NCBI RefSeq assembly: GCF_017302985.1
Contig: NZ_JAFIMU010000004.1
Span: 972,869-1,036,868, forward strand
Direction of reading: 5' to 3'
Origin: Corallococcus macrosporus
GTDB taxonomy: Bacteria; Myxococcota; Myxococcia; Myxococcales; Myxococcaceae
DNA: 64,000 nucleotides
Both the position numbers and the translations under genes were made by a program. The notes under the pieces were generated by a model that was given only the letters and a program-made list of their open reading frames with translations, ran no database searches and was not told the DNA's origin. Within the stretch, counting starts at the first letter, position 1. Each line of letters begins with the position of its first letter. Shown piece by piece: positions 1-64,000 of the stretch.

Positions 1-347
1 CGCCGGTGCTGGGACCGGAGGCCCGGCGCCTGCTGGCGGAGTACCCGTGGCCGCAGAACGTGCGCGAGCTGGAGCTGGTGGCGGAGCGGCTGGGGCGCGT
101 GTACGCGGCGGGCCACGTGGGCATTCCGCAGCTGCCCCCGGAGGTGCGCGAGGGCGCGGTGGGGCAGTCGCCTCGCACGCTGCAGGAGCAGGTGGCCCGC
201 CTGGAGCGCGACGCCATCGCCGAGGCGCTGCGCGAGTCCGGCTGGAAGAAGGTCCGCGCGGCGGAGCTCTTGGGCATCAGCCGGCCCACGCTCGACCGGA
301 AGATGGAGGAGTACGGGCTGACGCTGGAGCGGGGGACTCGCGGCTGA
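1..347 (+). CDS. sigma-54-dependent transcriptional activator, C-terminal fragment
   Basis: This is the 3' end of a gene that begins before the window; the reading frame is open from base 3. The visible 114 residues start in the last part of an AAA+ sigma-54 interaction domain, shown by the YPWPQNVREL motif (the family's WPGNVREL box). They end in a Fis-type helix-turn-helix (ERDAIAEALRESGWKKVRAAELLGISRPTLDRKMEEYGL). Such proteins remodel the RNA polymerase-sigma-54 closed complex from an upstream enhancer. The sensory domain and Walker motifs lie outside the window, so the signal cannot be named. It converges on the EamA gene with a six-base gap. Confidence 0.9.
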   Translation, partial: PVLGPEARRLLAEYPWPQNVRELELVAERLGRVYAAGHVGIPQLPPEVREGAVGQSPRTLQEQVARLERDAIAEALRESGWKKVRAAELLGISRPTLDRKMEEYGLTLERGTRG

Positions 348-353
348 GCGGCG

Positions 354-1292
354 TCAGGCCTTCGTGACGGCGGTGTCCTTGCGGCGGCTGATCAGCACGC
401 CCGTGAGGATGAGCGCCGCGCCGACAATCTGGAGCAGGGTGGGGCGCTCGCCGCGAATGGCCCAGGCGGTGAGGGCGGCGACCACGGGGATGCCCGTGCC
501 GTAGAGCGTCGTGCGGTTGGTGCCCACCTGCTGCACGCTGCGGAACCACACGAAGTACGCGAGCACCAGCGGCACCAGCGCCGAGTACACGAGCGCGACC
601 CAGCCCGCGGCGCTCACTCGCGACGTGTCCAGCGCGATGACCTGGGAGGCTCCGGCCAGCACCACGCCCGGGGCTCCCGTCAGCATGGTGATGGCGGTGA
701 CGCGCAGCGCGGACACGTCCGTGCCCACCGCGCGCGTGCCCACCGTGTAGATGGCCCAGCACAGCGAGCTGCAGAGAATCAGCGCGTCGCCCGTCCACGT
801 CGCCGCGCCCAGGTTCGGGCCTCGCGCTCCCACCACGAGCAGCATCCCCACGACCGCGAGGGAGAGCCCCGCGAGGACGGGGCGCCGCAGCCGCTCGACA
901 CCCAGCGCCGCGCCCAGCGCCGCCGTCACCACGGGGCTCACCGCCGTGAGCATCCCGCTGTTGGCCGCCGTGGTGCGCGCGAGGCCCTCGATGAAGAACA
1001 GCTGGTACAGCGTGTTGCCCACGAACCCCAGCGCGGTGAGCCGCAGGAACGTCCTCCACGGCATCGGCTTGTGGCCCTCCACCGCGAACAGCACCAGCCC
1101 CATCGCGAGCGCCGCGAGCCCGAAGCGCAGCGACATGAAGGCCCGGGGCGGCATGCCGTCCAGCGCGTCCTTCACGAGGGTGTAGTTCGTCCCCCAGACG
1201 ACCACGACGGCGATCATCGCGACGTCGGAGGTGGAGAGGAGACGGGCAGGCGCTGCGACCGCGGGCGACGAGGTGCTCACGCGGCGGGGCAT
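354..1292 (-). CDS. EamA/DMT-family inner-membrane transporter
   Basis: The 312-residue protein is very hydrophobic, with about ten predicted membrane segments in two EamA-type halves, as in drug/metabolite exporters of the RhaT/YdcZ group. The first helix carries the characteristic WGTNYTLVKDAL signature, and the second half starts near GDALILCSSLCWAIYTVGTRAV. The ATG at 1292 is preferred because the frame upstream of it is not hydrophobic and lacks family-like sequence, while the first membrane helix begins about 22 residues after this Met. The substrate cannot be told from sequence. It is divergent from psuG across 173 bases. Confidence 0.85.
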   Translation of the reverse strand: MPRRVSTSSPAVAAPARLLSTSDVAMIAVVVVWGTNYTLVKDALDGMPPRAFMSLRFGLAALAMGLVLFAVEGHKPMPWRTFLRLTALGFVGNTLYQLFFIEGLARTTAANSGMLTAVSPVVTAALGAALGVERLRRPVLAGLSLAVVGMLLVVGARGPNLGAATWTGDALILCSSLCWAIYTVGTRAVGTDVSALRVTAITMLTGAPGVVLAGASQVIALDTSRVSAAGWVALVYSALVPLVLAYFVWFRSVQQVGTNRTTLYGTGIPVVAALTAWAIRGERPTLLQIVGAALILTGVLISRRKDTAVTKA

Positions 1293-1465
1293 AGGGCGCC
1301 GCGAGGCCGGATGCAACCGACGGGGCTGCAACGAACAGCCAGGCCCCCGCCGCTTCCCCGGCAGCTCACCCGCACGCACGGTGCTCCAGCCAGGCGACGT
1401 CGCGCGGACGTTTCCCCACGCCCGTGCTTGTCCGGCCGGCCTGCCCATGGCGTAAATGCCCGCCC

Positions 1466-2383
1466 ATGGACTTCCGCTATTCGGACGAGGTGCGGCGCGC
1501 GAAGGACTCCGGGCAGCCGCTGGTGGCGCTGGAGACGAGCGTCGTCGCGCAGGGCCTGCCGTATCCCGACAACCTGGCCGCCGCTCGCGCGTGCGAGGAG
1601 GCCGTGCGCCGCGCCGGCGCCGTGCCCGCGCCCATCGCCATGGTGGACGGTGAGGTGTGGATCGGCCTGGAGGACGCCGCGCTGCGCCGGCTGGCCGAAG
1701 GGAAGGAGAAGCTCCTCAAGCTGGGCTCGCGCGACCTGGCCGTGGCGATGGCCACCCGCGCCAGCGGCGGCACCACCGTGAGCGCCACGTGCGAGCTGGC
1801 CGCGGCGGCGGGCATCCACGTCTTCTCCACCGGCGGCATCGGCGGCGTGCACCGGGGCGCCTCCGAGCACTGGGACATCTCCCAGGACATCGCGGCGCTG
1901 TCCCGCTTCCCCGTCGCCGTGGTGTGCGCGGGAGCCAAGTCCGTGCTGGACCTGCCCAAGACGATGGAGCTGCTGGAGACGGCGGGCGTGCCCGTCATCG
2001 GCGTGGGCACGAACGAGCTGCCGTCCTTCTACAGCCGCGAGTCCGGCATCTCCCTGGAGCACCGCGCGGACGACGCGGAGACCGCCGCGCGCATCGCCCA
2101 CGCGCGCTTCGACGTGCTGGGGCAGGGCGGGGTGCTCTACACCGTGCCGCCCCCGGCGGAGGCCGCGCTGGGCCGCAACGACGTGGAGCTGCACATCGCG
2201 TCGGCGCTGGCGGACGCGGACCGCCAGGGCGTGCGCGGCAAGGCCGTGACGCCGTTCCTCCTGGGCGAGATGGCGAAGCGCACCGGGGGCAAGAGCCTCA
2301 AGACGAACCTGGCGCTCCTGGAGAACAACGCGCGCTTCGCGGGGGCGCTGGCCGTGGCCTACGCCCGCCTCGCGAAGCGCTGA
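1466..2383 (+). CDS. psuG: pseudouridine-5'-phosphate glycosidase
   Basis: PsuG reversibly cleaves the C-C glycosidic bond of pseudouridine 5'-phosphate to uracil and ribose 5-phosphate, a cytosolic step in pseudouridine breakdown. The 305-residue length is normal for the family. Family signatures are ALETSVVAQGLPYPDN (Glu23 is the likely catalytic acid), TGGIGGVHRG around residue 126, and AGAKSVLD, whose Lys158 aligns with the Schiff-base lysine of the E. coli enzyme. The ATG at 1466 places the conserved block at its usual distance from the N terminus, whereas an upstream in-frame start at 1424 would add unrelated residues. No pseudouridine kinase (PsuK) lies next to it, so the kinase must be elsewhere. 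Confidence 0.95.
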   Translation: MDFRYSDEVRRAKDSGQPLVALETSVVAQGLPYPDNLAAARACEEAVRRAGAVPAPIAMVDGEVWIGLEDAALRRLAEGKEKLLKLGSRDLAVAMATRASGGTTVSATCELAAAAGIHVFSTGGIGGVHRGASEHWDISQDIAALSRFPVAVVCAGAKSVLDLPKTMELLETAGVPVIGVGTNELPSFYSRESGISLEHRADDAETAARIAHARFDVLGQGGVLYTVPPPAEAALGRNDVELHIASALADADRQGVRGKAVTPFLLGEMAKRTGGKSLKTNLALLENNARFAGALAVAYARLAKR

Positions 2384-2397
2384 GCGACGACGGCTTC

Positions 2398-2892
2398 TCA
2401 GGCCGTGCGGTGCTGGAACCAGGACATCAGGTCCTCCAGCGCCGCGCGGTCCACGTCGTCGAAGGTGTTCTTGTGCTCGGAGTCGATGTCGAGCACCGCG
2501 AGCAACTCGCGGTTGCGCCCGAACACCGGCACGACGATCTCCGACGCGGAGCGCCCGTCGCAGGTGATGTGGCCCGGGAAGGCGTGCACGTCTGGCACCA
2601 CCACCGTCTCCCCCTTCGCCGCGGACGTGCCGCACACGCCCTTGCCGAAGGTGATCTCCAGGCACCCGAGCGTCCCCTGGTAGGGGCCCACGCGCAGCAG
2701 CTTCCCGGGCGTCACCACCCGGTAGAAGCCCGTCCACAGGTGGCCGAAGGCGTTGTGCAGCAGGCAGCTCATCGTCGCCATCGCGCAGATGTCGTCGTCC
2801 ACGCCTTCGAGGATGGCGAGCGCGTGCGTCTTCAACTCCGCGTATGCCTCGGTCTTGGGCTGACCGCGCAGATCCAGGGTGACTTCGGCCAT
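2398..2892 (-). CDS. msrC: free methionine-(R)-sulfoxide reductase, GAF domain
   Basis: This 164-residue single GAF-domain protein matches the fRMsr family, which reduces free methionine-R-sulfoxide in the cytosol using thioredoxin. The three family cysteines are present at C77 (GCLEI), C87 (GVCGTS) and C111 (HITCDG). Their 10- and 24-residue spacing equals that of E. coli C84/C94/C118. The DVHAFPGHITCD and SEIVVPV blocks are typical. The start is the ATG at 2892, because upstream in-frame codons overlap the sirtuin promoter region. It is divergent from the sirtuin gene by 74 bases. Confidence 0.93.
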   Translation of the reverse strand: MAEVTLDLRGQPKTEAYAELKTHALAILEGVDDDICAMATMSCLLHNAFGHLWTGFYRVVTPGKLLRVGPYQGTLGCLEITFGKGVCGTSAAKGETVVVPDVHAFPGHITCDGRSASEIVVPVFGRNRELLAVLDIDSEHKNTFDDVDRAALEDLMSWFQHRTA

Positions 2893-2955
2893 GATGGGGT
2901 CCTCTGTCAGGAAGTCCGTCCCGCCCCTTCTAACAACCCTCGTGCCCGCTGGCAC

Positions 2956-2962
2956 AAGGAGG
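2956..2962 (+). promoter_or_regulatory. strong Shine-Dalgarno setting the GTG start of the sirtuin
   Basis: AAGGAGG sits four bases before a GTG at 2967. It supports GTG rather than a downstream ATG as the sirtuin start. Confidence 0.7.
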
Positions 2963-2966
2963 TCGT

Positions 2967-3698
2967 GTGGAACCGCTCGTCCTGGATTCGCGAACCCGTC
3001 TGCTCGTGCTCACCGGTGCTGGAGTCTCCGCGGAGAGCGGGGTGCCCACCTTCCGGGGCATGAACGGGCTGTGGGAGAACCACCCCGTGGAGGCCGTGGC
3101 ATCCCCCCAGGGCTTCGAGGCGAACCCCGCGCTCGTCTGGCGCTTCTACTCGCAGCGCCGCGCTGGGGCCGCGGACGTGAAGCCCAACCCGGGCCATGAC
3201 GCGCTGGTGCGCTGGGAGCAGCACCTGGGCGACCGCTTCCTGCTGGCCACCCAGAACGTGGACGGCCTGCACACGAAGGCAGGCAGCCAGCGCGTGGTGG
3301 ACATGCACGGCAACCTCTTCCGCACGAAGTGCGCGGACTGCTCGCGCGAGCCCTTCGCCGACACCACGGTGCACCCGTCGGGCACCGTGCCGAAGTGCGA
3401 CAACTGCGGCGGCCGGCTGCGGCCGGACATCGTCTGGTTCGGGGAGATGCTGGACCCCAAGGACCTGGCGCGCATCGGCGAGTTCATCACGCGCCAGGAC
3501 GGCACGCGGCTGGTGTTCCTGGCCGCGGGGACGTCCGGCGCGGTGTGGCCGGCGGCGGGACTGGTGGACGAGGTGCGCTCCGTGCGCGGGGACACGTGGC
3601 TCGTGAACTACGAGTCCGCCGCGAACACGGAGCGCTTCCACCACTTCGTCCAGGGACAGAGCGGGCAGGTGCTGCCCACCCTGGCGAAGCTCGCCTGA
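2967..3698 (+). CDS. NAD-dependent protein deacylase, SIRT5-like class III sirtuin
   Basis: The 243-residue protein has the full sirtuin core: GAGVSAESGVPTFR (NAD binding), TQNVDGLH (residues 95-102), catalytic His114 in DMHGN, and a zinc ribbon with C122/C125 and C144/C147. Tyr61 and Arg64 in FYSQRR match the Tyr-x-x-Arg pair that lets SIRT5 and bacterial CobB-type enzymes bind succinyl or malonyl lysines. It may therefore remove acidic acyl groups as well as acetyl groups. Translation starts at GTG 2967 behind a strong ribosome binding site. It is divergent from the methionine sulfoxide reductase gene and convergent with the propeller lipoprotein. Confidence 0.93.
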   Translation: MEPLVLDSRTRLLVLTGAGVSAESGVPTFRGMNGLWENHPVEAVASPQGFEANPALVWRFYSQRRAGAADVKPNPGHDALVRWEQHLGDRFLLATQNVDGLHTKAGSQRVVDMHGNLFRTKCADCSREPFADTTVHPSGTVPKCDNCGGRLRPDIVWFGEMLDPKDLARIGEFITRQDGTRLVFLAAGTSGAVWPAAGLVDEVRSVRGDTWLVNYESAANTERFHHFVQGQSGQVLPTLAKLA

Positions 3699-3711
3699 GC
3701 CCCCGGGCTCA
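3696..3711. terminator. inverted repeat spanning two convergent stop codons
   Basis: TGAGCCC and GGGCTCA arms surround two bases and contain the stop codons of both convergent genes. There is no T-tract, so it may be a bidirectional terminator or only a coincidental GC-rich palindrome. Confidence 0.3.
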
Positions 3712-5193
3712 CGGCCCCCGGAGGACCGTGAGTCCCTGGTCGGTGAGGACCAGCAGCATGCTGGGCTTCACGGTGGGCTCGTAGACCATCTGCAGGACGC
3801 GCTGGCCGGACACCTCCTTCACCGGGGCCAGCGTGGTGCCGTCGGCCTCCAGCCGCCAGAGGCCCGCGCCGTTGGTGCCGATGTAGAGCGCGCCGTCGTC
3901 CGTCGCCTTGAGCGACTGGATGCGGTTGGTGGGCAGGCCCGCGACCTTCGACCAGTTGCCCGCGGAGCGGGACTTCGGCGTCAGCGCCCAGACGCCGTAC
4001 TCCGCGCTGCCCAGGTAGTAGCGGCCCGAGGAGACCTGCTCGAAGGCGCGCCAGTAGTCGTCCGTGGCCTGCCCGTTGAGTTGCTCGTTGAAGCTCTTGA
4101 ACTTCCAGGGCGTGGGGCCTTCCCAGGTGAACTCGCGGTCCCACTCCTCCAGCTTCGGGCTGGGCACGAGCACGCCGAGCATCTGCTCGTTGGCCACGAG
4201 GACGTCACCGTTGGGCGCGATGCCCAGGCCGTGCATGTAGGGACACTGCAGCGAGCCCCACTCCGAGCCGTTCTCGTAGAGGTACCAGCCCGGGTGGCGG
4301 TGGCTGTTGTAGGTGAGCCCCTGGATGCGCGTCACGCCGTGGTTGGTGGTGATGTAGAGGTCACCGCGGTCGCGGCCGCGCGTCACGCGAGCGCAGTTGA
4401 GGACGGAGCGGTCCTCCTCGTAGTGGAAGTCATTGGTGTTGTGGATGCCCGCCTGACGGTCCTTGTTCGACGCGCCGGTGGTGCGCCACAGGTGCTCCTC
4501 GAGCGCGACGCTTCCGTCCGGTTGGACGCGGACGGCGTCGAGGTCCCCCTTCATGTACTCGGCGAAGCGCTCGGGCGAGTAGCCCGCCTCGCCCTTCCAG
4601 GGGATGTACGTGCGCTGCTCGATGCCCTCGGCGCGCTTCATCTCGTTGGCGGCGTAGCCCACGTAGGCGCGTCCGGCGGCTCCGCCGCAGATGACCGTGG
4701 AGCCGGTGGCGAAGGCCTCCGGGCCAAACGGCTCGCGCGCCTGGCCGACGCCCGTGGTCCACGTGGGAGCGGTATCGCCCGGGCGAAGCACGCCGATGCG
4801 GCGGCCGTCGAGGAACCAGAGGTTCAATCCCTCATCGACGCCGACGCTCTGCGGTTTGCCGACGCCATACGAGCGCGTGTAGTCGAGCACCGCGTCCGTG
4901 GGCCACGGGCCCGCGTTGGGCGTCTCGCCAGTGCCGGCATCCGGATCCGGCGTCGTCCCCGCGTCGGGAGTTTCGCCCGCGTCGGGAGTGCCTCCGTCTT
5001 CGTCAGGGGGGAGCGTGCCGGAGTCCGGTAGAGAACCCGGAGGGGGGAGCGTGGGAACTTCGTTTCCGTCGGTGGGATCAACGACAGGCTCTTCCCCACC
5101 TGGCTCGACTGTTGGCGACCCGTCGTTGCAACCGGCCGACAGCAAAGACATGACCACCAACCCCGCCCCCACCACACCTGCGCGAATACCCAT
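3709..5193 (-). CDS. exported beta-propeller lipoprotein
   Basis: The 494-residue protein starts with a lipoprotein signal (LLSAGC, lipidated Cys22). A low-complexity linker of Pro, Asp, Gly and Thr follows to about residue 95, then a repeat region of roughly 400 residues. The repeats have the short W/Y-G-x-G pattern of two-component regulator propellers, for example NRIQSLKATDDGALYIGTNG and LGIAPNGDVLVANE. The fold is therefore likely a beta-propeller anchored to a membrane by the lipid and held away from it by the linker. No enzyme motif was recognised. It lies 24 bases downstream of the 503-residue unknown gene on the same strand and may share its transcript. Confidence 0.8.
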   Translation of the reverse strand: MGIRAGVVGAGLVVMSLLSAGCNDGSPTVEPGGEEPVVDPTDGNEVPTLPPPGSLPDSGTLPPDEDGGTPDAGETPDAGTTPDPDAGTGETPNAGPWPTDAVLDYTRSYGVGKPQSVGVDEGLNLWFLDGRRIGVLRPGDTAPTWTTGVGQAREPFGPEAFATGSTVICGGAAGRAYVGYAANEMKRAEGIEQRTYIPWKGEAGYSPERFAEYMKGDLDAVRVQPDGSVALEEHLWRTTGASNKDRQAGIHNTNDFHYEEDRSVLNCARVTRGRDRGDLYITTNHGVTRIQGLTYNSHRHPGWYLYENGSEWGSLQCPYMHGLGIAPNGDVLVANEQMLGVLVPSPKLEEWDREFTWEGPTPWKFKSFNEQLNGQATDDYWRAFEQVSSGRYYLGSAEYGVWALTPKSRSAGNWSKVAGLPTNRIQSLKATDDGALYIGTNGAGLWRLEADGTTLAPVKEVSGQRVLQMVYEPTVKPSMLLVLTDQGLTVLRGP

Positions 5194-5217
5194 TCCGTGT
5201 CTTCCTCCATGAGGACG

Positions 5218-6729
5218 TCATGGCAAGACCCGGGCCACATGGCGTTTCCCAACGAAGTAGCTGCGCGTGTCGGTCCGCGCGAGGCACCGTGCACCGCTCG
5301 CGGAGTACGCAACGGGTTCGAGGCCCACCGCATCACAGAGGGAGGGGAGGCCTTCAACGCCAGGGGGCGGCTGCATCGCTCCTTGCGCCGACGCTTGCGT
5401 GAAGCCCGTGTCGACGTCGATGACGACCGTGACGGTGTGATCATCCTGTCTGTAGCCCTGGGATCGTCCGTTGACGTGGCTGGGGGTGACGAGCGCAAGT
5501 GTGACCTGTCGCGGCGTAGCCGAGATGGCCGTGCAGAGTCCTGGCAGCTCGAAGACCTCACGGCCTTCAATCGCAACCGCTGAGCGTCCCAGCCGCCACC
5601 ATGCCGTGACGAGCCGCTCCCCCGCGAAGGTCCCCACGGCATGCGTCGTCGGTTCATCGAAGACGCGCTCGAAGTCTCGATACACCGCGGGGCCATTCGT
5701 ACGCGCACCCACGAGGGCGTGGGTGAGCCGAGCAACAAGGTGTCGCCGCTGATGCGGGCTGCGTTCTTCGAGTTCGGCGATCCCCAGGTCCCGCGCGGTG
5801 TGCAGAAGGAGCTCGCTTCCGCCGTCGTCACCGAGGGAAAGCAGCTCGGTCTCAAAGCCATCGCGAGGTGTGTACTCGCCAGGCTGCGCACGGACGCAGA
5901 AGAGGGAGCGCGGCACGCCGGGTTCCAGCGCGACAGGGACCTCCAGCCAGCGAGCGACCTTGGCGACGAAGTCGGCGCCCAGGGCCGAGGAGGCCGCATC
6001 GATGCGGCTATCCGTGATCCAGATGCCCTCATCCAGCACGTAGCGGGTGCCGAGGGGATGCTCCTCCACCGCGAGCTTCACCCGGAGCGGAGGCATCGTC
6101 TCCATCGAAGGGCGTGCGAATGACAGCACCCGTGCTGACGGGACTTCGTCACCCTCGATGAGCTTCAGTGAGACATCAAGCCAGTGCTCGCCAGCGAGTT
6201 GCTTGATCAGTTCATTGAATCCATCGGAGGTGAAGTGCTCGAGTGCTTCCATGATGGAAGGTGGGATGCCCGGGCCTTCAATCCTGGGCATCAAGCGCTC
6301 CTCGGCAATCTCGACGCCATGGAAGCTCGTGCCGTCCATCGAATACCCAGACAACACGACCCCGCCTGTCGGCGAGGCCTGCGCACTCACCATCGCCGTG
6401 CCGTCATACAGAGAGACGTGCAGGGCCTCACACCCGAGCACGCGCGCGATGAGCCCCAGCCTGTGCTCACGCGTGGTGCCAGGTTCCGCGAGCAGCTCCA
6501 GCGGAGCCGTCTTGACGACGGACCATCCTCCGCGCCCGGCTCCGATTGCGAGGGCCCACCGGTCGGAGGTCGCGCCGGTTCCATACTGCATCCGGTCCCA
6601 CGTCTCGCGCTTGCGCCGCACGTAGGGCACGGCGACGAGCCCTTCCTCCAGGCAGAGATTGCGGATGGCTCGTTCCAGCGCGTCGAGGTCGTCCGTCCGG
6701 AAGAGCGTCACTTGTCCCCATTCACCCAT
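5218..6729 (-). CDS. uncharacterised 503-residue cytosolic protein
   Basis: I do not recognise this protein. It has no signal peptide or membrane segment and looks globular and acidic, with stretches such as WSVVKTAPLELL and LGADFVAKVARWLEVPVAL. The opening resembles self-standing proteins that compare two measured values (QVTLFRTDDLDALERAIRNL), but that is too weak for a call. The ATG at 6729 is chosen over an in-frame start at 6777, because the earlier part is Arg-rich and has no homology-like character. The base composition seems a little less GC-biased than in the neighbours. It is divergent from the RNA repair/poly(A) polymerase gene across 138 bases and upstream of the propeller lipoprotein. 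Confidence 0.7.
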   Translation of the reverse strand: MGEWGQVTLFRTDDLDALERAIRNLCLEEGLVAVPYVRRKRETWDRMQYGTGATSDRWALAIGAGRGGWSVVKTAPLELLAEPGTTREHRLGLIARVLGCEALHVSLYDGTAMVSAQASPTGGVVLSGYSMDGTSFHGVEIAEERLMPRIEGPGIPPSIMEALEHFTSDGFNELIKQLAGEHWLDVSLKLIEGDEVPSARVLSFARPSMETMPPLRVKLAVEEHPLGTRYVLDEGIWITDSRIDAASSALGADFVAKVARWLEVPVALEPGVPRSLFCVRAQPGEYTPRDGFETELLSLGDDGGSELLLHTARDLGIAELEERSPHQRRHLVARLTHALVGARTNGPAVYRDFERVFDEPTTHAVGTFAGERLVTAWWRLGRSAVAIEGREVFELPGLCTAISATPRQVTLALVTPSHVNGRSQGYRQDDHTVTVVIDVDTGFTQASAQGAMQPPPGVEGLPSLCDAVGLEPVAYSASGARCLARTDTRSYFVGKRHVARVLP

Positions 6730-6867
6730 GGGCCGCTGTATATCGAAACAGGGGCGCCTGGCCTTGCGGTGGCGCATGTCAGGCGGGCCTAATCCATCGC
6801 GTCAAAGGCGGCGCGTGCGCGGCCCGTGCTGGCGTGCCTTCCCGTCCTCTTCGCCACGAGCCGCGCC

Positions 6868-9800
6868 ATGTCTCAGGAACGCTTCACGACCAGCCGCGAG
6901 GTGTATCACCGGATCCGGTGGGACCCACGGCTCGACGCCCGCGAGTTCGTCGTCGGCTACGACGCGCACCGTGGCGCGCTGGAGGAGATGCCCTTCGAGG
7001 CCTTCGTCCCCGATGGCGAGATTCCCTGGCACCGCGTCTGGTACTTCAAGCGCGGACCCCAGGTGGTGTGGGACCGCAAGGAACGCATCGACCTGCTGAG
7101 CAATGCCCGGCCCGAGGAGGAGCCCGCGTCACCTCCGCTCCTCGCGGTGCCGGGTTTCACGCCGCTGCCCGCATGGCGGTACGACGCACGCTCGGGCTCG
7201 TGGATGGAGGGCTCGCGTGACGTGGGCCACGCGCCTGCCAATCCGGCTTCGCTCACGCTCGCCACCTTCAACGTCCTCTTCGACCTGTACGACGCGCACC
7301 TGCTGGCCACCGAGCGCAGGACCCCGGCGGCGCTCGCGCTGCTCCGCGAGACGGACGCGGACGTCATCGCGCTCCAGGAGGTCACTCCGCCGTTCCTCCG
7401 GGCCCTGCTCGCGGAACCCTGGGTGCGCGAGCGCTACTGGCTGTCCGATGGTCCCGGCGCGCACACCGTGGAGCGCTATGGCCAGGTGCTCCTGTCCCGC
7501 GTGCCCTTCGCTTCCGTGTGGCAGCGCGTCTTCTCCCGGGACAAGCGCATCATCGCCGCCGAGCTGCGCCTCAACGGTGGCGCACTGTGGGTGGCCACGC
7601 CGCACCTGACGAGCAACCGGGATGCATCCGGCGCCTCCGCGCGCGCCGTGCAGGTCGAGGCCCTGCTCGAATGGGCCCGTGCGCTCGGTGCCACCGGTGA
7701 CAAGGATGCTGCTCCGGATCTGGTGCTGGCCGGCGACTTCAACTTCGGAGACGGAGCGCCGGAAGCGGAGTCCTTCGCGCGAGCGGGCTTCGTGGATGCG
7801 TGGTCCGCGCTACGGCCTTCGGAAGCAGGGGAGACGTACAACCCCCGGCTGAACACGCTGGCGGCGCTCACCACCGTCTCGGGGCGGATGCAGCGGTTGG
7901 ATCGGGTGTTCGTGGCATCGCCTTCGGGCCGGCTCACTCCCACGGCCGTGGACCTCTTCGGCGAAGCGCCCCTGGCGGGCCCTCCCGCTCCCAATGGGCA
8001 GCCCCTGTTCGTGTCGGATCACTCCGGCCTGCGCTGCGCCTTGCGCCGGGGTGCGGCCACGCTCGCGCCGCGGGCCTCCACGGCGTTGGTGCATCACACG
8101 GCCCTGGTGCTCATCCCTCCGGAAGAGGTCTGGGGGCCCATCCAGGCGCTGCGCAAGAAGCACGACGCGAAGTTCCAGCGGTGGATGCCTCACATCACGC
8201 TGCTGTATCCCTTCGTCCCGGAAGAGGACTTCGAGACGGCGGAGGCCCTCCTCGTGGATGCCCTCCAGGGAGCCGAACCCTTCGAGGTGACGCTCTCCGC
8301 GTTCGGCCACTTCGAGCACCGCGCCAACGCGACCGCGTGGCTCCGTCCCGATGCCCAGCCCGCCAGCGCGCTGTCGGCCCTGCACGCGAGGCTCGTGGCG
8401 GCACTGCCCGAATGCGCCACGTCCGCTCACGGTGGCTTTACGCCCCACCTCTCCGTAGGTCAGCTCCCGCTCTCAGAAGACCCTGCCGATACCCTCGCCG
8501 AGTGGCAGCGAAGCTGGCGGCCATTGAAGTTCCGTGTGGGCGAGCTCTGTCTCATCCGGAGGCGGGGCGACACGCCCTTCGAGATCATCCGGCGCATCCC
8601 ACTCGCACCGGCACGAAGCGAAGACGCTGCATTGCGCGAAACCCTGGGTGCCGAGACGCAGGACGGGCACGCCGCCAGGACCGCGGCCGTGGAGCAGCTG
8701 CGTCAGCACTGCGACAGCATCGGCACCACGCTGCATCCCTATGGCTCGTATCTCCTGGGCACGGATGGCGCGGGCAGTGACGTGGACGCGGTCGCCATTG
8801 GCCCCGCGAGCCTGCCTCGCGAGGACTTCGCGCGAGCGCTCCTCCAGGCACTGACACCCGGCACGGCGCGCTACATGGCGGACGCCGCCATCCCGCTGGT
8901 GAAGCTGTCCCTGGGAGGCGTGAGCTTCGACCTGGCCTATGCAGGCCGTCCGGAGGGCGTGCCTCCGGAAGATCCGCTGACGCTGCTCGCGAGGCATGGC
9001 GACCAGCTCGACCCCGCGGGCCTCCGCGCCGTGCTGGGATTGGCGGACACGCTGGGCCTGATGGATGCCATTGCCCGTGACGGCGGACGGACCGCGCGAT
9101 TCCAGACCCTGCTGCGCGCGGTCAAGCAGTGGGCCCGAGCGCGGGGCATCTACTCACACGCGCTGGGCTACCTGGGCGGGTTGTCGTGGACGCTGCTCGC
9201 GGCCTGGGCGTGCACCCGCGCGACCCAGGACGCGATGCGGTCCGACGCGTCGCTGCTCGCGCACTTCTTCAGCACCTTCGCCTCGTGGCCGTGGCCCCAG
9301 CCCGTGACGCTCACGCCCGAAACGGCGCGGTACCGGCCTGACGGCAAGCGCGACCTCCTGCCCGTCATCGCCCCCGCGCTCCCCGCGCGAAACACCGCGC
9401 GCAACGTGTCGCGGTCCACGTTCCGCGTCATCCGGGAGGAACTGCTCCGTGCCCGCGACCTCGTGGCCCACGCGCGCGCCGCAGGGACTCCCTCCGCCTG
9501 GGCCGCGCTCTTCGCGCCCTTCAACGCCCATGAGTCCCCACAGGCCACGCTGCGCCTGTCCGTCGAGGCCGCCACCCCGGACGACCGGGAGATCGTCGCG
9601 GGTTGGGTCCTCGGACACGTCACGGCCCTGGTGTATCGGCTGGAGGGGGACAGGCGGCTCTCCGTGCGCCCGTTCCAGCCCGCGCACGCCGGAGGCCCGC
9701 TGCTCATTGGCCTGGAGGTGCGCGATGCGCGGGACGCGGAGGCCTTGGCCTGGCAGCCGCGAAGCCCGCTGTTCGCGGCCGTGGAGGCGTTCCACGCGTC

Positions 9801-9897
9801 CTTCCAGGAATGGACGCACCGCCCGGCCAGCGCGGTGCTCCAGGTCGAATGGGTGCGCGGCAATGACAGCTCACGGAGCGGCGCTCCCGCTCCGTAA
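6868..9897 (+). CDS. MJ1316-EEP-2H-poly(A) polymerase fusion, putative RNA 3'-end repair protein
   Basis: This 1009-residue protein joins four modules. Residues 1-76 are a DUF504/MJ1316 domain (HRIRWDP, EIPWHRVWYF, VVWDRK). Residues about 128-395 are an endonuclease/exonuclease/phosphatase domain with N135, E171, GDFN (290-292) and SDH (383-385). Residues about 405-580 are a 2H phosphoesterase with HIT (442-444) and HLS (527-529). Residues about 590-1009 resemble canonical eukaryotic poly(A) polymerase: GS-x10-SDVD (626-640, catalytic D638, D640 and D688), KQWARARGIYSHALGYLGG, and LPVIAPALPARNTARNVS (831-848). A PAP-type RNA-binding domain follows. EEP and 2H enzymes can process 2',3'-cyclic or 2'-phosphate ends and the polymerase can extend RNA, so end repair is inferred. 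The start is the ATG at 6868. Confidence 0.9.
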   Translation: MSQERFTTSREVYHRIRWDPRLDAREFVVGYDAHRGALEEMPFEAFVPDGEIPWHRVWYFKRGPQVVWDRKERIDLLSNARPEEEPASPPLLAVPGFTPLPAWRYDARSGSWMEGSRDVGHAPANPASLTLATFNVLFDLYDAHLLATERRTPAALALLRETDADVIALQEVTPPFLRALLAEPWVRERYWLSDGPGAHTVERYGQVLLSRVPFASVWQRVFSRDKRIIAAELRLNGGALWVATPHLTSNRDASGASARAVQVEALLEWARALGATGDKDAAPDLVLAGDFNFGDGAPEAESFARAGFVDAWSALRPSEAGETYNPRLNTLAALTTVSGRMQRLDRVFVASPSGRLTPTAVDLFGEAPLAGPPAPNGQPLFVSDHSGLRCALRRGAATLAPRASTALVHHTALVLIPPEEVWGPIQALRKKHDAKFQRWMPHITLLYPFVPEEDFETAEALLVDALQGAEPFEVTLSAFGHFEHRANATAWLRPDAQPASALSALHARLVAALPECATSAHGGFTPHLSVGQLPLSEDPADTLAEWQRSWRPLKFRVGELCLIRRRGDTPFEIIRRIPLAPARSEDAALRETLGAETQDGHAARTAAVEQLRQHCDSIGTTLHPYGSYLLGTDGAGSDVDAVAIGPASLPREDFARALLQALTPGTARYMADAAIPLVKLSLGGVSFDLAYAGRPEGVPPEDPLTLLARHGDQLDPAGLRAVLGLADTLGLMDAIARDGGRTARFQTLLRAVKQWARARGIYSHALGYLGGLSWTLLAAWACTRATQDAMRSDASLLAHFFSTFASWPWPQPVTLTPETARYRPDGKRDLLPVIAPALPARNTARNVSRSTFRVIREELLRARDLVAHARAAGTPSAWAALFAPFNAHESPQATLRLSVEAATPDDREIVAGWVLGHVTALVYRLEGDRRLSVRPFQPAHAGGPLLIGLEVRDARDAEALAWQPRSPLFAAVEAFHASFQEWTHRPASAVLQVEWVRGNDSSRSGAPAP

Positions 9898-9913
9898 AGC
9901 CTGTCACTCCAAC

Positions 9914-9939
9914 GCTCGCGTCACTTCGCTCCCGCGAGC
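9914..9939. terminator. hairpin at the convergent 3' ends
   Basis: GCTCGCG and CGCGAGC arms (7 bp) enclose a 12-base loop. The hairpin begins 16 bases after the poly(A) polymerase stop and reaches into the last codons of the opposite lipoprotein gene. No T-run follows. Confidence 0.4.
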
Positions 9940-11108
9940 CACGAACCCCAGCGCACGATGCGCGTGCCGCCTTCGGGCTCGTTCTTGCCACCCGTCACCA
10001 CGCGCTCGGTGTTGCTGGCGAGCGGCTGGAAGCGCACCTCATAGGGCATGCCCGCGAGCCCCGGTGCCCACGGCTCGGCCGCGTAGGTCTGCGAGAAGAC
10101 GCGCTGGGTGCCTTCGACGTTCTCGCTGCTCTGCTCGATGAGCGCGGGCACGTTCCGGCCCTCCGCGCTGAACGTGCCTCGGGTGGCGGACGCGGCGGAG
10201 GCGGGCGGCCAATCCCCCGCGGAGAGCACCTCCCAGGGCAGGCCCATCAGCAGCTCCTCCAGCGGCTCCGGCTCGGCCTGGGAGAAGTCGGAGCACGGGG
10301 CGGCGTTGGCCTCGACGGGGCCTTCGGTGCGCAGCAGGTAGCCACGCTCGGCGCTGAAGCACACGCGCTGCGTGCCGGGCGGGGTCCCCGCCACGTCCAC
10401 GAACCGCTCGTAGAACGCGCCCGGGCCCAGGGGCCGCTCCAGCGCGGGCACGGGGGCGCTGGCCTCCGCTGAACCCTCGCGGACCTCGCGCAGCGTCAGC
10501 TTGACGCCGCCCGGCATGCCGAAGCCGGACGACTCCGTCCCCGCCTCGACCAGGCCGCGCATGAGGTAGAGCGGGCCCGGCGTGTTGGCGTACACGCGCG
10601 TGCGCAGGGGGCCGTCCACGGGGCGCTGATCGTTGACGTAGCGGACCGCCTCCCAGCTGCGGCCCGCGCCGGAGACGACCTCGGCGGTGGCCTTGCCGCC
10701 ATGGGGCACGTCGAGCGGACGCGTCGTGTCCGCGCGCACCGGGAAGAGCAGGTCCTGCGCCAGCCGCGCCTGGGAGAAGGGCTTGCCCGACTCATCGCTG
10801 AAGGCCGCGCGCACCCAGACCCAGGGCTGCTGCACCGCCACCACCTCCAGCGTCAGCTGCCCTTGAAGGCTGCGCGCGGTGCCCCCACCACCGCGCGGCG
10901 AGGGGCCCTGCGTCGCGGTGAAGGCGTAGGTGATCCGATCCCCCACGCGTGCGCGCGCCCAGGCCTCGGAGGCCTGCACGGACGCGGTGTCCTGGGAGCG
11001 CGTATCGGAAGGGGAAGGGCCGCTCGACTTCGTGCTCTCGCAGCCGGGAAGGAACGACAGGGCCGCACCCAACAGCGCGGCGATGGGGAGGGAAGGGCGC
11101 ATGGTCAT
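9921..11108 (-). CDS. exported lipoprotein of unknown function
   Basis: The 395-residue protein begins with a lipoprotein signal (AALLGAALSFLPGC) and a Ser/Thr/Asp-rich linker. A beta-rich domain of about 340 residues follows, with segments such as GDRITYAFTATQG and GQLTLEVVAVQQPWVWVRA. These suggest a barrel- or lipocalin-like outer-surface domain, but no family was recognised. Two ATG codons at 11108 and 11102 are possible starts, and both keep the same signal peptide. A GTG at 11138 would add ten residues before the signal and is less likely. It is divergent from the M57 peptidase operon across the longest gene-free stretch in the window. Confidence 0.8.
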   Translation of the reverse strand: MTMRPSLPIAALLGAALSFLPGCESTKSSGPSPSDTRSQDTASVQASEAWARARVGDRITYAFTATQGPSPRGGGGTARSLQGQLTLEVVAVQQPWVWVRAAFSDESGKPFSQARLAQDLLFPVRADTTRPLDVPHGGKATAEVVSGAGRSWEAVRYVNDQRPVDGPLRTRVYANTPGPLYLMRGLVEAGTESSGFGMPGGVKLTLREVREGSAEASAPVPALERPLGPGAFYERFVDVAGTPPGTQRVCFSAERGYLLRTEGPVEANAAPCSDFSQAEPEPLEELLMGLPWEVLSAGDWPPASAASATRGTFSAEGRNVPALIEQSSENVEGTQRVFSQTYAAEPWAPGLAGMPYEVRFQPLASNTERVVTGGKNEPEGGTRIVRWGSWLAGAK

Positions 11109-11124
11109 GGGGACGGAATACTCC

Positions 11125-11142
11125 GGGAGTGGATTCACTCCC
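11125..11142. repeat. inverted repeat with GTGGATTCAC core, copy 1
   Basis: GGGAGTG and CACTCCC form perfect 7-bp arms around GATT. The ten-base core GTGGATTCAC recurs 40 bases away inside a second inverted repeat whose flanks differ. It lies just upstream of the lipoprotein start at 11108 and may be an operator or a leader hairpin. Confidence 0.5.
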
Positions 11143-11166
11143 AGCCTGCCAGGACCTACATGGATT

Positions 11167-11180
11167 CCGTGGATTCACGG
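11167..11180. repeat. inverted repeat with GTGGATTCAC core, copy 2
   Basis: CCGTG and CACGG form 5-bp arms around GATT. Outer GGATT (11162-11166) and AATCC (11185-11189) can extend the stem after a four-base bulge. It is the partner of the repeat at 11125-11142. Confidence 0.5.
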
Positions 11181-11251
11181 GGTAAATCCGACCCTGGGGC
11201 AGGTGACTGATTGAAAGACACCCCTGTCCGAAAACAGGAGGCCCCCCAGGG

Positions 11252-11286
11252 CGCAAGTAAAAGAGCTGTCACAACAGCTACTTGCG
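11252..11286. ncRNA. candidate bulged RNA hairpin
   Basis: CGCAAGT pairs with ACTTGCG as a 7-bp outer stem. AGCTGT pairs with ACAGCT as a 6-bp inner stem closed by a CACA loop. An AAAAG bulge lies only on the 5' side. Thirteen pairs interrupted by a one-sided bulge are unusual for a protein operator and suggest a structured transcript. This is read directly from the sequence; no RNA family is claimed. Confidence 0.35.
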
Positions 11287-11483
11287 ACCCAAATCGTCAC
11301 GCTGCTTTACGCCCAGATTCTTGGAAGCTGGAGTATCGGCGCACCATGAAAATCAACAAAACCAAGTTATTCCCTCTGACGTACGGCTGGCCCGGCAGTT
11401 GCTCAATGGCGGGGCAAGCTGTCCGCGGCTGACGGGAAGGTCAGGCGGCAGCGGATCTCTCCCCCGAACCAGAGGAACGACTC

Positions 11484-12254
11484 ATGTTCAAGAAGGCGGC
11501 AGTCCTCGTGGCGAGCTGTGGTGCGATGCTGTCCGGTTGCGGTACCGACGTGGAGGCTGAGAACCAGCAGATCGTCGCGAACCTGATCGAGGCCGGCTTC
11601 CCCGCGGACGACATCATGGTTGCTGACGGCCAGGTGTACGTGGGCCGTGACGCGCACGTCACCCTGGAGGCCTCGGCCGAGATGCTCCAGACGGGCAAGG
11701 AGACCCAGGAGCAGTACCGCACGACGAACCTCGTCAGCTCCACCAAGACGAAGATCTGCATCAACCCCACGTCCACGTTCAACAGCTACAGCCGCCTGAG
11801 CCAGGGCCTGGACCTGGCCATCCAGAACTACAACCAGCGCGGTCTGAGCTTCACGATGGCGCGTGGCCCCACCACGGGTTGCAGCGCGAACATCACCGCG
11901 ACGGTCACCTCCGGCGCCGGCGGCTCCGCGGGCTTCCCGTCGGGCGGCAACCCCTACGGCACCATCAACATCGGCACCGGCCTGAACAGCTACAGCGTGG
12001 ACGTGAACGAGCACGTCATCACGCACGAGCTGGGCCACTGCATCGGCTTCCGTCACTCGGACTACTACAACCGCTCCATCTCCTGCGGCGGCTCCGCCAC
12101 CAACGAGGGCACGGCGGGCGTGGGCGCCATCCTCATCAGCGGCACGCCGAGCACCGCGACGGTGGGCGGCTCCATCATGAACTCCTGCTTCCGCTCCACG
12201 GAGAGTGGCGAGTTCACCAGCTCCGACATCACGGCGCTGAACGCCCTGTACTAG
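11484..12254 (+). CDS. M57 (HEIGH-type) zinc metallopeptidase, lipoprotein
   Basis: The 256-residue protein has a lipoprotein signal (AMLSGC, Cys19) and a propeptide-like segment of about 60 residues that includes a QQIVANLIEAGF helix. The catalytic domain follows. The zinc site is HELGHCIGFRH at 181-191, with H181, H185 and H191 as ligands and Glu182 as catalytic base. This matches the M57 family, which is common in myxobacteria. It starts at the ATG at 11484 and is the first gene of an M57-serine protease-M57 unit; the third gene is its close paralog. A role in extracellular protein breakdown or prey digestion is inferred. Confidence 0.9.
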   Translation: MFKKAAVLVASCGAMLSGCGTDVEAENQQIVANLIEAGFPADDIMVADGQVYVGRDAHVTLEASAEMLQTGKETQEQYRTTNLVSSTKTKICINPTSTFNSYSRLSQGLDLAIQNYNQRGLSFTMARGPTTGCSANITATVTSGAGGSAGFPSGGNPYGTINIGTGLNSYSVDVNEHVITHELGHCIGFRHSDYYNRSISCGGSATNEGTAGVGAILISGTPSTATVGGSIMNSCFRSTESGEFTSSDITALNALY

Positions 12255-12263
12255 CATCAAGGA

Positions 12264-13064
12264 ATGGCGTTGCGACCCCTTGAGTCCTTCATGAGTCCGT
12301 GGGGTCGCATCCTCACGGGCACCTTCCTCATCCTCGGCCTCGCGGCCTGTGGAAAGGAGAAGGTGCCCGTGATTTCCCATCCGGCAGTCTGTGAGAGTCC
12401 CACGGCGTCGCGGGTGCGCCAGCCGTCGGAGGTGCGTGGCCTGACGCAGTGTGGCCCGACCGCCGACTTCACCCCCATCAACAGCTACCAGGGCGAGTTC
12501 GCGGACGTCGCGCAGGCGGTCGAGGACGCGGTCGTCATCGTTGCTGGAAGCTGCACCGGAACGCTGATTGAAGCGAGCGCGGGCCCCGTGGTGGTGACGG
12601 CGGGACACTGTGTCGCGCTCGGCGACCGGCCACTGATTGTCTTCAACTTCGAGGAGCAGTCCGACGGCGACCCGCTCATCACCGAGGGCACCGTCATCGA
12701 GCAGTCGCTCGAACCCGATTACGCGCTCATCCAGCTGGATGTCCTTCCACGGGTGACGCCGGTGCTGCTGTCGGCCGTGCCCAGTGAGCGCCTGGCCATC
12801 ATCCAGCACCCCCGCGGCAAGCCCAAGTCCATCGCCGAGGGCGAGTACCTGGATGCGTGCAACTCGCTGGTCTACTACGTGGACCTGGACACCCTGGTCG
12901 GAAGCTCCGGCGCGGGCGTGCTCAACCGTCAGGGCCACCTGCTGGGCATCCACACCGACGGCAACTGCGACGAGACCGGTCGCGGCGCCAACCAGGGGTG
13001 GACGATGGAGTCGATTGTCGCGGCGTCGCCGTACCTGGTGGACGCCGACATCGTCGAGCGCTGA
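12264..13064 (+). CDS. trypsin-like serine protease, lipoprotein
   Basis: The 266-residue protein has a signal ending in LGLAAC (lipidated Cys29) and a chymotrypsin-fold domain. The triad residues are His115 in TAGHC, Asp152 in PDYALIQLD and Ser215 in GSSGAG. C99 and C116 bracket the His as in many trypsins. Translation may start at 12264, where AAGGA almost touches the ATG, or at 12291, which leaves a more usual signal peptide. Nine bases separate it from the first M57 gene and 39 from the second. Being sandwiched between two M57 genes suggests coordinated export, and perhaps activation of one protease by another. Confidence 0.88.
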   Translation: MALRPLESFMSPWGRILTGTFLILGLAACGKEKVPVISHPAVCESPTASRVRQPSEVRGLTQCGPTADFTPINSYQGEFADVAQAVEDAVVIVAGSCTGTLIEASAGPVVVTAGHCVALGDRPLIVFNFEEQSDGDPLITEGTVIEQSLEPDYALIQLDVLPRVTPVLLSAVPSERLAIIQHPRGKPKSIAEGEYLDACNSLVYYVDLDTLVGSSGAGVLNRQGHLLGIHTDGNCDETGRGANQGWTMESIVAASPYLVDADIVER

Positions 13065-13103
13065 GGCCCGGCTCCGCTCGACACAACTCGAGGGGAGACG
13101 ACC

Positions 13104-13880
13104 ATGTTCAAGCGCGCGGTGGTGCTCGTGGTGGGCTGTGGTGCGTTGCTGTCCGGCTGCGGCACCGACCTGGAGCAGGAGCAGCAGGAGATCGTCTCCA
13201 ACCTGATGGAGGCGGGGTTCCAGGCGGGCGACATCCAGGTCTCCGGCGAGACCGTCTCCGTGGGCGGCGACGCCCGGGTGAGCCTGGAGTCCTCCCGCGA
13301 GATGCTCCAGCCCGGTGAGGGCAGCGCGGAGCAGTACCGGACGACCAACCTGGTCAGCACGTCCCTCGTGCGGAAGATCTGCATCAACCCCACGTCCACG
13401 TTCGCCAGCCTCAGCCGCCTGAGCCAGGGCCTGGACCTGGCCATCCAGAACTACAACGCGCTGGGGCTGTGCTTCACCATGGTGCGCGGCCCGGCCACCG
13501 GCTGCGGCGCGACCATCGTCGCGACGACCGCGGCGGGCACCGTCTACAACTCGGGCTTCCCCTCGGGTGGCAAGCCCTACGGGACCATCACCATCGGCAC
13601 GGGGTGGAACACCGCGCCGCTCGACACGGTCGAGCACATCGTCACGCACGAGCTGGGACACGCGCTGGGCATGCGCCACTCGGACTACTACTCCCAGGTC
13701 ATCAGCTGTGGCACGGGCGTCAACGAGGGCACGGCGGGCGTGGGGGCCATCCTCATCCCCGGCACGCCCGCCACGTCCTACGTGAACGGGTCCATCTTCA
13801 ACGCCTGCCTTCCGCCGAACCCGACCGGCGAGTTCACCAGCACGGACATCACCGCGCTGACGTACCTCTACCGCTGCTGA
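13104..13880 (+). CDS. M57 (HEIGH-type) zinc metallopeptidase, lipoprotein, second copy
   Basis: This 258-residue paralog of the gene at 11484 keeps the same layout: MFK start, lipobox LLSGC, a propeptide with QQEIVSNLMEAGF, and the zinc motif HELGHALGMRH (residues 182-192). Similarity runs the whole length, including the KICINPTSTF and SRLSQGLDLAIQNYN blocks. This indicates duplication within the operon. A ribosome binding site (GAGGGGAGA) precedes the ATG. It ends six bases from the stop of the opposing Ig-repeat gene. Confidence 0.9.
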   Translation: MFKRAVVLVVGCGALLSGCGTDLEQEQQEIVSNLMEAGFQAGDIQVSGETVSVGGDARVSLESSREMLQPGEGSAEQYRTTNLVSTSLVRKICINPTSTFASLSRLSQGLDLAIQNYNALGLCFTMVRGPATGCGATIVATTAAGTVYNSGFPSGGKPYGTITIGTGWNTAPLDTVEHIVTHELGHALGMRHSDYYSQVISCGTGVNEGTAGVGAILIPGTPATSYVNGSIFNACLPPNPTGEFTSTDITALTYLYRC

Positions 13881-13886
13881 TTCAGC

Positions 13887-15200
13887 TCACGGCACGGTGA
13901 CGGTGATGGGGGTGCTGCGCCGGTCGTTGCCCGCGCGGTCATAGGCGATGGCGACGATGGTGTGCGTGCCGGACAGGCCCGTGGTGTCCCACGTCTTCGT
14001 GTACGGGTAGCTGGTCGCGAAGGGCGTGAGCCACACGCCGTCCACCTCGAAGACGACGTAGGCCATGGCCTGGCTGTCGCCCGCGGTGGCCGCCAGCGTG
14101 ACGACGCCGCTGACCACCGCGCCGTTGACCGGCGAGGTGATGGTGGAGACGGACGGCTTCGTGTTGTCCACGATGAACGTCCGGTTGTAGATCCCGGACG
14201 GGTTGCCCGCGGCGTCGGTCGCCTGGAAGCCCAGCGTGTACGAGCGGTTGCCCAGCACCCGCGTGTCCCACGAGTAGGAGTAGGTGGTGCCGGAGACGGT
14301 GGGGTTCGACGTCAGCACGGTCCCGTTCTGGAAGACCTGCGCCAGGGCCACGGGCGCGCCACCCTGCAGGGCCACCGACCACGACGCGCCGACGATGCCG
14401 CGCACGTAGTTCTGGTTGATCTGGGGGAGCCGGGGGTTGCCCGCGAGGATCAGCGGGGGATTGTTGTCCACCTCGACGTTGACCACGCTGGAGGTGCCGC
14501 TGTTGCCGGCGGCATCGAACGCCTGCGCCGTCAGCGAGTGCGGTCCTCCCTGGGACACCGTGTTCCAGGAGAAGGTGAAGGGCGCCACGGTGGACGACCC
14601 GAGCAGCGTGGTGCCGTCGAAGAAGTCCACGCGGGCGACGCCCACGTCGTCGGTGGCGTTCGCGGTGATGGCGACGGTGGCGCGCACGTAGCTACCCGTG
14701 GCCGGCGCGGTGAGCTCCACGGTGGGCGCCTGGGTGTCGGGATCCTCCTCCAGGAGGAGCCGGTCCGCCTGCGCCGTGACGATGAGGTTCAACGGCCGGC
14801 CCTTCGCGTCGAGCGCGTTGAAGGCGGAGGAGCCTTCAACCGCGTTGCCCCGGGCCAGCTCGCGCAGGCGCAGGGGCGCGCGCGTCAGGTCCAGCTTCCC
14901 GTCGGCGCGCACCGGCCAGTCGCGGAGCAACTGGGCCACGCGCTCCCGCGAGGCGGCGCTCTGGAGGCTCGACTCGGGGCCGGACTCCTTCGCGAGCCAG
15001 CTCCGCACGAAGTCCTCGGGAGCCTCGGCACCGCTCAGCCGCGCCACCTGCTGGCTGAAGGCAGACGCGTCTTCCTGCCGGGCCTGGGCCACGGTGGCGT
15101 CCTGGGTGCTCGCGACCTCACCACAGCCAACGACAGCCAGCGTGCCCGCGCCAACGAGCGCGGCGACGAGACCACGGGTCCCTCTGGAAACGATTCTCAT
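13887..15200 (-). CDS. lipoprotein with bacterial Ig-like repeats
   Basis: The 437-residue protein has a lipoprotein signal (GAGTLAVVGC) and an alpha-helical region to about residue 140. Three Ig-like beta-sandwich repeats follow. The repeats start at DTQAPTVELTAP, NNPPLILAGNP and NTKPSVSTITSP and contain the family pattern of DD-x-G-V-A/V-x-F-F/E-V-D-G. Such domains usually hold or extend surface enzymes or mediate adhesion. The N-terminal part is unrecognised. The ATG at 15200 follows a GGAGGGG ribosome binding site and replaces a possible in-frame start at 15224. It is convergent with the M57 operon. Confidence 0.85.
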   Translation of the reverse strand: MRIVSRGTRGLVAALVGAGTLAVVGCGEVASTQDATVAQARQEDASAFSQQVARLSGAEAPEDFVRSWLAKESGPESSLQSAASRERVAQLLRDWPVRADGKLDLTRAPLRLRELARGNAVEGSSAFNALDAKGRPLNLIVTAQADRLLLEEDPDTQAPTVELTAPATGSYVRATVAITANATDDVGVARVDFFDGTTLLGSSTVAPFTFSWNTVSQGGPHSLTAQAFDAAGNSGTSSVVNVEVDNNPPLILAGNPRLPQINQNYVRGIVGASWSVALQGGAPVALAQVFQNGTVLTSNPTVSGTTYSYSWDTRVLGNRSYTLGFQATDAAGNPSGIYNRTFIVDNTKPSVSTITSPVNGAVVSGVVTLAATAGDSQAMAYVVFEVDGVWLTPFATSYPYTKTWDTTGLSGTHTIVAIAYDRAGNDRRSTPITVTVP

Positions 15201-15322
15201 TTGGATTTCCCCTCCGGCGGGCACCCGCGTGGGGGTGGGGTACCCGTGGTGAAAGTCATATCAAGAATGCCTTTCGCGGGTTCAGGGGAAATCGCTTTGA
15301 AAAGCTTGTAGCCCCAAGCGGA

Positions 15323-15955
15323 TCAGTCGGATTGCGCGGCGCGCTTCGGTGTGAGCTGGGCTTCGAGCGTCCGTGCCCAGTGCGCGAGCACCTTGCGGCG
15401 CCGGGCGGTGTCGTCGTGGAGCAGGTTCGCGAGCGCCAGGCCCCGGAGGAGGCCCAGCGTCGCGCGCACGGCGTCGCGCACGTCGCGGTCGCGCTCATCG
15501 AGTCCGAGCAGCTCGACGGTGAGCCGGTGCACCTCGCGGCCCACGTGCGTTTCGAGCGGCAGCAGGAGGGCCTTCAGCTCCTCATCGGCCCCGGCCGCCA
15601 CCCACAGGTGCGTCGCGGCCGTGAAGAGCGGTCCGGCGTAGACGTCGTGGAGCAGGTTCAAGAGGGGCTCGACGCGCCGCCGGCTCTCCGACAGGCCCTT
15701 CGCGCGCCGCACCAGCTCCTCCACCTGCTGGTGGAAGACGTGCTCCACGGCGGCCGCGACCAGGGCCGCGCGCGTCGGGAAGTGGTGCTGGCAGGCGCCG
15801 CGCGACACCCCCGCGCGCTCGGCGATGGCGCCCATCGTCGCCCCCGCCCAGCCCTTCTCCACGAGCACGTCGATGGCGGCCGTCATCAGCTTCTGCCGCG
15901 TCACCCGGCTGCGCTCCTGCTCCTGCCGTGTCGTTCCGCCCGCCGTGCCGCTCAT
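15323..15955 (-). CDS. TetR-family regulator of the adjacent Atu-like operon
   Basis: The 210-residue protein has a TetR helix-turn-helix near residues 20-70 (GWAGATMGAIAERAGVSRGACQHHFPTRAALV) followed by a helical ligand domain. It is divergent from atuA with 97 bases between the ATG codons (15955 and 16053), the usual arrangement for a local repressor. In Pseudomonas the atu genes are controlled by a divergent TetR repressor, AtuR, so this protein is likely the counterpart. The ligand is presumably a pathway acyl-CoA. The ATG at 15955 is used because the upstream frame runs through the putative operator. Confidence 0.88.
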   Translation of the reverse strand: MSGTAGGTTRQEQERSRVTRQKLMTAAIDVLVEKGWAGATMGAIAERAGVSRGACQHHFPTRAALVAAAVEHVFHQQVEELVRRAKGLSESRRRVEPLLNLLHDVYAGPLFTAATHLWVAAGADEELKALLLPLETHVGREVHRLTVELLGLDERDRDVRDAVRATLGLLRGLALANLLHDDTARRRKVLAHWARTLEAQLTPKRAAQSD

Positions 15956-15983
15956 GGGTCCAGACTGTTGCGGCGGGAAGAAA

Positions 15984-16003
15984 AAAGCAATCGTGATTGC
16001 TTT
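15984..16003. promoter_or_regulatory. perfect palindrome, likely TetR operator
   Basis: AAAGCAATC and GATTGCTTT are perfect 9-bp arms separated by GT. The site lies 29 bases upstream of the tetR start and 50 before the atuA start, and it is unusually AT-rich for this genome. Autoregulation and repression of the operon are inferred. Confidence 0.75.
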
Positions 16004-16052
16004 CTTTGGAGGGTGGGGTGCAGACTCGGCGCTCCCTGGCACAGGAGGTGCG

Positions 16053-17747
16053 ATGGACGGGCGAGCGCTGCGCATCGGCAATGCATCCGGCTTCTACGGC
16101 GACCGCTTCTCCGCGTTCCGGGAGATGCTGGAGGGCGGTCCGCTCGACGTCCTCACCGGCGACTACCTGGCGGAGCTGACCATGCTCATCCTGGGGCGAG
16201 ACCGGCTGAAGAACCCGGATGGCGGCTACGCGAAGACGTTCCTGCGGCAGCTGGAGGAGACGCTTGGCCTCGCGGTGGAGCGCAAGGTCCGCATCGTGGC
16301 GAACGCCGGTGGCCTCAACCCGCAGGGGCTCGCGAACGACCTGCGCGCGCTCGCCGCGAAGCTGGGGTTGACCGTCAACATCGCGCACGTCGAAGGCGAT
16401 GACCTCGTTGGACGCGCGGACGAGCTTGGCTTCGAGCAGCCCCTCACGGCGAACGCGTACCTCGGGGGCTGGGGCATCGCGGCGTGTCTGGACGCGGGCG
16501 CGGACATCGTCGTCACGGGACGCGTGACGGACGCTTCGCTCGTCGTCGGCCCCGCGGCCTCCCACTTCGGCTGGAAGCGCGACGACTGGGACCGCCTCGC
16601 GGGCGCGATGGTCGCGGGCCACGTCCTGGAGTGCGGCGCCCAGGCGACCGGCGGCAACTTCGCGCGCTTCAGTGAAATCGACGTGCGCCGGCCCGGCTTC
16701 CCGCTGGCGGAGGTCTTCGCCGACGGCTCGAGCATCATCACGAAGCATCCGGGCACCGGGGGCGCGGTCACCGTGGACACGGTGAAGGCCCAGCTCGTCT
16801 ATGAAATCGGCGGGGCGCGCTATGCCGGCCCTGACGCCACCGCGCGCTTCGACACCATCGTGATCGCCGAGGACGGCACCGACCGGGTGCGCCTGTCGGG
16901 CGTGCGCGGCGAGCCGCCCCCTCCGGATGTGAAGGTGTGCCTGAACCGGCTCGGCGGCTTCCGCAACGACGCCCAGTTCGTGCTGGTGGGGCTGGACATC
17001 GAGGAGAAGGCCGCGCTGGTGCGGACGCAGCTCAACGCGACGCTCAAGCCCCGGCCCGCCGAGGTCCTCTACACGCTCGCGCGCACCGACCATGCCGACG
17101 CTCCGAGCGAGGAGCAGGCGTCCGCGACCCTGCGGGTCACCGTGAAGGACGCCGACCCGAAGGTCGCTGGCCGCTCCTTCAACGGCGCGGTGGTGGAGCT
17201 CGCGCTGTCCAGCTACCCCGGCTTCTTCCTGCCGGCGATGCCCGGTGACGCTTCGCCCTTCGGGGTCTACACGGCCGGCTACGTGGACGCGCGGAAGGTG
17301 CCGCACGTCGCGGTGCTGCCGGACGGGCGGCGCATCGACGTGCTGCCTCCGGAGGAGACCCGGGGGCTCGAAGCCGTGTCCGCGCCGTCGCTGCCCGCGC
17401 CGCTGTCGGCGGGCCCCACCCGGCGCTTGCCGCTCGGTCAGGTGGCCCTGGCCCGCAGCGGGGACAAGGGCGGGGACGCGAACATCGGCGTCTGGGTCCG
17501 CACCGACGAGGCCTGGCGCTGGCTCGTGCACACCCTCACGGAGGAGCAGCTGCGCACGCTGCTTCCGGAGACGCAGTCGCTGAAGGTCCAGCGCCACGTG
17601 CTCCCGAACCTGCGCGCCCTGAACTTCGTCATCGAGGGACTGCTTGGCGAGGGCGTCTCGTCCGCCACCCGCTTCGACCAGCAGGCCAAGGCGCTGGGTG
17701 AGTGGCTGCGCTCGCGCCACGTCGACGTCCCGGAATCGCTTCTCTAG
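16053..17747 (+). CDS. atuA: AtuA-like protein (DUF1446 domain)
   Basis: The 564-residue protein matches the AtuA/DUF1446 family: an N-terminal DUF1446 domain (about 1-445) and a C-terminal AtuA-like ferredoxin-fold domain (about 455-555, starting LARSGDKGGDANIGV). Family blocks include IGNASGFYGDR, LTGDYLAELTM, NAGGLNP and VVTGRVTDASLVVGP. AtuA is needed for growth of Pseudomonas on citronellol and geraniol, but its reaction is not established. AGGAGG at 16043-16048 sets the ATG at 16053. It is the first gene of a seven-gene operon and faces the TetR gene. Confidence 0.88.
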   Translation: MDGRALRIGNASGFYGDRFSAFREMLEGGPLDVLTGDYLAELTMLILGRDRLKNPDGGYAKTFLRQLEETLGLAVERKVRIVANAGGLNPQGLANDLRALAAKLGLTVNIAHVEGDDLVGRADELGFEQPLTANAYLGGWGIAACLDAGADIVVTGRVTDASLVVGPAASHFGWKRDDWDRLAGAMVAGHVLECGAQATGGNFARFSEIDVRRPGFPLAEVFADGSSIITKHPGTGGAVTVDTVKAQLVYEIGGARYAGPDATARFDTIVIAEDGTDRVRLSGVRGEPPPPDVKVCLNRLGGFRNDAQFVLVGLDIEEKAALVRTQLNATLKPRPAEVLYTLARTDHADAPSEEQASATLRVTVKDADPKVAGRSFNGAVVELALSSYPGFFLPAMPGDASPFGVYTAGYVDARKVPHVAVLPDGRRIDVLPPEETRGLEAVSAPSLPAPLSAGPTRRLPLGQVALARSGDKGGDANIGVWVRTDEAWRWLVHTLTEEQLRTLLPETQSLKVQRHVLPNLRALNFVIEGLLGEGVSSATRFDQQAKALGEWLRSRHVDVPESLL

Positions 17748-17770
17748 CGCCTTCGCCCACCGAGGAAGCC

Positions 17771-18934
17771 ATGCAGCAGACCCAGGAACACCGCGCCATC
17801 CGCCAGACCGTCCGCAAGTTCGTGGAACAGGAGCTGAACCCGCACGTCGACGCCTGGGAGGCCGCGGAGATCTTCCCGGCCCGGGAGGTGTTCCGGAAGC
17901 TGGGCGAGCTCGGGCTGCTCGGCATCACCAAGCCCACGGAGTTCGGCGGACTGGGACTGGATGCTTCGTTCTCCGTCGCCTTCGCGGAGGAGCTGGGCCA
18001 CTGCACCTGCGGCGCGCTGCCCATGGCCATTGGCGTCGTGACGGACATGGCGACGCCGGCGCTCGCCCGCTTCGGCGGTGATGAACTCCGGCGTGAGTTC
18101 CTGGCGCCCACGCTCACCGGCGAGCGCGTCTGCTCCATCGCGGTGAGCGAGCCGGGCGCCGGCTCCGACGTGGCGAGCGTGACGACCACGGCGCGCCGCG
18201 ACGGCGACGACTACGTCATCGACGGCAGCAAGATGTGGATCACCAACGGCATGCAGGCGGACTGGATCTGCCTGCTCGCCAACACGGGTGAGGGGCCGGC
18301 GCACGCGAACAAGTCGCTCATCATCGTGCCCATGGACCGTCCCGGCATCACGCGGTCGAAGATCCGCAAGCTCGGCATGTGGGCGTCGGACACGGCGCAG
18401 CTCTTCTTCGACGGCGTGCGCGTCCCCGCGCGCTTCCGCATCGGAGACGAGGGGCGCGGCTTCGCCATGCAGATGCAGCAGTTCCAGGAGGAGCGGCTGT
18501 TCGTGTCGGCGAGCACGCTCGTCACCTTCGACCGGCTCATCGCGCAGACGGCCGAGTACACGCGGCAGCGCAAGGCCTTCGGCCAGTCCATCCTCGACAA
18601 CCAGAGCGTGCACTTCCGGCTCGCGGAACTGCAGACGGAGGTCGAGGCGCTCCGGGCGCTCATCTACCGGACCGTCGGCATGTACATCGAGAACAAGGAC
18701 GACCCGGAGGTCGTGAAGCTGGCCTCGATGTGCAAGCTCAAGTCGGGCCGGCTGGCCCGCGAGCTCGTCGACGGCTGCCTCCAGTACTGGGGCGGCATGG
18801 GCTTCACCTGGGACAACCCCGTCGCCCGCGCCTACCGCGACCTGCGCCTGGGCTCCATCGGTGGCGGCGCCGACGAGGTGATGCTCGGAATCATCAGCAA
18901 GGCCATGGGCACGCTGCCCCGCAAGGCCCGCTAG
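17771..18934 (+). CDS. atuD: acyl-CoA dehydrogenase, citronellyl-CoA dehydrogenase-like
   Basis: This 387-residue flavoprotein has the complete acyl-CoA dehydrogenase fold. Signatures are CSIAVSEPGAGSDVASVTT (FAD contact) and KMWITNG in the middle domain, RKAFGQSI, and a C-terminal region near QYWGGMGFTWDNPVARAYRD. It would introduce a 2,3 double bond into the CoA-thioester substrate and pass electrons to ETF. The text around NPHVDAWEAAEIFPAREVF and LGHCTCGALPMAIGV recalls AtuD rather than isovaleryl-CoA dehydrogenase, but the substrate is an inference. A GAGGAA site precedes the ATG at 17771. It lies 23 bases after atuA. Confidence 0.88.
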   Translation: MQQTQEHRAIRQTVRKFVEQELNPHVDAWEAAEIFPAREVFRKLGELGLLGITKPTEFGGLGLDASFSVAFAEELGHCTCGALPMAIGVVTDMATPALARFGGDELRREFLAPTLTGERVCSIAVSEPGAGSDVASVTTTARRDGDDYVIDGSKMWITNGMQADWICLLANTGEGPAHANKSLIIVPMDRPGITRSKIRKLGMWASDTAQLFFDGVRVPARFRIGDEGRGFAMQMQQFQEERLFVSASTLVTFDRLIAQTAEYTRQRKAFGQSILDNQSVHFRLAELQTEVEALRALIYRTVGMYIENKDDPEVVKLASMCKLKSGRLARELVDGCLQYWGGMGFTWDNPVARAYRDLRLGSIGGGADEVMLGIISKAMGTLPRKAR

Positions 18935-18943
18935 GAGAACACG

Positions 18944-19822
18944 ATGGGATACCGTTCAGTCTTCGCTCCGGATGCGTTCGCGGGCCGTACCATCATCGTC
19001 ACCGGCGCTGGCAGCGGCATCGGCCGGTGCACCGCGCATGAGCTCGCGTCGCTCGGCGCGCACGTCGTCCTCGTGGGCCGCAAGCAGGAGAAGCTCGCGA
19101 AGGTCGCCGCGGAGCTGGCCGCGGAGGGCCATGCGTCCACGCAGCACGCCGTGGACATCCGCGACGAGGCGGCGGTGACCGCCATGGTCGCCGCCGTCGT
19201 CCAGGAGCGCGGCCGCATCCACGGGCTCGTGAACAACGCGGGCGGGCAGTTCCCGTCGCCGCTGTCGGCCATCTCCAAGAAGGGCTTCGAGGCGGTCGTC
19301 GCGACGAACCTCACCGGCGGCTTCCTGGTCGCGCGCGAGGTGTTCAACCAGTCCATGACCGACCACGGCGGCGCCATCGTGAACATGCTCGCGGATGCCT
19401 GGAACGGCATGCCGGGCATGGGGCACTCGGGCGCGGCCCGCGCCGGCATGTTCAACCTGACGCAGACGGCCGCCGTCGAATGGGCCTTCGCCGGGGTCCG
19501 CGTGAACGCCGTCGCGCCGGGCTGGGTCGCCTCCAGCGGCCTGGACACCTACGAGGACCCCTTCGTCCGCGAGATGATCCCCATGCTGCGCAAGCAGGTG
19601 CCGCTGCACCGGCTGGCCACGGAGGCGGAGGTCAGCGGCGCCATCGTCTTCCTGCTCTCCGACGTGGCGGCGTTCATCAGCGGCGAGGTCATCCGCATCG
19701 ACGGAGCGGCGTCCTGCAACACGAAGGCGTTCCCGCTGTCGGAGCACTCGAACTCGAAGCCGTACGAAGGGTTCCACCTGGCCAAGGGCCCCGCCATCCT
19801 CGACGGCCCGAAGGAGAAGTGA
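18944..19822 (+). CDS. short-chain dehydrogenase/reductase lacking the YxxxK motif, AtuB/AtuG-like
   Basis: The 292-residue SDR keeps the Rossmann signature TGAGSGIG (20-27) and NNAG (97-100). At the catalytic position it reads HSGAARAG (161-168): His replaces the usual Tyr and Ala replaces the Lys four residues on. The same HSGAARAG pattern is known from peroxisomal trans-2-enoyl-CoA reductases, so an enoyl- or dienoyl-CoA reductase role is plausible. Atu clusters encode two SDRs (AtuB and AtuG); here there is one. It begins nine bases after the dehydrogenase gene and ends one base before the carboxylase start. Confidence 0.82.
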   Translation: MGYRSVFAPDAFAGRTIIVTGAGSGIGRCTAHELASLGAHVVLVGRKQEKLAKVAAELAAEGHASTQHAVDIRDEAAVTAMVAAVVQERGRIHGLVNNAGGQFPSPLSAISKKGFEAVVATNLTGGFLVAREVFNQSMTDHGGAIVNMLADAWNGMPGMGHSGAARAGMFNLTQTAAVEWAFAGVRVNAVAPGWVASSGLDTYEDPFVREMIPMLRKQVPLHRLATEAEVSGAIVFLLSDVAAFISGEVIRIDGAASCNTKAFPLSEHSNSKPYEGFHLAKGPAILDGPKEK

Positions 19823-19823
19823 C

Positions 19824-21440
19824 GTGCCCGCGCTCATCTCCCAAGTCGAACCCACCTCCGCCGCCTTCACCACGCAGCGCAAGGAGATGCTCGCCCGCGT
19901 CGCGGAGCTGCGCGCCATCGAGCAGAAGTCGCGCGACACCGAGCTGCTGGCCCGCGAGAAGTTCAAGCAGCGTGGACAGCTCCTGCCGCGTGAGCGCCTG
20001 GCGCTGCTGCTCGACCGGGGCTCGCCCTTCCTGGAGCTCTCCACGCTCTGCGGCTACAAGCACCACGACGACAGCGACGGCTCGCTGGCCGGTGGCAATA
20101 CGCTCATCGGCATCGGCTTCGTGTCCGGGGTGCGCTGTCTGGTGTTCGTCAGCAACTCCGCCGTGAAGGGCGGCACCGCGACGCCGTGGGGCGTCCAGAA
20201 GGCCCTGCGCGCGCAGGAGATTGCCCTGGAGAACCGGCTGCCCGTCGTGTCGCTCGTGGAGAGCGGCGGCGCGAACCTGCTCTACCAGCAGGAGATCTTC
20301 ATCCCGGGCGGAGAGACCTTCTACAACCAGGCGAAGCTGTCCGCGGCGGGCATCCCCCAGGTCACCGTCGTCCACGGCTCGAGCACGGCGGGCGGCGCGT
20401 ACATCCCGGGCCTGTCCGACCACGTCGTGATGGTGCGCGGCAAGGCGAAGGTGTTCCTCGCGGGCCCGCCGCTGCTGCTCGCGGCCACGGGCGAGGTCGC
20501 CACGGATGAAGACCTGGGCGGCGCGGAGATGCACACCACCGTGGCCGGCACCTCGGACCACCTCGCCGAGGACGACGCCGACGGCATCCGCATCGCGCGG
20601 GAGATCGTCGCCTCGCTCGGGTGGAACGACGCGCTGCCTCGGCCCGCGCGCCCCGGCTTCGAGCCGCCGCGCTACGCGGTGGAGGAGCTGTGCGGCGTCG
20701 TGCCCATCGACCACCGCAAGCCCTACGACTGCCGCGAGGTGATTGCCCGGCTGGTGGATGGCTCGGACTTCTCGCCGTTCAAGGACGAGTACGACGCGCT
20801 CACCGTCTGCGGCTGGGCGCGCATCGAGGGCCGGGCGGTGGGCATCATCGGCAACAACGGGCCCATCACGGCGAAGGGCGCGACGAAGGCGGGGCAGTTC
20901 ATCCAGCTCTGCTGCCAGGCGCGGACGCCCATCGTCTACCTGCAGAACACCACCGGCTACATGGTGGGCACCCAGTCGGAGCAGGGCGGCATCGTGAAGC
21001 ACGGCGCGAAGATGCTTCAGGCCGTGGCCAACGCGACCGTGCCGCAGATGACCCTCCTCCTGGGCGGTGCCTTCGGCGCGGGCAACTACGGCATGTGCGG
21101 CCGTGCGTTCCACCCGCGCTTCATCTTCGCCTGGCCCAACGCGCGCACCGCGGTGATGGGCGGCGAGCAGGCGGCGAAGGTGCTGACCATCGTCGCCACG
21201 GAGAAGGCCCGGCGCGCGGGGCTGCCGCCCGACCAGGAGTTCCTGGACGGGATGGCGAAGCCGCTCATCGAGCAGTTCGACCAGGAGTCGGACGCCTTTC
21301 ATTGCAGCGCGCGGCTGTTCGACGACGGCGTCATCGACCCCCGGGACACGCGGCGCGTTCTCGGGTTCATCCTGGCCACGTGTGACGAGGCTTCGCGCCG
21401 CACGCTGGCGCCCAACTCCTTCGGCGTCGCCCGGCTGTAG
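19824..21440 (+). CDS. atuC: acyl-CoA carboxylase beta subunit, geranyl/methylcrotonyl-CoA type
   Basis: The 538-residue carboxyltransferase subunit transfers CO2 from biotin to the gamma carbon of a branched enoyl-CoA. Two crotonase-like halves are visible, with oxyanion loops at GSSTAGGAYIPG and LGGAFGAGNYGMCGRAF. The sequence around IPGGETFYNQAKLSAAGIPQ and VVHGSSTAGGAY resembles geranyl-CoA carboxylase AtuC more than methylcrotonyl-CoA carboxylase, which usually has GSCTAGGAYVPAM. This is from memory and not an alignment. Translation starts at a GTG (19824), one base after the SDR stop, behind AAGGAGAAG. Confidence 0.88.
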   Translation: MPALISQVEPTSAAFTTQRKEMLARVAELRAIEQKSRDTELLAREKFKQRGQLLPRERLALLLDRGSPFLELSTLCGYKHHDDSDGSLAGGNTLIGIGFVSGVRCLVFVSNSAVKGGTATPWGVQKALRAQEIALENRLPVVSLVESGGANLLYQQEIFIPGGETFYNQAKLSAAGIPQVTVVHGSSTAGGAYIPGLSDHVVMVRGKAKVFLAGPPLLLAATGEVATDEDLGGAEMHTTVAGTSDHLAEDDADGIRIAREIVASLGWNDALPRPARPGFEPPRYAVEELCGVVPIDHRKPYDCREVIARLVDGSDFSPFKDEYDALTVCGWARIEGRAVGIIGNNGPITAKGATKAGQFIQLCCQARTPIVYLQNTTGYMVGTQSEQGGIVKHGAKMLQAVANATVPQMTLLLGGAFGAGNYGMCGRAFHPRFIFAWPNARTAVMGGEQAAKVLTIVATEKARRAGLPPDQEFLDGMAKPLIEQFDQESDAFHCSARLFDDGVIDPRDTRRVLGFILATCDEASRRTLAPNSFGVARL

Positions 21441-21451
21441 CGAGGGGAATC

Positions 21452-23464
21452 ATGAAACGCATCCACAAGGTGCTGGTGGCGAACCGGGGTGAGATCGCCG
21501 TGCGCGTGCTGCGGACGTGCCGCCGGCTCGGCCTGCGCACGGTCGCCGTCTTCTCCGACGCGGACCGGGAGGCCCCCCACGTGCGGCTCGCCGACGAGGC
21601 GATGCACCTGGGGCCCGCGCCCGCGCGGGAGTCCTATCTCTCCATCGAGCGGGTCCTCGCCGCGGCGAAGGCCTCCGGCGCGGACGCCATCCATCCCGGC
21701 TACGGCTTCCTCTCCGAGAACGAGGACTTCGCGCGCGCGTGCGCGGAGGCCGGCTTCGTGTTCGTAGGACCGCCGGCGGAAGCCATCGAGCTGATGGGGA
21801 ACAAGCGGCAGGCGAAGCTGCGCATGCAGGCCGCCGACGTGCCGTGCATCCCCGGCTATGAAGCCGCCCGTCCCGGCGAGTCGCTGGAGGACGAGGCCCT
21901 GGTCCGCGAGGGCCAGCGCATCGGGTTCCCCCTCATGGTGAAGGCGGCGGCGGGCGGCGGTGGACGCGGCATGCGCCTGGTCCGTGACCCTGGCGCGCTG
22001 CTCGACGCCATCCGCTCCGCGCGCTCGGAGGCGACGAACGCGTTTGGCAGCGGCGAGCTCATCCTGGAGCGCGCCATCGAAGGCGCGCGCCACGTGGAGG
22101 TGCAGGTCTTCGCGGACGAGCACGGGGGCGCGGTGCACCTGGGCGAGCGCGACTGCTCCGTCCAGCGGCGGCACCAGAAGGTGATTGAAGAGAGCCCGTC
22201 CCCGGCCGTCACGCCCGAGCTGCGCGAGCGCATGGGGGCCGTGGCGGTGCAGGCCATCCGCGCCATCGGGTATCGCGGCGCGGGCACCATCGAGTTCCTC
22301 CTGGCGCCGAATGGCGACTTCTTCTTCATGGAGATGAACACGCGCCTCCAGGTCGAGCACCCGGTGACGGAGCTCATCACCGGCCTGGACCTGGTCGAGT
22401 GGCAGCTGCGCGTCGCCGACGGCGAGCCGCTCCCGCTGAAGCAGGCGGAGGTCACCTTCCGGGGGCACGCCATCGAGGCGCGCCTGTGCGCGGAGGATCC
22501 GGCCCGGGGCTTCCTCCCGCGGACGGGACGGCTGCTCGCGTGGGTGCCGCCGGAAGGCGAGGGCATCCGCGTGGACCACGGCGTGCGTGAGGGGCAGGAC
22601 ATCACGCCGTTCTACGACTCCATGCAGGCCAAGCTCATCGCGCACGGACCGGACCGCGAGATGGCGCGCGGGCGGCTGGCCGCGGCGCTGCGCGAGCTGA
22701 CGGTGTTCGGTATCACGACGAACAGCACCTTCATCCAGCATGTGCTCGGGCACGAGGCGTTCCGCTCCGGCCGCTACGACACGGGCTTCGTCGGCGCGCA
22801 CACGCCGCCGGAGACGCTGCAGGCGCTGGGGCGGGCCTCCGCGGAGGACCAGGCCATCCTGGCCGCCGTGCTCTTCCACGACGACGCGGTGGCGCTGGCC
22901 AGGAAGGGCGGGTTCGACACGACGTTGACGGGCTGGAGCAGCTCCTATGCCCTCCCGGTGCCGGTCGTCCTGCATGACGGGACCTCGGAGTTCCGCGCGT
23001 CGGTCCGTCCCGTTGCACCGGAGGCGTACGACGTCCGCATCGGGGACACGTCGGTCTCGCTCTCCCTGCGCGGCCTGGGGGCCGAGCGCGTGGAGGTCGA
23101 GGCGGCGGGGCGGCGGCGCGCGGTCCGCTACCGCCGCGCGGGGAGCATGTTGTGGTGCTCGCTGGACGGCATCACCCGCGGCCTGCGCGACGTCTCCTTC
23201 CGGCTGCCTTCCGAGCGCGAGAAGGCCAGCGACGGCCGCCTGCGCGCGCCCATGGACGGCCGCATCATCCGGGTGAGCACCCAGGTCGGCGCGGCCGTGA
23301 AGCGGGGCGACGTGCTGGTGGTGCTCGAAGCGATGAAGATGGAGTCGTCCCTCATCGCGCCCACGGATGGTGTCGTCACGGCGGTGAACGTCACGGTCGG
23401 GGCGCAGGTGCCGGCACGGCACGTCGTCGCGGTCGTCTCCCCTGAAGCGAAGGAGGCAGCATGA
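21452..23464 (+). CDS. atuF: acyl-CoA carboxylase alpha subunit (biotin carboxylase plus biotin carrier)
   Basis: The 670-residue subunit contains a biotin carboxylase domain (about 1-450: VLVANRGEIAVRV, HPGYGFLSEN, KAAAGGGGRGMR, EMNTRLQVEHPVTE). A linker domain follows, then a biotinyl domain (about 595-663) with the EAMKMES motif, where Lys629 carries biotin. It charges biotin with bicarbonate and ATP for the neighbouring beta subunit. The layout equals methylcrotonyl- and geranyl-CoA carboxylase alpha chains. The start is 11 bases after atuC, and the stop overlaps the next gene by four bases (ATGA), so the two are probably translationally coupled. Confidence 0.93.
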   Translation: MKRIHKVLVANRGEIAVRVLRTCRRLGLRTVAVFSDADREAPHVRLADEAMHLGPAPARESYLSIERVLAAAKASGADAIHPGYGFLSENEDFARACAEAGFVFVGPPAEAIELMGNKRQAKLRMQAADVPCIPGYEAARPGESLEDEALVREGQRIGFPLMVKAAAGGGGRGMRLVRDPGALLDAIRSARSEATNAFGSGELILERAIEGARHVEVQVFADEHGGAVHLGERDCSVQRRHQKVIEESPSPAVTPELRERMGAVAVQAIRAIGYRGAGTIEFLLAPNGDFFFMEMNTRLQVEHPVTELITGLDLVEWQLRVADGEPLPLKQAEVTFRGHAIEARLCAEDPARGFLPRTGRLLAWVPPEGEGIRVDHGVREGQDITPFYDSMQAKLIAHGPDREMARGRLAAALRELTVFGITTNSTFIQHVLGHEAFRSGRYDTGFVGAHTPPETLQALGRASAEDQAILAAVLFHDDAVALARKGGFDTTLTGWSSSYALPVPVVLHDGTSEFRASVRPVAPEAYDVRIGDTSVSLSLRGLGAERVEVEAAGRRRAVRYRRAGSMLWCSLDGITRGLRDVSFRLPSEREKASDGRLRAPMDGRIIRVSTQVGAAVKRGDVLVVLEAMKMESSLIAPTDGVVTAVNVTVGAQVPARHVVAVVSPEAKEAA

Positions 23465-24234
23465 GTGAAGCAACGCTCGTCCGTTACGAGGTGTCTCGCG
23501 GCGTCGCGACCCTCACGCTCGACTCGCCCCGCAACCGCAACGCGCTGTCGCGGGCGCTCGTCACGCAGCTGCTGGAGCGGCTGCACGCCGTGGGGGCCGA
23601 CCCTGCCGTGCGGGCGGTGGTGCTCGCGGCCACCGGGCCCGCGTTCTGCGCCGGGGCGGACCTCTCGGAGATGGCGGACGGAGGCGCCGCGAAGGCACCG
23701 GCCGTGCTGCTCGACGTGTTGCGCACCCTCGTGACGCTGCCGCAGCCCGTCGTCGCGAAGGTCGCGGGGCAGGTGAGGGCCGGAGGCATCGGCATCGTGG
23801 GCGCGTGTGACGTGGCCGTCGTCGCGGAGTCCGTGAAGTTCGCCTTCACGGAGGCGCGCATTGGCGTCACGCCCGCGGTCATCTCCCTCACCACGCTGCC
23901 GCACCTGACCAGCCGGGCGGCGAGCCGCTACTTCCTCACCGGTGAGGCCTTCGACGCCACCGAGGCCGCGCGCATCGGGCTCGTCACGTCCGCGGTGCCG
24001 GACGCGTCACTGGACGGCGCCGTCGAGCAGATCCTGGAGACCTTCCGGGTGTCGTCGCCGCAGGGCCTGCGCGAGACGAAGCAACTGGTGGCCGCCGGGC
24101 TGCGCGCGCGCCTGGACGCGGGGGGCGCGGACATGGTCGCGCTCTCCGGCCGGCTGTTCGCGTCCGAAGAGGCCCAGGAGGGCATGCTCGCCTTCCTGGA
24201 GAGACGTCCCCCGGCGTGGGCCGCACCCAAGTAG
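23461..24234 (+). CDS. enoyl-CoA hydratase/isomerase, AtuE-like
   Basis: This 257-residue crotonase-fold protein has the family opening VSRGVATLTLDSPRNRNALS, the acyl-CoA loop AFCAGADLSEM (first oxyanion residue) and the AGGIGIVGACDVAVV segment (second). In the Atu route this step hydrates isohexenylglutaconyl-CoA; in the leucine route it hydrates methylglutaconyl-CoA. Context favours the former. The start codon overlaps the stop of the carboxylase alpha gene. No HMG-CoA-lyase-type gene, which would complete the pathway, is present here. Confidence 0.88.
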   Translation: MSEATLVRYEVSRGVATLTLDSPRNRNALSRALVTQLLERLHAVGADPAVRAVVLAATGPAFCAGADLSEMADGGAAKAPAVLLDVLRTLVTLPQPVVAKVAGQVRAGGIGIVGACDVAVVAESVKFAFTEARIGVTPAVISLTTLPHLTSRAASRYFLTGEAFDATEAARIGLVTSAVPDASLDGAVEQILETFRVSSPQGLRETKQLVAAGLRARLDAGGADMVALSGRLFASEEAQEGMLAFLERRPPAWAAPK

Positions 24235-24251
24235 ACGAAAGAGAGCGCACG

Positions 24252-25865
24252 ATGTCCGCGACCCAGGAAACGCAGTTCCCGCGTATCAGCCGAGTCTCGC
24301 TGGGAGACATCGTCCACCGGTCGGCGTTGCGCTGGCCGGAGCGGACGGCCCTCGTCGACGGGGACCTCGAGCTCTCCTATGCGGAGCTCGACCGGCGCTC
24401 GAACGCGTTCGCGCACCACCTGCTCGCGCAGGGCCTGCCCCGGGGCGCGCGCATCGCGATGTTCTGCGGCAACTCGGCGCAGATGGTCACCGCCTTCGTG
24501 GGCATCTACAAGGCGGGGCTCGTCTGGGTGCCCATCAACACGGGCCTCTCCGTGGAGGCCGTCCGGTACATCCTCGAGCACGCCGAGGCCTCGCACGTCG
24601 TCATCGACGCGGAGTTCCTGGCGAAGCCCGGGCTGCGGGCGATGATCGACGCGCTGGGCACCCGCATCATCGTCTGCGTGCCGGAGGGACAGGCTTCACC
24701 GGACGGGGACGCGGCCGTGTTCCTGGACACCCTGAAGGGGCAGCCCGGCACCCTGCCGGAGGTGGACCTCGAGAGCAGCCAGCTCGCGCAGATCATGTAC
24801 ACCAGCGGCACCACCGGTCAGCAGAAGGGCGTCATGCACTCGCACGCGTCGGTGCACGCGGCGCTGAGCGGAAACCTCTTCGAGCTGGAGATGCGGCCCG
24901 GCGACTCCACCATCTGCGTGCTCCCGATGTTCCACTGCGCGCAGCACGCCATCCTGATGACGTTCCTGCTGGCCGGGGCGACCATCGTCGTGCGGCGTGC
25001 CTTCGACCCGGCCGCGATGCTCGCGACCATCGAGCGGCGCGGCATCACGTTCCTGCTGGGCCTGCCGGTGATGTACGGCGCGATGCTGGCGCACCCGGCG
25101 CGGCCGGCGACGAAGCTGTCCAGCCTGCGCATGTGCCTCTACGTGATGGCGCCCATGGCGCGCACGCTGCTCGTGGAGCTCATCGAGCATTTCTGCCCGG
25201 GAGGCTTCGCGCTCGCGTCCGGGCAGACGGAGATGTACCCGGCGACGACCATGTTCAAGCCGGAGCAGCAGTTGAAGCGCTTCGGTTCGTACTGGGGCGA
25301 CTCCGTCGTGACGAACGAGACGGCCGTCATGGACGACGACGGCCGGCTGTTGGGGCGCGGCGAGGTGGGGGAGATCGTCCATCGCGGGCCGAACGTGATG
25401 CTCGGCTACTATAAGGACCCGGAGGCGACGGAGAGGGCGCGGGCCTTCGGCTGGCACCACACCGGCGACCTGGGCATGTTCGACGCGGACGGCCAGCTGC
25501 TCTTCGTGGACCGCAAGAAGGACATGATCAAGACGGGCGGAGAGAACGTCCCGTCCATCAAGGTCGAGGAGGTCCTCCTGCGCCACCCCGCCGTGCTCCA
25601 GGTCGCGGTGGTGGGGCTGCCGCACTCGCGCTGGACGGAGGCGGTGACGGGCTTTGTCGTGCTCAAGCCCGGCACCTCCGCGACGGAGGCGGAGATCACC
25701 GCCCATTGCCGACAGCACCTGGGCGGGTTCGAGGTGCCCAAGGCCATCGTCCTGCTCCCAGCCATGCCGCAGACGACCACGGGCAAGGCGCAGAAGTTCG
25801 TACTCCGGCAGCAGTACGCGCGGCACTACGACGGCCGCGATAGCCAAGGTGCTTCGGGTTTGTAA
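24252..25865 (+). CDS. AMP-forming acyl-CoA ligase, AtuH-like
   Basis: The 537-residue ANL-superfamily enzyme activates a carboxylic acid with ATP and CoA. Visible motifs are the phosphate loop YTSGTTGQQKGVMHSH, the aromatic-Gly-Gln-Thr-Glu block ASGQTEMYP, the hinge HHTGDLG...VDRKKDMIKTGGENV, and the catalytic lysine in TTGKAQKF. It is the last gene of the operon, 17 bases after the hydratase gene. A role in making citronellyl-CoA or a related thioester at the start of the pathway is inferred from position. The ATG at 24252 is preferred, since an in-frame start at 24216 lies inside the preceding gene. Confidence 0.9.
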   Translation: MSATQETQFPRISRVSLGDIVHRSALRWPERTALVDGDLELSYAELDRRSNAFAHHLLAQGLPRGARIAMFCGNSAQMVTAFVGIYKAGLVWVPINTGLSVEAVRYILEHAEASHVVIDAEFLAKPGLRAMIDALGTRIIVCVPEGQASPDGDAAVFLDTLKGQPGTLPEVDLESSQLAQIMYTSGTTGQQKGVMHSHASVHAALSGNLFELEMRPGDSTICVLPMFHCAQHAILMTFLLAGATIVVRRAFDPAAMLATIERRGITFLLGLPVMYGAMLAHPARPATKLSSLRMCLYVMAPMARTLLVELIEHFCPGGFALASGQTEMYPATTMFKPEQQLKRFGSYWGDSVVTNETAVMDDDGRLLGRGEVGEIVHRGPNVMLGYYKDPEATERARAFGWHHTGDLGMFDADGQLLFVDRKKDMIKTGGENVPSIKVEEVLLRHPAVLQVAVVGLPHSRWTEAVTGFVVLKPGTSATEAEITAHCRQHLGGFEVPKAIVLLPAMPQTTTGKAQKFVLRQQYARHYDGRDSQGASGL

Positions 25866-25996
25866 AGCCTTTCCAGGATAACACAGCTCACGTGGAGAAT
25901 ATCGTCTTGGGGCCCTGCGCGGTCTCTCGCGGACGTGATAGGCATTGCCCCGGGTGTCGGGCCGGCGGCACTCCTTCCGCTTGAGGGGGCGTCCAG

Positions 25997-27433
25997 ATGA
26001 AAGACAGTCGGAGTGAAAGGCTCGCACGGGCCGTGGTGCTGCTGTGCCTGGGGTTGGGGATGGCCTCCTGCGGAACGAAGGAGCCGGGGCCGGGGGAGGA
26101 GGTCCTGCCGAGGCTCGACGTGCTGCACAAGGGCGCCTGGCTCATGGGCGTGGACGCGCAACAGCGCTTCCTGCTCTTCAATCCCCAGACCGCCTCTGGC
26201 ACGTACGCGCAGGTGCTCCCCGAAGGCGGGGACCTGCGCATCTGCGACCCGGCGGAAACGGCCGTCCTCGCGCAGGACGGCGGCTCGGTGCTGCTCTGGA
26301 GCGCGCCGAGCGAGGCACGGACGCGGACGGCGTGGCTCTGGCGGCCCGGGCCCTTCGCCGGCATTCCCTTCACCACGCGCTCCCAGGGCGACATCGTCCA
26401 TGACCGCTCGCTGTCGTATGTGGCCTTCACCGAAGCGGACGCCGAGGCCGGGACGACGTCACTGCGCGTGATGGACGCGGCCACCTGCACCGCGAAGGAC
26501 TGCCCCTCGCGGACGCTGCTCCAGGTGCCCGGAAGCACCCTGTTGCTCCAGGGGGGAGGGACGAGCGTGCTCGCGACGGACGCGACGCAGGCCTGGCTCA
26601 TCGACGTGCCGTCTGGCGCGGTGGTGCCCCTGGGGACGGTGGCCGGGCCGTCCACGCTCTCCTCGGATGGCACCCGCTACAGCCTGTTCGATGGGGCGGG
26701 GCACCTCCAGGTGTTCGACACCGCCACGCGCACCCTCCAGTGGGAGCGCTCCTGGGCACAGGACGTGTCCCGCGAGGGCTGGAAGGTCGAATCCGTGCTG
26801 ATGACCGATGCGAAGGTCGTGGTCATCAACGCCTATGAGCCGCCACCGCCCAACCGCATTCCGCTGGTGCGCGCGACCCTTGCCTGTGATGCGTCGTCGT
26901 GCCGGGTCATCGCGGGCGGGCAGGGCGGATGTTGGTGGGGGTTGGGCCGCACGGACCTGGTGAGCTGCAGCCTCACCCTGCGGTGCGGTCCGTATGGATG
27001 CGAGGACCAGTTCCTCTACTTCGATGCCTCGATGCGGTTGCTCTCGAACACGACGACCCGGGGTGCCAACAGGCCGCAACCCGCCTTCAGCGAGGACCTG
27101 TCGCAGCACGTGTCGCTGGATCAGGCTGGCACGTTGACCTGGGACGGGCCCGCCGGGCTCCGCACCCTGGATGCGCCGGGGGTGGTGGACATGCGCTTCA
27201 TCACCTTCCTGCCGGGAGCGGAGCGCCTGGTGTTCGCCCAGACGCTGACGCGTTCGGATGAGGTGCGTGAAACCCGCCTGGCGGCCTGGGATGGCGTGTC
27301 CCTGACGGACCTGCTGCCGCTGCCGGGGGCTCCTGTTCAAGGCATCCATGCGCGTGCCGAGCCCACCGCGCTGTACTCGACCCTCGAGTCGGCGGACCGC
27401 TCCTCCGTCGACATCGTCCGGATCAGCCTCTAG
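25997..27433 (+). CDS. tandem-array lipoprotein A1
   Basis: The 478-residue lipoprotein (LCLGLGMASC) is the first of four homologous genes in A-B-A'-B' order. The body is beta-rich, with short repeats holding D-x-x-x-R-F/V-L-L and W-L-W-R-P-G motifs. It reads like a degenerate beta-propeller (LLMGVDAQQRFLLF, TAWLWRPG, QVFDTATRTLQWERSW). Two Cys pairs near the middle (TCTAKDC) and later (CDASSC, CRVI) may form disulfides outside the cytoplasm. No enzyme motif is recognisable. It is closest to A2 (28898-30322). The ATG follows a GAGGGGG site. Confidence 0.8.
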   Translation: MKDSRSERLARAVVLLCLGLGMASCGTKEPGPGEEVLPRLDVLHKGAWLMGVDAQQRFLLFNPQTASGTYAQVLPEGGDLRICDPAETAVLAQDGGSVLLWSAPSEARTRTAWLWRPGPFAGIPFTTRSQGDIVHDRSLSYVAFTEADAEAGTTSLRVMDAATCTAKDCPSRTLLQVPGSTLLLQGGGTSVLATDATQAWLIDVPSGAVVPLGTVAGPSTLSSDGTRYSLFDGAGHLQVFDTATRTLQWERSWAQDVSREGWKVESVLMTDAKVVVINAYEPPPPNRIPLVRATLACDASSCRVIAGGQGGCWWGLGRTDLVSCSLTLRCGPYGCEDQFLYFDASMRLLSNTTTRGANRPQPAFSEDLSQHVSLDQAGTLTWDGPAGLRTLDAPGVVDMRFITFLPGAERLVFAQTLTRSDEVRETRLAAWDGVSLTDLLPLPGAPVQGIHARAEPTALYSTLESADRSSVDIVRISL

Positions 27434-27464
27434 CCACGAACCGCGTCGCTTCGAAAGCCCTTCA
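27434..27464 (+). repeat. A1-B1 spacer, duplicated at 30323-30353
   Basis: The 31-base gap between A1 and B1 is the same length as that between A2 and B2 and shares most bases, including a TCGAAAG core. It probably includes the ribosome binding region of B. It supports block duplication of the gene pair. Confidence 0.7.
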
Positions 27465-28901
27465 ATGACTGCTCATTTGAGACGTGTCGCGCCGCGCCTG
27501 CTGGGATTGCTGCTGGCGAGCATGAGCACCGCCTATTGCGGTGGTGACGGGGACGGAGAGGGTTCCTTCCGGACCGTGGCCCGCGGCTTCCGCCTGCTCC
27601 AGGTGGATGAAGGGAAGCACGTCCTGCTGTCCGTTCGCGCGGATGGCACGTTCGCACAGGCGCTTCCCTCCGGAGAGCCCGTGCGCATCGCGGGCATGGC
27701 GGACGGCGCGGACCTCACGGCCGACGGCCAGACCGCGGTGCTGTGGAGTGCCTGGGGGAACGGCGAGCGGACGGTCTGGCTCTGGCGGTCCGGGATGCCG
27801 GAGGCCGCCGTGCTGAGCCAGCAGGCGCGGGGCGAGGTGCTCCACGACGCGGCGCAGAGCTACGTGGCCTTCCTGGAGCGGGACGGCGTGGGAACCACCT
27901 CCGTCCGCGTGGCGAGGACGGCGTCCTGCACTCCCGGAGACTGCGTGCTCCAGACGCTCCTCCAGGTCCAGGGCGGCACGCCGGTGCTCGAGCGCGCGGG
28001 CCCGCTGTTGTCCCTGATGGATGGGAACCATCGCTGGATCATCGAAGCGTCCTCGGGCGCGGTGACGGACCTGGGCGAACTGCCGGGGCCTTCGTTCCTG
28101 TCGCCCTCGGGGAACCGCTATGGCTGGGTGGAGGAGGCGCGCGTTCGGCTGTTCGACCTCGCCACCGGCGCACAGGTGTGGGACCAGGCCTATCCGCACC
28201 GCGGCTACCAGGACTGGAAGGTGACCCGCTCCTTCATGTTCGACGAGGAGCGGGTCTTCGTGGTGGCCTCGGGGGTGCTGGATGGAGCGCCCGCCGGAGT
28301 GCCCGCGGACGGCTTCCTGGATCTGTGCGGGGACCAGGGCTGTGGAAGGCTCGTCTCCCGCTACCGGTGCTCTCCCTTCGAACTCGCGGGCCGGCCCGCG
28401 GTGGGTTGCAGCCCGAACCTGTGCATCGAGATCCGGTGCGACCTGCCTGGGGACAAGGTCCTGGATGGCGACGGGAAGCTGCTCTACGAGACGAAGGAGC
28501 GCGGCACCGTCCTGGGCCCCTTCTACAGCGAGGGCCGGGCCGACGTGGTGCGCATCCGGGGCGGCGACGGACAGCTCCCCTGGCTCGAATGGAAGCACGA
28601 GGGGCTGCTCTGGCGACTGGACCTGGAGGCTCCCGCTCCGACCGCGCCCATCCTGTTCCTGCCGGACCGGGGGCGGGTGCTGTTCCACCAGCCGGCGCGG
28701 CAGGAGGACGGGACCGTCGAGAACCACCTGTGGACGTGGGACCGGTTCAAGCGCGTCGACGTGGGCTCGCTGGACGGAGCGCCCGGACCCAGGAGCCTCA
28801 TGCGGGACCACCCGCCCGCGCTCTACCTGGACGTCGACACCGCGAACGCGAATGGCAGCTCCACCCCGGCCGTCGTTCGCGTCGGACTCCGAGGGAAATG
28901 A
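27465..28901 (+). CDS. tandem-array lipoprotein B1
   Basis: The 478-residue lipoprotein (LLASMSTAYC) is the second member of the array and is homologous to A1, with the same VDEGKHVLLSVRADGTFAQ and TVWLWRSG pattern. It is closest to B2 (30354-31829). Conserved Cys residues (TASCTPGDC, CGDQGC, CSPNLCIEIRC) suggest an exported disulfide-bonded fold. The ATG at 27465 puts the signal peptide at the N terminus; an in-frame start at 27348 would lie within A1. Its stop overlaps the A2 start by four bases (ATGA), so the two are likely coupled. Confidence 0.8.
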   Translation: MTAHLRRVAPRLLGLLLASMSTAYCGGDGDGEGSFRTVARGFRLLQVDEGKHVLLSVRADGTFAQALPSGEPVRIAGMADGADLTADGQTAVLWSAWGNGERTVWLWRSGMPEAAVLSQQARGEVLHDAAQSYVAFLERDGVGTTSVRVARTASCTPGDCVLQTLLQVQGGTPVLERAGPLLSLMDGNHRWIIEASSGAVTDLGELPGPSFLSPSGNRYGWVEEARVRLFDLATGAQVWDQAYPHRGYQDWKVTRSFMFDEERVFVVASGVLDGAPAGVPADGFLDLCGDQGCGRLVSRYRCSPFELAGRPAVGCSPNLCIEIRCDLPGDKVLDGDGKLLYETKERGTVLGPFYSEGRADVVRIRGGDGQLPWLEWKHEGLLWRLDLEAPAPTAPILFLPDRGRVLFHQPARQEDGTVENHLWTWDRFKRVDVGSLDGAPGPRSLMRDHPPALYLDVDTANANGSSTPAVVRVGLRGK

Positions 28902-30322
28902 TGAACCGTGCGAGTGCCGGGGTGGTGTTGTGTCTGGCGTTGGGAATGGCCTCCTGCGGGACGAAGGAGGAGGACGTCTTTCAGACGCTCGAGGTGCTGC
29001 ATGAAGGAGGGCGGCTGCTGGGGGTGGACCCGCGGCAGCGCTTCCTGGTGTTCACGGCCGATGACGGCTCCGGCACGTACGCGAAGTCGCTGCCCAAGGG
29101 CGGGGACACGCGGGTCTCCGACCCGGCGGAGGGCGTCTTCCTCGCCGAGGACGGCGACTCGGTGCTGCTCTGGGGCCCGCGGAACGGAGAGCAGCGCCGG
29201 ACGCTGTGGCTATGGCGTCCCGGATCCAAGGCCGGCATTGCGTTCAGCACGCGGGCCGGTACCGACGCCGTCCATGATCGCTCGCTGTCCTATGCGGCCT
29301 TCACGGAGTCCGACGCGGGGACGACGTCGCTGCGCGTGATGGACGCGGCCACCTGCACCGCGAAGGCCTGTCGCCTCCGGACGCTGCTCCAGGTTCCCGG
29401 TGACACCTTGTTGCTCCAGGCGGGCGGGACGACCGTGCTCGCCTCGGACGCGACGCAGGCCTGGCTCATCGACGTGCCGTCCGGCGCGGTGTCGCCCCTG
29501 GGGACCACGGCGGGGCCGTCCTTGCTCCTGGGGGAAGGCTCCCACTACAGCGTGTTCGACAGGGCAGGGCACCTCCAGGTGTTCGACACCGCCACGCGCA
29601 CCCTCCAGTGGGAGCGCTCCTGGGCCGAGGAGACGGCGCGCAAGGACTGGACGGTCCTCTCCGCGCTGATGACCGACGCGACGACCGTTGTCCTCAACCT
29701 CCAGGAGCCCCCGCCCCCGCCGCCCGCCTTCCCGACGAAACGCAACGTCGTCACCTGTGATGCGACGGCGTGCCGGAGCCTCAGCGACCTGTATTCCAGC
29801 TGCTGGTATGGGCAGGGCCGCACGGACCTTTTGAGGTGTTCCGGCCCCAGCCGGTGCAGCACCTGGAGTGGGTGCGAGTACCAGTACGCCTACTACGATG
29901 CCACGGCGCGACACCTCACGACCACGGTGTCCGATGGTCTGGGCTTGCCGGACATCGCCATCAGCGAGGACCTGACGCAGTCCGTGTCGCTGTCGCGAGG
30001 CAAGTCCACGGACACGCTCTCCTGGCGCAGCCCCGCGGGGTACCGGCAGGTGGATGCGTTGGGGGCGGTGAACATGGAGCTATTCACCCTCCTGCCGGGG
30101 GCGGAGCGCCTGGTGTTCGCCCAGAAGCTGACACGCTCGAATGGTGGGTCCGAGACCCGCGTGGCGACCTGGGACGGCGTGACGCTCAAGGACCTGCTGG
30201 CCCTGCCGGGCGTGCCTACCACCGACGCGACGTATCCCCCCGTGGTGCGGGACTCGCCCCTGTCGCTGTACGTGACCGTCAGGGGCCCTTCCTCCGTCAA
30301 CATCGTCCGGATCCGGCTCTAG
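28898..30322 (+). CDS. tandem-array lipoprotein A2
   Basis: The 474-residue lipoprotein (LCLALGMASC) is a close paralog of A1: GMASCGTKE, LEVLHEGGRLLGVDPRQRFLVF, SLRVMDAATCTAKAC and HLQVFDTATRTLQWERSW recur nearly unchanged. The first ATG at 28898 overlaps the B1 stop, and a second in-frame ATG follows at once (28901). The reading frame stays open far upstream through B1, but that part is a shadow. Strong A1-A2 identity in the middle and weaker identity at the C terminus suggest divergence after duplication, perhaps of ligand-binding parts. Confidence 0.8.
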   Translation: MMNRASAGVVLCLALGMASCGTKEEDVFQTLEVLHEGGRLLGVDPRQRFLVFTADDGSGTYAKSLPKGGDTRVSDPAEGVFLAEDGDSVLLWGPRNGEQRRTLWLWRPGSKAGIAFSTRAGTDAVHDRSLSYAAFTESDAGTTSLRVMDAATCTAKACRLRTLLQVPGDTLLLQAGGTTVLASDATQAWLIDVPSGAVSPLGTTAGPSLLLGEGSHYSVFDRAGHLQVFDTATRTLQWERSWAEETARKDWTVLSALMTDATTVVLNLQEPPPPPPAFPTKRNVVTCDATACRSLSDLYSSCWYGQGRTDLLRCSGPSRCSTWSGCEYQYAYYDATARHLTTTVSDGLGLPDIAISEDLTQSVSLSRGKSTDTLSWRSPAGYRQVDALGAVNMELFTLLPGAERLVFAQKLTRSNGGSETRVATWDGVTLKDLLALPGVPTTDATYPPVVRDSPLSLYVTVRGPSSVNIVRIRL

Positions 30323-30353
30323 CCCCGGACCGCGCTGCCTCGAAAGACCTCCC
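30323..30353 (+). repeat. A2-B2 spacer, copy of 27434-27464
   Basis: This 31-base spacer has the same length and core (TCGAAAG) as the A1-B1 gap and ends at the B2 start codon. Confidence 0.7.
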
Positions 30354-31829
30354 ATGATTGCTCAAACACGAAGTGCCTCCCCTCGCCGGACGTGGACGCT
30401 GTTGGGATTGCTGCTGGCGAGCCTGGGCGCCGCCCATTGCAGTGACACCGTGGAGCCGCCTCCACCCCCTCCACCGCCGGAGGAGGAGACTCCCTTTCCG
30501 GCCGTGACCCGCGACGCCCGCCTGCTCCAGGTGGATGAAGCGCAGCGCGTCCTGCTGTCCGTTCGCGAGGACGGCACCTACGCGCAGATGCTTCCCCTGG
30601 GCCTGCCCGCGCGCATCGCGGACGTGACGGTGGGGGCCGACTTCTCGGCCGATGGCCGGACCGTGGTGCTGTGGAGCGCGCCGGTGGACGACGAGCGGAC
30701 GGTCTGGCTCTGGCGGCCCGGGACGACGGAGGCCGCCGTCGTCAGCCAGAAGGCGCGGGGCGCGGTGCTCCATGACGCGTCCCAGAGCTACGTGGCCTTC
30801 CTGGAACGGGACGGCGCGGGAACCACCTTCGTCCGCGTGGCGGGGACGGCGTCCTGCATGCCCGGCGACTGCGTGCTCCAGACACCGCTCCAGGTCCAGG
30901 GCGGCACGCCGGTGCTCGAGCGCGGTGGCCGCCTGCTGTCCCTGGTGGACGGGACCCACCGCTGGTTCATCGACACGTCCGCGGGCGCGGTGACGGACCT
31001 GGGCGTCCTGCCGGGGCCCTCGTTCCTGTCTCCCGGGGGGACCCGCTACGGCTGGGTGGAGGGGGATCTCGTGCGCTTGGTCGACATCGCCACGGGCGCG
31101 CAGGTGTGGGACTGGGACCAGGTCTGGCGGAAAGACTCCACCGCACCGGGCTGGACGGCCACCCATGCCTTCATGTTGAACGAGGAGCGCGTCTACGTGG
31201 GGTCCAAGGGCATCCCGGCAGGGGCGCCCCAGGGCTGGCCCGAGGAACACGCGCTGACTGCTTGCGGCGTCGCGGGCTGTCTGCAGAGCGACTCTCGCGC
31301 TCGTTGCGTCGCCACCACGTTCGGAGGACAGCCCGCGATGTGGTGCGTGTCGGATCCGTGCATCGCGATCCGGTGCGAGACGCCAGGGCCCGACTACCGT
31401 GACAGCGAGGGGCATTCGTTCTTCAGCCGCTCGCAGGAGAAGGACACCCTCGTTGGCCCCGTCTTCAGTCCAGACCTCACGGAGGTCGCGCGGGTCAAGG
31501 GCACGAAGGGCGGACTCCACTGGCTCGAATGGACTCGCGGGTCGGTGGTCTCGAAGCTGAACCTGGACGCTCCCTATCCGACCGCGCCCCTGTTGTTCCT
31601 GCCGGACCAGAAGCGCGTGGTGTTCCACCAGCCGGTGCTGCGGGACGGCGTCGCCGAAAGCCATCTGTGGACGTGGGACCAGTCCAAGCGCGTCGACCTG
31701 GGCCTGCTGGACGGAACGCCGGGGCCGGGGAGCCTCGTGCGCGCGAATCCGGCCACGCTCTACCTGGACACGGACGTCGTCAACGCGGACGGCACCCCCG
31801 GCACCGCCATCGTTCGCGTCGACCTCTGA
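30354..31829 (+). CDS. tandem-array lipoprotein B2
   Basis: The 491-residue lipoprotein (LLASLGAAHC) is the last of the array and a close paralog of B1: RLLQVDEAQRVLLSVREDGTYAQ, LHDASQSYVAFLERDGAG and VQGGTPVLERGG. It differs by an extra proline run after the lipidated Cys (eight Pro, then EEE), probably a rigid spacer from the membrane. Late Cys residues (CGVAGC, CVATTFG, CVSDPCIAIRC) are kept. It ends convergently with the flavin monooxygenase gene. No ligand or partner is known. Confidence 0.8.
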   Translation: MIAQTRSASPRRTWTLLGLLLASLGAAHCSDTVEPPPPPPPPEEETPFPAVTRDARLLQVDEAQRVLLSVREDGTYAQMLPLGLPARIADVTVGADFSADGRTVVLWSAPVDDERTVWLWRPGTTEAAVVSQKARGAVLHDASQSYVAFLERDGAGTTFVRVAGTASCMPGDCVLQTPLQVQGGTPVLERGGRLLSLVDGTHRWFIDTSAGAVTDLGVLPGPSFLSPGGTRYGWVEGDLVRLVDIATGAQVWDWDQVWRKDSTAPGWTATHAFMLNEERVYVGSKGIPAGAPQGWPEEHALTACGVAGCLQSDSRARCVATTFGGQPAMWCVSDPCIAIRCETPGPDYRDSEGHSFFSRSQEKDTLVGPVFSPDLTEVARVKGTKGGLHWLEWTRGSVVSKLNLDAPYPTAPLLFLPDQKRVVFHQPVLRDGVAESHLWTWDQSKRVDLGLLDGTPGPGSLVRANPATLYLDTDVVNADGTPGTAIVRVDL

Positions 31830-31842
31830 CGCGGGGCTGGCC

Positions 31843-31866
31843 CGGAGCGCGCCGGGTGTCGCTCCG
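31843..31866. terminator. hairpin between convergent genes
   Basis: CGGAGCG and CGCTCCG arms (7 bp) with a ten-base loop lie between the B2 stop and the end of the monooxygenase gene. It may act on both strands; there is no T-tract. Confidence 0.5.
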
Positions 31867-31868
31867 CT

Positions 31869-33002
31869 TCAAGCGGGCGGCGCGTTTCCGGTGAGCAGGC
31901 TGATCAGGCTGTGGGGGGCGTCGTCGCCGAAGCAGAGCCCGAAGTCGCGCGCGGCTTCGGTGGCGGCCTCGGCGCTGCGGGCGAACAGGGCCTCTTCGTA
32001 CCCGGCGAGCGCGGCCTCGACGTCATCGGGGTGCGCGGCGATGGCCCTGCCCAGCTCGGCGCCGTCGTACATGGCCAGGTTGGCGCCTTCGCCGTTCGGG
32101 GGCGAGAGGTGGGCTCCGTCGCCGAGCAGCGTCACTCCCGGCACCCGGTCCCACCGGTGCCCGATGGGCAGGGCGTTGAGGGTGCGCAGGACCGGTGCGG
32201 TGTCGCCGTGGGTGATCAGCGCGGTGAGCTCCGGTGCCCAGCCGTCGAACTCCTGGGCGATCCGCGCGGCGGCCGAGGCGGAGTGGGTGAAGTCGATACC
32301 GGCGAACCACTCCTTCGGCCGGGTGAGCGCGACGTAGGTGTGGAGGGTCCCGCCGACCTCGCGGTGTGCCTGGATGCCCTTGCCCGGTGCGACCGCGAGC
32401 AGCGCCCCGTCGCCAACGGCTTTCGCGGTGGAGGGGTGCCGGGTGTCCGCGTCGAACAGATAGGTTTCGACGAACGACGTGCCGACGTACTCGGGCGTGG
32501 CGCTGGAGACCAGCGGCCGGACCCGTGACCACGCGCCGTCCGCGCCGACCAGCAGGCCCGTGACCACGGTGGTGCCATGGGCGAAGGTCACTTCATGACG
32601 GCCGCCGCCGAGGGCACGGACGCCGCTGACCTTGTGGCCCCACTGGAGGGTGTTGGCGGGGAGCGAATCGATCAGCAGCTGTCGCAGCTCGCCGCGGAGG
32701 ACCTCGGGGCGTCCACCCGTACCGTCGTCGGGTTCGTCCAGCAGCACGGTCCCGTCCCAGGCGAGGACCCGCGTCGCCTCACGGCCCTTGAGGATGAGTC
32801 CTCGGAACGCGTCGAGCAGGCCCGCTGCCTGGAGCGCCAGCTGACCGTTGTACTCGTGGATGTCGAGCATCCCGCCCTGTGTGCGCGCCGTCGGTGAGGA
32901 CTCCGCCTCGTAGACCGTGGACGGGATTCCGTGGACGTGAAGGACGCGGGCCAGGGTGAGTCCGCCGAGTCCTGCGCCGATGATCGTGACAGGGGTGTGC
33001 AT
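31869..33002 (-). CDS. FAD-dependent monooxygenase, Tet(X)-like
   Basis: The 377-residue protein belongs to the class A flavin monooxygenases. FAD-binding motifs are GAGLGG (9-14), the DG motif around ADGAWSRVRP (about 154-163) and GDGAHLSPPNGEGANLAM (294-311). The layout and last motif resemble Tet(X) and actinobacterial relatives that hydroxylate tetracyclines or other aromatic polyketides. The real substrate is unknown. It starts at the ATG at 33002 and is divergent from its own TetR regulator across a 71-base region with two palindromes. Drug or xenobiotic inactivation is a reasonable inference. Confidence 0.88.
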   Translation of the reverse strand: MHTPVTIIGAGLGGLTLARVLHVHGIPSTVYEAESSPTARTQGGMLDIHEYNGQLALQAAGLLDAFRGLILKGREATRVLAWDGTVLLDEPDDGTGGRPEVLRGELRQLLIDSLPANTLQWGHKVSGVRALGGGRHEVTFAHGTTVVTGLLVGADGAWSRVRPLVSSATPEYVGTSFVETYLFDADTRHPSTAKAVGDGALLAVAPGKGIQAHREVGGTLHTYVALTRPKEWFAGIDFTHSASAAARIAQEFDGWAPELTALITHGDTAPVLRTLNALPIGHRWDRVPGVTLLGDGAHLSPPNGEGANLAMYDGAELGRAIAAHPDDVEAALAGYEEALFARSAEAATEAARDFGLCFGDDAPHSLISLLTGNAPPA

Positions 33003-33015
33003 GGATGCTCGTTTC

Positions 33016-33030
33016 TGGAACGACGTTCCA
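33016..33030. promoter_or_regulatory. TetR operator 1
   Basis: TGGAACG and CGTTCCA are perfect 7-bp arms around one base, in the divergent promoter between the monooxygenase and its TetR gene. Confidence 0.75.
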
Positions 33031-33039
33031 TGGCCAAGT

Positions 33040-33054
33040 TGGAACATCGTTCCA
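33040..33054. promoter_or_regulatory. TetR operator 2
   Basis: This second copy of the operator (TGGAACA and CGTTCCA, one mismatch between arms) begins 24 bases after the first, about two and a half helical turns away. Confidence 0.7.
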
Positions 33055-33073
33055 GGCATGTCAAGATGGCGGC

Positions 33074-33775
33074 ATGGCACCGAGGACGCGCAAGCCGGAG
33101 CGGCGAACGGAGGCGCTCTCCCGCGAGCGCATCATCGAAGCGGCTGTCGAGCTGCTCGACACGGCGGGTGAGGGCGGGCTGACGTTCCGGGCGCTGACCG
33201 AGCGCCTGTCCACCGGAGCCGGGGCCATCTACTGGCATGTGGCGAACAAGGACGAGCTGCTCGACGCGGCGACCGACGCGGTGGTCACGGACGCTCTGGC
33301 CCTCAAGCCCGCGAGGGTTCCGGGCTCGCCGCAGGACCGGATCCGCGCCGTCGCGCTCGGCCTGTTCGACGCGATCGACGCACACCCGTGGCTCGCCGCG
33401 CAGCTCGCCACGCAGCTCTCCCGTGGCCCCTCGAAGTCGGTGACGCCGAGGATCCTCGAGAGCATCGGCCAGCAGGTCCGTGCGCTGGGCGTGCCCGAGA
33501 GCCGCTGGTTCACGGCGACCACCGTGTTGATGCACTACATCCTGGGCGCCGCGGGCCAGAACGCCGTGAACGGCCGGGCTCACGGGCCCGGCGTGAACCG
33601 CGGTGAGTTCTTCAACGCCGTGTCGGCGGCATGGAAGCAGCTCGACCCGGACGACTACCCATTCACCCGGGCCATCGTCGACCAGATGCGAGACCATGAC
33701 GATCGCGCGGAGTTCCTCGCGGGAATCGCGCTCATCCTCGCTGGCATCACCGCGGGCCGCTCGCGCACGCCGTAG
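33074..33775 (+). CDS. TetR-family regulator of the flavin monooxygenase
   Basis: The 233-residue protein has an N-terminal HTH (ERIIEAAVELLDTAGEGGLTFRALTERLSTGAGAIYWHVANKDELL) of the type with an IYWHV recognition helix. The C-terminal ligand domain resembles that of the classical tetracycline repressor group common in actinobacteria. It is divergent from the monooxygenase gene and should bind the two palindromes between them. The ATG at 33074 is used; an in-frame start at 33005 would translate the operators. Transfer from an actinobacterium is possible but untested. Confidence 0.88.
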   Translation: MAPRTRKPERRTEALSRERIIEAAVELLDTAGEGGLTFRALTERLSTGAGAIYWHVANKDELLDAATDAVVTDALALKPARVPGSPQDRIRAVALGLFDAIDAHPWLAAQLATQLSRGPSKSVTPRILESIGQQVRALGVPESRWFTATTVLMHYILGAAGQNAVNGRAHGPGVNRGEFFNAVSAAWKQLDPDDYPFTRAIVDQMRDHDDRAEFLAGIALILAGITAGRSRTP

Positions 33776-33812
33776 CCACGTCCCCTCCCCGCGTGCTCGT
33801 TCAATCGTCAGC

Positions 33813-35561
33813 TCATGGAGATGAGCGGGGCGTGCCAACGTGGCCGCCTGCCGGAACAACTCCAGCGGCGCTGACGGCCCAGGCCGCTGGCAGTGCGAGC
33901 ACTGCACTCGTTCCCGGAAGGTGCCGCGTGGCGTAGCCGAACGCGCCCGGTGCCGCGAGGAAGGACTCCAGCGAGGGGTCGTTGTCGAAGCGCGGTTCCT
34001 CGCGCAGCTTGTGGTCCAGGAAGACGAGCGCGATGCGTTCGCGGCGCAGGTACTGGGTGAACGACTCACCCGGGCGCTGCGTCCAGGGAGGAACGCGCCG
34101 GAAGGGAGCCCCCAGGTACACCGGCAGCCCGCCCTGCGTGTCCAGGACGCCCAGCGAGCCCCCCGTCGCGACATGGCTTCCCAGCCCGAGCGCCCGCAGG
34201 GCCCGCACCTGCTGGAGCAGCTCCCGGCGCGGCGCGGAACGGCCCTCAGGAGCAGCGGGAGGACGGGGCACCGCCAGCACCACCAGCACGGCTCCCCCCA
34301 ACGTGCCGAGCGACAGCACCGGATGCGGTCCGGACGCGTCCAGCGCGTGCTTCATCAGGGCCAGCAGCGCCAGCCCCATCACGCCCGGAATGACCAGGTA
34401 GTGCTGCCGGGGCTGGAGCAGGACCGAGGAGAGAATGCCGGGGATGATCACCACCGCCACCGCGACCGCGCTCCATGCCACCCGCGGCGTCGCCAGGGCC
34501 CGGACCGCGTTCCTCCCGCGCCGGACGAGGGCCCAGAGCGGAAGCGCCAGCACTGCGAGGAGGAGCAGCACGTGCGCCACCTGCTCGCGGGTCCAGGCTC
34601 CGTTCCGGGGCGTGGGTGGGACGTTGCCGTAGCCATGGGTGAAGACCTTGCGTGACTCGCCGGGCAGGCGCTCCAGGTTCCAGCGCACATGCGCGAGGAA
34701 CGCGCCCGGGTTCGCGCGCACGGCGTCTCCCAGCGTGCGGGCTTCCCCGAAGACGGGCTGGAGCACCTGCTCGCACCGGGCCCAGGGGTCGACCCGCACG
34801 TCTCCGGTGCGCTTGGCGAGGCCATCCGCGAAGTGCTGACAGAACGCGTAGAAGCGCCGGTTGCTGGTGTTGCCGAACGGGTTGCCCAGCAATCCCACCA
34901 GGACGAGGACACTGCCCGCATAGGCCACCGCCGTGCCCCAGGCGTGACGCCTTCGCGCAGGCTCACGACGCATGCGGCGCACGAGCTGGAGGCCCAGCAG
35001 CGCGGACACCGCCAGGAAGGACAGGAACCCCTCGGGCCGCGCGAAGGACGCGAGCAGCAACCCCCATCCCAACCATCCCCAGGCGCCTTCGGGCGTGGCG
35101 GCACGGCACGCGGCGCACGACGCGACCAGGATGATCAGCAGCGCCAGCAGGGTGGGGCGCGGCTGGACGTGTGGCGCCAGTGACAGCAGGTACACCGCGC
35201 TCACGGCCAGCGCGAACCCGGGCCGGGCCCCCACCTGGCGCAAGAGCGCGTAGCCCGCCACGGTGGTCAGCAGCACGAGCCACCGGACGTTCGCGTAATA
35301 GAGCACCACCGGATCCGGCCAGATGAACGAGAGCGCGAAGTACCAGAGCGAGTACAGCGGCCCCCACTCCGGATCCGGCAGTCCGCTCTCCGGCAGCGTC
35401 AGCGCGCGGTGCAGGTAGTCCGCCTCATCCCAGGGCGCCAGGTCGAGCACCGCTTCAACGCCCTGTCCCAGCATCACGCACGCCAGCACGAGCGCCAGCA
35501 GACACACCGCCTCGGCGAGGAACGCGAGCGGCCGGGACGGGAGGGAAGGAAAGGCGCGCAT
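33813..35561 (-). CDS. GT-C-type membrane glycosyltransferase-like protein
   Basis: The 582-residue protein has about ten to twelve membrane helices. An acidic pair in the first periplasmic loop (LAPWDEADYLHRAL) matches the catalytic loop of GT-C enzymes such as ArnT and the PMT family. These use polyprenyl-phosphate sugars on the outer face of the inner membrane. A late soluble segment (about 480-560) is also typical. The sugar and acceptor cannot be inferred. The ATG at 35561 is chosen, because the in-frame extension to 35639 has no membrane or signal character. Confidence 0.7.
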   Translation of the reverse strand: MRAFPSLPSRPLAFLAEAVCLLALVLACVMLGQGVEAVLDLAPWDEADYLHRALTLPESGLPDPEWGPLYSLWYFALSFIWPDPVVLYYANVRWLVLLTTVAGYALLRQVGARPGFALAVSAVYLLSLAPHVQPRPTLLALLIILVASCAACRAATPEGAWGWLGWGLLLASFARPEGFLSFLAVSALLGLQLVRRMRREPARRRHAWGTAVAYAGSVLVLVGLLGNPFGNTSNRRFYAFCQHFADGLAKRTGDVRVDPWARCEQVLQPVFGEARTLGDAVRANPGAFLAHVRWNLERLPGESRKVFTHGYGNVPPTPRNGAWTREQVAHVLLLLAVLALPLWALVRRGRNAVRALATPRVAWSAVAVAVVIIPGILSSVLLQPRQHYLVIPGVMGLALLALMKHALDASGPHPVLSLGTLGGAVLVVLAVPRPPAAPEGRSAPRRELLQQVRALRALGLGSHVATGGSLGVLDTQGGLPVYLGAPFRRVPPWTQRPGESFTQYLRRERIALVFLDHKLREEPRFDNDPSLESFLAAPGAFGYATRHLPGTSAVLALPAAWAVSAAGVVPAGGHVGTPRSSP

Positions 35562-35734
35562 CGGGGGGGCTCGCTGGGCGGGCGGCACCCTACCGTCGGG
35601 GTTCGGGAATCCGAGGCAGGGTCCCCGGTATCCGTCCACGGAGCAACGAAGCCTGTCGCGTCAGTGCTTCCGCACCTGGACCCTGGGGCCAGACAAGCAT
35701 CCGGCATGCAACAACATGGACGGGTATGGGAAGC

Positions 35735-35757
35735 GGAGACCCCTCGCAAGGGCCTCC
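35735..35757 (-). terminator. hairpin downstream of the DUF2231 gene
   Basis: On the minus strand GGAG and CCCT pair with AGGG and CTCC around a four-base loop, with small internal mismatches. The hairpin lies 17 bases after the DUF2231 stop. No U-tract is present. Confidence 0.35.
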
Positions 35758-35773
35758 GTCCGGGACGTCGCGG

Positions 35774-36346
35774 TCAGAGGCCCGCGCGTGGCGACAGCGC
35801 GTCGCGAGCCCGGCCCAGCAGCCACGCGGCGCCCCGGCCCGCGTCCTTCACGAGCGCGGCGGGGGCCTTGGGCGACAGCAGCAGGGGCCCCTTCCGCGTG
35901 CCCTGCGGCGCGTCCTCGGGCATCGGGTTGATGCCGACGCCCAGCTCGTAGACCATCTTTCCGCCGAGCGACGCCGTGTAGAGCGCGAAGGCGCACGCGC
36001 CCAGGCCCAGCGCCGTCGTCACGGCGGTGGGCCGCTTCGTCAGCCGCCACGCCGTGATGCCCAGCGCGCCCAGCGTGATGAGGGCATTGCCCAGGCCGTG
36101 CCGGACCGTCATGTCCCGGGCGCGCGGCGAGTCCAGGCGCACCTCCTGGCTCGCGGCCAGGCCCGACACGCCAGCGAGCACCGCGCTGGCCGCGCCCACC
36201 ATCCACAGGCGGCGCCCGACCTTCTCCCAGGCGCGGTCCCCCGTCGTCATCACGATGAGGTCCGCCACGGCCGCCGTCGGCAGCAACGCCAGCGGCATGT
36301 GCACCACCGACGGGTGCAGCTCATGAAGCAGCATCTCCCTTTTCAT
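35774..36346 (-). CDS. DUF2231-family inner-membrane protein
   Basis: The 190-residue protein has four or five membrane helices and opens with LHELHPSVVHMPLALLPTA. This matches the DUF2231 signature (HP-x-V-H-x-P-I/L-A) of predicted heme-or-cation-binding membrane proteins. His8, His11 and His16 could bind a cofactor. The function is unknown. The ATG at 36346 is preferred because the frame upstream of it (to 36562) is non-hydrophobic and low in family likeness. It is divergent from the helicase gene. Confidence 0.82.
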   Translation of the reverse strand: MKREMLLHELHPSVVHMPLALLPTAAVADLIVMTTGDRAWEKVGRRLWMVGAASAVLAGVSGLAASQEVRLDSPRARDMTVRHGLGNALITLGALGITAWRLTKRPTAVTTALGLGACAFALYTASLGGKMVYELGVGINPMPEDAPQGTRKGPLLLSPKAPAALVKDAGRGAAWLLGRARDALSPRAGL

Positions 36347-36522
36347 CGTCCCCTCCTGATTCCCTGGAGCGGAAGGTAGGCACGGGACCAGGCGCACGCG
36401 CAGGGCCCCCGGGTCGGAGCCTCCGTCGTGGGGCAAGTGGGCAGGGGCTGACGTTTCCTCTGGATCCACGTCCAAGGCCCTGCTGCTCACGGCTGCCTGC
36501 CTCCCCTGCGTCTGACCCTGGC

Positions 36523-36535
36523 AAGCGAATCGCTT
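36523..36535. promoter_or_regulatory. short perfect palindrome before the helicase gene
   Basis: AAGCGA and TCGCTT surround one base, 36 bases before the helicase GTG. It is a possible operator in the 224-base divergent region; nothing else was seen there. Confidence 0.35.
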
Positions 36536-36570
36536 CCCCTGGACACCGCCCATGCGTATCACTGGCCTTC

Positions 36571-39249
36571 GTGCGCACTCCCACCGACCGCTACCTGCCG
36601 CCTCGCGCTGACACTTCCTCCCCCGTAGCGCTCCAGCGCGGGCGGGTGGTGGTCATCGCGCCCACGCGGGCCGCCTGCGAGACCATTGAGCTGGCGCTCG
36701 GGCTGGAGCTGCGCACGTACCTGGAGGAGCACCACGGCGAGCGCCTCCGCGAGCTGGCGCGGAACGGGCAGGGCTTCGGCATCGTCGCGGGCACCGGCAC
36801 GGGCAAGACGCTCGCCATCCGCCCCATCGCGGAGGAGCTGGTGGGCCGCAAGCCCCTGCGGGTGGCGGTGGTCAACCGGGAGCGGGAGGCCACCGCGGAG
36901 ACGCCGCTCGCGGACGTGGTCATCGTCACCACCGGCATCGCGCGGCGCTGGTTCCAGGGCGGAGTCATCCGGCCGGAGGACACGCTCGTCGTGGATGAGA
37001 TCCACCAGACCTCCGCGGAGCTGGAGCTGTGCCTGGCCCTGGGCAAGCGCGTGGGGTGCCGCTTCATCTGGCTGTCGGCCACGGTGGATCCGGCCTTCTA
37101 CGCCCGATACCTGAACAGCGCGGACGTGCTCCAGGTGTCCTCCTTCGACCCGAGGAAGGCGGCCCGCGTGGAGGTGGAGCGCCGCCAGCCGCTGTCCTTC
37201 CTCGACGACGCGTTCCTGCGGGACGTGGAGGACCGGGGGCGCGGCGTGGGCGTGTTCCTGGCCACGCGCGCCGGAGTGGAGGAGGCCGCGGCCCACGTGC
37301 GCGACAACGCGCCGGAAATTCACGCGGCGCACTACCACGGCGGCGAACCGCTGCGCGCCATCCGCCCCTTCCTGGAGGGCACGGCGCCCCGGCCCTTCGT
37401 GCTCACGATGACGGCGGCGGGGCAGAGCGCGCTCAACGTGCCGGGGCTGGACACGGTCGTCATCGACGACATGCGCTTCACGAACCTGGTGGAGGGCGGC
37501 CGCAACGTCCTCACGCGCGTGCACCTGGGCAACAACGAGCTCTTGCAGATGGCGGGGCGCGTGCACGGGCGCGTGGAGGGCGGCCGCGTCTTCATCCTGA
37601 GCGACCGGCCGCTGCACTTCGCCTCGCTCAAGCCCACCGAGCCCGAGTTCCAGCTCGCGGGCGAGCCGGAGCGCGTGGCGCTCACCGCGGCGGCCCTGGG
37701 CGTGCGGGCGGATGAGCTGGACCTGCCCGTGCCGCTGGACCGCGACGCCTACCGCCGGGCGCTCGCGAAGCTCCAGGCGCGCAACATCGTGGACGCGGAC
37801 GGGCGGCTGTCCGACTACGGCCGCGCGGTGGAGGCCCTGCCCGTGGAGCGCCCCTGGGCGGAGCTCATCGTCAACGCGGAGGACGCGCTCTTGCCCTTCC
37901 TCGCGGTGTGCAGCTCGGTGGAGTCGCTGCACCGGATGACGCGCGAGGAGCGCAACCTGGAGGGCGTGCTCGTGCCCGGCAGCGACCACCTGACCGCGTA
38001 CAACCTGTACGCGGAGGCCTTCCAGGAGACGGGGCGCGTGGGAGAGGTGCAGGGGCTGCCGCGCCACGTCTTCGACGCGGAGAAGCTCGCGGCGTGGGCG
38101 GAGGGGCGCGGGGTGCTGGTGAAGGCCCTGGAGGACGCGGCGCTCGCGATGGCGAGCGTGTACCGGAGCGTGGGGGTGGCGCTGCCCGCGCGCATGCCCT
38201 TCGCGAACACCCGCGTCTACCAGCGCTTCTGCGACCTCGTCGCGCGCTTCATGCCCTTCGATCTGGTCATCGACGAGCGCACGTCCTGGGGCGAGGTCGC
38301 GCGCGTGTCGAAGACGAGCGTGTGCGGCAACCAGGGCGCGGTGGCAGGCCCGCTGCGCTACTTCGCCGACCGCAACGGCGACTCGCAGGCGGGCATCGAA
38401 GGCACCCAGCTGCCCCAGTCGCTCTTGCGCCGCTACGCCCGGCGTCACGCGGACGCGCCCACGTATGACGCGCGCTACCGCTCGGTGGTGCTCGTGCGGC
38501 GGCTGGACTACTTCGGCTTCAAGCTGGAGCAGGAAGTGGACGTGCTGCGCGCCTGGGGGCCGGACCTCGCCAAGGCGGCCCGGCACGCGCTCGCGGAGGC
38601 CCTGGCGCGAGGCGATGCGCCGCATCCCGCGGTGGACCGTCACCGGGTCCTCATCGCCGAGGTTCGGGAGCTGTGGCGCCGCTCGGGAGGAACGACCGCG
38701 CCGCTCGGGTTCGCGGAGCTGACCGCGCTCTACGAGGCCCAGCTCGAAGGGGTGGACACGCTCGACGACTTCAAGGCGCGCACGCTGCGGCTCGACCTGA
38801 ACGCGTTCGTGCCGGCCGCGACGCGCCGGGCCCTCCTGGCGCTCCCGGACGCGGTGGAGATCCGCGACCAGGAGATTCCTCTCGAGTACGACGTGGAGCT
38901 GCTGTCGGACGGAGCACCGCGCGGCGTGGTGAGGCTGCACCTGCCGGAGAAGCTCGCCCGGACGTTGGTGGAGGAGGAGCTGCCGCTGCTCGATCGTCCC
39001 CAGCGCTTCGCCGTGGCCCGGGGCCGGCGCGGCGTGCTCCAGGCCCGCTCGCTGCTGGAGCTCCAGGAACTGCTCGACCGGCCCTGGATGCCGGACGAAA
39101 TCGCCGAGGTGACGCGCGAGCGCCCACCCCGGACGCAAGACCGGGAGGACCGGGAGCGCGGCGCCCCCAGGCGCGGGGGCAACCGGGGCCACCACGGCAA
39201 GGCCCCCAGGAATGCCAAGCGGCCAGGAGGCGGCAGGCGGCGGCGCTGA
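36571..39249 (+). CDS. DEAH-box helicase, HrpA/HrpB-like
   Basis: The 892-residue protein has a superfamily 2 core: Walker A AGTGTGKT (73-80), DEIH (142-145) and SAT (169-171). A helicase C-terminal half reads LLQMAGRVHGR, a variant of the usual Q-R-x-G-R-x-x-R. A ratchet-like helical region and a long acidic domain follow. The last 45 residues are very rich in Arg, Gly and Pro (RERGAPRRGGNRGHHG), an RGG-type RNA-binding tail. RNA unwinding or ribonucleoprotein remodelling is the likely role. GTG at 36571 is the annotated start; no ATG with a better site was found nearby. Confidence 0.85.
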   Translation: MRTPTDRYLPPRADTSSPVALQRGRVVVIAPTRAACETIELALGLELRTYLEEHHGERLRELARNGQGFGIVAGTGTGKTLAIRPIAEELVGRKPLRVAVVNREREATAETPLADVVIVTTGIARRWFQGGVIRPEDTLVVDEIHQTSAELELCLALGKRVGCRFIWLSATVDPAFYARYLNSADVLQVSSFDPRKAARVEVERRQPLSFLDDAFLRDVEDRGRGVGVFLATRAGVEEAAAHVRDNAPEIHAAHYHGGEPLRAIRPFLEGTAPRPFVLTMTAAGQSALNVPGLDTVVIDDMRFTNLVEGGRNVLTRVHLGNNELLQMAGRVHGRVEGGRVFILSDRPLHFASLKPTEPEFQLAGEPERVALTAAALGVRADELDLPVPLDRDAYRRALAKLQARNIVDADGRLSDYGRAVEALPVERPWAELIVNAEDALLPFLAVCSSVESLHRMTREERNLEGVLVPGSDHLTAYNLYAEAFQETGRVGEVQGLPRHVFDAEKLAAWAEGRGVLVKALEDAALAMASVYRSVGVALPARMPFANTRVYQRFCDLVARFMPFDLVIDERTSWGEVARVSKTSVCGNQGAVAGPLRYFADRNGDSQAGIEGTQLPQSLLRRYARRHADAPTYDARYRSVVLVRRLDYFGFKLEQEVDVLRAWGPDLAKAARHALAEALARGDAPHPAVDRHRVLIAEVRELWRRSGGTTAPLGFAELTALYEAQLEGVDTLDDFKARTLRLDLNAFVPAATRRALLALPDAVEIRDQEIPLEYDVELLSDGAPRGVVRLHLPEKLARTLVEEELPLLDRPQRFAVARGRRGVLQARSLLELQELLDRPWMPDEIAEVTRERPPRTQDREDRERGAPRRGGNRGHHGKAPRNAKRPGGGRRRR

Positions 39250-39268
39250 CACGGTCAGGGTAGGGCGC

Positions 39269-40006
39269 TCACCAGGAGTGACGGTCCAGCCAGCTCCGGA
39301 CGGCGCGCGCCATCTCCTCCGGCGCGTCTTCCGGCGCATGGTGCCCCGCGCGGCCGAGCGGGACGATTTCGAGGGCCCGGAGGTTCGCGCGCGCCCACTC
39401 GATGATGCCCGGCGCGCTGAGGCCCGTCTCTCCGAACGTCAGCAGGAGCACCGGCTTCGCGGACGGCTGCGCGAGCCACGCGTCATAGCGCTCGATCACC
39501 GCCGCGACGTCAGCGGGTTCGCCATCGATCGGGATCTCCCGAGGCCACTGGAGCACCGGGCGTCGTGACGCCGGATAGGGGGCCTCATACACGGCCCGGT
39601 CGCTTTCAGAGAGGCCGCGTTGCACGCCGTTCGCGAAGGACCTTGCGAGGAACGCGTTCTCCTCGAGCACCCGCTTCTCACCGGTCCCAGGTGTCCGCAG
39701 GGCACGGAAGAACTGCTCACCCTGGGGAGGCCAGTCGCTCCACTTCATGGGGCGCAGGAACGTCTCGAACACGACCACGCCCCGCACGCGGTCCGGATGC
39801 CGCCGCGCCCAATCCAGGGCCAGCACGCCGCCCCAATCGTAGGCGACGAGCACGACGTCCCGCAGCTCCAGCGCGTCGAACCATGCATCGAGGTACTTCA
39901 CGTGGTCCGCGAACCGGTAGGCGACCTCCGGCTTGCCCGAACTCCCCATCCCGATGAGGTCGGGCGCGAGGCACCGGCCACGGTCAACGAGCCCTGGGAT
40001 GACGTT
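39269..40006 (-). pseudogene. haloalkane dehalogenase remnant lacking its N terminus
   Basis: From NVIPGLVDRGRCLAPDLIGMG onward the frame follows haloalkane dehalogenases. The nucleophile is in AYDWGG, the acid in FETFLRP, and the base in GRAGHHAPED. The first 45-50 residues are missing, including the HGNPTSSYLW-like oxyanion segment. Upstream sequence in the frame (to 40102) is unrelated and is in fact a LysR fragment on the other strand. The open frame could still start at 40102 but would give a protein without the first strands of the fold, so a pseudogene is most likely. Confidence 0.7.
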
Positions 40007-40016
40007 CGCCGCCGCG

Positions 40017-40166
40017 CAGGGAGCGCGTCTGGGCGTGCGTGGCGTCAACGCGCCAGTGCCCGCGCACACCGTCAAGCTGGCCCTGTGCTGGCACGACCGC
40101 ACCCACGCCGACCCGGCCGCGCGCTACTTCCGCGACCTGGTCCGCCGTGCGGTCGTGGACGCCTGA
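40017..40166 (+). pseudogene. LysR-type regulator remnant (C-terminal end only)
   Basis: The last 50 or so codons of this frame (ARLGVRGVNAPVPAHTV, then LALCWHDRTHADPAARYFRDLVRRAV) match the C terminus of LysR effector domains, which often end W-H-x-R-x-x-x-D-P-A-x-R-W-x-R. No DNA-binding domain lies upstream. It abuts the truncated dehalogenase head to head, as if a deletion removed the divergent promoter and both 5' ends. Confidence 0.6.
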
Positions 40167-40169
40167 GCG

Positions 40170-40856
40170 TCAGAAGCCGAAGCCCAGCCGCAGGAGGTCC
40201 AGGTTGATGTCCACGATGCCCCCGCTCTTGCGGCTGCTGCCCCACGGCAGGTTGTAGCGGGCGCCGAGGTCCACCACGTCGCGCCGCTGGTTCCAGCTGT
40301 AGCCCACGCCCGCGCCGAACACGAAGGCGAGGTAGAAGTTCGAGGCCGTCGTCTTCTGGAAGCCCATGTCCAGGCCGAGCGTGAGCTGCCCGCCCGTCGA
40401 GCTCCGATTCGTGGTGTCGCCCTCGCCGGCCTCGGGCCGGTCCCGTTCGTTGAGCACCATGCCGCTCAGCTTGGGCTGGAGGAAGAAGCCATTGCCTCGG
40501 ACGCGGGCCCACGGCCTCCAGGCCAGGCCCGTGGAGACCGTGAGGGAACGGACCGTGCCACAACTGTCCACGTCCTCACCGCACCGGCGGCGCGAGTACC
40601 GGGGCGTGACCTCCAGGACCAGGTCGCTCTGGTCCGACAGCTTGCGGTTCAGCCCGACCGGGAGCGCCAGATGGACCATGTCGCCCATGGGCGGACCCAT
40701 CACCGCGAAGAAGCCATGCATCACGGGCGCGACCCAGAGCACGTGCTCGGGCCGCTCACCCACCAGGGGCCGCGGTCCGGGGGGCTCCATGGCCTGGGCA
40801 CGGGCTTGCGTCACGGAGAGGAGAACGAGCACGGGGACCAGCAGCACCTTGTTCAA
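40170..40856 (-). CDS. exported beta-rich outer-membrane-type protein
   Basis: The 228-residue protein has a signal peptide (NKVLLVPVLVLLSVTQARAQA) followed by alternating hydrophobic strands, for example DLVLEVTPRYSRRR, LTVSTGLAWRPWARVRGNGF and FYLAFVFGAGVGYSWN. It ends in DLLRLGFGF, with the terminal Phe typical of outer-membrane barrels. It is probably a small barrel. The start is an unusual TTG at 40856, supported by AGGAGG six bases upstream. The frame is open to 41123 but that region lacks a signal and crosses the GH114 start. It is divergent from GH114. Confidence 0.78.
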   Translation of the reverse strand: MNKVLLVPVLVLLSVTQARAQAMEPPGPRPLVGERPEHVLWVAPVMHGFFAVMGPPMGDMVHLALPVGLNRKLSDQSDLVLEVTPRYSRRRCGEDVDSCGTVRSLTVSTGLAWRPWARVRGNGFFLQPKLSGMVLNERDRPEAGEGDTTNRSSTGGQLTLGLDMGFQKTTASNFYLAFVFGAGVGYSWNQRRDVVDLGARYNLPWGSSRKSGGIVDINLDLLRLGFGF

Positions 40857-40862
40857 GGCATG

Positions 40863-40868
40863 CCTCCT
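40863..40868 (-). promoter_or_regulatory. Shine-Dalgarno deciding a TTG start
   Basis: On the minus strand AGGAGG lies six bases before the TTG at 40856, the only start that puts the signal peptide at the N terminus. Confidence 0.65.
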
Positions 40869-40949
40869 GCGGCGGGAGTCCCCGGCTGGAGCAAGGGCCG
40901 TTCCACCGCCACGCACGAGACCCACCCAGAGTGACAGTCCCTCCGCGCA

Positions 40950-40997
40950 TGACACGCCTGTCAGACTCCACGCGGGAGGATCCCGGACACCGGTGTC
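40950..40997. promoter_or_regulatory. cluster of GTGTC/GACAC palindromes
   Basis: TGACA-N4-TGTCA (40950-40963) and the perfect 12-mer GACACCGGTGTC (40986-40997) lie in the 203-base divergent region between the outer-membrane gene and GH114. Further GACA and GTGTC half-sites sit nearby. A shared regulator is possible. Confidence 0.4.
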
Positions 40998-41059
40998 ACA
41001 CGCAGTGTCCCAGGCCGGAGCCCATGTGATAGGCGCGGCCCTCCACCCTGGAGGAACGG

Positions 41060-49751: not shown

Positions 49752-50510
49752 TCAGGACCGCGCTGGCGCCCAGAGGGCGCTGTGGGCCTCCGGCGCGTCC
49801 GGGGACTCCTCCGCCGTGTAGAAGTAGGCCGCAACCGTGGCGCGGCCCCGTCCCTCCGGGCATGTCAGCGCGGAGGGGTGGCCATGCCAGTGGGTGTCGC
49901 CATGGGCCATCACGACCAGCCGGTCCAGGACTGGAGCGATGCGGGCCTCGCAGCGGGAGAGGTCGGCGTTCCACAGCTCCAGGTCCCCGCCCCAGGCGGG
50001 CTCCCAGCCCGGGTTCAGGTAGTACAGGACGGTGAGCCGCCGTGAGAGCGCACGGGTGCGGTCGCGGTTGAAGTCCGCGTGGAGCGCCAGGTGGCCGCCG
50101 CGCAGCGTGAGGTGCAGCCCGGCGCCGCGGAAGTGCGGATCCGCGATGAGTCCCTTGACGCCGGTGAGCGTCTCCAGGAAGTCGAGGAACGCCATGCCCG
50201 AGAGTTCCGCGAGCAGGTGGCGAAGCGCGCCGTGCACGCCCTCGAAGGCCTTGCGCTGGAGCTGTCCCAGCCGCGCCGCCTGTTCCGGATGATCCCGCCG
50301 CATCCACGGCGCCCCGGTCGCGCCGGGAAAGACGCCGGCCAGGTCCGTCGCCAGCCGCTCGCCCAGGAAGCCATCGATGACGACGTGCGGATGGGGCCGG
50401 GCGGTGCCGTAGGCGTCACGGTGCGCCAGCGCGAGCGAACGGAGCGCCGTCCGGCCGAGGAAGAAGCCAGGCCCCAGCGACGGGCCATCTTCGAGGGTTG
50501 CGACGCTCAC
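49752..50510 (-). CDS. 2-oxoglutarate-Fe(II) oxygenase
   Basis: The 252-residue protein has a jelly-roll oxygenase signature: H-x-D at HADF (H144, D146), a distal His in THWHGHP (207-211) and the 2OG-binding Arg in RGRATVAAYF (about 223). It resembles proline or protein hydroxylases of the 2OG-FeII_Oxy_3 type, whose targets are usually proteins. GTG at 50510 is the first start after a stop codon in frame; no strong ribosome binding site is visible. It lies 36 bases downstream of the small gene at 50547. Confidence 0.85.
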   Translation of the reverse strand: MSVATLEDGPSLGPGFFLGRTALRSLALAHRDAYGTARPHPHVVIDGFLGERLATDLAGVFPGATGAPWMRRDHPEQAARLGQLQRKAFEGVHGALRHLLAELSGMAFLDFLETLTGVKGLIADPHFRGAGLHLTLRGGHLALHADFNRDRTRALSRRLTVLYYLNPGWEPAWGGDLELWNADLSRCEARIAPVLDRLVVMAHGDTHWHGHPSALTCPEGRGRATVAAYFYTAEESPDAPEAHSALWAPARS

Positions 50511-50546
50511 GGGCGCTCATGATGCCATGCGCGAGAAGCCCACGCC

Positions 50547-50915
50547 TCAACCGGGGGCGCCGCCTTCGGTCTCGAGGAGTGCCGCGAGGAACAACGCATA
50601 CGTCAGCTCCGCGACGGGCCGTCGCTCCCGCCGGGCCTGGAGGCGCAGCGCCTTGGGCAGGGAGCAGGGCGAGCCTCGCTCACCGTCGCGCAACTGGACG
50701 TAGCCGCGCGGGGAGTAGCCCACCACCTGCCAGCCCATTCCACACAGCGCCCGGCTGAGGTCGTCGGTGAGCTGGTGGTGGATGGCGCGAGCGATAGGGA
50801 CGGGGCGGAAACGCTCGCTCGACCAGCCTTCCGTGTCCTCGCGCCAGCCGCGTGCGCGCAGGTAGTTGACCTTGCGCGCAAGCGACAGTCCGCCGACGTG
50901 ACGTTCGAGCTTCAT
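50547..50915 (-). CDS. small protein of unknown function
   Basis: The 122-residue soluble protein is basic at its start (LARKVNYLRARGWRED) and ends with a helical, acidic part. No family was recognised. It is the first gene of a possible minus-strand group with the oxygenase, the unknown and the AbiEii-like genes. Confidence 0.6.
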   Translation of the reverse strand: MKLERHVGGLSLARKVNYLRARGWREDTEGWSSERFRPVPIARAIHHQLTDDLSRALCGMGWQVVGYSPRGYVQLRDGERGSPCSLPKALRLQARRERRPVAELTYALFLAALLETEGGAPG

Positions 50916-50975
50916 GGACTCCTTCTACAAGGGAGCGTTCTGCTAGATCGGAACGAAACGCCCGGGAGCCCGACC

Positions 50976-51989
50976 ATGGCCACGAAGACCCGAGTCCCGC
51001 AGACGGTGGATGCCTATCTCGCCAGCGTGGAGGACCCCGCGGCGAAGAAGACCCTGACGGCCCTACGCACGCAGCTGCGGAAGCTGCTCCCCAAGGCCAC
51101 TGAATCCATCACCTACCAGATGCCCACCTTCAAGGTGGACGGGGCCGCCGTGGCGGGCTTCGCGTTCTTCAAGAACCACTGCGGCTACTACCCCTTCAGC
51201 GGCAGCGTGGTGCCAGTGCTTGAGGCGGAACTGGACGGCTACGCCACGTCGAAGAGTGGCGTCACCTTCCCGCCAGACCAGCCGCTCCCGGCGAAGCTGG
51301 TGAAGACACTGGTGCAGGCGCGGCTCGCGGAGATCGCCACGCGCGCGAAGAAGCCGGCGGCCGCGAAGAAGCCCGCCGCCGCGAAGAAGGCGCTCGTCAC
51401 CGACCGCGTCACCGACGCCGCCGTGAAGGAGGCCACCGGACGTGACTGGAAGGCCTGGATGCGCGCCCTGGACAAGGCGGGAGCGGCAGGGTTGGCCCAC
51501 AAGCAGCTCGTCGCGCTCGTGGCCCGCGAGGTCGAGTCCGGTTGGTGGCAGCAGTCCATCGCGGTGGCGTACGAGCAGGCCCAGGGCCAGCGCGTGGTGG
51601 GCCAGACCGCCGCCACGGGCTTCCAGGTGGGCGTGGTGCGCACGCTGCCGATGACTGCCTCCGCGCTATGGGATTGGGTCACGACCCAGCCGGAGCGCTG
51701 GCTGGGCCCGGGCGCGACGCTGAAGGCCGAGCCGGGTGGGCACTATGCCGTCCCCAAGCGTCGCGGGTCCCCCGGCGTCAGCGGGGTGGTCCGCGTGGTG
51801 AAGCCCGGGCAGCGTCTGCGCATGACCTGGCAGCCGGACGGCTGGATGAAGCCGGCGACGTTGCAGCTCACGGTGATGCCGAAGGCGAAGGGGGCCTCCC
51901 TCCACGTGCACATGGAGAAGCTCCCGGACGCGGAGGTCCGAGAGGCCATGCGGGCGCGCTGGTCGAAGGTCCTCGCCCAGGTCGAATAG
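50976..51989 (+). CDS. DUF1801-DUF4287-SRPBCC fusion protein
   Basis: The 337-residue protein joins three domains: DUF1801 (about 1-122, AITYQMPTF-like ESITYQMPTFKVDG), DUF4287 (about 145-215, DAAVKEATGRDWKAWMRALD and WWQQSIAVAYEQAQG) and an SRPBCC/AHSA1 ligand-binding domain (about 218-337). A lysine-rich linker of repeated A-A-K-K-P units (125-138) separates the first two, like histone H1 tails. DUF1801 and SRPBCC domains are each frequent alone in such proteins, so this is a fused version. The ATG at 50976 is preferred over one at 50775 inside the opposite gene. Confidence 0.85.
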   Translation: MATKTRVPQTVDAYLASVEDPAAKKTLTALRTQLRKLLPKATESITYQMPTFKVDGAAVAGFAFFKNHCGYYPFSGSVVPVLEAELDGYATSKSGVTFPPDQPLPAKLVKTLVQARLAEIATRAKKPAAAKKPAAAKKALVTDRVTDAAVKEATGRDWKAWMRALDKAGAAGLAHKQLVALVAREVESGWWQQSIAVAYEQAQGQRVVGQTAATGFQVGVVRTLPMTASALWDWVTTQPERWLGPGATLKAEPGGHYAVPKRRGSPGVSGVVRVVKPGQRLRMTWQPDGWMKPATLQLTVMPKAKGASLHVHMEKLPDAEVREAMRARWSKVLAQVE

Positions 51990-52004
51990 CGGCGCGAGGC
52001 ACCC

Positions 52005-53198
52005 TCACAGGCGGAACTCCTCCTCCAGCAGCGCCGCGGCGCGCGCGGCTCCCGCCTCCGCTCGCAGCTCCTTCTCGAGGGCCGCGAGCCGGGCCGCGAC
52101 TGCTGGGTCCTCCGTGAGCTGGAGCAGCGCCGAGCGCAGCGCGTCCGCGGTGGCCTGCTCCGTGTCCAGCCGCCGCGCGACGCCGAGCGCGACCAGTTGG
52201 TCGGCGTTGGCGAACTGATCCGTCGCCTGGGGCACGGCGATCATCGGCACCCCGCAGTAGAGGCCTTCCTGCGAACCGCCCATGCCCGCGTGGGTGACGA
52301 ACGCGTCAGCCTGCTCGAGCACCGCGAGCTGCGGGACCCAGCGGTGGACCTCCACGTTGTCCGGAATCGCGCCCAGCTCCTCCATGGCCACGTGCTTGCC
52401 GATCTGCAGCACGACGTGCCAGCCGGGAAGCCCTCCGAAGGCCGCGAGGCACGCGCGGTAGAATCCGGCCTGGTGGGTGAAGGTCGAGCCGAGCGACACC
52501 AGCAGCACCTTCTCCACGCCCGGAGGGCGCTGCCACGAACCCTGCGCCGAGCGATCTCCGAAGCACGGCCCCACGAAGCTGAAGCGCTTGCGGTCCACCC
52601 GGTCCGCGTGGGGCTGGAGCGCACGCGGGATGAGCACCAGGCCGCGCGGCGGCTTCCCGACGAAGAGCATGGCGTCGGTCTCCGCCACGCCGCACTCCTT
52701 CAGCCAGGCGGAGTAGCGCTGGTAGTGCGCCACGGCGCGGGGCTCGGTGCGCAGCGACTCCACCATCGCGGCCATGTCCTGCTCGTAGCCCTCCCAGGCC
52801 ACCATGCTGGGGGAGAGCTGGACCGCGGGAATGCCCCAGTTCTCCGCGAGGATTCGCGCCGTCGAGCAGCCGATGTCGTACAGGAAGAGGTCCGGCCGGT
52901 CGTGCTCATAGGCCGCGCGCAGCTGCGGAAGCATGGCCATGGCGTCATCGAGGAACATGTCGAGCTGCCCCACCAGGTCCTCTGGCCAGTCCTTGCCCGG
53001 TACTCCTTCGCGCGGCAGGCGGGATTGATAGGGGCGCAGCTCGGCACCCGTGCGGGTGATGACGTCCGCGAAGGCCGCGTCGTTGGCGTACGTCACCCGG
53101 TGGCCCCGGGCCACCAGCTCCCGGATCAGCTCCAGGCTCGGGTTGACGTGGCCGTGCGCGGGAATGCTGACCATCGCGATGTGGGCGCGGCGAGACAT
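52005..53198 (-). CDS. MGT-family glycosyltransferase (macrolide type)
   Basis: This 397-residue GT-B (GT1) enzyme has HGHVNPSLELIRELVARGH near the N terminus, typical of YjiC, OleD and MGT, and the donor-binding block HAGMGGSQEGLYCGVPMIAVPQATDQFANA. Such enzymes transfer sugar from UDP-sugar to macrolides, flavonoids or other small acceptors, often as resistance. The ATG at 53198 is chosen; an in-frame codon at 53330 would cross the operators. It faces a TetR gene across a 119-base region with twin operators. Confidence 0.9.
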   Translation of the reverse strand: MSRRAHIAMVSIPAHGHVNPSLELIRELVARGHRVTYANDAAFADVITRTGAELRPYQSRLPREGVPGKDWPEDLVGQLDMFLDDAMAMLPQLRAAYEHDRPDLFLYDIGCSTARILAENWGIPAVQLSPSMVAWEGYEQDMAAMVESLRTEPRAVAHYQRYSAWLKECGVAETDAMLFVGKPPRGLVLIPRALQPHADRVDRKRFSFVGPCFGDRSAQGSWQRPPGVEKVLLVSLGSTFTHQAGFYRACLAAFGGLPGWHVVLQIGKHVAMEELGAIPDNVEVHRWVPQLAVLEQADAFVTHAGMGGSQEGLYCGVPMIAVPQATDQFANADQLVALGVARRLDTEQATADALRSALLQLTEDPAVAARLAALEKELRAEAGAARAAALLEEEFRL

Positions 53199-53223
53199 GG
53201 CGCTCTCCTTGGAAGGGCATTGG

Positions 53224-53240
53224 CGAGACGAACCGTCTCG
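53224..53240. promoter_or_regulatory. TetR operator 1 of the glycosyltransferase pair
   Basis: CGAGACG and CGTCTCG are perfect 7-bp arms separated by AAC, 26 bases upstream of the glycosyltransferase start. Confidence 0.75.
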
Positions 53241-53278
53241 TTTCGTCATGAACCATGGAAACGCGGCGTTCGTCAAGA

Positions 53279-53295
53279 CGAGACGTGCCGTCTCG
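53279..53295. promoter_or_regulatory. TetR operator 2 of the glycosyltransferase pair
   Basis: The same arms (CGAGACG and CGTCTCG) occur again around TGC, 55 bases from the first and 23 before the tetR ATG. Confidence 0.75.
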
Positions 53296-53317
53296 CCAGC
53301 TGGTAGGGTGGCGCGTG

Positions 53318-53926
53318 ATGGCTGACCCAAAGCCCCCGGAACCGTCCCGCCGCAGTGAACGCTCCCGCCAGGCCATCCTCACCGCGGCCGTCGAGCTCGT
53401 CGGAGAGGTGGGCTACGCGCGTGTGACGGTCGAGGCCATCGCGGCGCGGGCGGGGGTGGGCAAGCAGACCATCTACCGGTGGTGGCCCTCCAAGGGGGCG
53501 GTGGTGCTGGACGCCTTCGTGGAGCTGAGCGGTGGCAGCCAGCCCGCGGCGCTGCCGGACACCGGGAACCTGGAGGCCGACCTGCGGACGGTGCTGCGCG
53601 CCACGGCGAAGGAGCTCACGGATCCGCGCTTCGAGTTGCCCTCCCGGGCGCTCACCGCCGAGTCCCAGATGGACCCCGCGCTGGCGCAGCAGTTCGTGGA
53701 GGCCGTGCTGCGCCCGCACCTGAAGGCCATTCAGGAGCGGCTGCGCTCGGCACAGCGCGCGGGCCAGGTCGCGAAGGGGGTGGACCTGGCCGTCGCGGTG
53801 GAGCTGCTCGTCGGGCCGCTCTTCCACCGGTGGCTGCTTCGCACCGCGCCCCTCACGAGCGCGTACGCGGACACGGTGGTGGAGTTGGTCATCGCCGCGC
53901 TGCGACCGCCGCCAAGGGGACGCTAG
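53318..53926 (+). CDS. TetR-family regulator of the glycosyltransferase
   Basis: The 202-residue regulator has an HTH of the type YARVTVEAIAARAGVGKQTIYRWWPSKGAVV and a TetR C-terminal domain similar to the AcrR-like TetR_C group. It is divergent from the MGT gene and should bind the two palindromes. The ATG at 53318 is used, although a GTG at 53315 also fits. Its stop overlaps the end of a fragment on the other strand. Confidence 0.88.
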   Translation: MADPKPPEPSRRSERSRQAILTAAVELVGEVGYARVTVEAIAARAGVGKQTIYRWWPSKGAVVLDAFVELSGGSQPAALPDTGNLEADLRTVLRATAKELTDPRFELPSRALTAESQMDPALAQQFVEAVLRPHLKAIQERLRSAQRAGQVAKGVDLAVAVELLVGPLFHRWLLRTAPLTSAYADTVVELVIAALRPPPRGR

Positions 53927-54066
53927 CGGACGCCGGGGCCTTCCGGGCGAAGCGCTGGCGGTAGGTGCCGCTGCCCGAGGCCACCATGGCGGACGTGTGC
54001 TGGAACCACCAGTGCGACGACGCCCGACGCGATGTGGAGCCAACGGGCGAGCAGGTGGAACGACAT
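53923..54066 (-). pseudogene. DUF2306-like membrane protein fragment
   Basis: A 47-codon frame starts MSFHLLARWLHIASGVVALVVP, like the first helix of DUF2306/cytochrome-like membrane proteins. It then diverges; after a one-base shift the sequence continues SAMVASGSGTYRQRF, resembling the family's G-A-M-V-T-x-K-G-G-x-x-H-R-R. Frameshifted and cut to one helix, it looks like a decayed gene. It lies in a 279-base gap between the TetR and histidine kinase genes. Confidence 0.4.
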
Positions 54067-54132
54067 GGACGCCTCCGGCTTGCCGCGAGTCCGGAACGCA
54101 CCGTACGCGTCCGCGCGTGTGCCTCCACCTGG

Positions 54133-54163
54133 CGGAAGTCATACGGCCCGCATGTGACTTCCG
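54133..54163. promoter_or_regulatory. inverted repeat before the two-component genes
   Basis: CGGAAGTCA and TGACTTCCG form perfect 9-bp arms 13 bases apart, 43 bases upstream of the kinase ATG. It is a candidate binding site for the response regulator. Confidence 0.5.
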
Positions 54164-54205
54164 GCACATGGTCCGTGCCCCACGGGTGTCCTAGTGTCTG
54201 CCGCC

Positions 54206-55369
54206 ATGCCCGAGCGGTTCCCCGTGGCCAAGCCCGCCACCATCCATCGCCTGCTGCTCGTCGCCGGGATGCTGACCTGGGCCGTGGTCGGCTTCGCGCA
54301 TGTCGAAGACCTCGCGCGTGAGCCCGCGCGGTGGACGGCCCCGGGCACGCTGCTGTGGGCCATTGCGCTCCTCGTCTTCGGCGGGGCCTTCTGGCGTCAG
54401 GCGCACGAGCAGGGCAGGGGCGAGGTGCCGCTGCTCGCCGCGCAGTCGATCGCGGCGCTGGTGTGCCTTGCCTCGGGGGAGAGCAGGCTGGACGGCGCGC
54501 TGCTCGCCATCTGTTCGAGCCAGGTCCCCGAAATCCTCCCGCAGCGCCGGGCGCTGGCGTGGGTGGCGGCCCAGGTGGGGCTCATGCTGGCCGTGTTCGC
54601 CTTCCAGCACCCGCCCGTCCAGGCCCTGGTGCAGACGCTCATCTACACCGGCTTCCAGGGCTTCACGTTCGGCACGGCGCTGGTGATGGTCCGCGAGGCC
54701 GAGGCCCGCCGCGAGCTGGCCCGCGTCCACGCGGAGCTCCAGGCCACGCAGGTGCTGCTCGCCACCCGTGAGCGCGAGGGCGAGCGGCTGCGCATCGCCC
54801 GCGAGCTGCACGACTCCGTGGGGCACCACCTCACCGCGCTCAGCCTCAACCTGGAGGCCGCCGCGCACACCGCGAAGGACTCCGCCTCCACCGAACACCT
54901 GCGCCGCGCCCGCGAGGCCGCGCGCACGCTCCTGTCCGAGGTGCGCCGCACGGTGACGGCGCTGCGCGAGTCGCCCATGCCGCTGTTGCCGTCGCTGCGC
55001 GCGCTCGCGGAGGGCGTCCCGGGACTGGCGGTCCACCTGGACGTCCCCGAAGCGCTCGCGCTGGAATCCTCCGAGGCGGCGCACTCGCTGTTCCGCTGCG
55101 TGCAGGAGGTCCTCACCAATACGCTGCGCCATGCGGGGGCCCGCAACCTGTGGATCACCCTCATGCCCACGGAGGACGGCGGGGTGCGGGTGCACGCGAG
55201 GGATGACGGAAGCGGCGCGCCGCGGGTGACGCCCGGCGCGGGGCTCACCGGCATGCGGGAGAGGTTCACCCGGCTGGGCGGCCGCGTGGAGTGGCACGCG
55301 GCGGCGGGACGGGGGCTGGAGCTGGAGGCCTGGCTGCCGGCCTCGACGGAGCGCGGAGTGGGCACGTGA
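54206..55369 (+). CDS. NarL-type sensor histidine kinase
   Basis: The 387-residue kinase has four or five N-terminal membrane helices without a clear periplasmic domain. A HisKA_3 segment follows (RIARELHDSVGHHLTALSLNLE, phospho-acceptor His202), then an HATPase domain with the N box LTNTLRHAGA and the GAGLTGMRERF region. It phosphorylates the response regulator made from the overlapping gene. An in-frame GTG at 54194 is possible, but the ATG at 54206 is preferred. The signal may be a membrane property, as in LiaS or DesK-like kinases. Confidence 0.9.
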   Translation: MPERFPVAKPATIHRLLLVAGMLTWAVVGFAHVEDLAREPARWTAPGTLLWAIALLVFGGAFWRQAHEQGRGEVPLLAAQSIAALVCLASGESRLDGALLAICSSQVPEILPQRRALAWVAAQVGLMLAVFAFQHPPVQALVQTLIYTGFQGFTFGTALVMVREAEARRELARVHAELQATQVLLATREREGERLRIARELHDSVGHHLTALSLNLEAAAHTAKDSASTEHLRRAREAARTLLSEVRRTVTALRESPMPLLPSLRALAEGVPGLAVHLDVPEALALESSEAAHSLFRCVQEVLTNTLRHAGARNLWITLMPTEDGGVRVHARDDGSGAPRVTPGAGLTGMRERFTRLGGRVEWHAAAGRGLELEAWLPASTERGVGT

Positions 55370-56016
55370 ACAGCACCATCCGGTTGGTGCTCGCGGATGA
55401 TCACGCCCTGGTGCGACAGGGGCTGCGCAGCCTGCTGGACCTCACGCCCGACCTGCGGGTGGTGGGCGAGGCCGCCGACGGCGAGGAGGCGCTGCGCAAG
55501 GTCGCGGAGCTGGACCCGGACGTGGTGCTCATGGACGTGCGCATGCCGCGCATGACGGGGCTGGATGCCCTGCGCGCGCTGCGCCTCACGGATCCGGAGC
55601 GGCGGGTGGTGCTGCTCACCACCTTCGACGAGGACACCGCGCTCATCGAGGCGCTGCGCGCGGGAGTGCAGGGCTTCCTCCTCAAGGACGTGTCCCTGGA
55701 GGAGCTGGCGGACGCCATCCGGCGCGTCGCCTCCGGACAGACGCTGCTGCCCCCCGGCATCGCGGAGCGCGTGGCGCGAGGCATGGCGGAGGTGCCCCGG
55801 GACTTCCCCCACGCGGACCTGCCGGAAGGGCTCACCCGCCGCGAGGTGGAGGTGCTGCGCCTCATCGCGCGGGGGCTGAGCAACCGGGAGATCGCGGACG
55901 CGCTGGGCACGGCGGAGGGGACGGTGAAGAACCAGACCTCCAGCATCCTCTCCAAGCTGGGTGTGAGGGACCGCACCCGCGCCGTGCTGCGGGCCATGGA
56001 GCTGGGCTGCCTCTAG
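55366..56016 (+). CDS. NarL/FixJ-type response regulator
   Basis: The 216-residue protein has a receiver domain (D11, D12, phospho-acceptor D57 in VLMDVRMP, Lys in FLLKDVS) and a LuxR-type HTH (LTRREVEVLRLIARGLSNREIADALGTAEGTVKNQTSSIL). The GTG start overlaps the kinase stop by four bases, so the two are cotranslated. Its stop TAG shares CTAG with the stop of the convergent serine hydrolase. It should act on the 54133 repeat and perhaps other promoters. Confidence 0.93.
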   Translation: MNSTIRLVLADDHALVRQGLRSLLDLTPDLRVVGEAADGEEALRKVAELDPDVVLMDVRMPRMTGLDALRALRLTDPERRVVLLTTFDEDTALIEALRAGVQGFLLKDVSLEELADAIRRVASGQTLLPPGIAERVARGMAEVPRDFPHADLPEGLTRREVEVLRLIARGLSNREIADALGTAEGTVKNQTSSILSKLGVRDRTRAVLRAMELGCL

Positions 56017-57662
56017 GGCTTCTTCCGCTCGAAGCGCAGGTCCCCGAAGAGGAAGCCCGTCACCTGTCCGGCGGCATCCCGGGTGAGGCGCAGCAGGCCG
56101 TGGGGCGTGGTGAACGCATCGGCGAAGGCGGGCACCAGCGGAGGGCTTCCCAGGGTGCGTCCCTTCAGCACCGCCTTCCCGTCCTTCAGCTCGATGCGCC
56201 AGGTCACGTCCAGCTCGGGGCTGGAATACGCGCCCACCAACTGCTTCCAGGCGTCGTCGGAGGTCGGGCCGGCCGGCTGCACGCGCTTGAAGTCGGTCCG
56301 GATCCCCCCGCTGCGCAGGAACGACATCTGCTCGCCCGCGAAGAGCAGGGTGATGGGGATCCCCTCCACGTCGAAGCGGTCTCCGCCCGCGGGCCGCAGC
56401 GGGAGCGCCCGTCCAGGGAAGACCAGCTCCAGCCTGCCGTCCTGCTGGCGGACCGTCACCACGCGGTAGGCGTCCCCGTCGTAGTAGAGCCCGGCGTACC
56501 GGGCGAGGTCCCCGCTCGCGGCCGCGGCCGTGACGGCGGGCGCCGCGGCCTTCGGATCGGCCGACTGCAAGGCATTGCCCAGGACGAGGTCCGCCACGCG
56601 CTCGGCGATGTCCGGTCTCATGTCCGCCCGGTTGCAGAGGATGGCGATGGAGAGGTGGTGCTCCGGGAAGCGCATCAGCGCCGCGCGATAGCCGCCCCAG
56701 GCCCCGGAGTGATGGACGCGCTGCGCGCCGCGATAGGTGTCCAGGAACAGCCCCCGTCCATAGGACGTGCTGGCGCCCGAGTTCAGGACCCCACGCACCT
56801 GGAGCCCGTCGATGAGCGCGCGCCCGCCCACCCTGGCGGTGGAGAAGTTCTCATCCCATTTGACCAGCTCGGTGACGCTGGTCTGGACCTGTCCGTCCCC
56901 CAGTTGGTTCCAGTTCGACATGTCCAGTTGGAAGCTCCCCTTGCCGGCAGGGGCGTAGGCCGTGGCGCGGCCAGGGACGACGGCCGTGTAGTCGTCGCGG
57001 AAGTGGCTCCGGGCCATCCCCAGTGGCTGGAAGAACCGCTCCTTCGCGAACGCGGCCAGGTTCTGGCCCGTGACGCGCTTCACGATGAGCGCCGCCAGGA
57101 AGTAGCCACTGTTGCTGTATTCAAAGCGCGTCCCGGGCTTGAACCTCAGCGCGCGCTGGCGGGCGATGACGTCCAGGGCGTCGTCGTCATCGGTGACGTC
57201 CTCGTAGTGGAAGCCCTTGAGGAAGAGCAGGTCGTTGTAGTCGCGCAGCCCGCTCGTGTGGTGGAGCAGGTGGTCCACGGTGATGGGCGTGCCTTGGTCC
57301 GGCAGCTCCGGCAGGTACTTCCGGATGTCATCCGTCAGCGAGAGCTTCCCCTCGTTGGCCAGCAGCACGACGCTCGCGGCGGCGAACTGCTTCGACACCG
57401 ACCCGACGTCGAACAGGGTGTTGGGCGTGATGGGCGTCCCCTGATTGAGGTCCGCCGTGCCGTAGCCCCGGGAGTAGAGGATCCGGCCATCCTGATAGAT
57501 GCCGAGAGCACAGCCCGGATTCGAAGGGCCGCTGTAGTCCTTGAACACCGCGTCGATGCGAGCCGGCTGGATGCGGACGGCTGGAGGCGCGGCGGCCAGG
57601 ACCGGAAGCGCCGTCATGAGTCCAAGGAGCCCGACAACCGTGAAGCGCAACGCGGCGTGCAT
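56013..57662 (-). CDS. serine hydrolase, beta-lactamase fold, exported
   Basis: The 549-residue protein has a signal peptide (VGLLGLMTALPVLAAA). The class C-type domain shows S-x-x-K in GSVSKQF, YSNSGY and H-x-G in VHHSGAWGGY. An extra C-terminal beta-barrel-like part of about 150 residues (LARYAGLYYDGDAYRVV, VTGFLFGDLRFERKK) resembles lipocalin-like tails of serine hydrolases. It is a larger relative of the gene at 47054. It is possibly cotranscribed with the small lipoprotein upstream at 57707. Confidence 0.88.
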   Translation of the reverse strand: MHAALRFTVVGLLGLMTALPVLAAAPPAVRIQPARIDAVFKDYSGPSNPGCALGIYQDGRILYSRGYGTADLNQGTPITPNTLFDVGSVSKQFAAASVVLLANEGKLSLTDDIRKYLPELPDQGTPITVDHLLHHTSGLRDYNDLLFLKGFHYEDVTDDDDALDVIARQRALRFKPGTRFEYSNSGYFLAALIVKRVTGQNLAAFAKERFFQPLGMARSHFRDDYTAVVPGRATAYAPAGKGSFQLDMSNWNQLGDGQVQTSVTELVKWDENFSTARVGGRALIDGLQVRGVLNSGASTSYGRGLFLDTYRGAQRVHHSGAWGGYRAALMRFPEHHLSIAILCNRADMRPDIAERVADLVLGNALQSADPKAAAPAVTAAAASGDLARYAGLYYDGDAYRVVTVRQQDGRLELVFPGRALPLRPAGGDRFDVEGIPITLLFAGEQMSFLRSGGIRTDFKRVQPAGPTSDDAWKQLVGAYSSPELDVTWRIELKDGKAVLKGRTLGSPPLVPAFADAFTTPHGLLRLTRDAAGQVTGFLFGDLRFERKKP

Positions 57663-57706
57663 GGGTGTTCCCTCCGGAGGCTGTGCTCGTCGGTGGGAAC
57701 CTTACT

Positions 57707-58174
57707 TCAGCGGATGGCGCCGCTGTCGATGCGGGTCTTCCCGAAGATCATCAGGAAGGAGAAGTCCGCCTCCTGGCGGGTCGAGCTGTTCGACACCTCC
57801 ACGCGGATCTCCCGGTCGCAGCCGCCAGCCCGCTCGACCGTCGTCGTCCAGCCCGGCAGCGCCTCCAGCTTCTCGATGGTGCTGGTGATGCAGGAGCCGC
57901 TGGTGCCGCCCGTGGCGGGGATGAACGTCTTGATGGTGACCGACGCGACCGAACCGGATTGCCCGTCCGGCAGCGTGTAGATGCCCGCCGCGTACTCCGT
58001 CACGAACGTCTGGTTTCCCGCCGCGTCCGTGGTGGAGGAGACCTCACGCATGTGCTCGCCGGGCCCGAGGAGCGCGGCGGAGCGGGTGCTCAGCTCCGGC
58101 GCTTCCGCCCCCTCGCCGCAGCCGGCCAGGAGGGAAAGAGAGACAAGAAGGGGTGCGACAGACTTGAGGGACAT
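57707..58174 (-). CDS. small exported lipoprotein
   Basis: The 155-residue protein has a lipoprotein signal (LVSLSLLAGC) and a beta-rich body with a Cys pair (GSCITST and GGCDREI). No family was recognised. An ATG at 58174 is chosen over a TTG at 58180. It lies 44 bases upstream of the serine hydrolase start on the same strand. Confidence 0.7.
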   Translation of the reverse strand: MSLKSVAPLLVSLSLLAGCGEGAEAPELSTRSAALLGPGEHMREVSSTTDAAGNQTFVTEYAAGIYTLPDGQSGSVASVTIKTFIPATGGTSGSCITSTIEKLEALPGWTTTVERAGGCDREIRVEVSNSSTRQEADFSFLMIFGKTRIDSGAIR

Positions 58175-58297
58175 GCGCAAGAAAGACGCTCCAGGATGGG
58201 GCCACCGGGGTGGCGCGCGAAGGCTGTCATGGGATTGCGGTGCCCATCAACAGACGCTGTCTGGCCATACTCCGGAGCTGGGAAGGGACGCACGGCT

Positions 58298-58311
58298 GGA
58301 GCGTGCGCTCC
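58298..58311. terminator. short hairpin after the 58316 gene
   Basis: GGAGCG and CGCTCC arms around two bases lie a few bases past the stop of the small lipoprotein on the minus strand. It is a weak terminator candidate. Confidence 0.35.
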
Positions 58312-58315
58312 CGCC

Positions 58316-58687
58316 TCAGCGCGTCTTCTGCTGGTAGGTCTTCACCAGCGCGTTCATGCGCCGCCCGCTCGGGTCCTCCTTGCGGGGATCCGCGACGACG
58401 AGCACCCACTTGCCCGAGACCACCGCGGAGCCAACGGCGTCGCCGATGAGCGCCCAGCCAGCGTCTTCCGCCTTCTTCGCCTGCTCCGTGCCCTCGAAGA
58501 GGCACACCGTGGCCTCCAGGCCGCTCACCTTGCCGGCCTGGCACCTCCCGCCCGGCAGCTTCTCCCCGACGTCGGTAAAGCCAGAGGGCGACTCACCCGC
58601 CGCCTTCCACGCGTCCAGCACGTCGTTCGCATTGCTGGAGCATCCCGCCAGCAGCAATGCCCCCAGCGCCAATCCCTTGCGCCGCAT
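58316..58687 (-). CDS. small lipoprotein
   Basis: The 123-residue protein (LALGALLLAGC) has a compact domain with two Cys (GGRCQAGK and ATVCLFEG). No family was recognised. It begins two bases after the stop of the His/Asp-rich gene, so the two are cotranscribed. Confidence 0.72.
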   Translation of the reverse strand: MRRKGLALGALLLAGCSSNANDVLDAWKAAGESPSGFTDVGEKLPGGRCQAGKVSGLEATVCLFEGTEQAKKAEDAGWALIGDAVGSAVVSGKWVLVVADPRKEDPSGRRMNALVKTYQQKTR

Positions 58688-58689
58688 GC

Positions 58690-59409
58690 TCAGTCCCGTC
58701 CCTTGTGCTTGTGCTTCTTGTGCTTGCCGTGACCGTGACCGTGGCCATGACCGTGGTCATGGTCGTCATCGTCGTCCTCGCGGATGATGATGACCTCGCG
58801 GGAGGGCGGAGGCGGCCTGCCACCGACCCTCACGTCCACGTCCACGTTCACGCCCACCTGGATGATGGGGCCGTGGTACTGGGGCGGCGGCGCGAACGCC
58901 ACCACCGGCCGCGGCATCTCCCAGCCGCGATAGACCGTGTTGACCCGCACCAGCCTCGGGTTCTCCCGCCGGTAGGTTTCAGGGTACTCGCCCGCGTAGA
59001 AGTGGACGTCCTCCTTGTCCACGAACTCCTGGCGCGGCGGCGGCTCGTAGGCGTGGTAGTGCGGCCCGTCGTGGTAGCAGTACTCCACCACGTCCACGTC
59101 CACGTCGATGTTGACGATCACGTTGAGCACCACCGGATGGTGCCCGTAGTAGGAGTGCCGGGGACCCTCGTAGCCGAAGGGCGTCGGGTCGCCGATGAAG
59201 ACGTAGACGTTGTCGCGCGTGCGGTAGAGCGTGTCCGCGTACAGCGGCGCGGCGGAGTGCACGTGCGTCGATTCAAGATGGCACAGCCCGTCCCGGGGCT
59301 GACCGGTGCGCGGGTGCATCCCCGCGTACCGCCACTGCTTCGCTTCGGCCGCGCTGGTGGCCACGAGCAGCAGTGCCGTGGCCAGAATGGCCAGATTCCT
59401 GTGTGACAT
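58690..59409 (-). CDS. exported His/Asp-rich protein
   Basis: The 239-residue protein has a signal peptide (MSHRNLAILATALLLVATSAAEA), a Pro/Tyr/His-rich middle and a C terminus with an acidic run (EDDDDD), then H-D/G repeats and lysine (HDHGHGHG...KHKKHKHKGRD). Alternating V-D and V-N repeats (VNVDVDVRV, VNIDVDVDVV) occur twice. Metal binding is a natural guess from the His and Asp tail, but no metal site is proven. The ATG at 59409 fits the signal; earlier codons do not. Confidence 0.78.
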   Translation of the reverse strand: MSHRNLAILATALLLVATSAAEAKQWRYAGMHPRTGQPRDGLCHLESTHVHSAAPLYADTLYRTRDNVYVFIGDPTPFGYEGPRHSYYGHHPVVLNVIVNIDVDVDVVEYCYHDGPHYHAYEPPPRQEFVDKEDVHFYAGEYPETYRRENPRLVRVNTVYRGWEMPRPVVAFAPPPQYHGPIIQVGVNVDVDVRVGGRPPPPSREVIIIREDDDDDHDHGHGHGHGHGKHKKHKHKGRD

Positions 59410-59638
59410 GGTGGGGGTCTCTCCCTGGAGGCGGGCACGCTCCAGCGAACCTCTGACCCCGACCGCCCGGGAGCGATCACATCCGGGCGCGTGGCCCGCA
59501 TCCGCCATGTCCGTGGAGGTGCTCCACGCGCCTCCCGGCGACAGCACGCGCGAAACATTTCGGTGCCGCGACACGCCCCGCATCCGGCGTGCTTCGCGGC
59601 CCCCGCCAGCCGCGAGGTGTCGACTAGGGTCCCGCCGC

Positions 59639-60541
59639 ATGAACCCCCGTCTCCCCCTCGTGTTCCTCTCCGCCTTCCTCGCTGTGTCCAGTGCGGGAGC
59701 AAAGCCCTACCGCGCCATGGTGACGCGCACCGCGTCCACCACGAAGGCCGGCAACCTGGAGCTGGGTCTGCGCTACCAGGGCTTCTTCGCGCTCGACCTG
59801 GACGCGTCGCAGCCGTACCAGCAGATCTCCCCCAGCCTGCGCTTCGGCATCGTCGACAACCTGGAGGCCAACCTCTACGTGGAGGTGCTGGCGCTGGGGC
59901 TTCCCGGCGAGGACGACTTCAAGGTCGCCTTCGGTGACATCCCGCTCGGGTTGCAGTGGACGTTCCTGGAGACGAGCCAGGCGGCGCTCGCGGCCTACGG
60001 GCGCGTGACGCTGCCCACCGGACCCAGCGACGAGGACGGCATCATCCCCAGCCTGTCCGACGGCACCTGGGACTATGAGGGCACGCTGGTTGGTGAGCTG
60101 CGCGCGAGCAAGGACCTGCGCTTCATGCTCAATGGCAGCTATCTCCACCAGGGCACCCGGGACCGGGGAAGCCTGCCCGAGTTCGACGTCCCGGACGCGG
60201 TGCAGCTCGCGCTCGCGGCGACCTACAACCTGGACAACTTCACGATGCTGGGGCTGGAGGTGGTGGGCCGCCTCTACTTCGAGGACGTCATCACCCCTGT
60301 CTGGCGGGACAACGCCGCGCAGGTGGAGATCCTCCCGATGGTGCGCCACGAGGCGTTCCCGGGCCTGGTGCTGGAGGCCGTCGCGGGCGTGGCCGTCACC
60401 GAGGACCTGCGGGACATCTACCAGTTCCGCGTCCTGCTCGGCGCGACCTACGAGTTCGACCTCTCCTCGGGGCCCAAGCTGCCCAAGAGCAAGGAGGACC
60501 TGCGTCCGCCCAGGAAACCCGCGCCCAAGCGCCGCCGCTGA
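59639..60541 (+). CDS. outer-membrane beta-barrel-like protein
   Basis: The 300-residue protein has a signal peptide (LPLVFLSAFLAVSSAGA). Regular amphipathic strands with aromatic belts follow (LELGLRYQGFFAL, LRFMLNGSYLHQG, LQWTFLE, YQFRVLLGATYEF). It ends in a Pro/Lys/Arg-rich cytosolic-looking tail (PPRKPAPKRRR), which is odd for a barrel. A transport or assembly role is not clear. The gene is divergent from the His/Asp-rich protein. Confidence 0.75.
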   Translation: MNPRLPLVFLSAFLAVSSAGAKPYRAMVTRTASTTKAGNLELGLRYQGFFALDLDASQPYQQISPSLRFGIVDNLEANLYVEVLALGLPGEDDFKVAFGDIPLGLQWTFLETSQAALAAYGRVTLPTGPSDEDGIIPSLSDGTWDYEGTLVGELRASKDLRFMLNGSYLHQGTRDRGSLPEFDVPDAVQLALAATYNLDNFTMLGLEVVGRLYFEDVITPVWRDNAAQVEILPMVRHEAFPGLVLEAVAGVAVTEDLRDIYQFRVLLGATYEFDLSSGPKLPKSKEDLRPPRKPAPKRRR

Positions 60542-60566
60542 ACATTCCCTCTGTGCGAACCCAGAC

Positions 60567-60598
60567 GCCCCGGCGTGGGGAGGCAGGCGCGCCGGGGC
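60567..60598 (+). terminator. hairpin after the outer-membrane gene
   Basis: GCCCCGGCG and CGCCGGGGC are perfect 9-bp arms with a 14-base loop, about 25 bases after the stop. Confidence 0.55.
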
Positions 60599-60706
60599 AT
60601 GTGGGCGTCCAGTCCTGAAAGCGCGGCTGTTGCCTGGGGGGCATTGGGAGGGGGCCGGGGCGTCCATACCCTTGCAGGCCACATCGACCTGAAGCGAGGC
60701 CCCCCG

Positions 60707-61930
60707 ATGTCGAAACCCCGCTGCCCGTGTCACTCGCGGTTGTTGCGTGTCCCGGCCCTGGTGCTCTCCTTGATGCTGTGCAGCGCATGTGAGCCCGTGG
60801 GCCGGATCGAGCTCCCCGAGGCGCAAGCCTTTCCCGTGGATCCGGCGTCTTCGCCTCAGGAGGATTCGACTCCGCCCGTCGTACCGCCGGCCCCCGCCGG
60901 TCTTCGCTCCGTCGCGACCTGGGAGGGGATGTTCCTGGAGGAGTGGGGGCGTGCGCACATGCAGACCTTCCTGCCCTGGAGCAACTCGCGCGACAGCTGG
61001 GACTTCTACAACCTGGCCTACGGCCTGGACGCCAACACCGCGATGTACCGCGCCACCGGGAGGCGGGCGTACCTGGACCGGGCGCTGCTCTACGTCAACA
61101 ACCTGGTGGCCTCCGCGCGCGTCTCCTCGGCGCTCCCGGGCAGCCAGTTCAAGGACGGGTACCTGGGCTGGACCTCGGCGCTCTCCGTGCCGGCCGGGCA
61201 GGAGGTGCCGCTGTATGAGAGCTATTGCTGGCGCTACGTGACGCGCCTGCTGCGCGTCATCCGTGAGACGCCGGACCTCTACGCCTCCGCCACCTACCGC
61301 GCGCAGTACGACCGGCTGCTGGCGTTCACCGAGAAGAACATCTTCGACAAGTGGTTCACGCGCGGGGCCAACGACTTCATCTATCGCAACCGCACGCACA
61401 TGGCCGCGCACTGGGCCTTCATCTCCATGGACCTGTCGCGGATGACCCCGGACCCCGAGCGCAAGGCGCGCTACCTGGAGGTCTTCGACAACATCAACCG
61501 CGGCATGCCGAACTTCCCGTCGTCGCTGCGCTCGAAGCTGGAGCCCAACCCGGACCACCCGGCGGCCTGGTTCTGGAATGACAGGTGGGACTCGGACGCC
61601 CAGCCCGGTCAGGACGTGGCGCACGCGAACAACGTGCTGGCCTTCATCGTCGAGGCCCACGACGCGGGCATGGAGTGGAAGGACGCGGACATCCGCGGGT
61701 TCGTCGCGACGCTCAACACCGTCATCTGGCCCGCGCCCAGGGTGTATGCGGAGTTCGTGGATGGCACGGGGACGGGGGATGGCTGGTTCAACGACGGGTT
61801 GATGAAGCTGGGCCGCTACGACATCGACCTCCAGCGCCGTCTGGAGCAGCACCGCGTCGGGCAGAACAGCCAGTTCTTCGCCAACGGCGCGCTCAACGTG
61901 CGGCTGCTGTCCGAACAGGCCCTGCGGTAG
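60707..61930 (+). CDS. lipoprotein with likely alpha/alpha-barrel domain
   Basis: The 407-residue protein has a signal ending LMLCSAC and a Pro/Ser linker. A helical domain follows, with repeats such as WDFYNLAYGLDANTAMYRATGRRAYLDRAL and HMAAHWAFISMDLSRMTPD. Helical hairpins with aromatic and Asn residues suggest a six-hairpin fold as in glycoside hydrolases or lyases. No catalytic pair is identified, so the function is unknown. The ATG at 60707 precedes the signal; upstream codons do not. Confidence 0.72.
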   Translation: MSKPRCPCHSRLLRVPALVLSLMLCSACEPVGRIELPEAQAFPVDPASSPQEDSTPPVVPPAPAGLRSVATWEGMFLEEWGRAHMQTFLPWSNSRDSWDFYNLAYGLDANTAMYRATGRRAYLDRALLYVNNLVASARVSSALPGSQFKDGYLGWTSALSVPAGQEVPLYESYCWRYVTRLLRVIRETPDLYASATYRAQYDRLLAFTEKNIFDKWFTRGANDFIYRNRTHMAAHWAFISMDLSRMTPDPERKARYLEVFDNINRGMPNFPSSLRSKLEPNPDHPAAWFWNDRWDSDAQPGQDVAHANNVLAFIVEAHDAGMEWKDADIRGFVATLNTVIWPAPRVYAEFVDGTGTGDGWFNDGLMKLGRYDIDLQRRLEQHRVGQNSQFFANGALNVRLLSEQALR

Positions 61931-61950
61931 GCCGCGTGGCTTTGGGGAGG

Positions 61951-61984
61951 GGAGGCCGGTGCGCGTCTTGCGCGTGCCGGCTCC
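61951..61984. terminator. hairpin between convergent genes
   Basis: CCGGTGCGCG pairs with CGCGTGCCGG with two G-T wobbles and a five-base loop. GGAG and CTCC extend it past a single-base bulge. It lies between the lipoprotein and the MFS gene. Confidence 0.6.
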
Positions 61985-61999
61985 TCCTTCCCCCGCGGG

Positions 62000-63253
62000 T
62001 CAGCGGGCCGTGCGCGCTCCAGGGAGCAGGCGGACGCCCAGGGCCGCCAGCGAGGTGAGCGTCGCGAGCAGCGTCACCGCCGTCCATCCCCACCGCGCCA
62101 GCACGAGGCTGCCGCTGGCCGCGCCGATGGACATGCCGATGAACATGGTGACGAACAGCACCGCGTTGAGGCGGCTGCGAGCGGCGGGGTCGATGCCGAA
62201 GACCAGGGTCTGGTGCGCCACGAGCGTGATCTGCGCCCCCAGGTCGAAGCCGATGGCGCTGGCGCCAATCAGCCACAACTGGTGGTTCGGCTCCAGCCAC
62301 GGCGCCGCGAACATCGTGGCGAAGGAGACGACGGTCAGGCCGGCGCCCAGCCGGGTGACGACCTCCGGCCCGAAGCGATCCGCGATGCGTCCCGCCACCG
62401 GCGCGCCCAGGGCGCCCGCCGCGCCCGCCAGGCCAAAGGCACCCGCGGCCGCGCTGCCCAGGTGGAACGGAGCGCCATGCAGCATCACCGCGAGCGTGGA
62501 CCAGAACGCGCTGAAGCCGATGGAGATCAGCCCCTGCGCCAGCGCCGCCCGGCGAAGCGCCCCGTACCTGCGCCACAGGACAGCGAGCGAGCCGAGCAGG
62601 GCGCCGTAGGACAGCGTGTTGGTCGGGTGGAAGCGGGGCAGGCCGCGCCAGGCCGCCACGCCGATGAACGCCACGCTGGCGGCGGCGACCGCGTACATGG
62701 CGCGCCAGCCGAAGTGCTCGGCGACCACGCCGCTGATGACGCGGGACAGGAGGATGCCGAGCAGCAGGCCGGTCATCACCGTGCCGACGACCTTGCCGCG
62801 CTCCTGCTCGGGGGCCAGCGTCGCGGCGGCCGGCACGATGTCCTGCGCCAGGGTCGCCGTCAGGCCGACGGCGAAGCTCACGAGCAGCAGCAGGTGGATG
62901 CCCGGGGCGATGCCGCCCAGCAGCAGCGCCACGCTCAGCAGGGCCGCCTTGATGAGGATGATGCGGCGGCGGTCGAAGCGGTCGCCCAGCGGCGTCAGCA
63001 GCAGGATGCCCAGCGCGTAGCCCAGTTGCGTGAGCATGGGCACCAGGCCCACCGCGGTGTCGGAGGCGCCGATGGAGCCCGCCATCACCCCGAGCATCGG
63101 CTGGCTGTAATAGATGGACGCCACGGACAGGCCGGCGCTCGCGGCCAGCAGCAGGCGCAGGCCGCTGGACAGGGACGGGCTGGCGGCGGCGGAGACCCGC
63201 GAAGGGAGGGGGAGGTTTCCGGCGGTTCCATGTACGGCGCGAATGAAGGACAT
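62000..63253 (-). CDS. MFS transporter
   Basis: The 417-residue protein has twelve predicted membrane helices and MFS signatures: the loop 2-3 motif GDRFDRRRIIL and a second-half counterpart AGRIADRFGPEVV. It resembles YbjJ/Bcr-type drug efflux proteins. The ATG at 63253 gives the normal first helix; the open frame extends to 63592 without transmembrane character. It is divergent from the LysR gene, which probably controls it. The substrate is unknown. Confidence 0.9.
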   Translation of the reverse strand: MSFIRAVHGTAGNLPLPSRVSAAASPSLSSGLRLLLAASAGLSVASIYYSQPMLGVMAGSIGASDTAVGLVPMLTQLGYALGILLLTPLGDRFDRRRIILIKAALLSVALLLGGIAPGIHLLLLVSFAVGLTATLAQDIVPAAATLAPEQERGKVVGTVMTGLLLGILLSRVISGVVAEHFGWRAMYAVAAASVAFIGVAAWRGLPRFHPTNTLSYGALLGSLAVLWRRYGALRRAALAQGLISIGFSAFWSTLAVMLHGAPFHLGSAAAGAFGLAGAAGALGAPVAGRIADRFGPEVVTRLGAGLTVVSFATMFAAPWLEPNHQLWLIGASAIGFDLGAQITLVAHQTLVFGIDPAARSRLNAVLFVTMFIGMSIGAASGSLVLARWGWTAVTLLATLTSLAALGVRLLPGARTAR

Positions 63254-63337
63254 GATGTGCACCTCGGGTGCTGCGCGACGAGGTGACAGTGCGCCAGAGG
63301 GGAAGGGCGCGGTAGACGCGTGCTCCGTACAGCGGTT

Positions 63338-63352
63338 ATACGCTGGGCGTAT
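63338..63352. promoter_or_regulatory. LysR-type box
   Basis: ATACGC and GCGTAT are perfect 6-bp arms around three bases. Within them T at 63339 and A at 63351 give the T-N11-A pattern of LysR sites. It ends five bases before the lysR ATG, in the 103-base divergent region. Confidence 0.6.
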
Positions 63353-63356
63353 CACC

Positions 63357-64000
63357 ATGCCCTCCTCTTCGAAGCCGTCCCGGTCGCGGGTCCCCGTCCC
63401 CGCCGCGCCCGTCAGCGCGGACCGGCTGGAGCTGATGCAGACCTTCCTGCGCATCGTCGACGCGGGGAGCCTGTCCTCCGCCGCCGCGCAACTGGGCACC
63501 ACGCAGCCCACGGTGAGCCGCCGGCTCCAGGCGCTGGAGCGCTCGCTGGGGCTGCGGCTGCTGCAGCGCTCCACCCACGCGATGAAGCTCACCGAGGACG
63601 GCGTGCGCTGCTACGCGCGGGCGAAGGAGCTGCTGGCCAGTTGGGAGCTGTTCGAGTCCGACCTGCGCGGGGCGAGCGACGAACCGGAGGGCACGCTGCG
63701 CGTCGTGGTGCCGCACGCGTTCGGGCAGCAGTTGCTGGTGGAGCCGCTGACGGAATACCTGGGCCGCCACCCGCGAGTCTCCGTCGAGTGGCTGCTGCAC
63801 GACCGGGCGGTGGACTTCATCGCGGACGCCATCGATTGCGCGATCCACGTCGGCGAGGTGCATGACCCCAGCGTGGTGGCGCTCCGCGTGGCCGAGGTGC
63901 CGCGCATCGTCGCGGCCGCGCCCTCCGTGCTGGCGGGCATCCCGGTGCCGACGCATCCCGACGAGCTGGCCAGGCTGCCCTGGCTGTCGCTGCGCACGTT
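63357..64000 (+). CDS. LysR-family regulator (partial at window end)
   Basis: At least 214 residues are visible. The N-terminal winged helix reads LELMQTFLRIVDAGSLSSAAAQLGTTQPTVSRRLQALERSLGLRLLQRST, and the substrate-binding domain starts near EGTLRVVVP. The gene runs off the window. It is divergent from the MFS exporter, as is usual for a LysR and its target. The ligand is unknown. Confidence 0.93.
   Translation, partial: MPSSSKPSRSRVPVPAAPVSADRLELMQTFLRIVDAGSLSSAAAQLGTTQPTVSRRLQALERSLGLRLLQRSTHAMKLTEDGVRCYARAKELLASWELFESDLRGASDEPEGTLRVVVPHAFGQQLLVEPLTEYLGRHPRVSVEWLLHDRAVDFIADAIDCAIHVGEVHDPSVVALRVAEVPRIVAAAPSVLAGIPVPTHPDELARLPWLSLRT

Follow-up and report, generated by a model that had tools for sequence, protein, structure and literature searches.

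Canonical poly(A) polymerases (PAPs) are commonly regarded as nuclear enzymes of eukaryotes. PAP alpha and gamma, Pap1 and Pla1 all have the same order of nucleotidyltransferase (NTase), central and RNA-binding domains, together with a catalytic triad of aspartates. RNAs with 2',3'-cyclic phosphate ends, on the other side of RNA metabolism, are left by metal-independent endoribonucleases, toxins for example. Several described proteins act on RNA ends or are predicted to do so. ANGEL2, a member of the EEP family, clears 2',3'-cyclic phosphate by way of a 2'-phosphate intermediate to give a 2',3'-OH end (PMC13247085), and TDP2, of the same family, is known for its action on 5' tyrosyl links and unlinks VPg from the 5' ends of viral RNA (PMC7077319). 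When bdelloid rotifers meet a fungal pathogen, horizontally acquired genes of the 2H phosphoesterase family PF13563 are strongly induced and rank among their most marked responses, which the authors link to ribotoxins (PMC11258130). According to PMC6514570, the MJ1316 domain recognises 2',3'-cyclic ends, itself a prediction, and occurs in fusions with RNA-repair domains; as reported there and in PMC11258130, Burroughs and Aravind had predicted MJ1316-linked RNA-repair fusions in 2016 (doi 10.1093/nar/gkw722). In those predicted proteins, as in the one described here, MJ1316 is joined to RNA end-processing domains.

We analysed a window of 64,000 nucleotides of Corallococcus macrosporus DNA, which contains a gene for a protein with MJ1316, EEP, 2H and PAP parts (Table 1). 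A first-pass annotation had placed these four domains in a single reading frame, and the Pfam matches and the intact frame bear this out; catalytic residues are present in the EEP, 2H and PAP parts. There is an earlier in-frame alternative start, GTG at 6826, upstream of the ATG. Most homologues share the N-terminus MS[QH][ED]RF... while their upstream sequence diverges, and the ATG is therefore favoured. The source genome (9.8 Mb) has one copy of the gene, which is under purifying selection, with dN much lower than dS in each of the four domains. A chance match or frame artefact is ruled out by the strong domain E-values, the conserved start and this dN to dS relation, and contamination with eukaryotic DNA by the 1.09 Mb contig, the GC-rich codon use and the same neighbours in sister Corallococcus genomes.

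Table 1. Position of the gene and of its predicted domains in the window.
Feature	Positions	Strand	Evidence
Whole gene, 1009 aa, four-domain protein	6868..9897	+	ATG to stop, open frame
MJ1316 domain (residues 7-70), predicted to recognise 2',3'-cyclic ends of RNA	6886..7077	+	Pfam PF04457 6e-17 (62.5 bits, cut-off 26.3)
EEP phosphodiesterase/phosphatase domain, TDP2-like, residues 132-385	7261..8022	+	Pfam PF03372 (Exo_endo_phos) 2e-15
2H phosphoesterase domain, residues 417-568	8116..8571	+	Pfam PF13563 (2_5_RNA_ligase2) 7e-42
PAP nucleotidyltransferase domain, residues 614-701; G626-S627, D638, D640, D688	8707..8970	+	PF20750 (PAP_NTPase) 6e-5, under its cut-off
PAP central domain, residues 745-883	9100..9516	+	PF04928 5e-27
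C-terminal RNA-binding-like domain, about residues 890-1000	9535..9867	+	AF2 models

By sequence and structure, the last part of the protein is of the canonical eukaryotic PAP class, and tailing is its predicted activity. Searched against the PDB with phmmer, it matched only canonical eukaryotic PAPs (human PAP gamma, 2e-36; bovine alpha, 8e-33; yeast Pap1, 2e-30). With a profile made from 17 divergent bacterial homologues, E-values were 1e-63 to 1e-55 for human, bovine and yeast nuclear PAPs (human PAP gamma 6e-63, yeast Pap1 1e-57), compared with 3e-10 for Cid1, 7e-6 for CdnC and 0.02 for archaeal CCA enzymes. Two AlphaFold2 (AF2) models of this part, with pLDDT 76 and 80, matched human and bovine PAP along about 380 residues, the RNA-binding domain among them, with a Z of 29.7; the alignment spans residues 33-494 of human PAP gamma. 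The next structural class (URT1, CD-NTases and Cid1) reached a Z of about 19-20 (best 19.9; CD-NTase 19.1). In the models, the C-terminal domain has the fold beta-alpha-beta-beta-alpha-alpha-beta. The first-pass annotation had claimed canonical eukaryotic features well beyond the NTase core, the RNA-binding domain among them, and both the profile and the full-length structural match agree with it. An origin of the PAP part from PcnB or CCA enzymes is ruled out, as it has no PF01743 head domain and CCA enzymes matched at 0.02 against 1e-63. Two separate PF01743 (PcnB/CCA-type) genes are present in the source genome, so the ordinary tailing and CCA functions are met elsewhere. The catalytic aspartates are conserved among homologues: in an alignment of 27 rows, some of which are one species from two collections, every row has D638 and D640 and 26 have D688 (glutamate in L032), and all three are kept in 18/18 divergent homologues. 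Identity between canonical PAPs and the Myxococcaceae members is about 27-35%. Unlike canonical PAPs, the bacterial protein is fused to three further domains and has no known cleavage-factor partners. The region around Y762 and H764 is variable, being Y-x-N in eukaryotic PAPs and different again in other members, and ATP specificity is therefore not assured.

The EEP domain has the catalytic set of its superfamily (N, E, H, DxN, D, DH), and N135, E171, H246, S249, D290, N292, D345, D384 and H385 are invariant in 18 divergent homologues. These had been read as CCR4/Angel residues, which is inaccurate: the residues are common to EEP proteins in general, and TDP2 is the nearest relative by sequence and structure. 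TDP2 was the closest solved relative of residues 124-396, with about 25% identity and a profile E-value of 1e-26, against 3e-8 for nocturnin and 5e-6 for CNOT6L. The model of the domain matched TDP2 with a Foldseek value of 2.6e-14 and a structural Z of 27.8; nocturnin, CNOT6L, PDE12 and ANGEL2 ranked after it, at Z 22.8-23.4. On these values the CCR4/ANGEL branch was dropped for TDP2. ANGEL2 has the EEP fold in common with the domain and provides a biochemical precedent for removing 2',3'-cyclic phosphate, but it belongs to the CCR4 branch and is less similar (Z 22.8), and with a TDP2-like domain the direct analogy to its 2',3'-cyclic phosphatase activity is therefore lost. TDP2 itself acts on 5'-tyrosyl ends and is without MJ1316, 2H or PAP domains. 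Standalone EEP proteins akin to the domain occur at L039, L040, L045, L046 and L047, from metagenome-assembled genomes (MAGs) labelled Myxococcota, Planctomycetota and Rickettsiaceae.

In the MJ1316 part, W18, P53, R56, W68, D69, R70 and D75 are kept across divergent homologues; a search by sequence found no solved relative of this domain. The 2H domain has both of the expected motifs, H442-x-T and H527-x-S, with the two histidines invariant in the 16 homologues that carry the domain; HxN stands in place of the first motif in several divergent members. The closest solved fold was YjcG (2e-11), followed by cyclic phosphodiesterases. The YjcG/ThpR-type 2H phosphoesterases (PF13563) have the two histidine motifs in common with this domain but are standalone proteins, unlike the fused domain here. 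A full-length relative from Calothrix is annotated as thpR_2, RNA 2',3'-cyclic phosphodiesterase, a name that fits only its 2H domain.

The four-domain family is rare yet spread over several bacterial phyla. Of 195 genomes from the source phylum, 47 had PAP_central over the cut-off, all of them in one family; the same held for 7/379 genomes around the MAG genome G195 and 3/294 around a Planctomycetota MAG, and there were no such matches in 299 genomes around a Rickettsiaceae MAG or in 14 control genomes. The MJ1316-EEP-2H-PAP order was complete in nearly all matches retrieved with enough flank. Full-length members also come from a conjugative plasmid of Calothrix and from large replicons of Embleya and Nonomuraea (Actinomycetota). 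Presence is patchy, with the gene missing within genera and no match in some Corallococcus genomes.

Several variants depart from the full architecture. Two proteins (L101:3436-5829 and L102:3634-5982) keep MJ1316, EEP and PAP and have no 2H domain; shortly upstream of each, on the same strand, there is a phosphodiester glycosidase (NAGPA) gene. Short proteins with MJ1316 and 2H only are encoded on two Streptomyces plasmids (L120:4298-5158 and L121:4995-5900), and are absent as genes from the PLSDB gene table, which is incomplete. In Myxococcus xanthus and its relatives (L041-L044, 8001-8255), the Myxococcus locus that encodes the whole protein in sister species holds an MJ1316 gene of 84-85 aa, and the other three domains have apparently been deleted. 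One of these loci, L044, is labelled Comamonas and resembles Myxococcus. Pyxidicoccus fallax carries the full-length gene twice in tandem (L082:3206-6619 and 6623-9802 (-); also L036). The frame of the Archangium lansinium gene (L037, 8001-11110) is broken at about 9836-9983, by a frameshift or a sequencing error. At two divergent loci, L104:1814-4750 and L105:2360-5047 (-), the gene lies directly 3' of a gene for an HTTM-domain membrane protein. Scans of IMG/VR and of phage records found no relative. When viral proteins were searched by fold, there was a single good match, Hyperionvirus A0A3G5AFW8 (845 aa, named as EEP family), which aligned to the PAP model across 419 columns at 6.8e-11; its name, taken with the match, suggests that EEP and PAP are joined in one protein of a giant virus.

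The gene in the window stands alone, with neighbours on the other strand that include EamA, DUF6068 and AtuA; these are conserved among Corallococcus and differ in other genera. No RNA ligase, kinase or similar repair gene, as expected in an operon-type RNA repair system, was found adjoining it, nor was any repair gene found among the neighbours of the scanned relatives. With no repair gene nearby and neighbours that change between genera, the protein looks self-contained. Elsewhere in the source genome there are about five RtcB genes (G000:C4, C7), seemingly many. None of the anti-phage models of PADLOC matched the window protein; the Calothrix relative had a single weak match, to a cyclase.

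We consider it about an even chance (probability roughly 0.5) that the protein is a self-contained enzyme that heals RNA 3' ends and then extends them. Its MJ1316 domain would bind RNA with a 2',3'-cyclic phosphate at the 3' end, the 2H domain would open the cyclic ring to a phosphomonoester, and the TDP2-like EEP domain would strip the remaining phosphate, or another end block, to leave a 3'-OH. The PAP domain, gripping the RNA by its own RNA-binding domain, would then add nucleotides without a template. The purpose that we favour is the rescue or clearance of RNAs cut in conflict or stress; the added tail may lead to repair or to the decay that bacterial tails usually bring about. The substrate, the order of the steps, the nucleotide added and this purpose are what we infer. 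Because the same domain order recurs in divergent bacteria, the parts probably work together; the 2'-phosphate intermediate of ANGEL2 fits an order of 2H and then EEP; and the patchy presence, the absence within genera and the copy on a conjugative plasmid fit conflict-linked genes. The two members without 2H still have MJ1316 and EEP beside PAP, and the induction of PF13563 genes in pathogen-exposed bdelloid rotifers (PMC11258130) lends circumstantial support. Against healing and extension count the lack of an adjoining ligase or kinase and the unlike neighbours between genera, the kinship of the EEP domain to an enzyme known for 5' tyrosyl links and not for 2',3'-cyclic ends, the predicted status of MJ1316 function itself, and the variable Y762/H764 region. 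The term machine, by which the first-pass annotation implied a new system, was too strong, as MJ1316-linked repair fusions had been predicted earlier (as cited in PMC6514570).

The same chemistry could serve the opposite purpose. Cyclic or phosphorylated 3' ends withstand phosphorolytic decay, and the enzyme may clear broken RNA by exposing a 3'-OH and adding a tail that gives exonucleases a place to start. Bacterial poly(A) tails in general promote decay, no ligase lies in the neighbourhood, and the gene stands alone and is missing in several Corallococcus genomes, all of which suit clearance; however, the genome already has its two PcnB/CCA-type genes, and its several RtcB ligases could seal healed RNAs, and we regard this purpose as possible but not probable. 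An arrangement in which EEP strips a protein or nucleotide adduct from the 5' end while 2H and PAP work on the 3' end of the same RNA would make sense of TDP2 as the nearest relative of the EEP domain by sequence and structure, and TDP2 does release VPg from viral RNA 5' ends (PMC7077319). Yet kinship of fold does not settle substrate, and MJ1316, 2H and PAP all indicate the 3' end, which makes action on both ends quite unlikely. We know of no bacterial RNA substrate with a 5' protein or nucleotide adduct.

The protein might instead belong to oligonucleotide signalling of the CBASS or OAS kind, with the NTase making 2'-5' or cyclic oligonucleotides and 2H or EEP destroying them. There are weak matches to CBASS cyclases, and 2H and EEP enzymes include 2'-5' phosphodiesterases. 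This is nevertheless very improbable, since the PAP class lies far above the CD-NTases (Z 29.7 vs 19.1; E 1e-63 vs 7e-6), the RNA-binding domain is retained, and no effector gene was recognised among the immediate neighbours. Healing and extension of RNA 3' ends remains our preferred reading.

We also built two trees of the PAP part with CBASS cyclases as a distant outgroup; their eukaryotic sampling consists of four PAP sequences, fragments from PDB alignments. The eukaryotic PAPs fell beside the Myxococcaceae proteins in both (support 86/84 and 90/84) and, in the second tree, inside a larger bacterial group (98/97), but the alternative with all bacterial proteins in one clade was not rejected (AU p = 0.31 and 0.19). 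Because branches are long, composition is unusual and eukaryotes are represented by four sequences only, the position of eukaryotic PAPs within the bacterial family is no more than a lead. That nuclear PAP arose from inside a bacterial RNA end-repair family, or that this family took its PAP from an early eukaryote and spread it to bacteria and giant viruses, is an unlikely proposal.

Related MJ1316 fusions are reportedly listed in Burroughs and Aravind 2016, and the MJ1316-EEP-2H-PAP architecture may well have been described already in that year. The present analysis assigns the EEP domain as TDP2-like and the PAP part to a structural class, documents the residue conservation, the occurrence in several phyla along with variants that have lost domains and a relative in a giant virus, and raises the question of how PAPs are rooted. 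A conserved bacterial family that combines a PAP with end-cleaning domains offers a single purifiable protein on which RNA repair by healing and then extension could be tested, and its natural variants, without 2H or with MJ1316 alone, are ready-made probes of the role of each part. The family also provides close outgroups for the question of eukaryotic PAP origin. If the proposed descent were true, the enzyme that tails eukaryotic mRNA would derive from a bacterial RNA-repair module.
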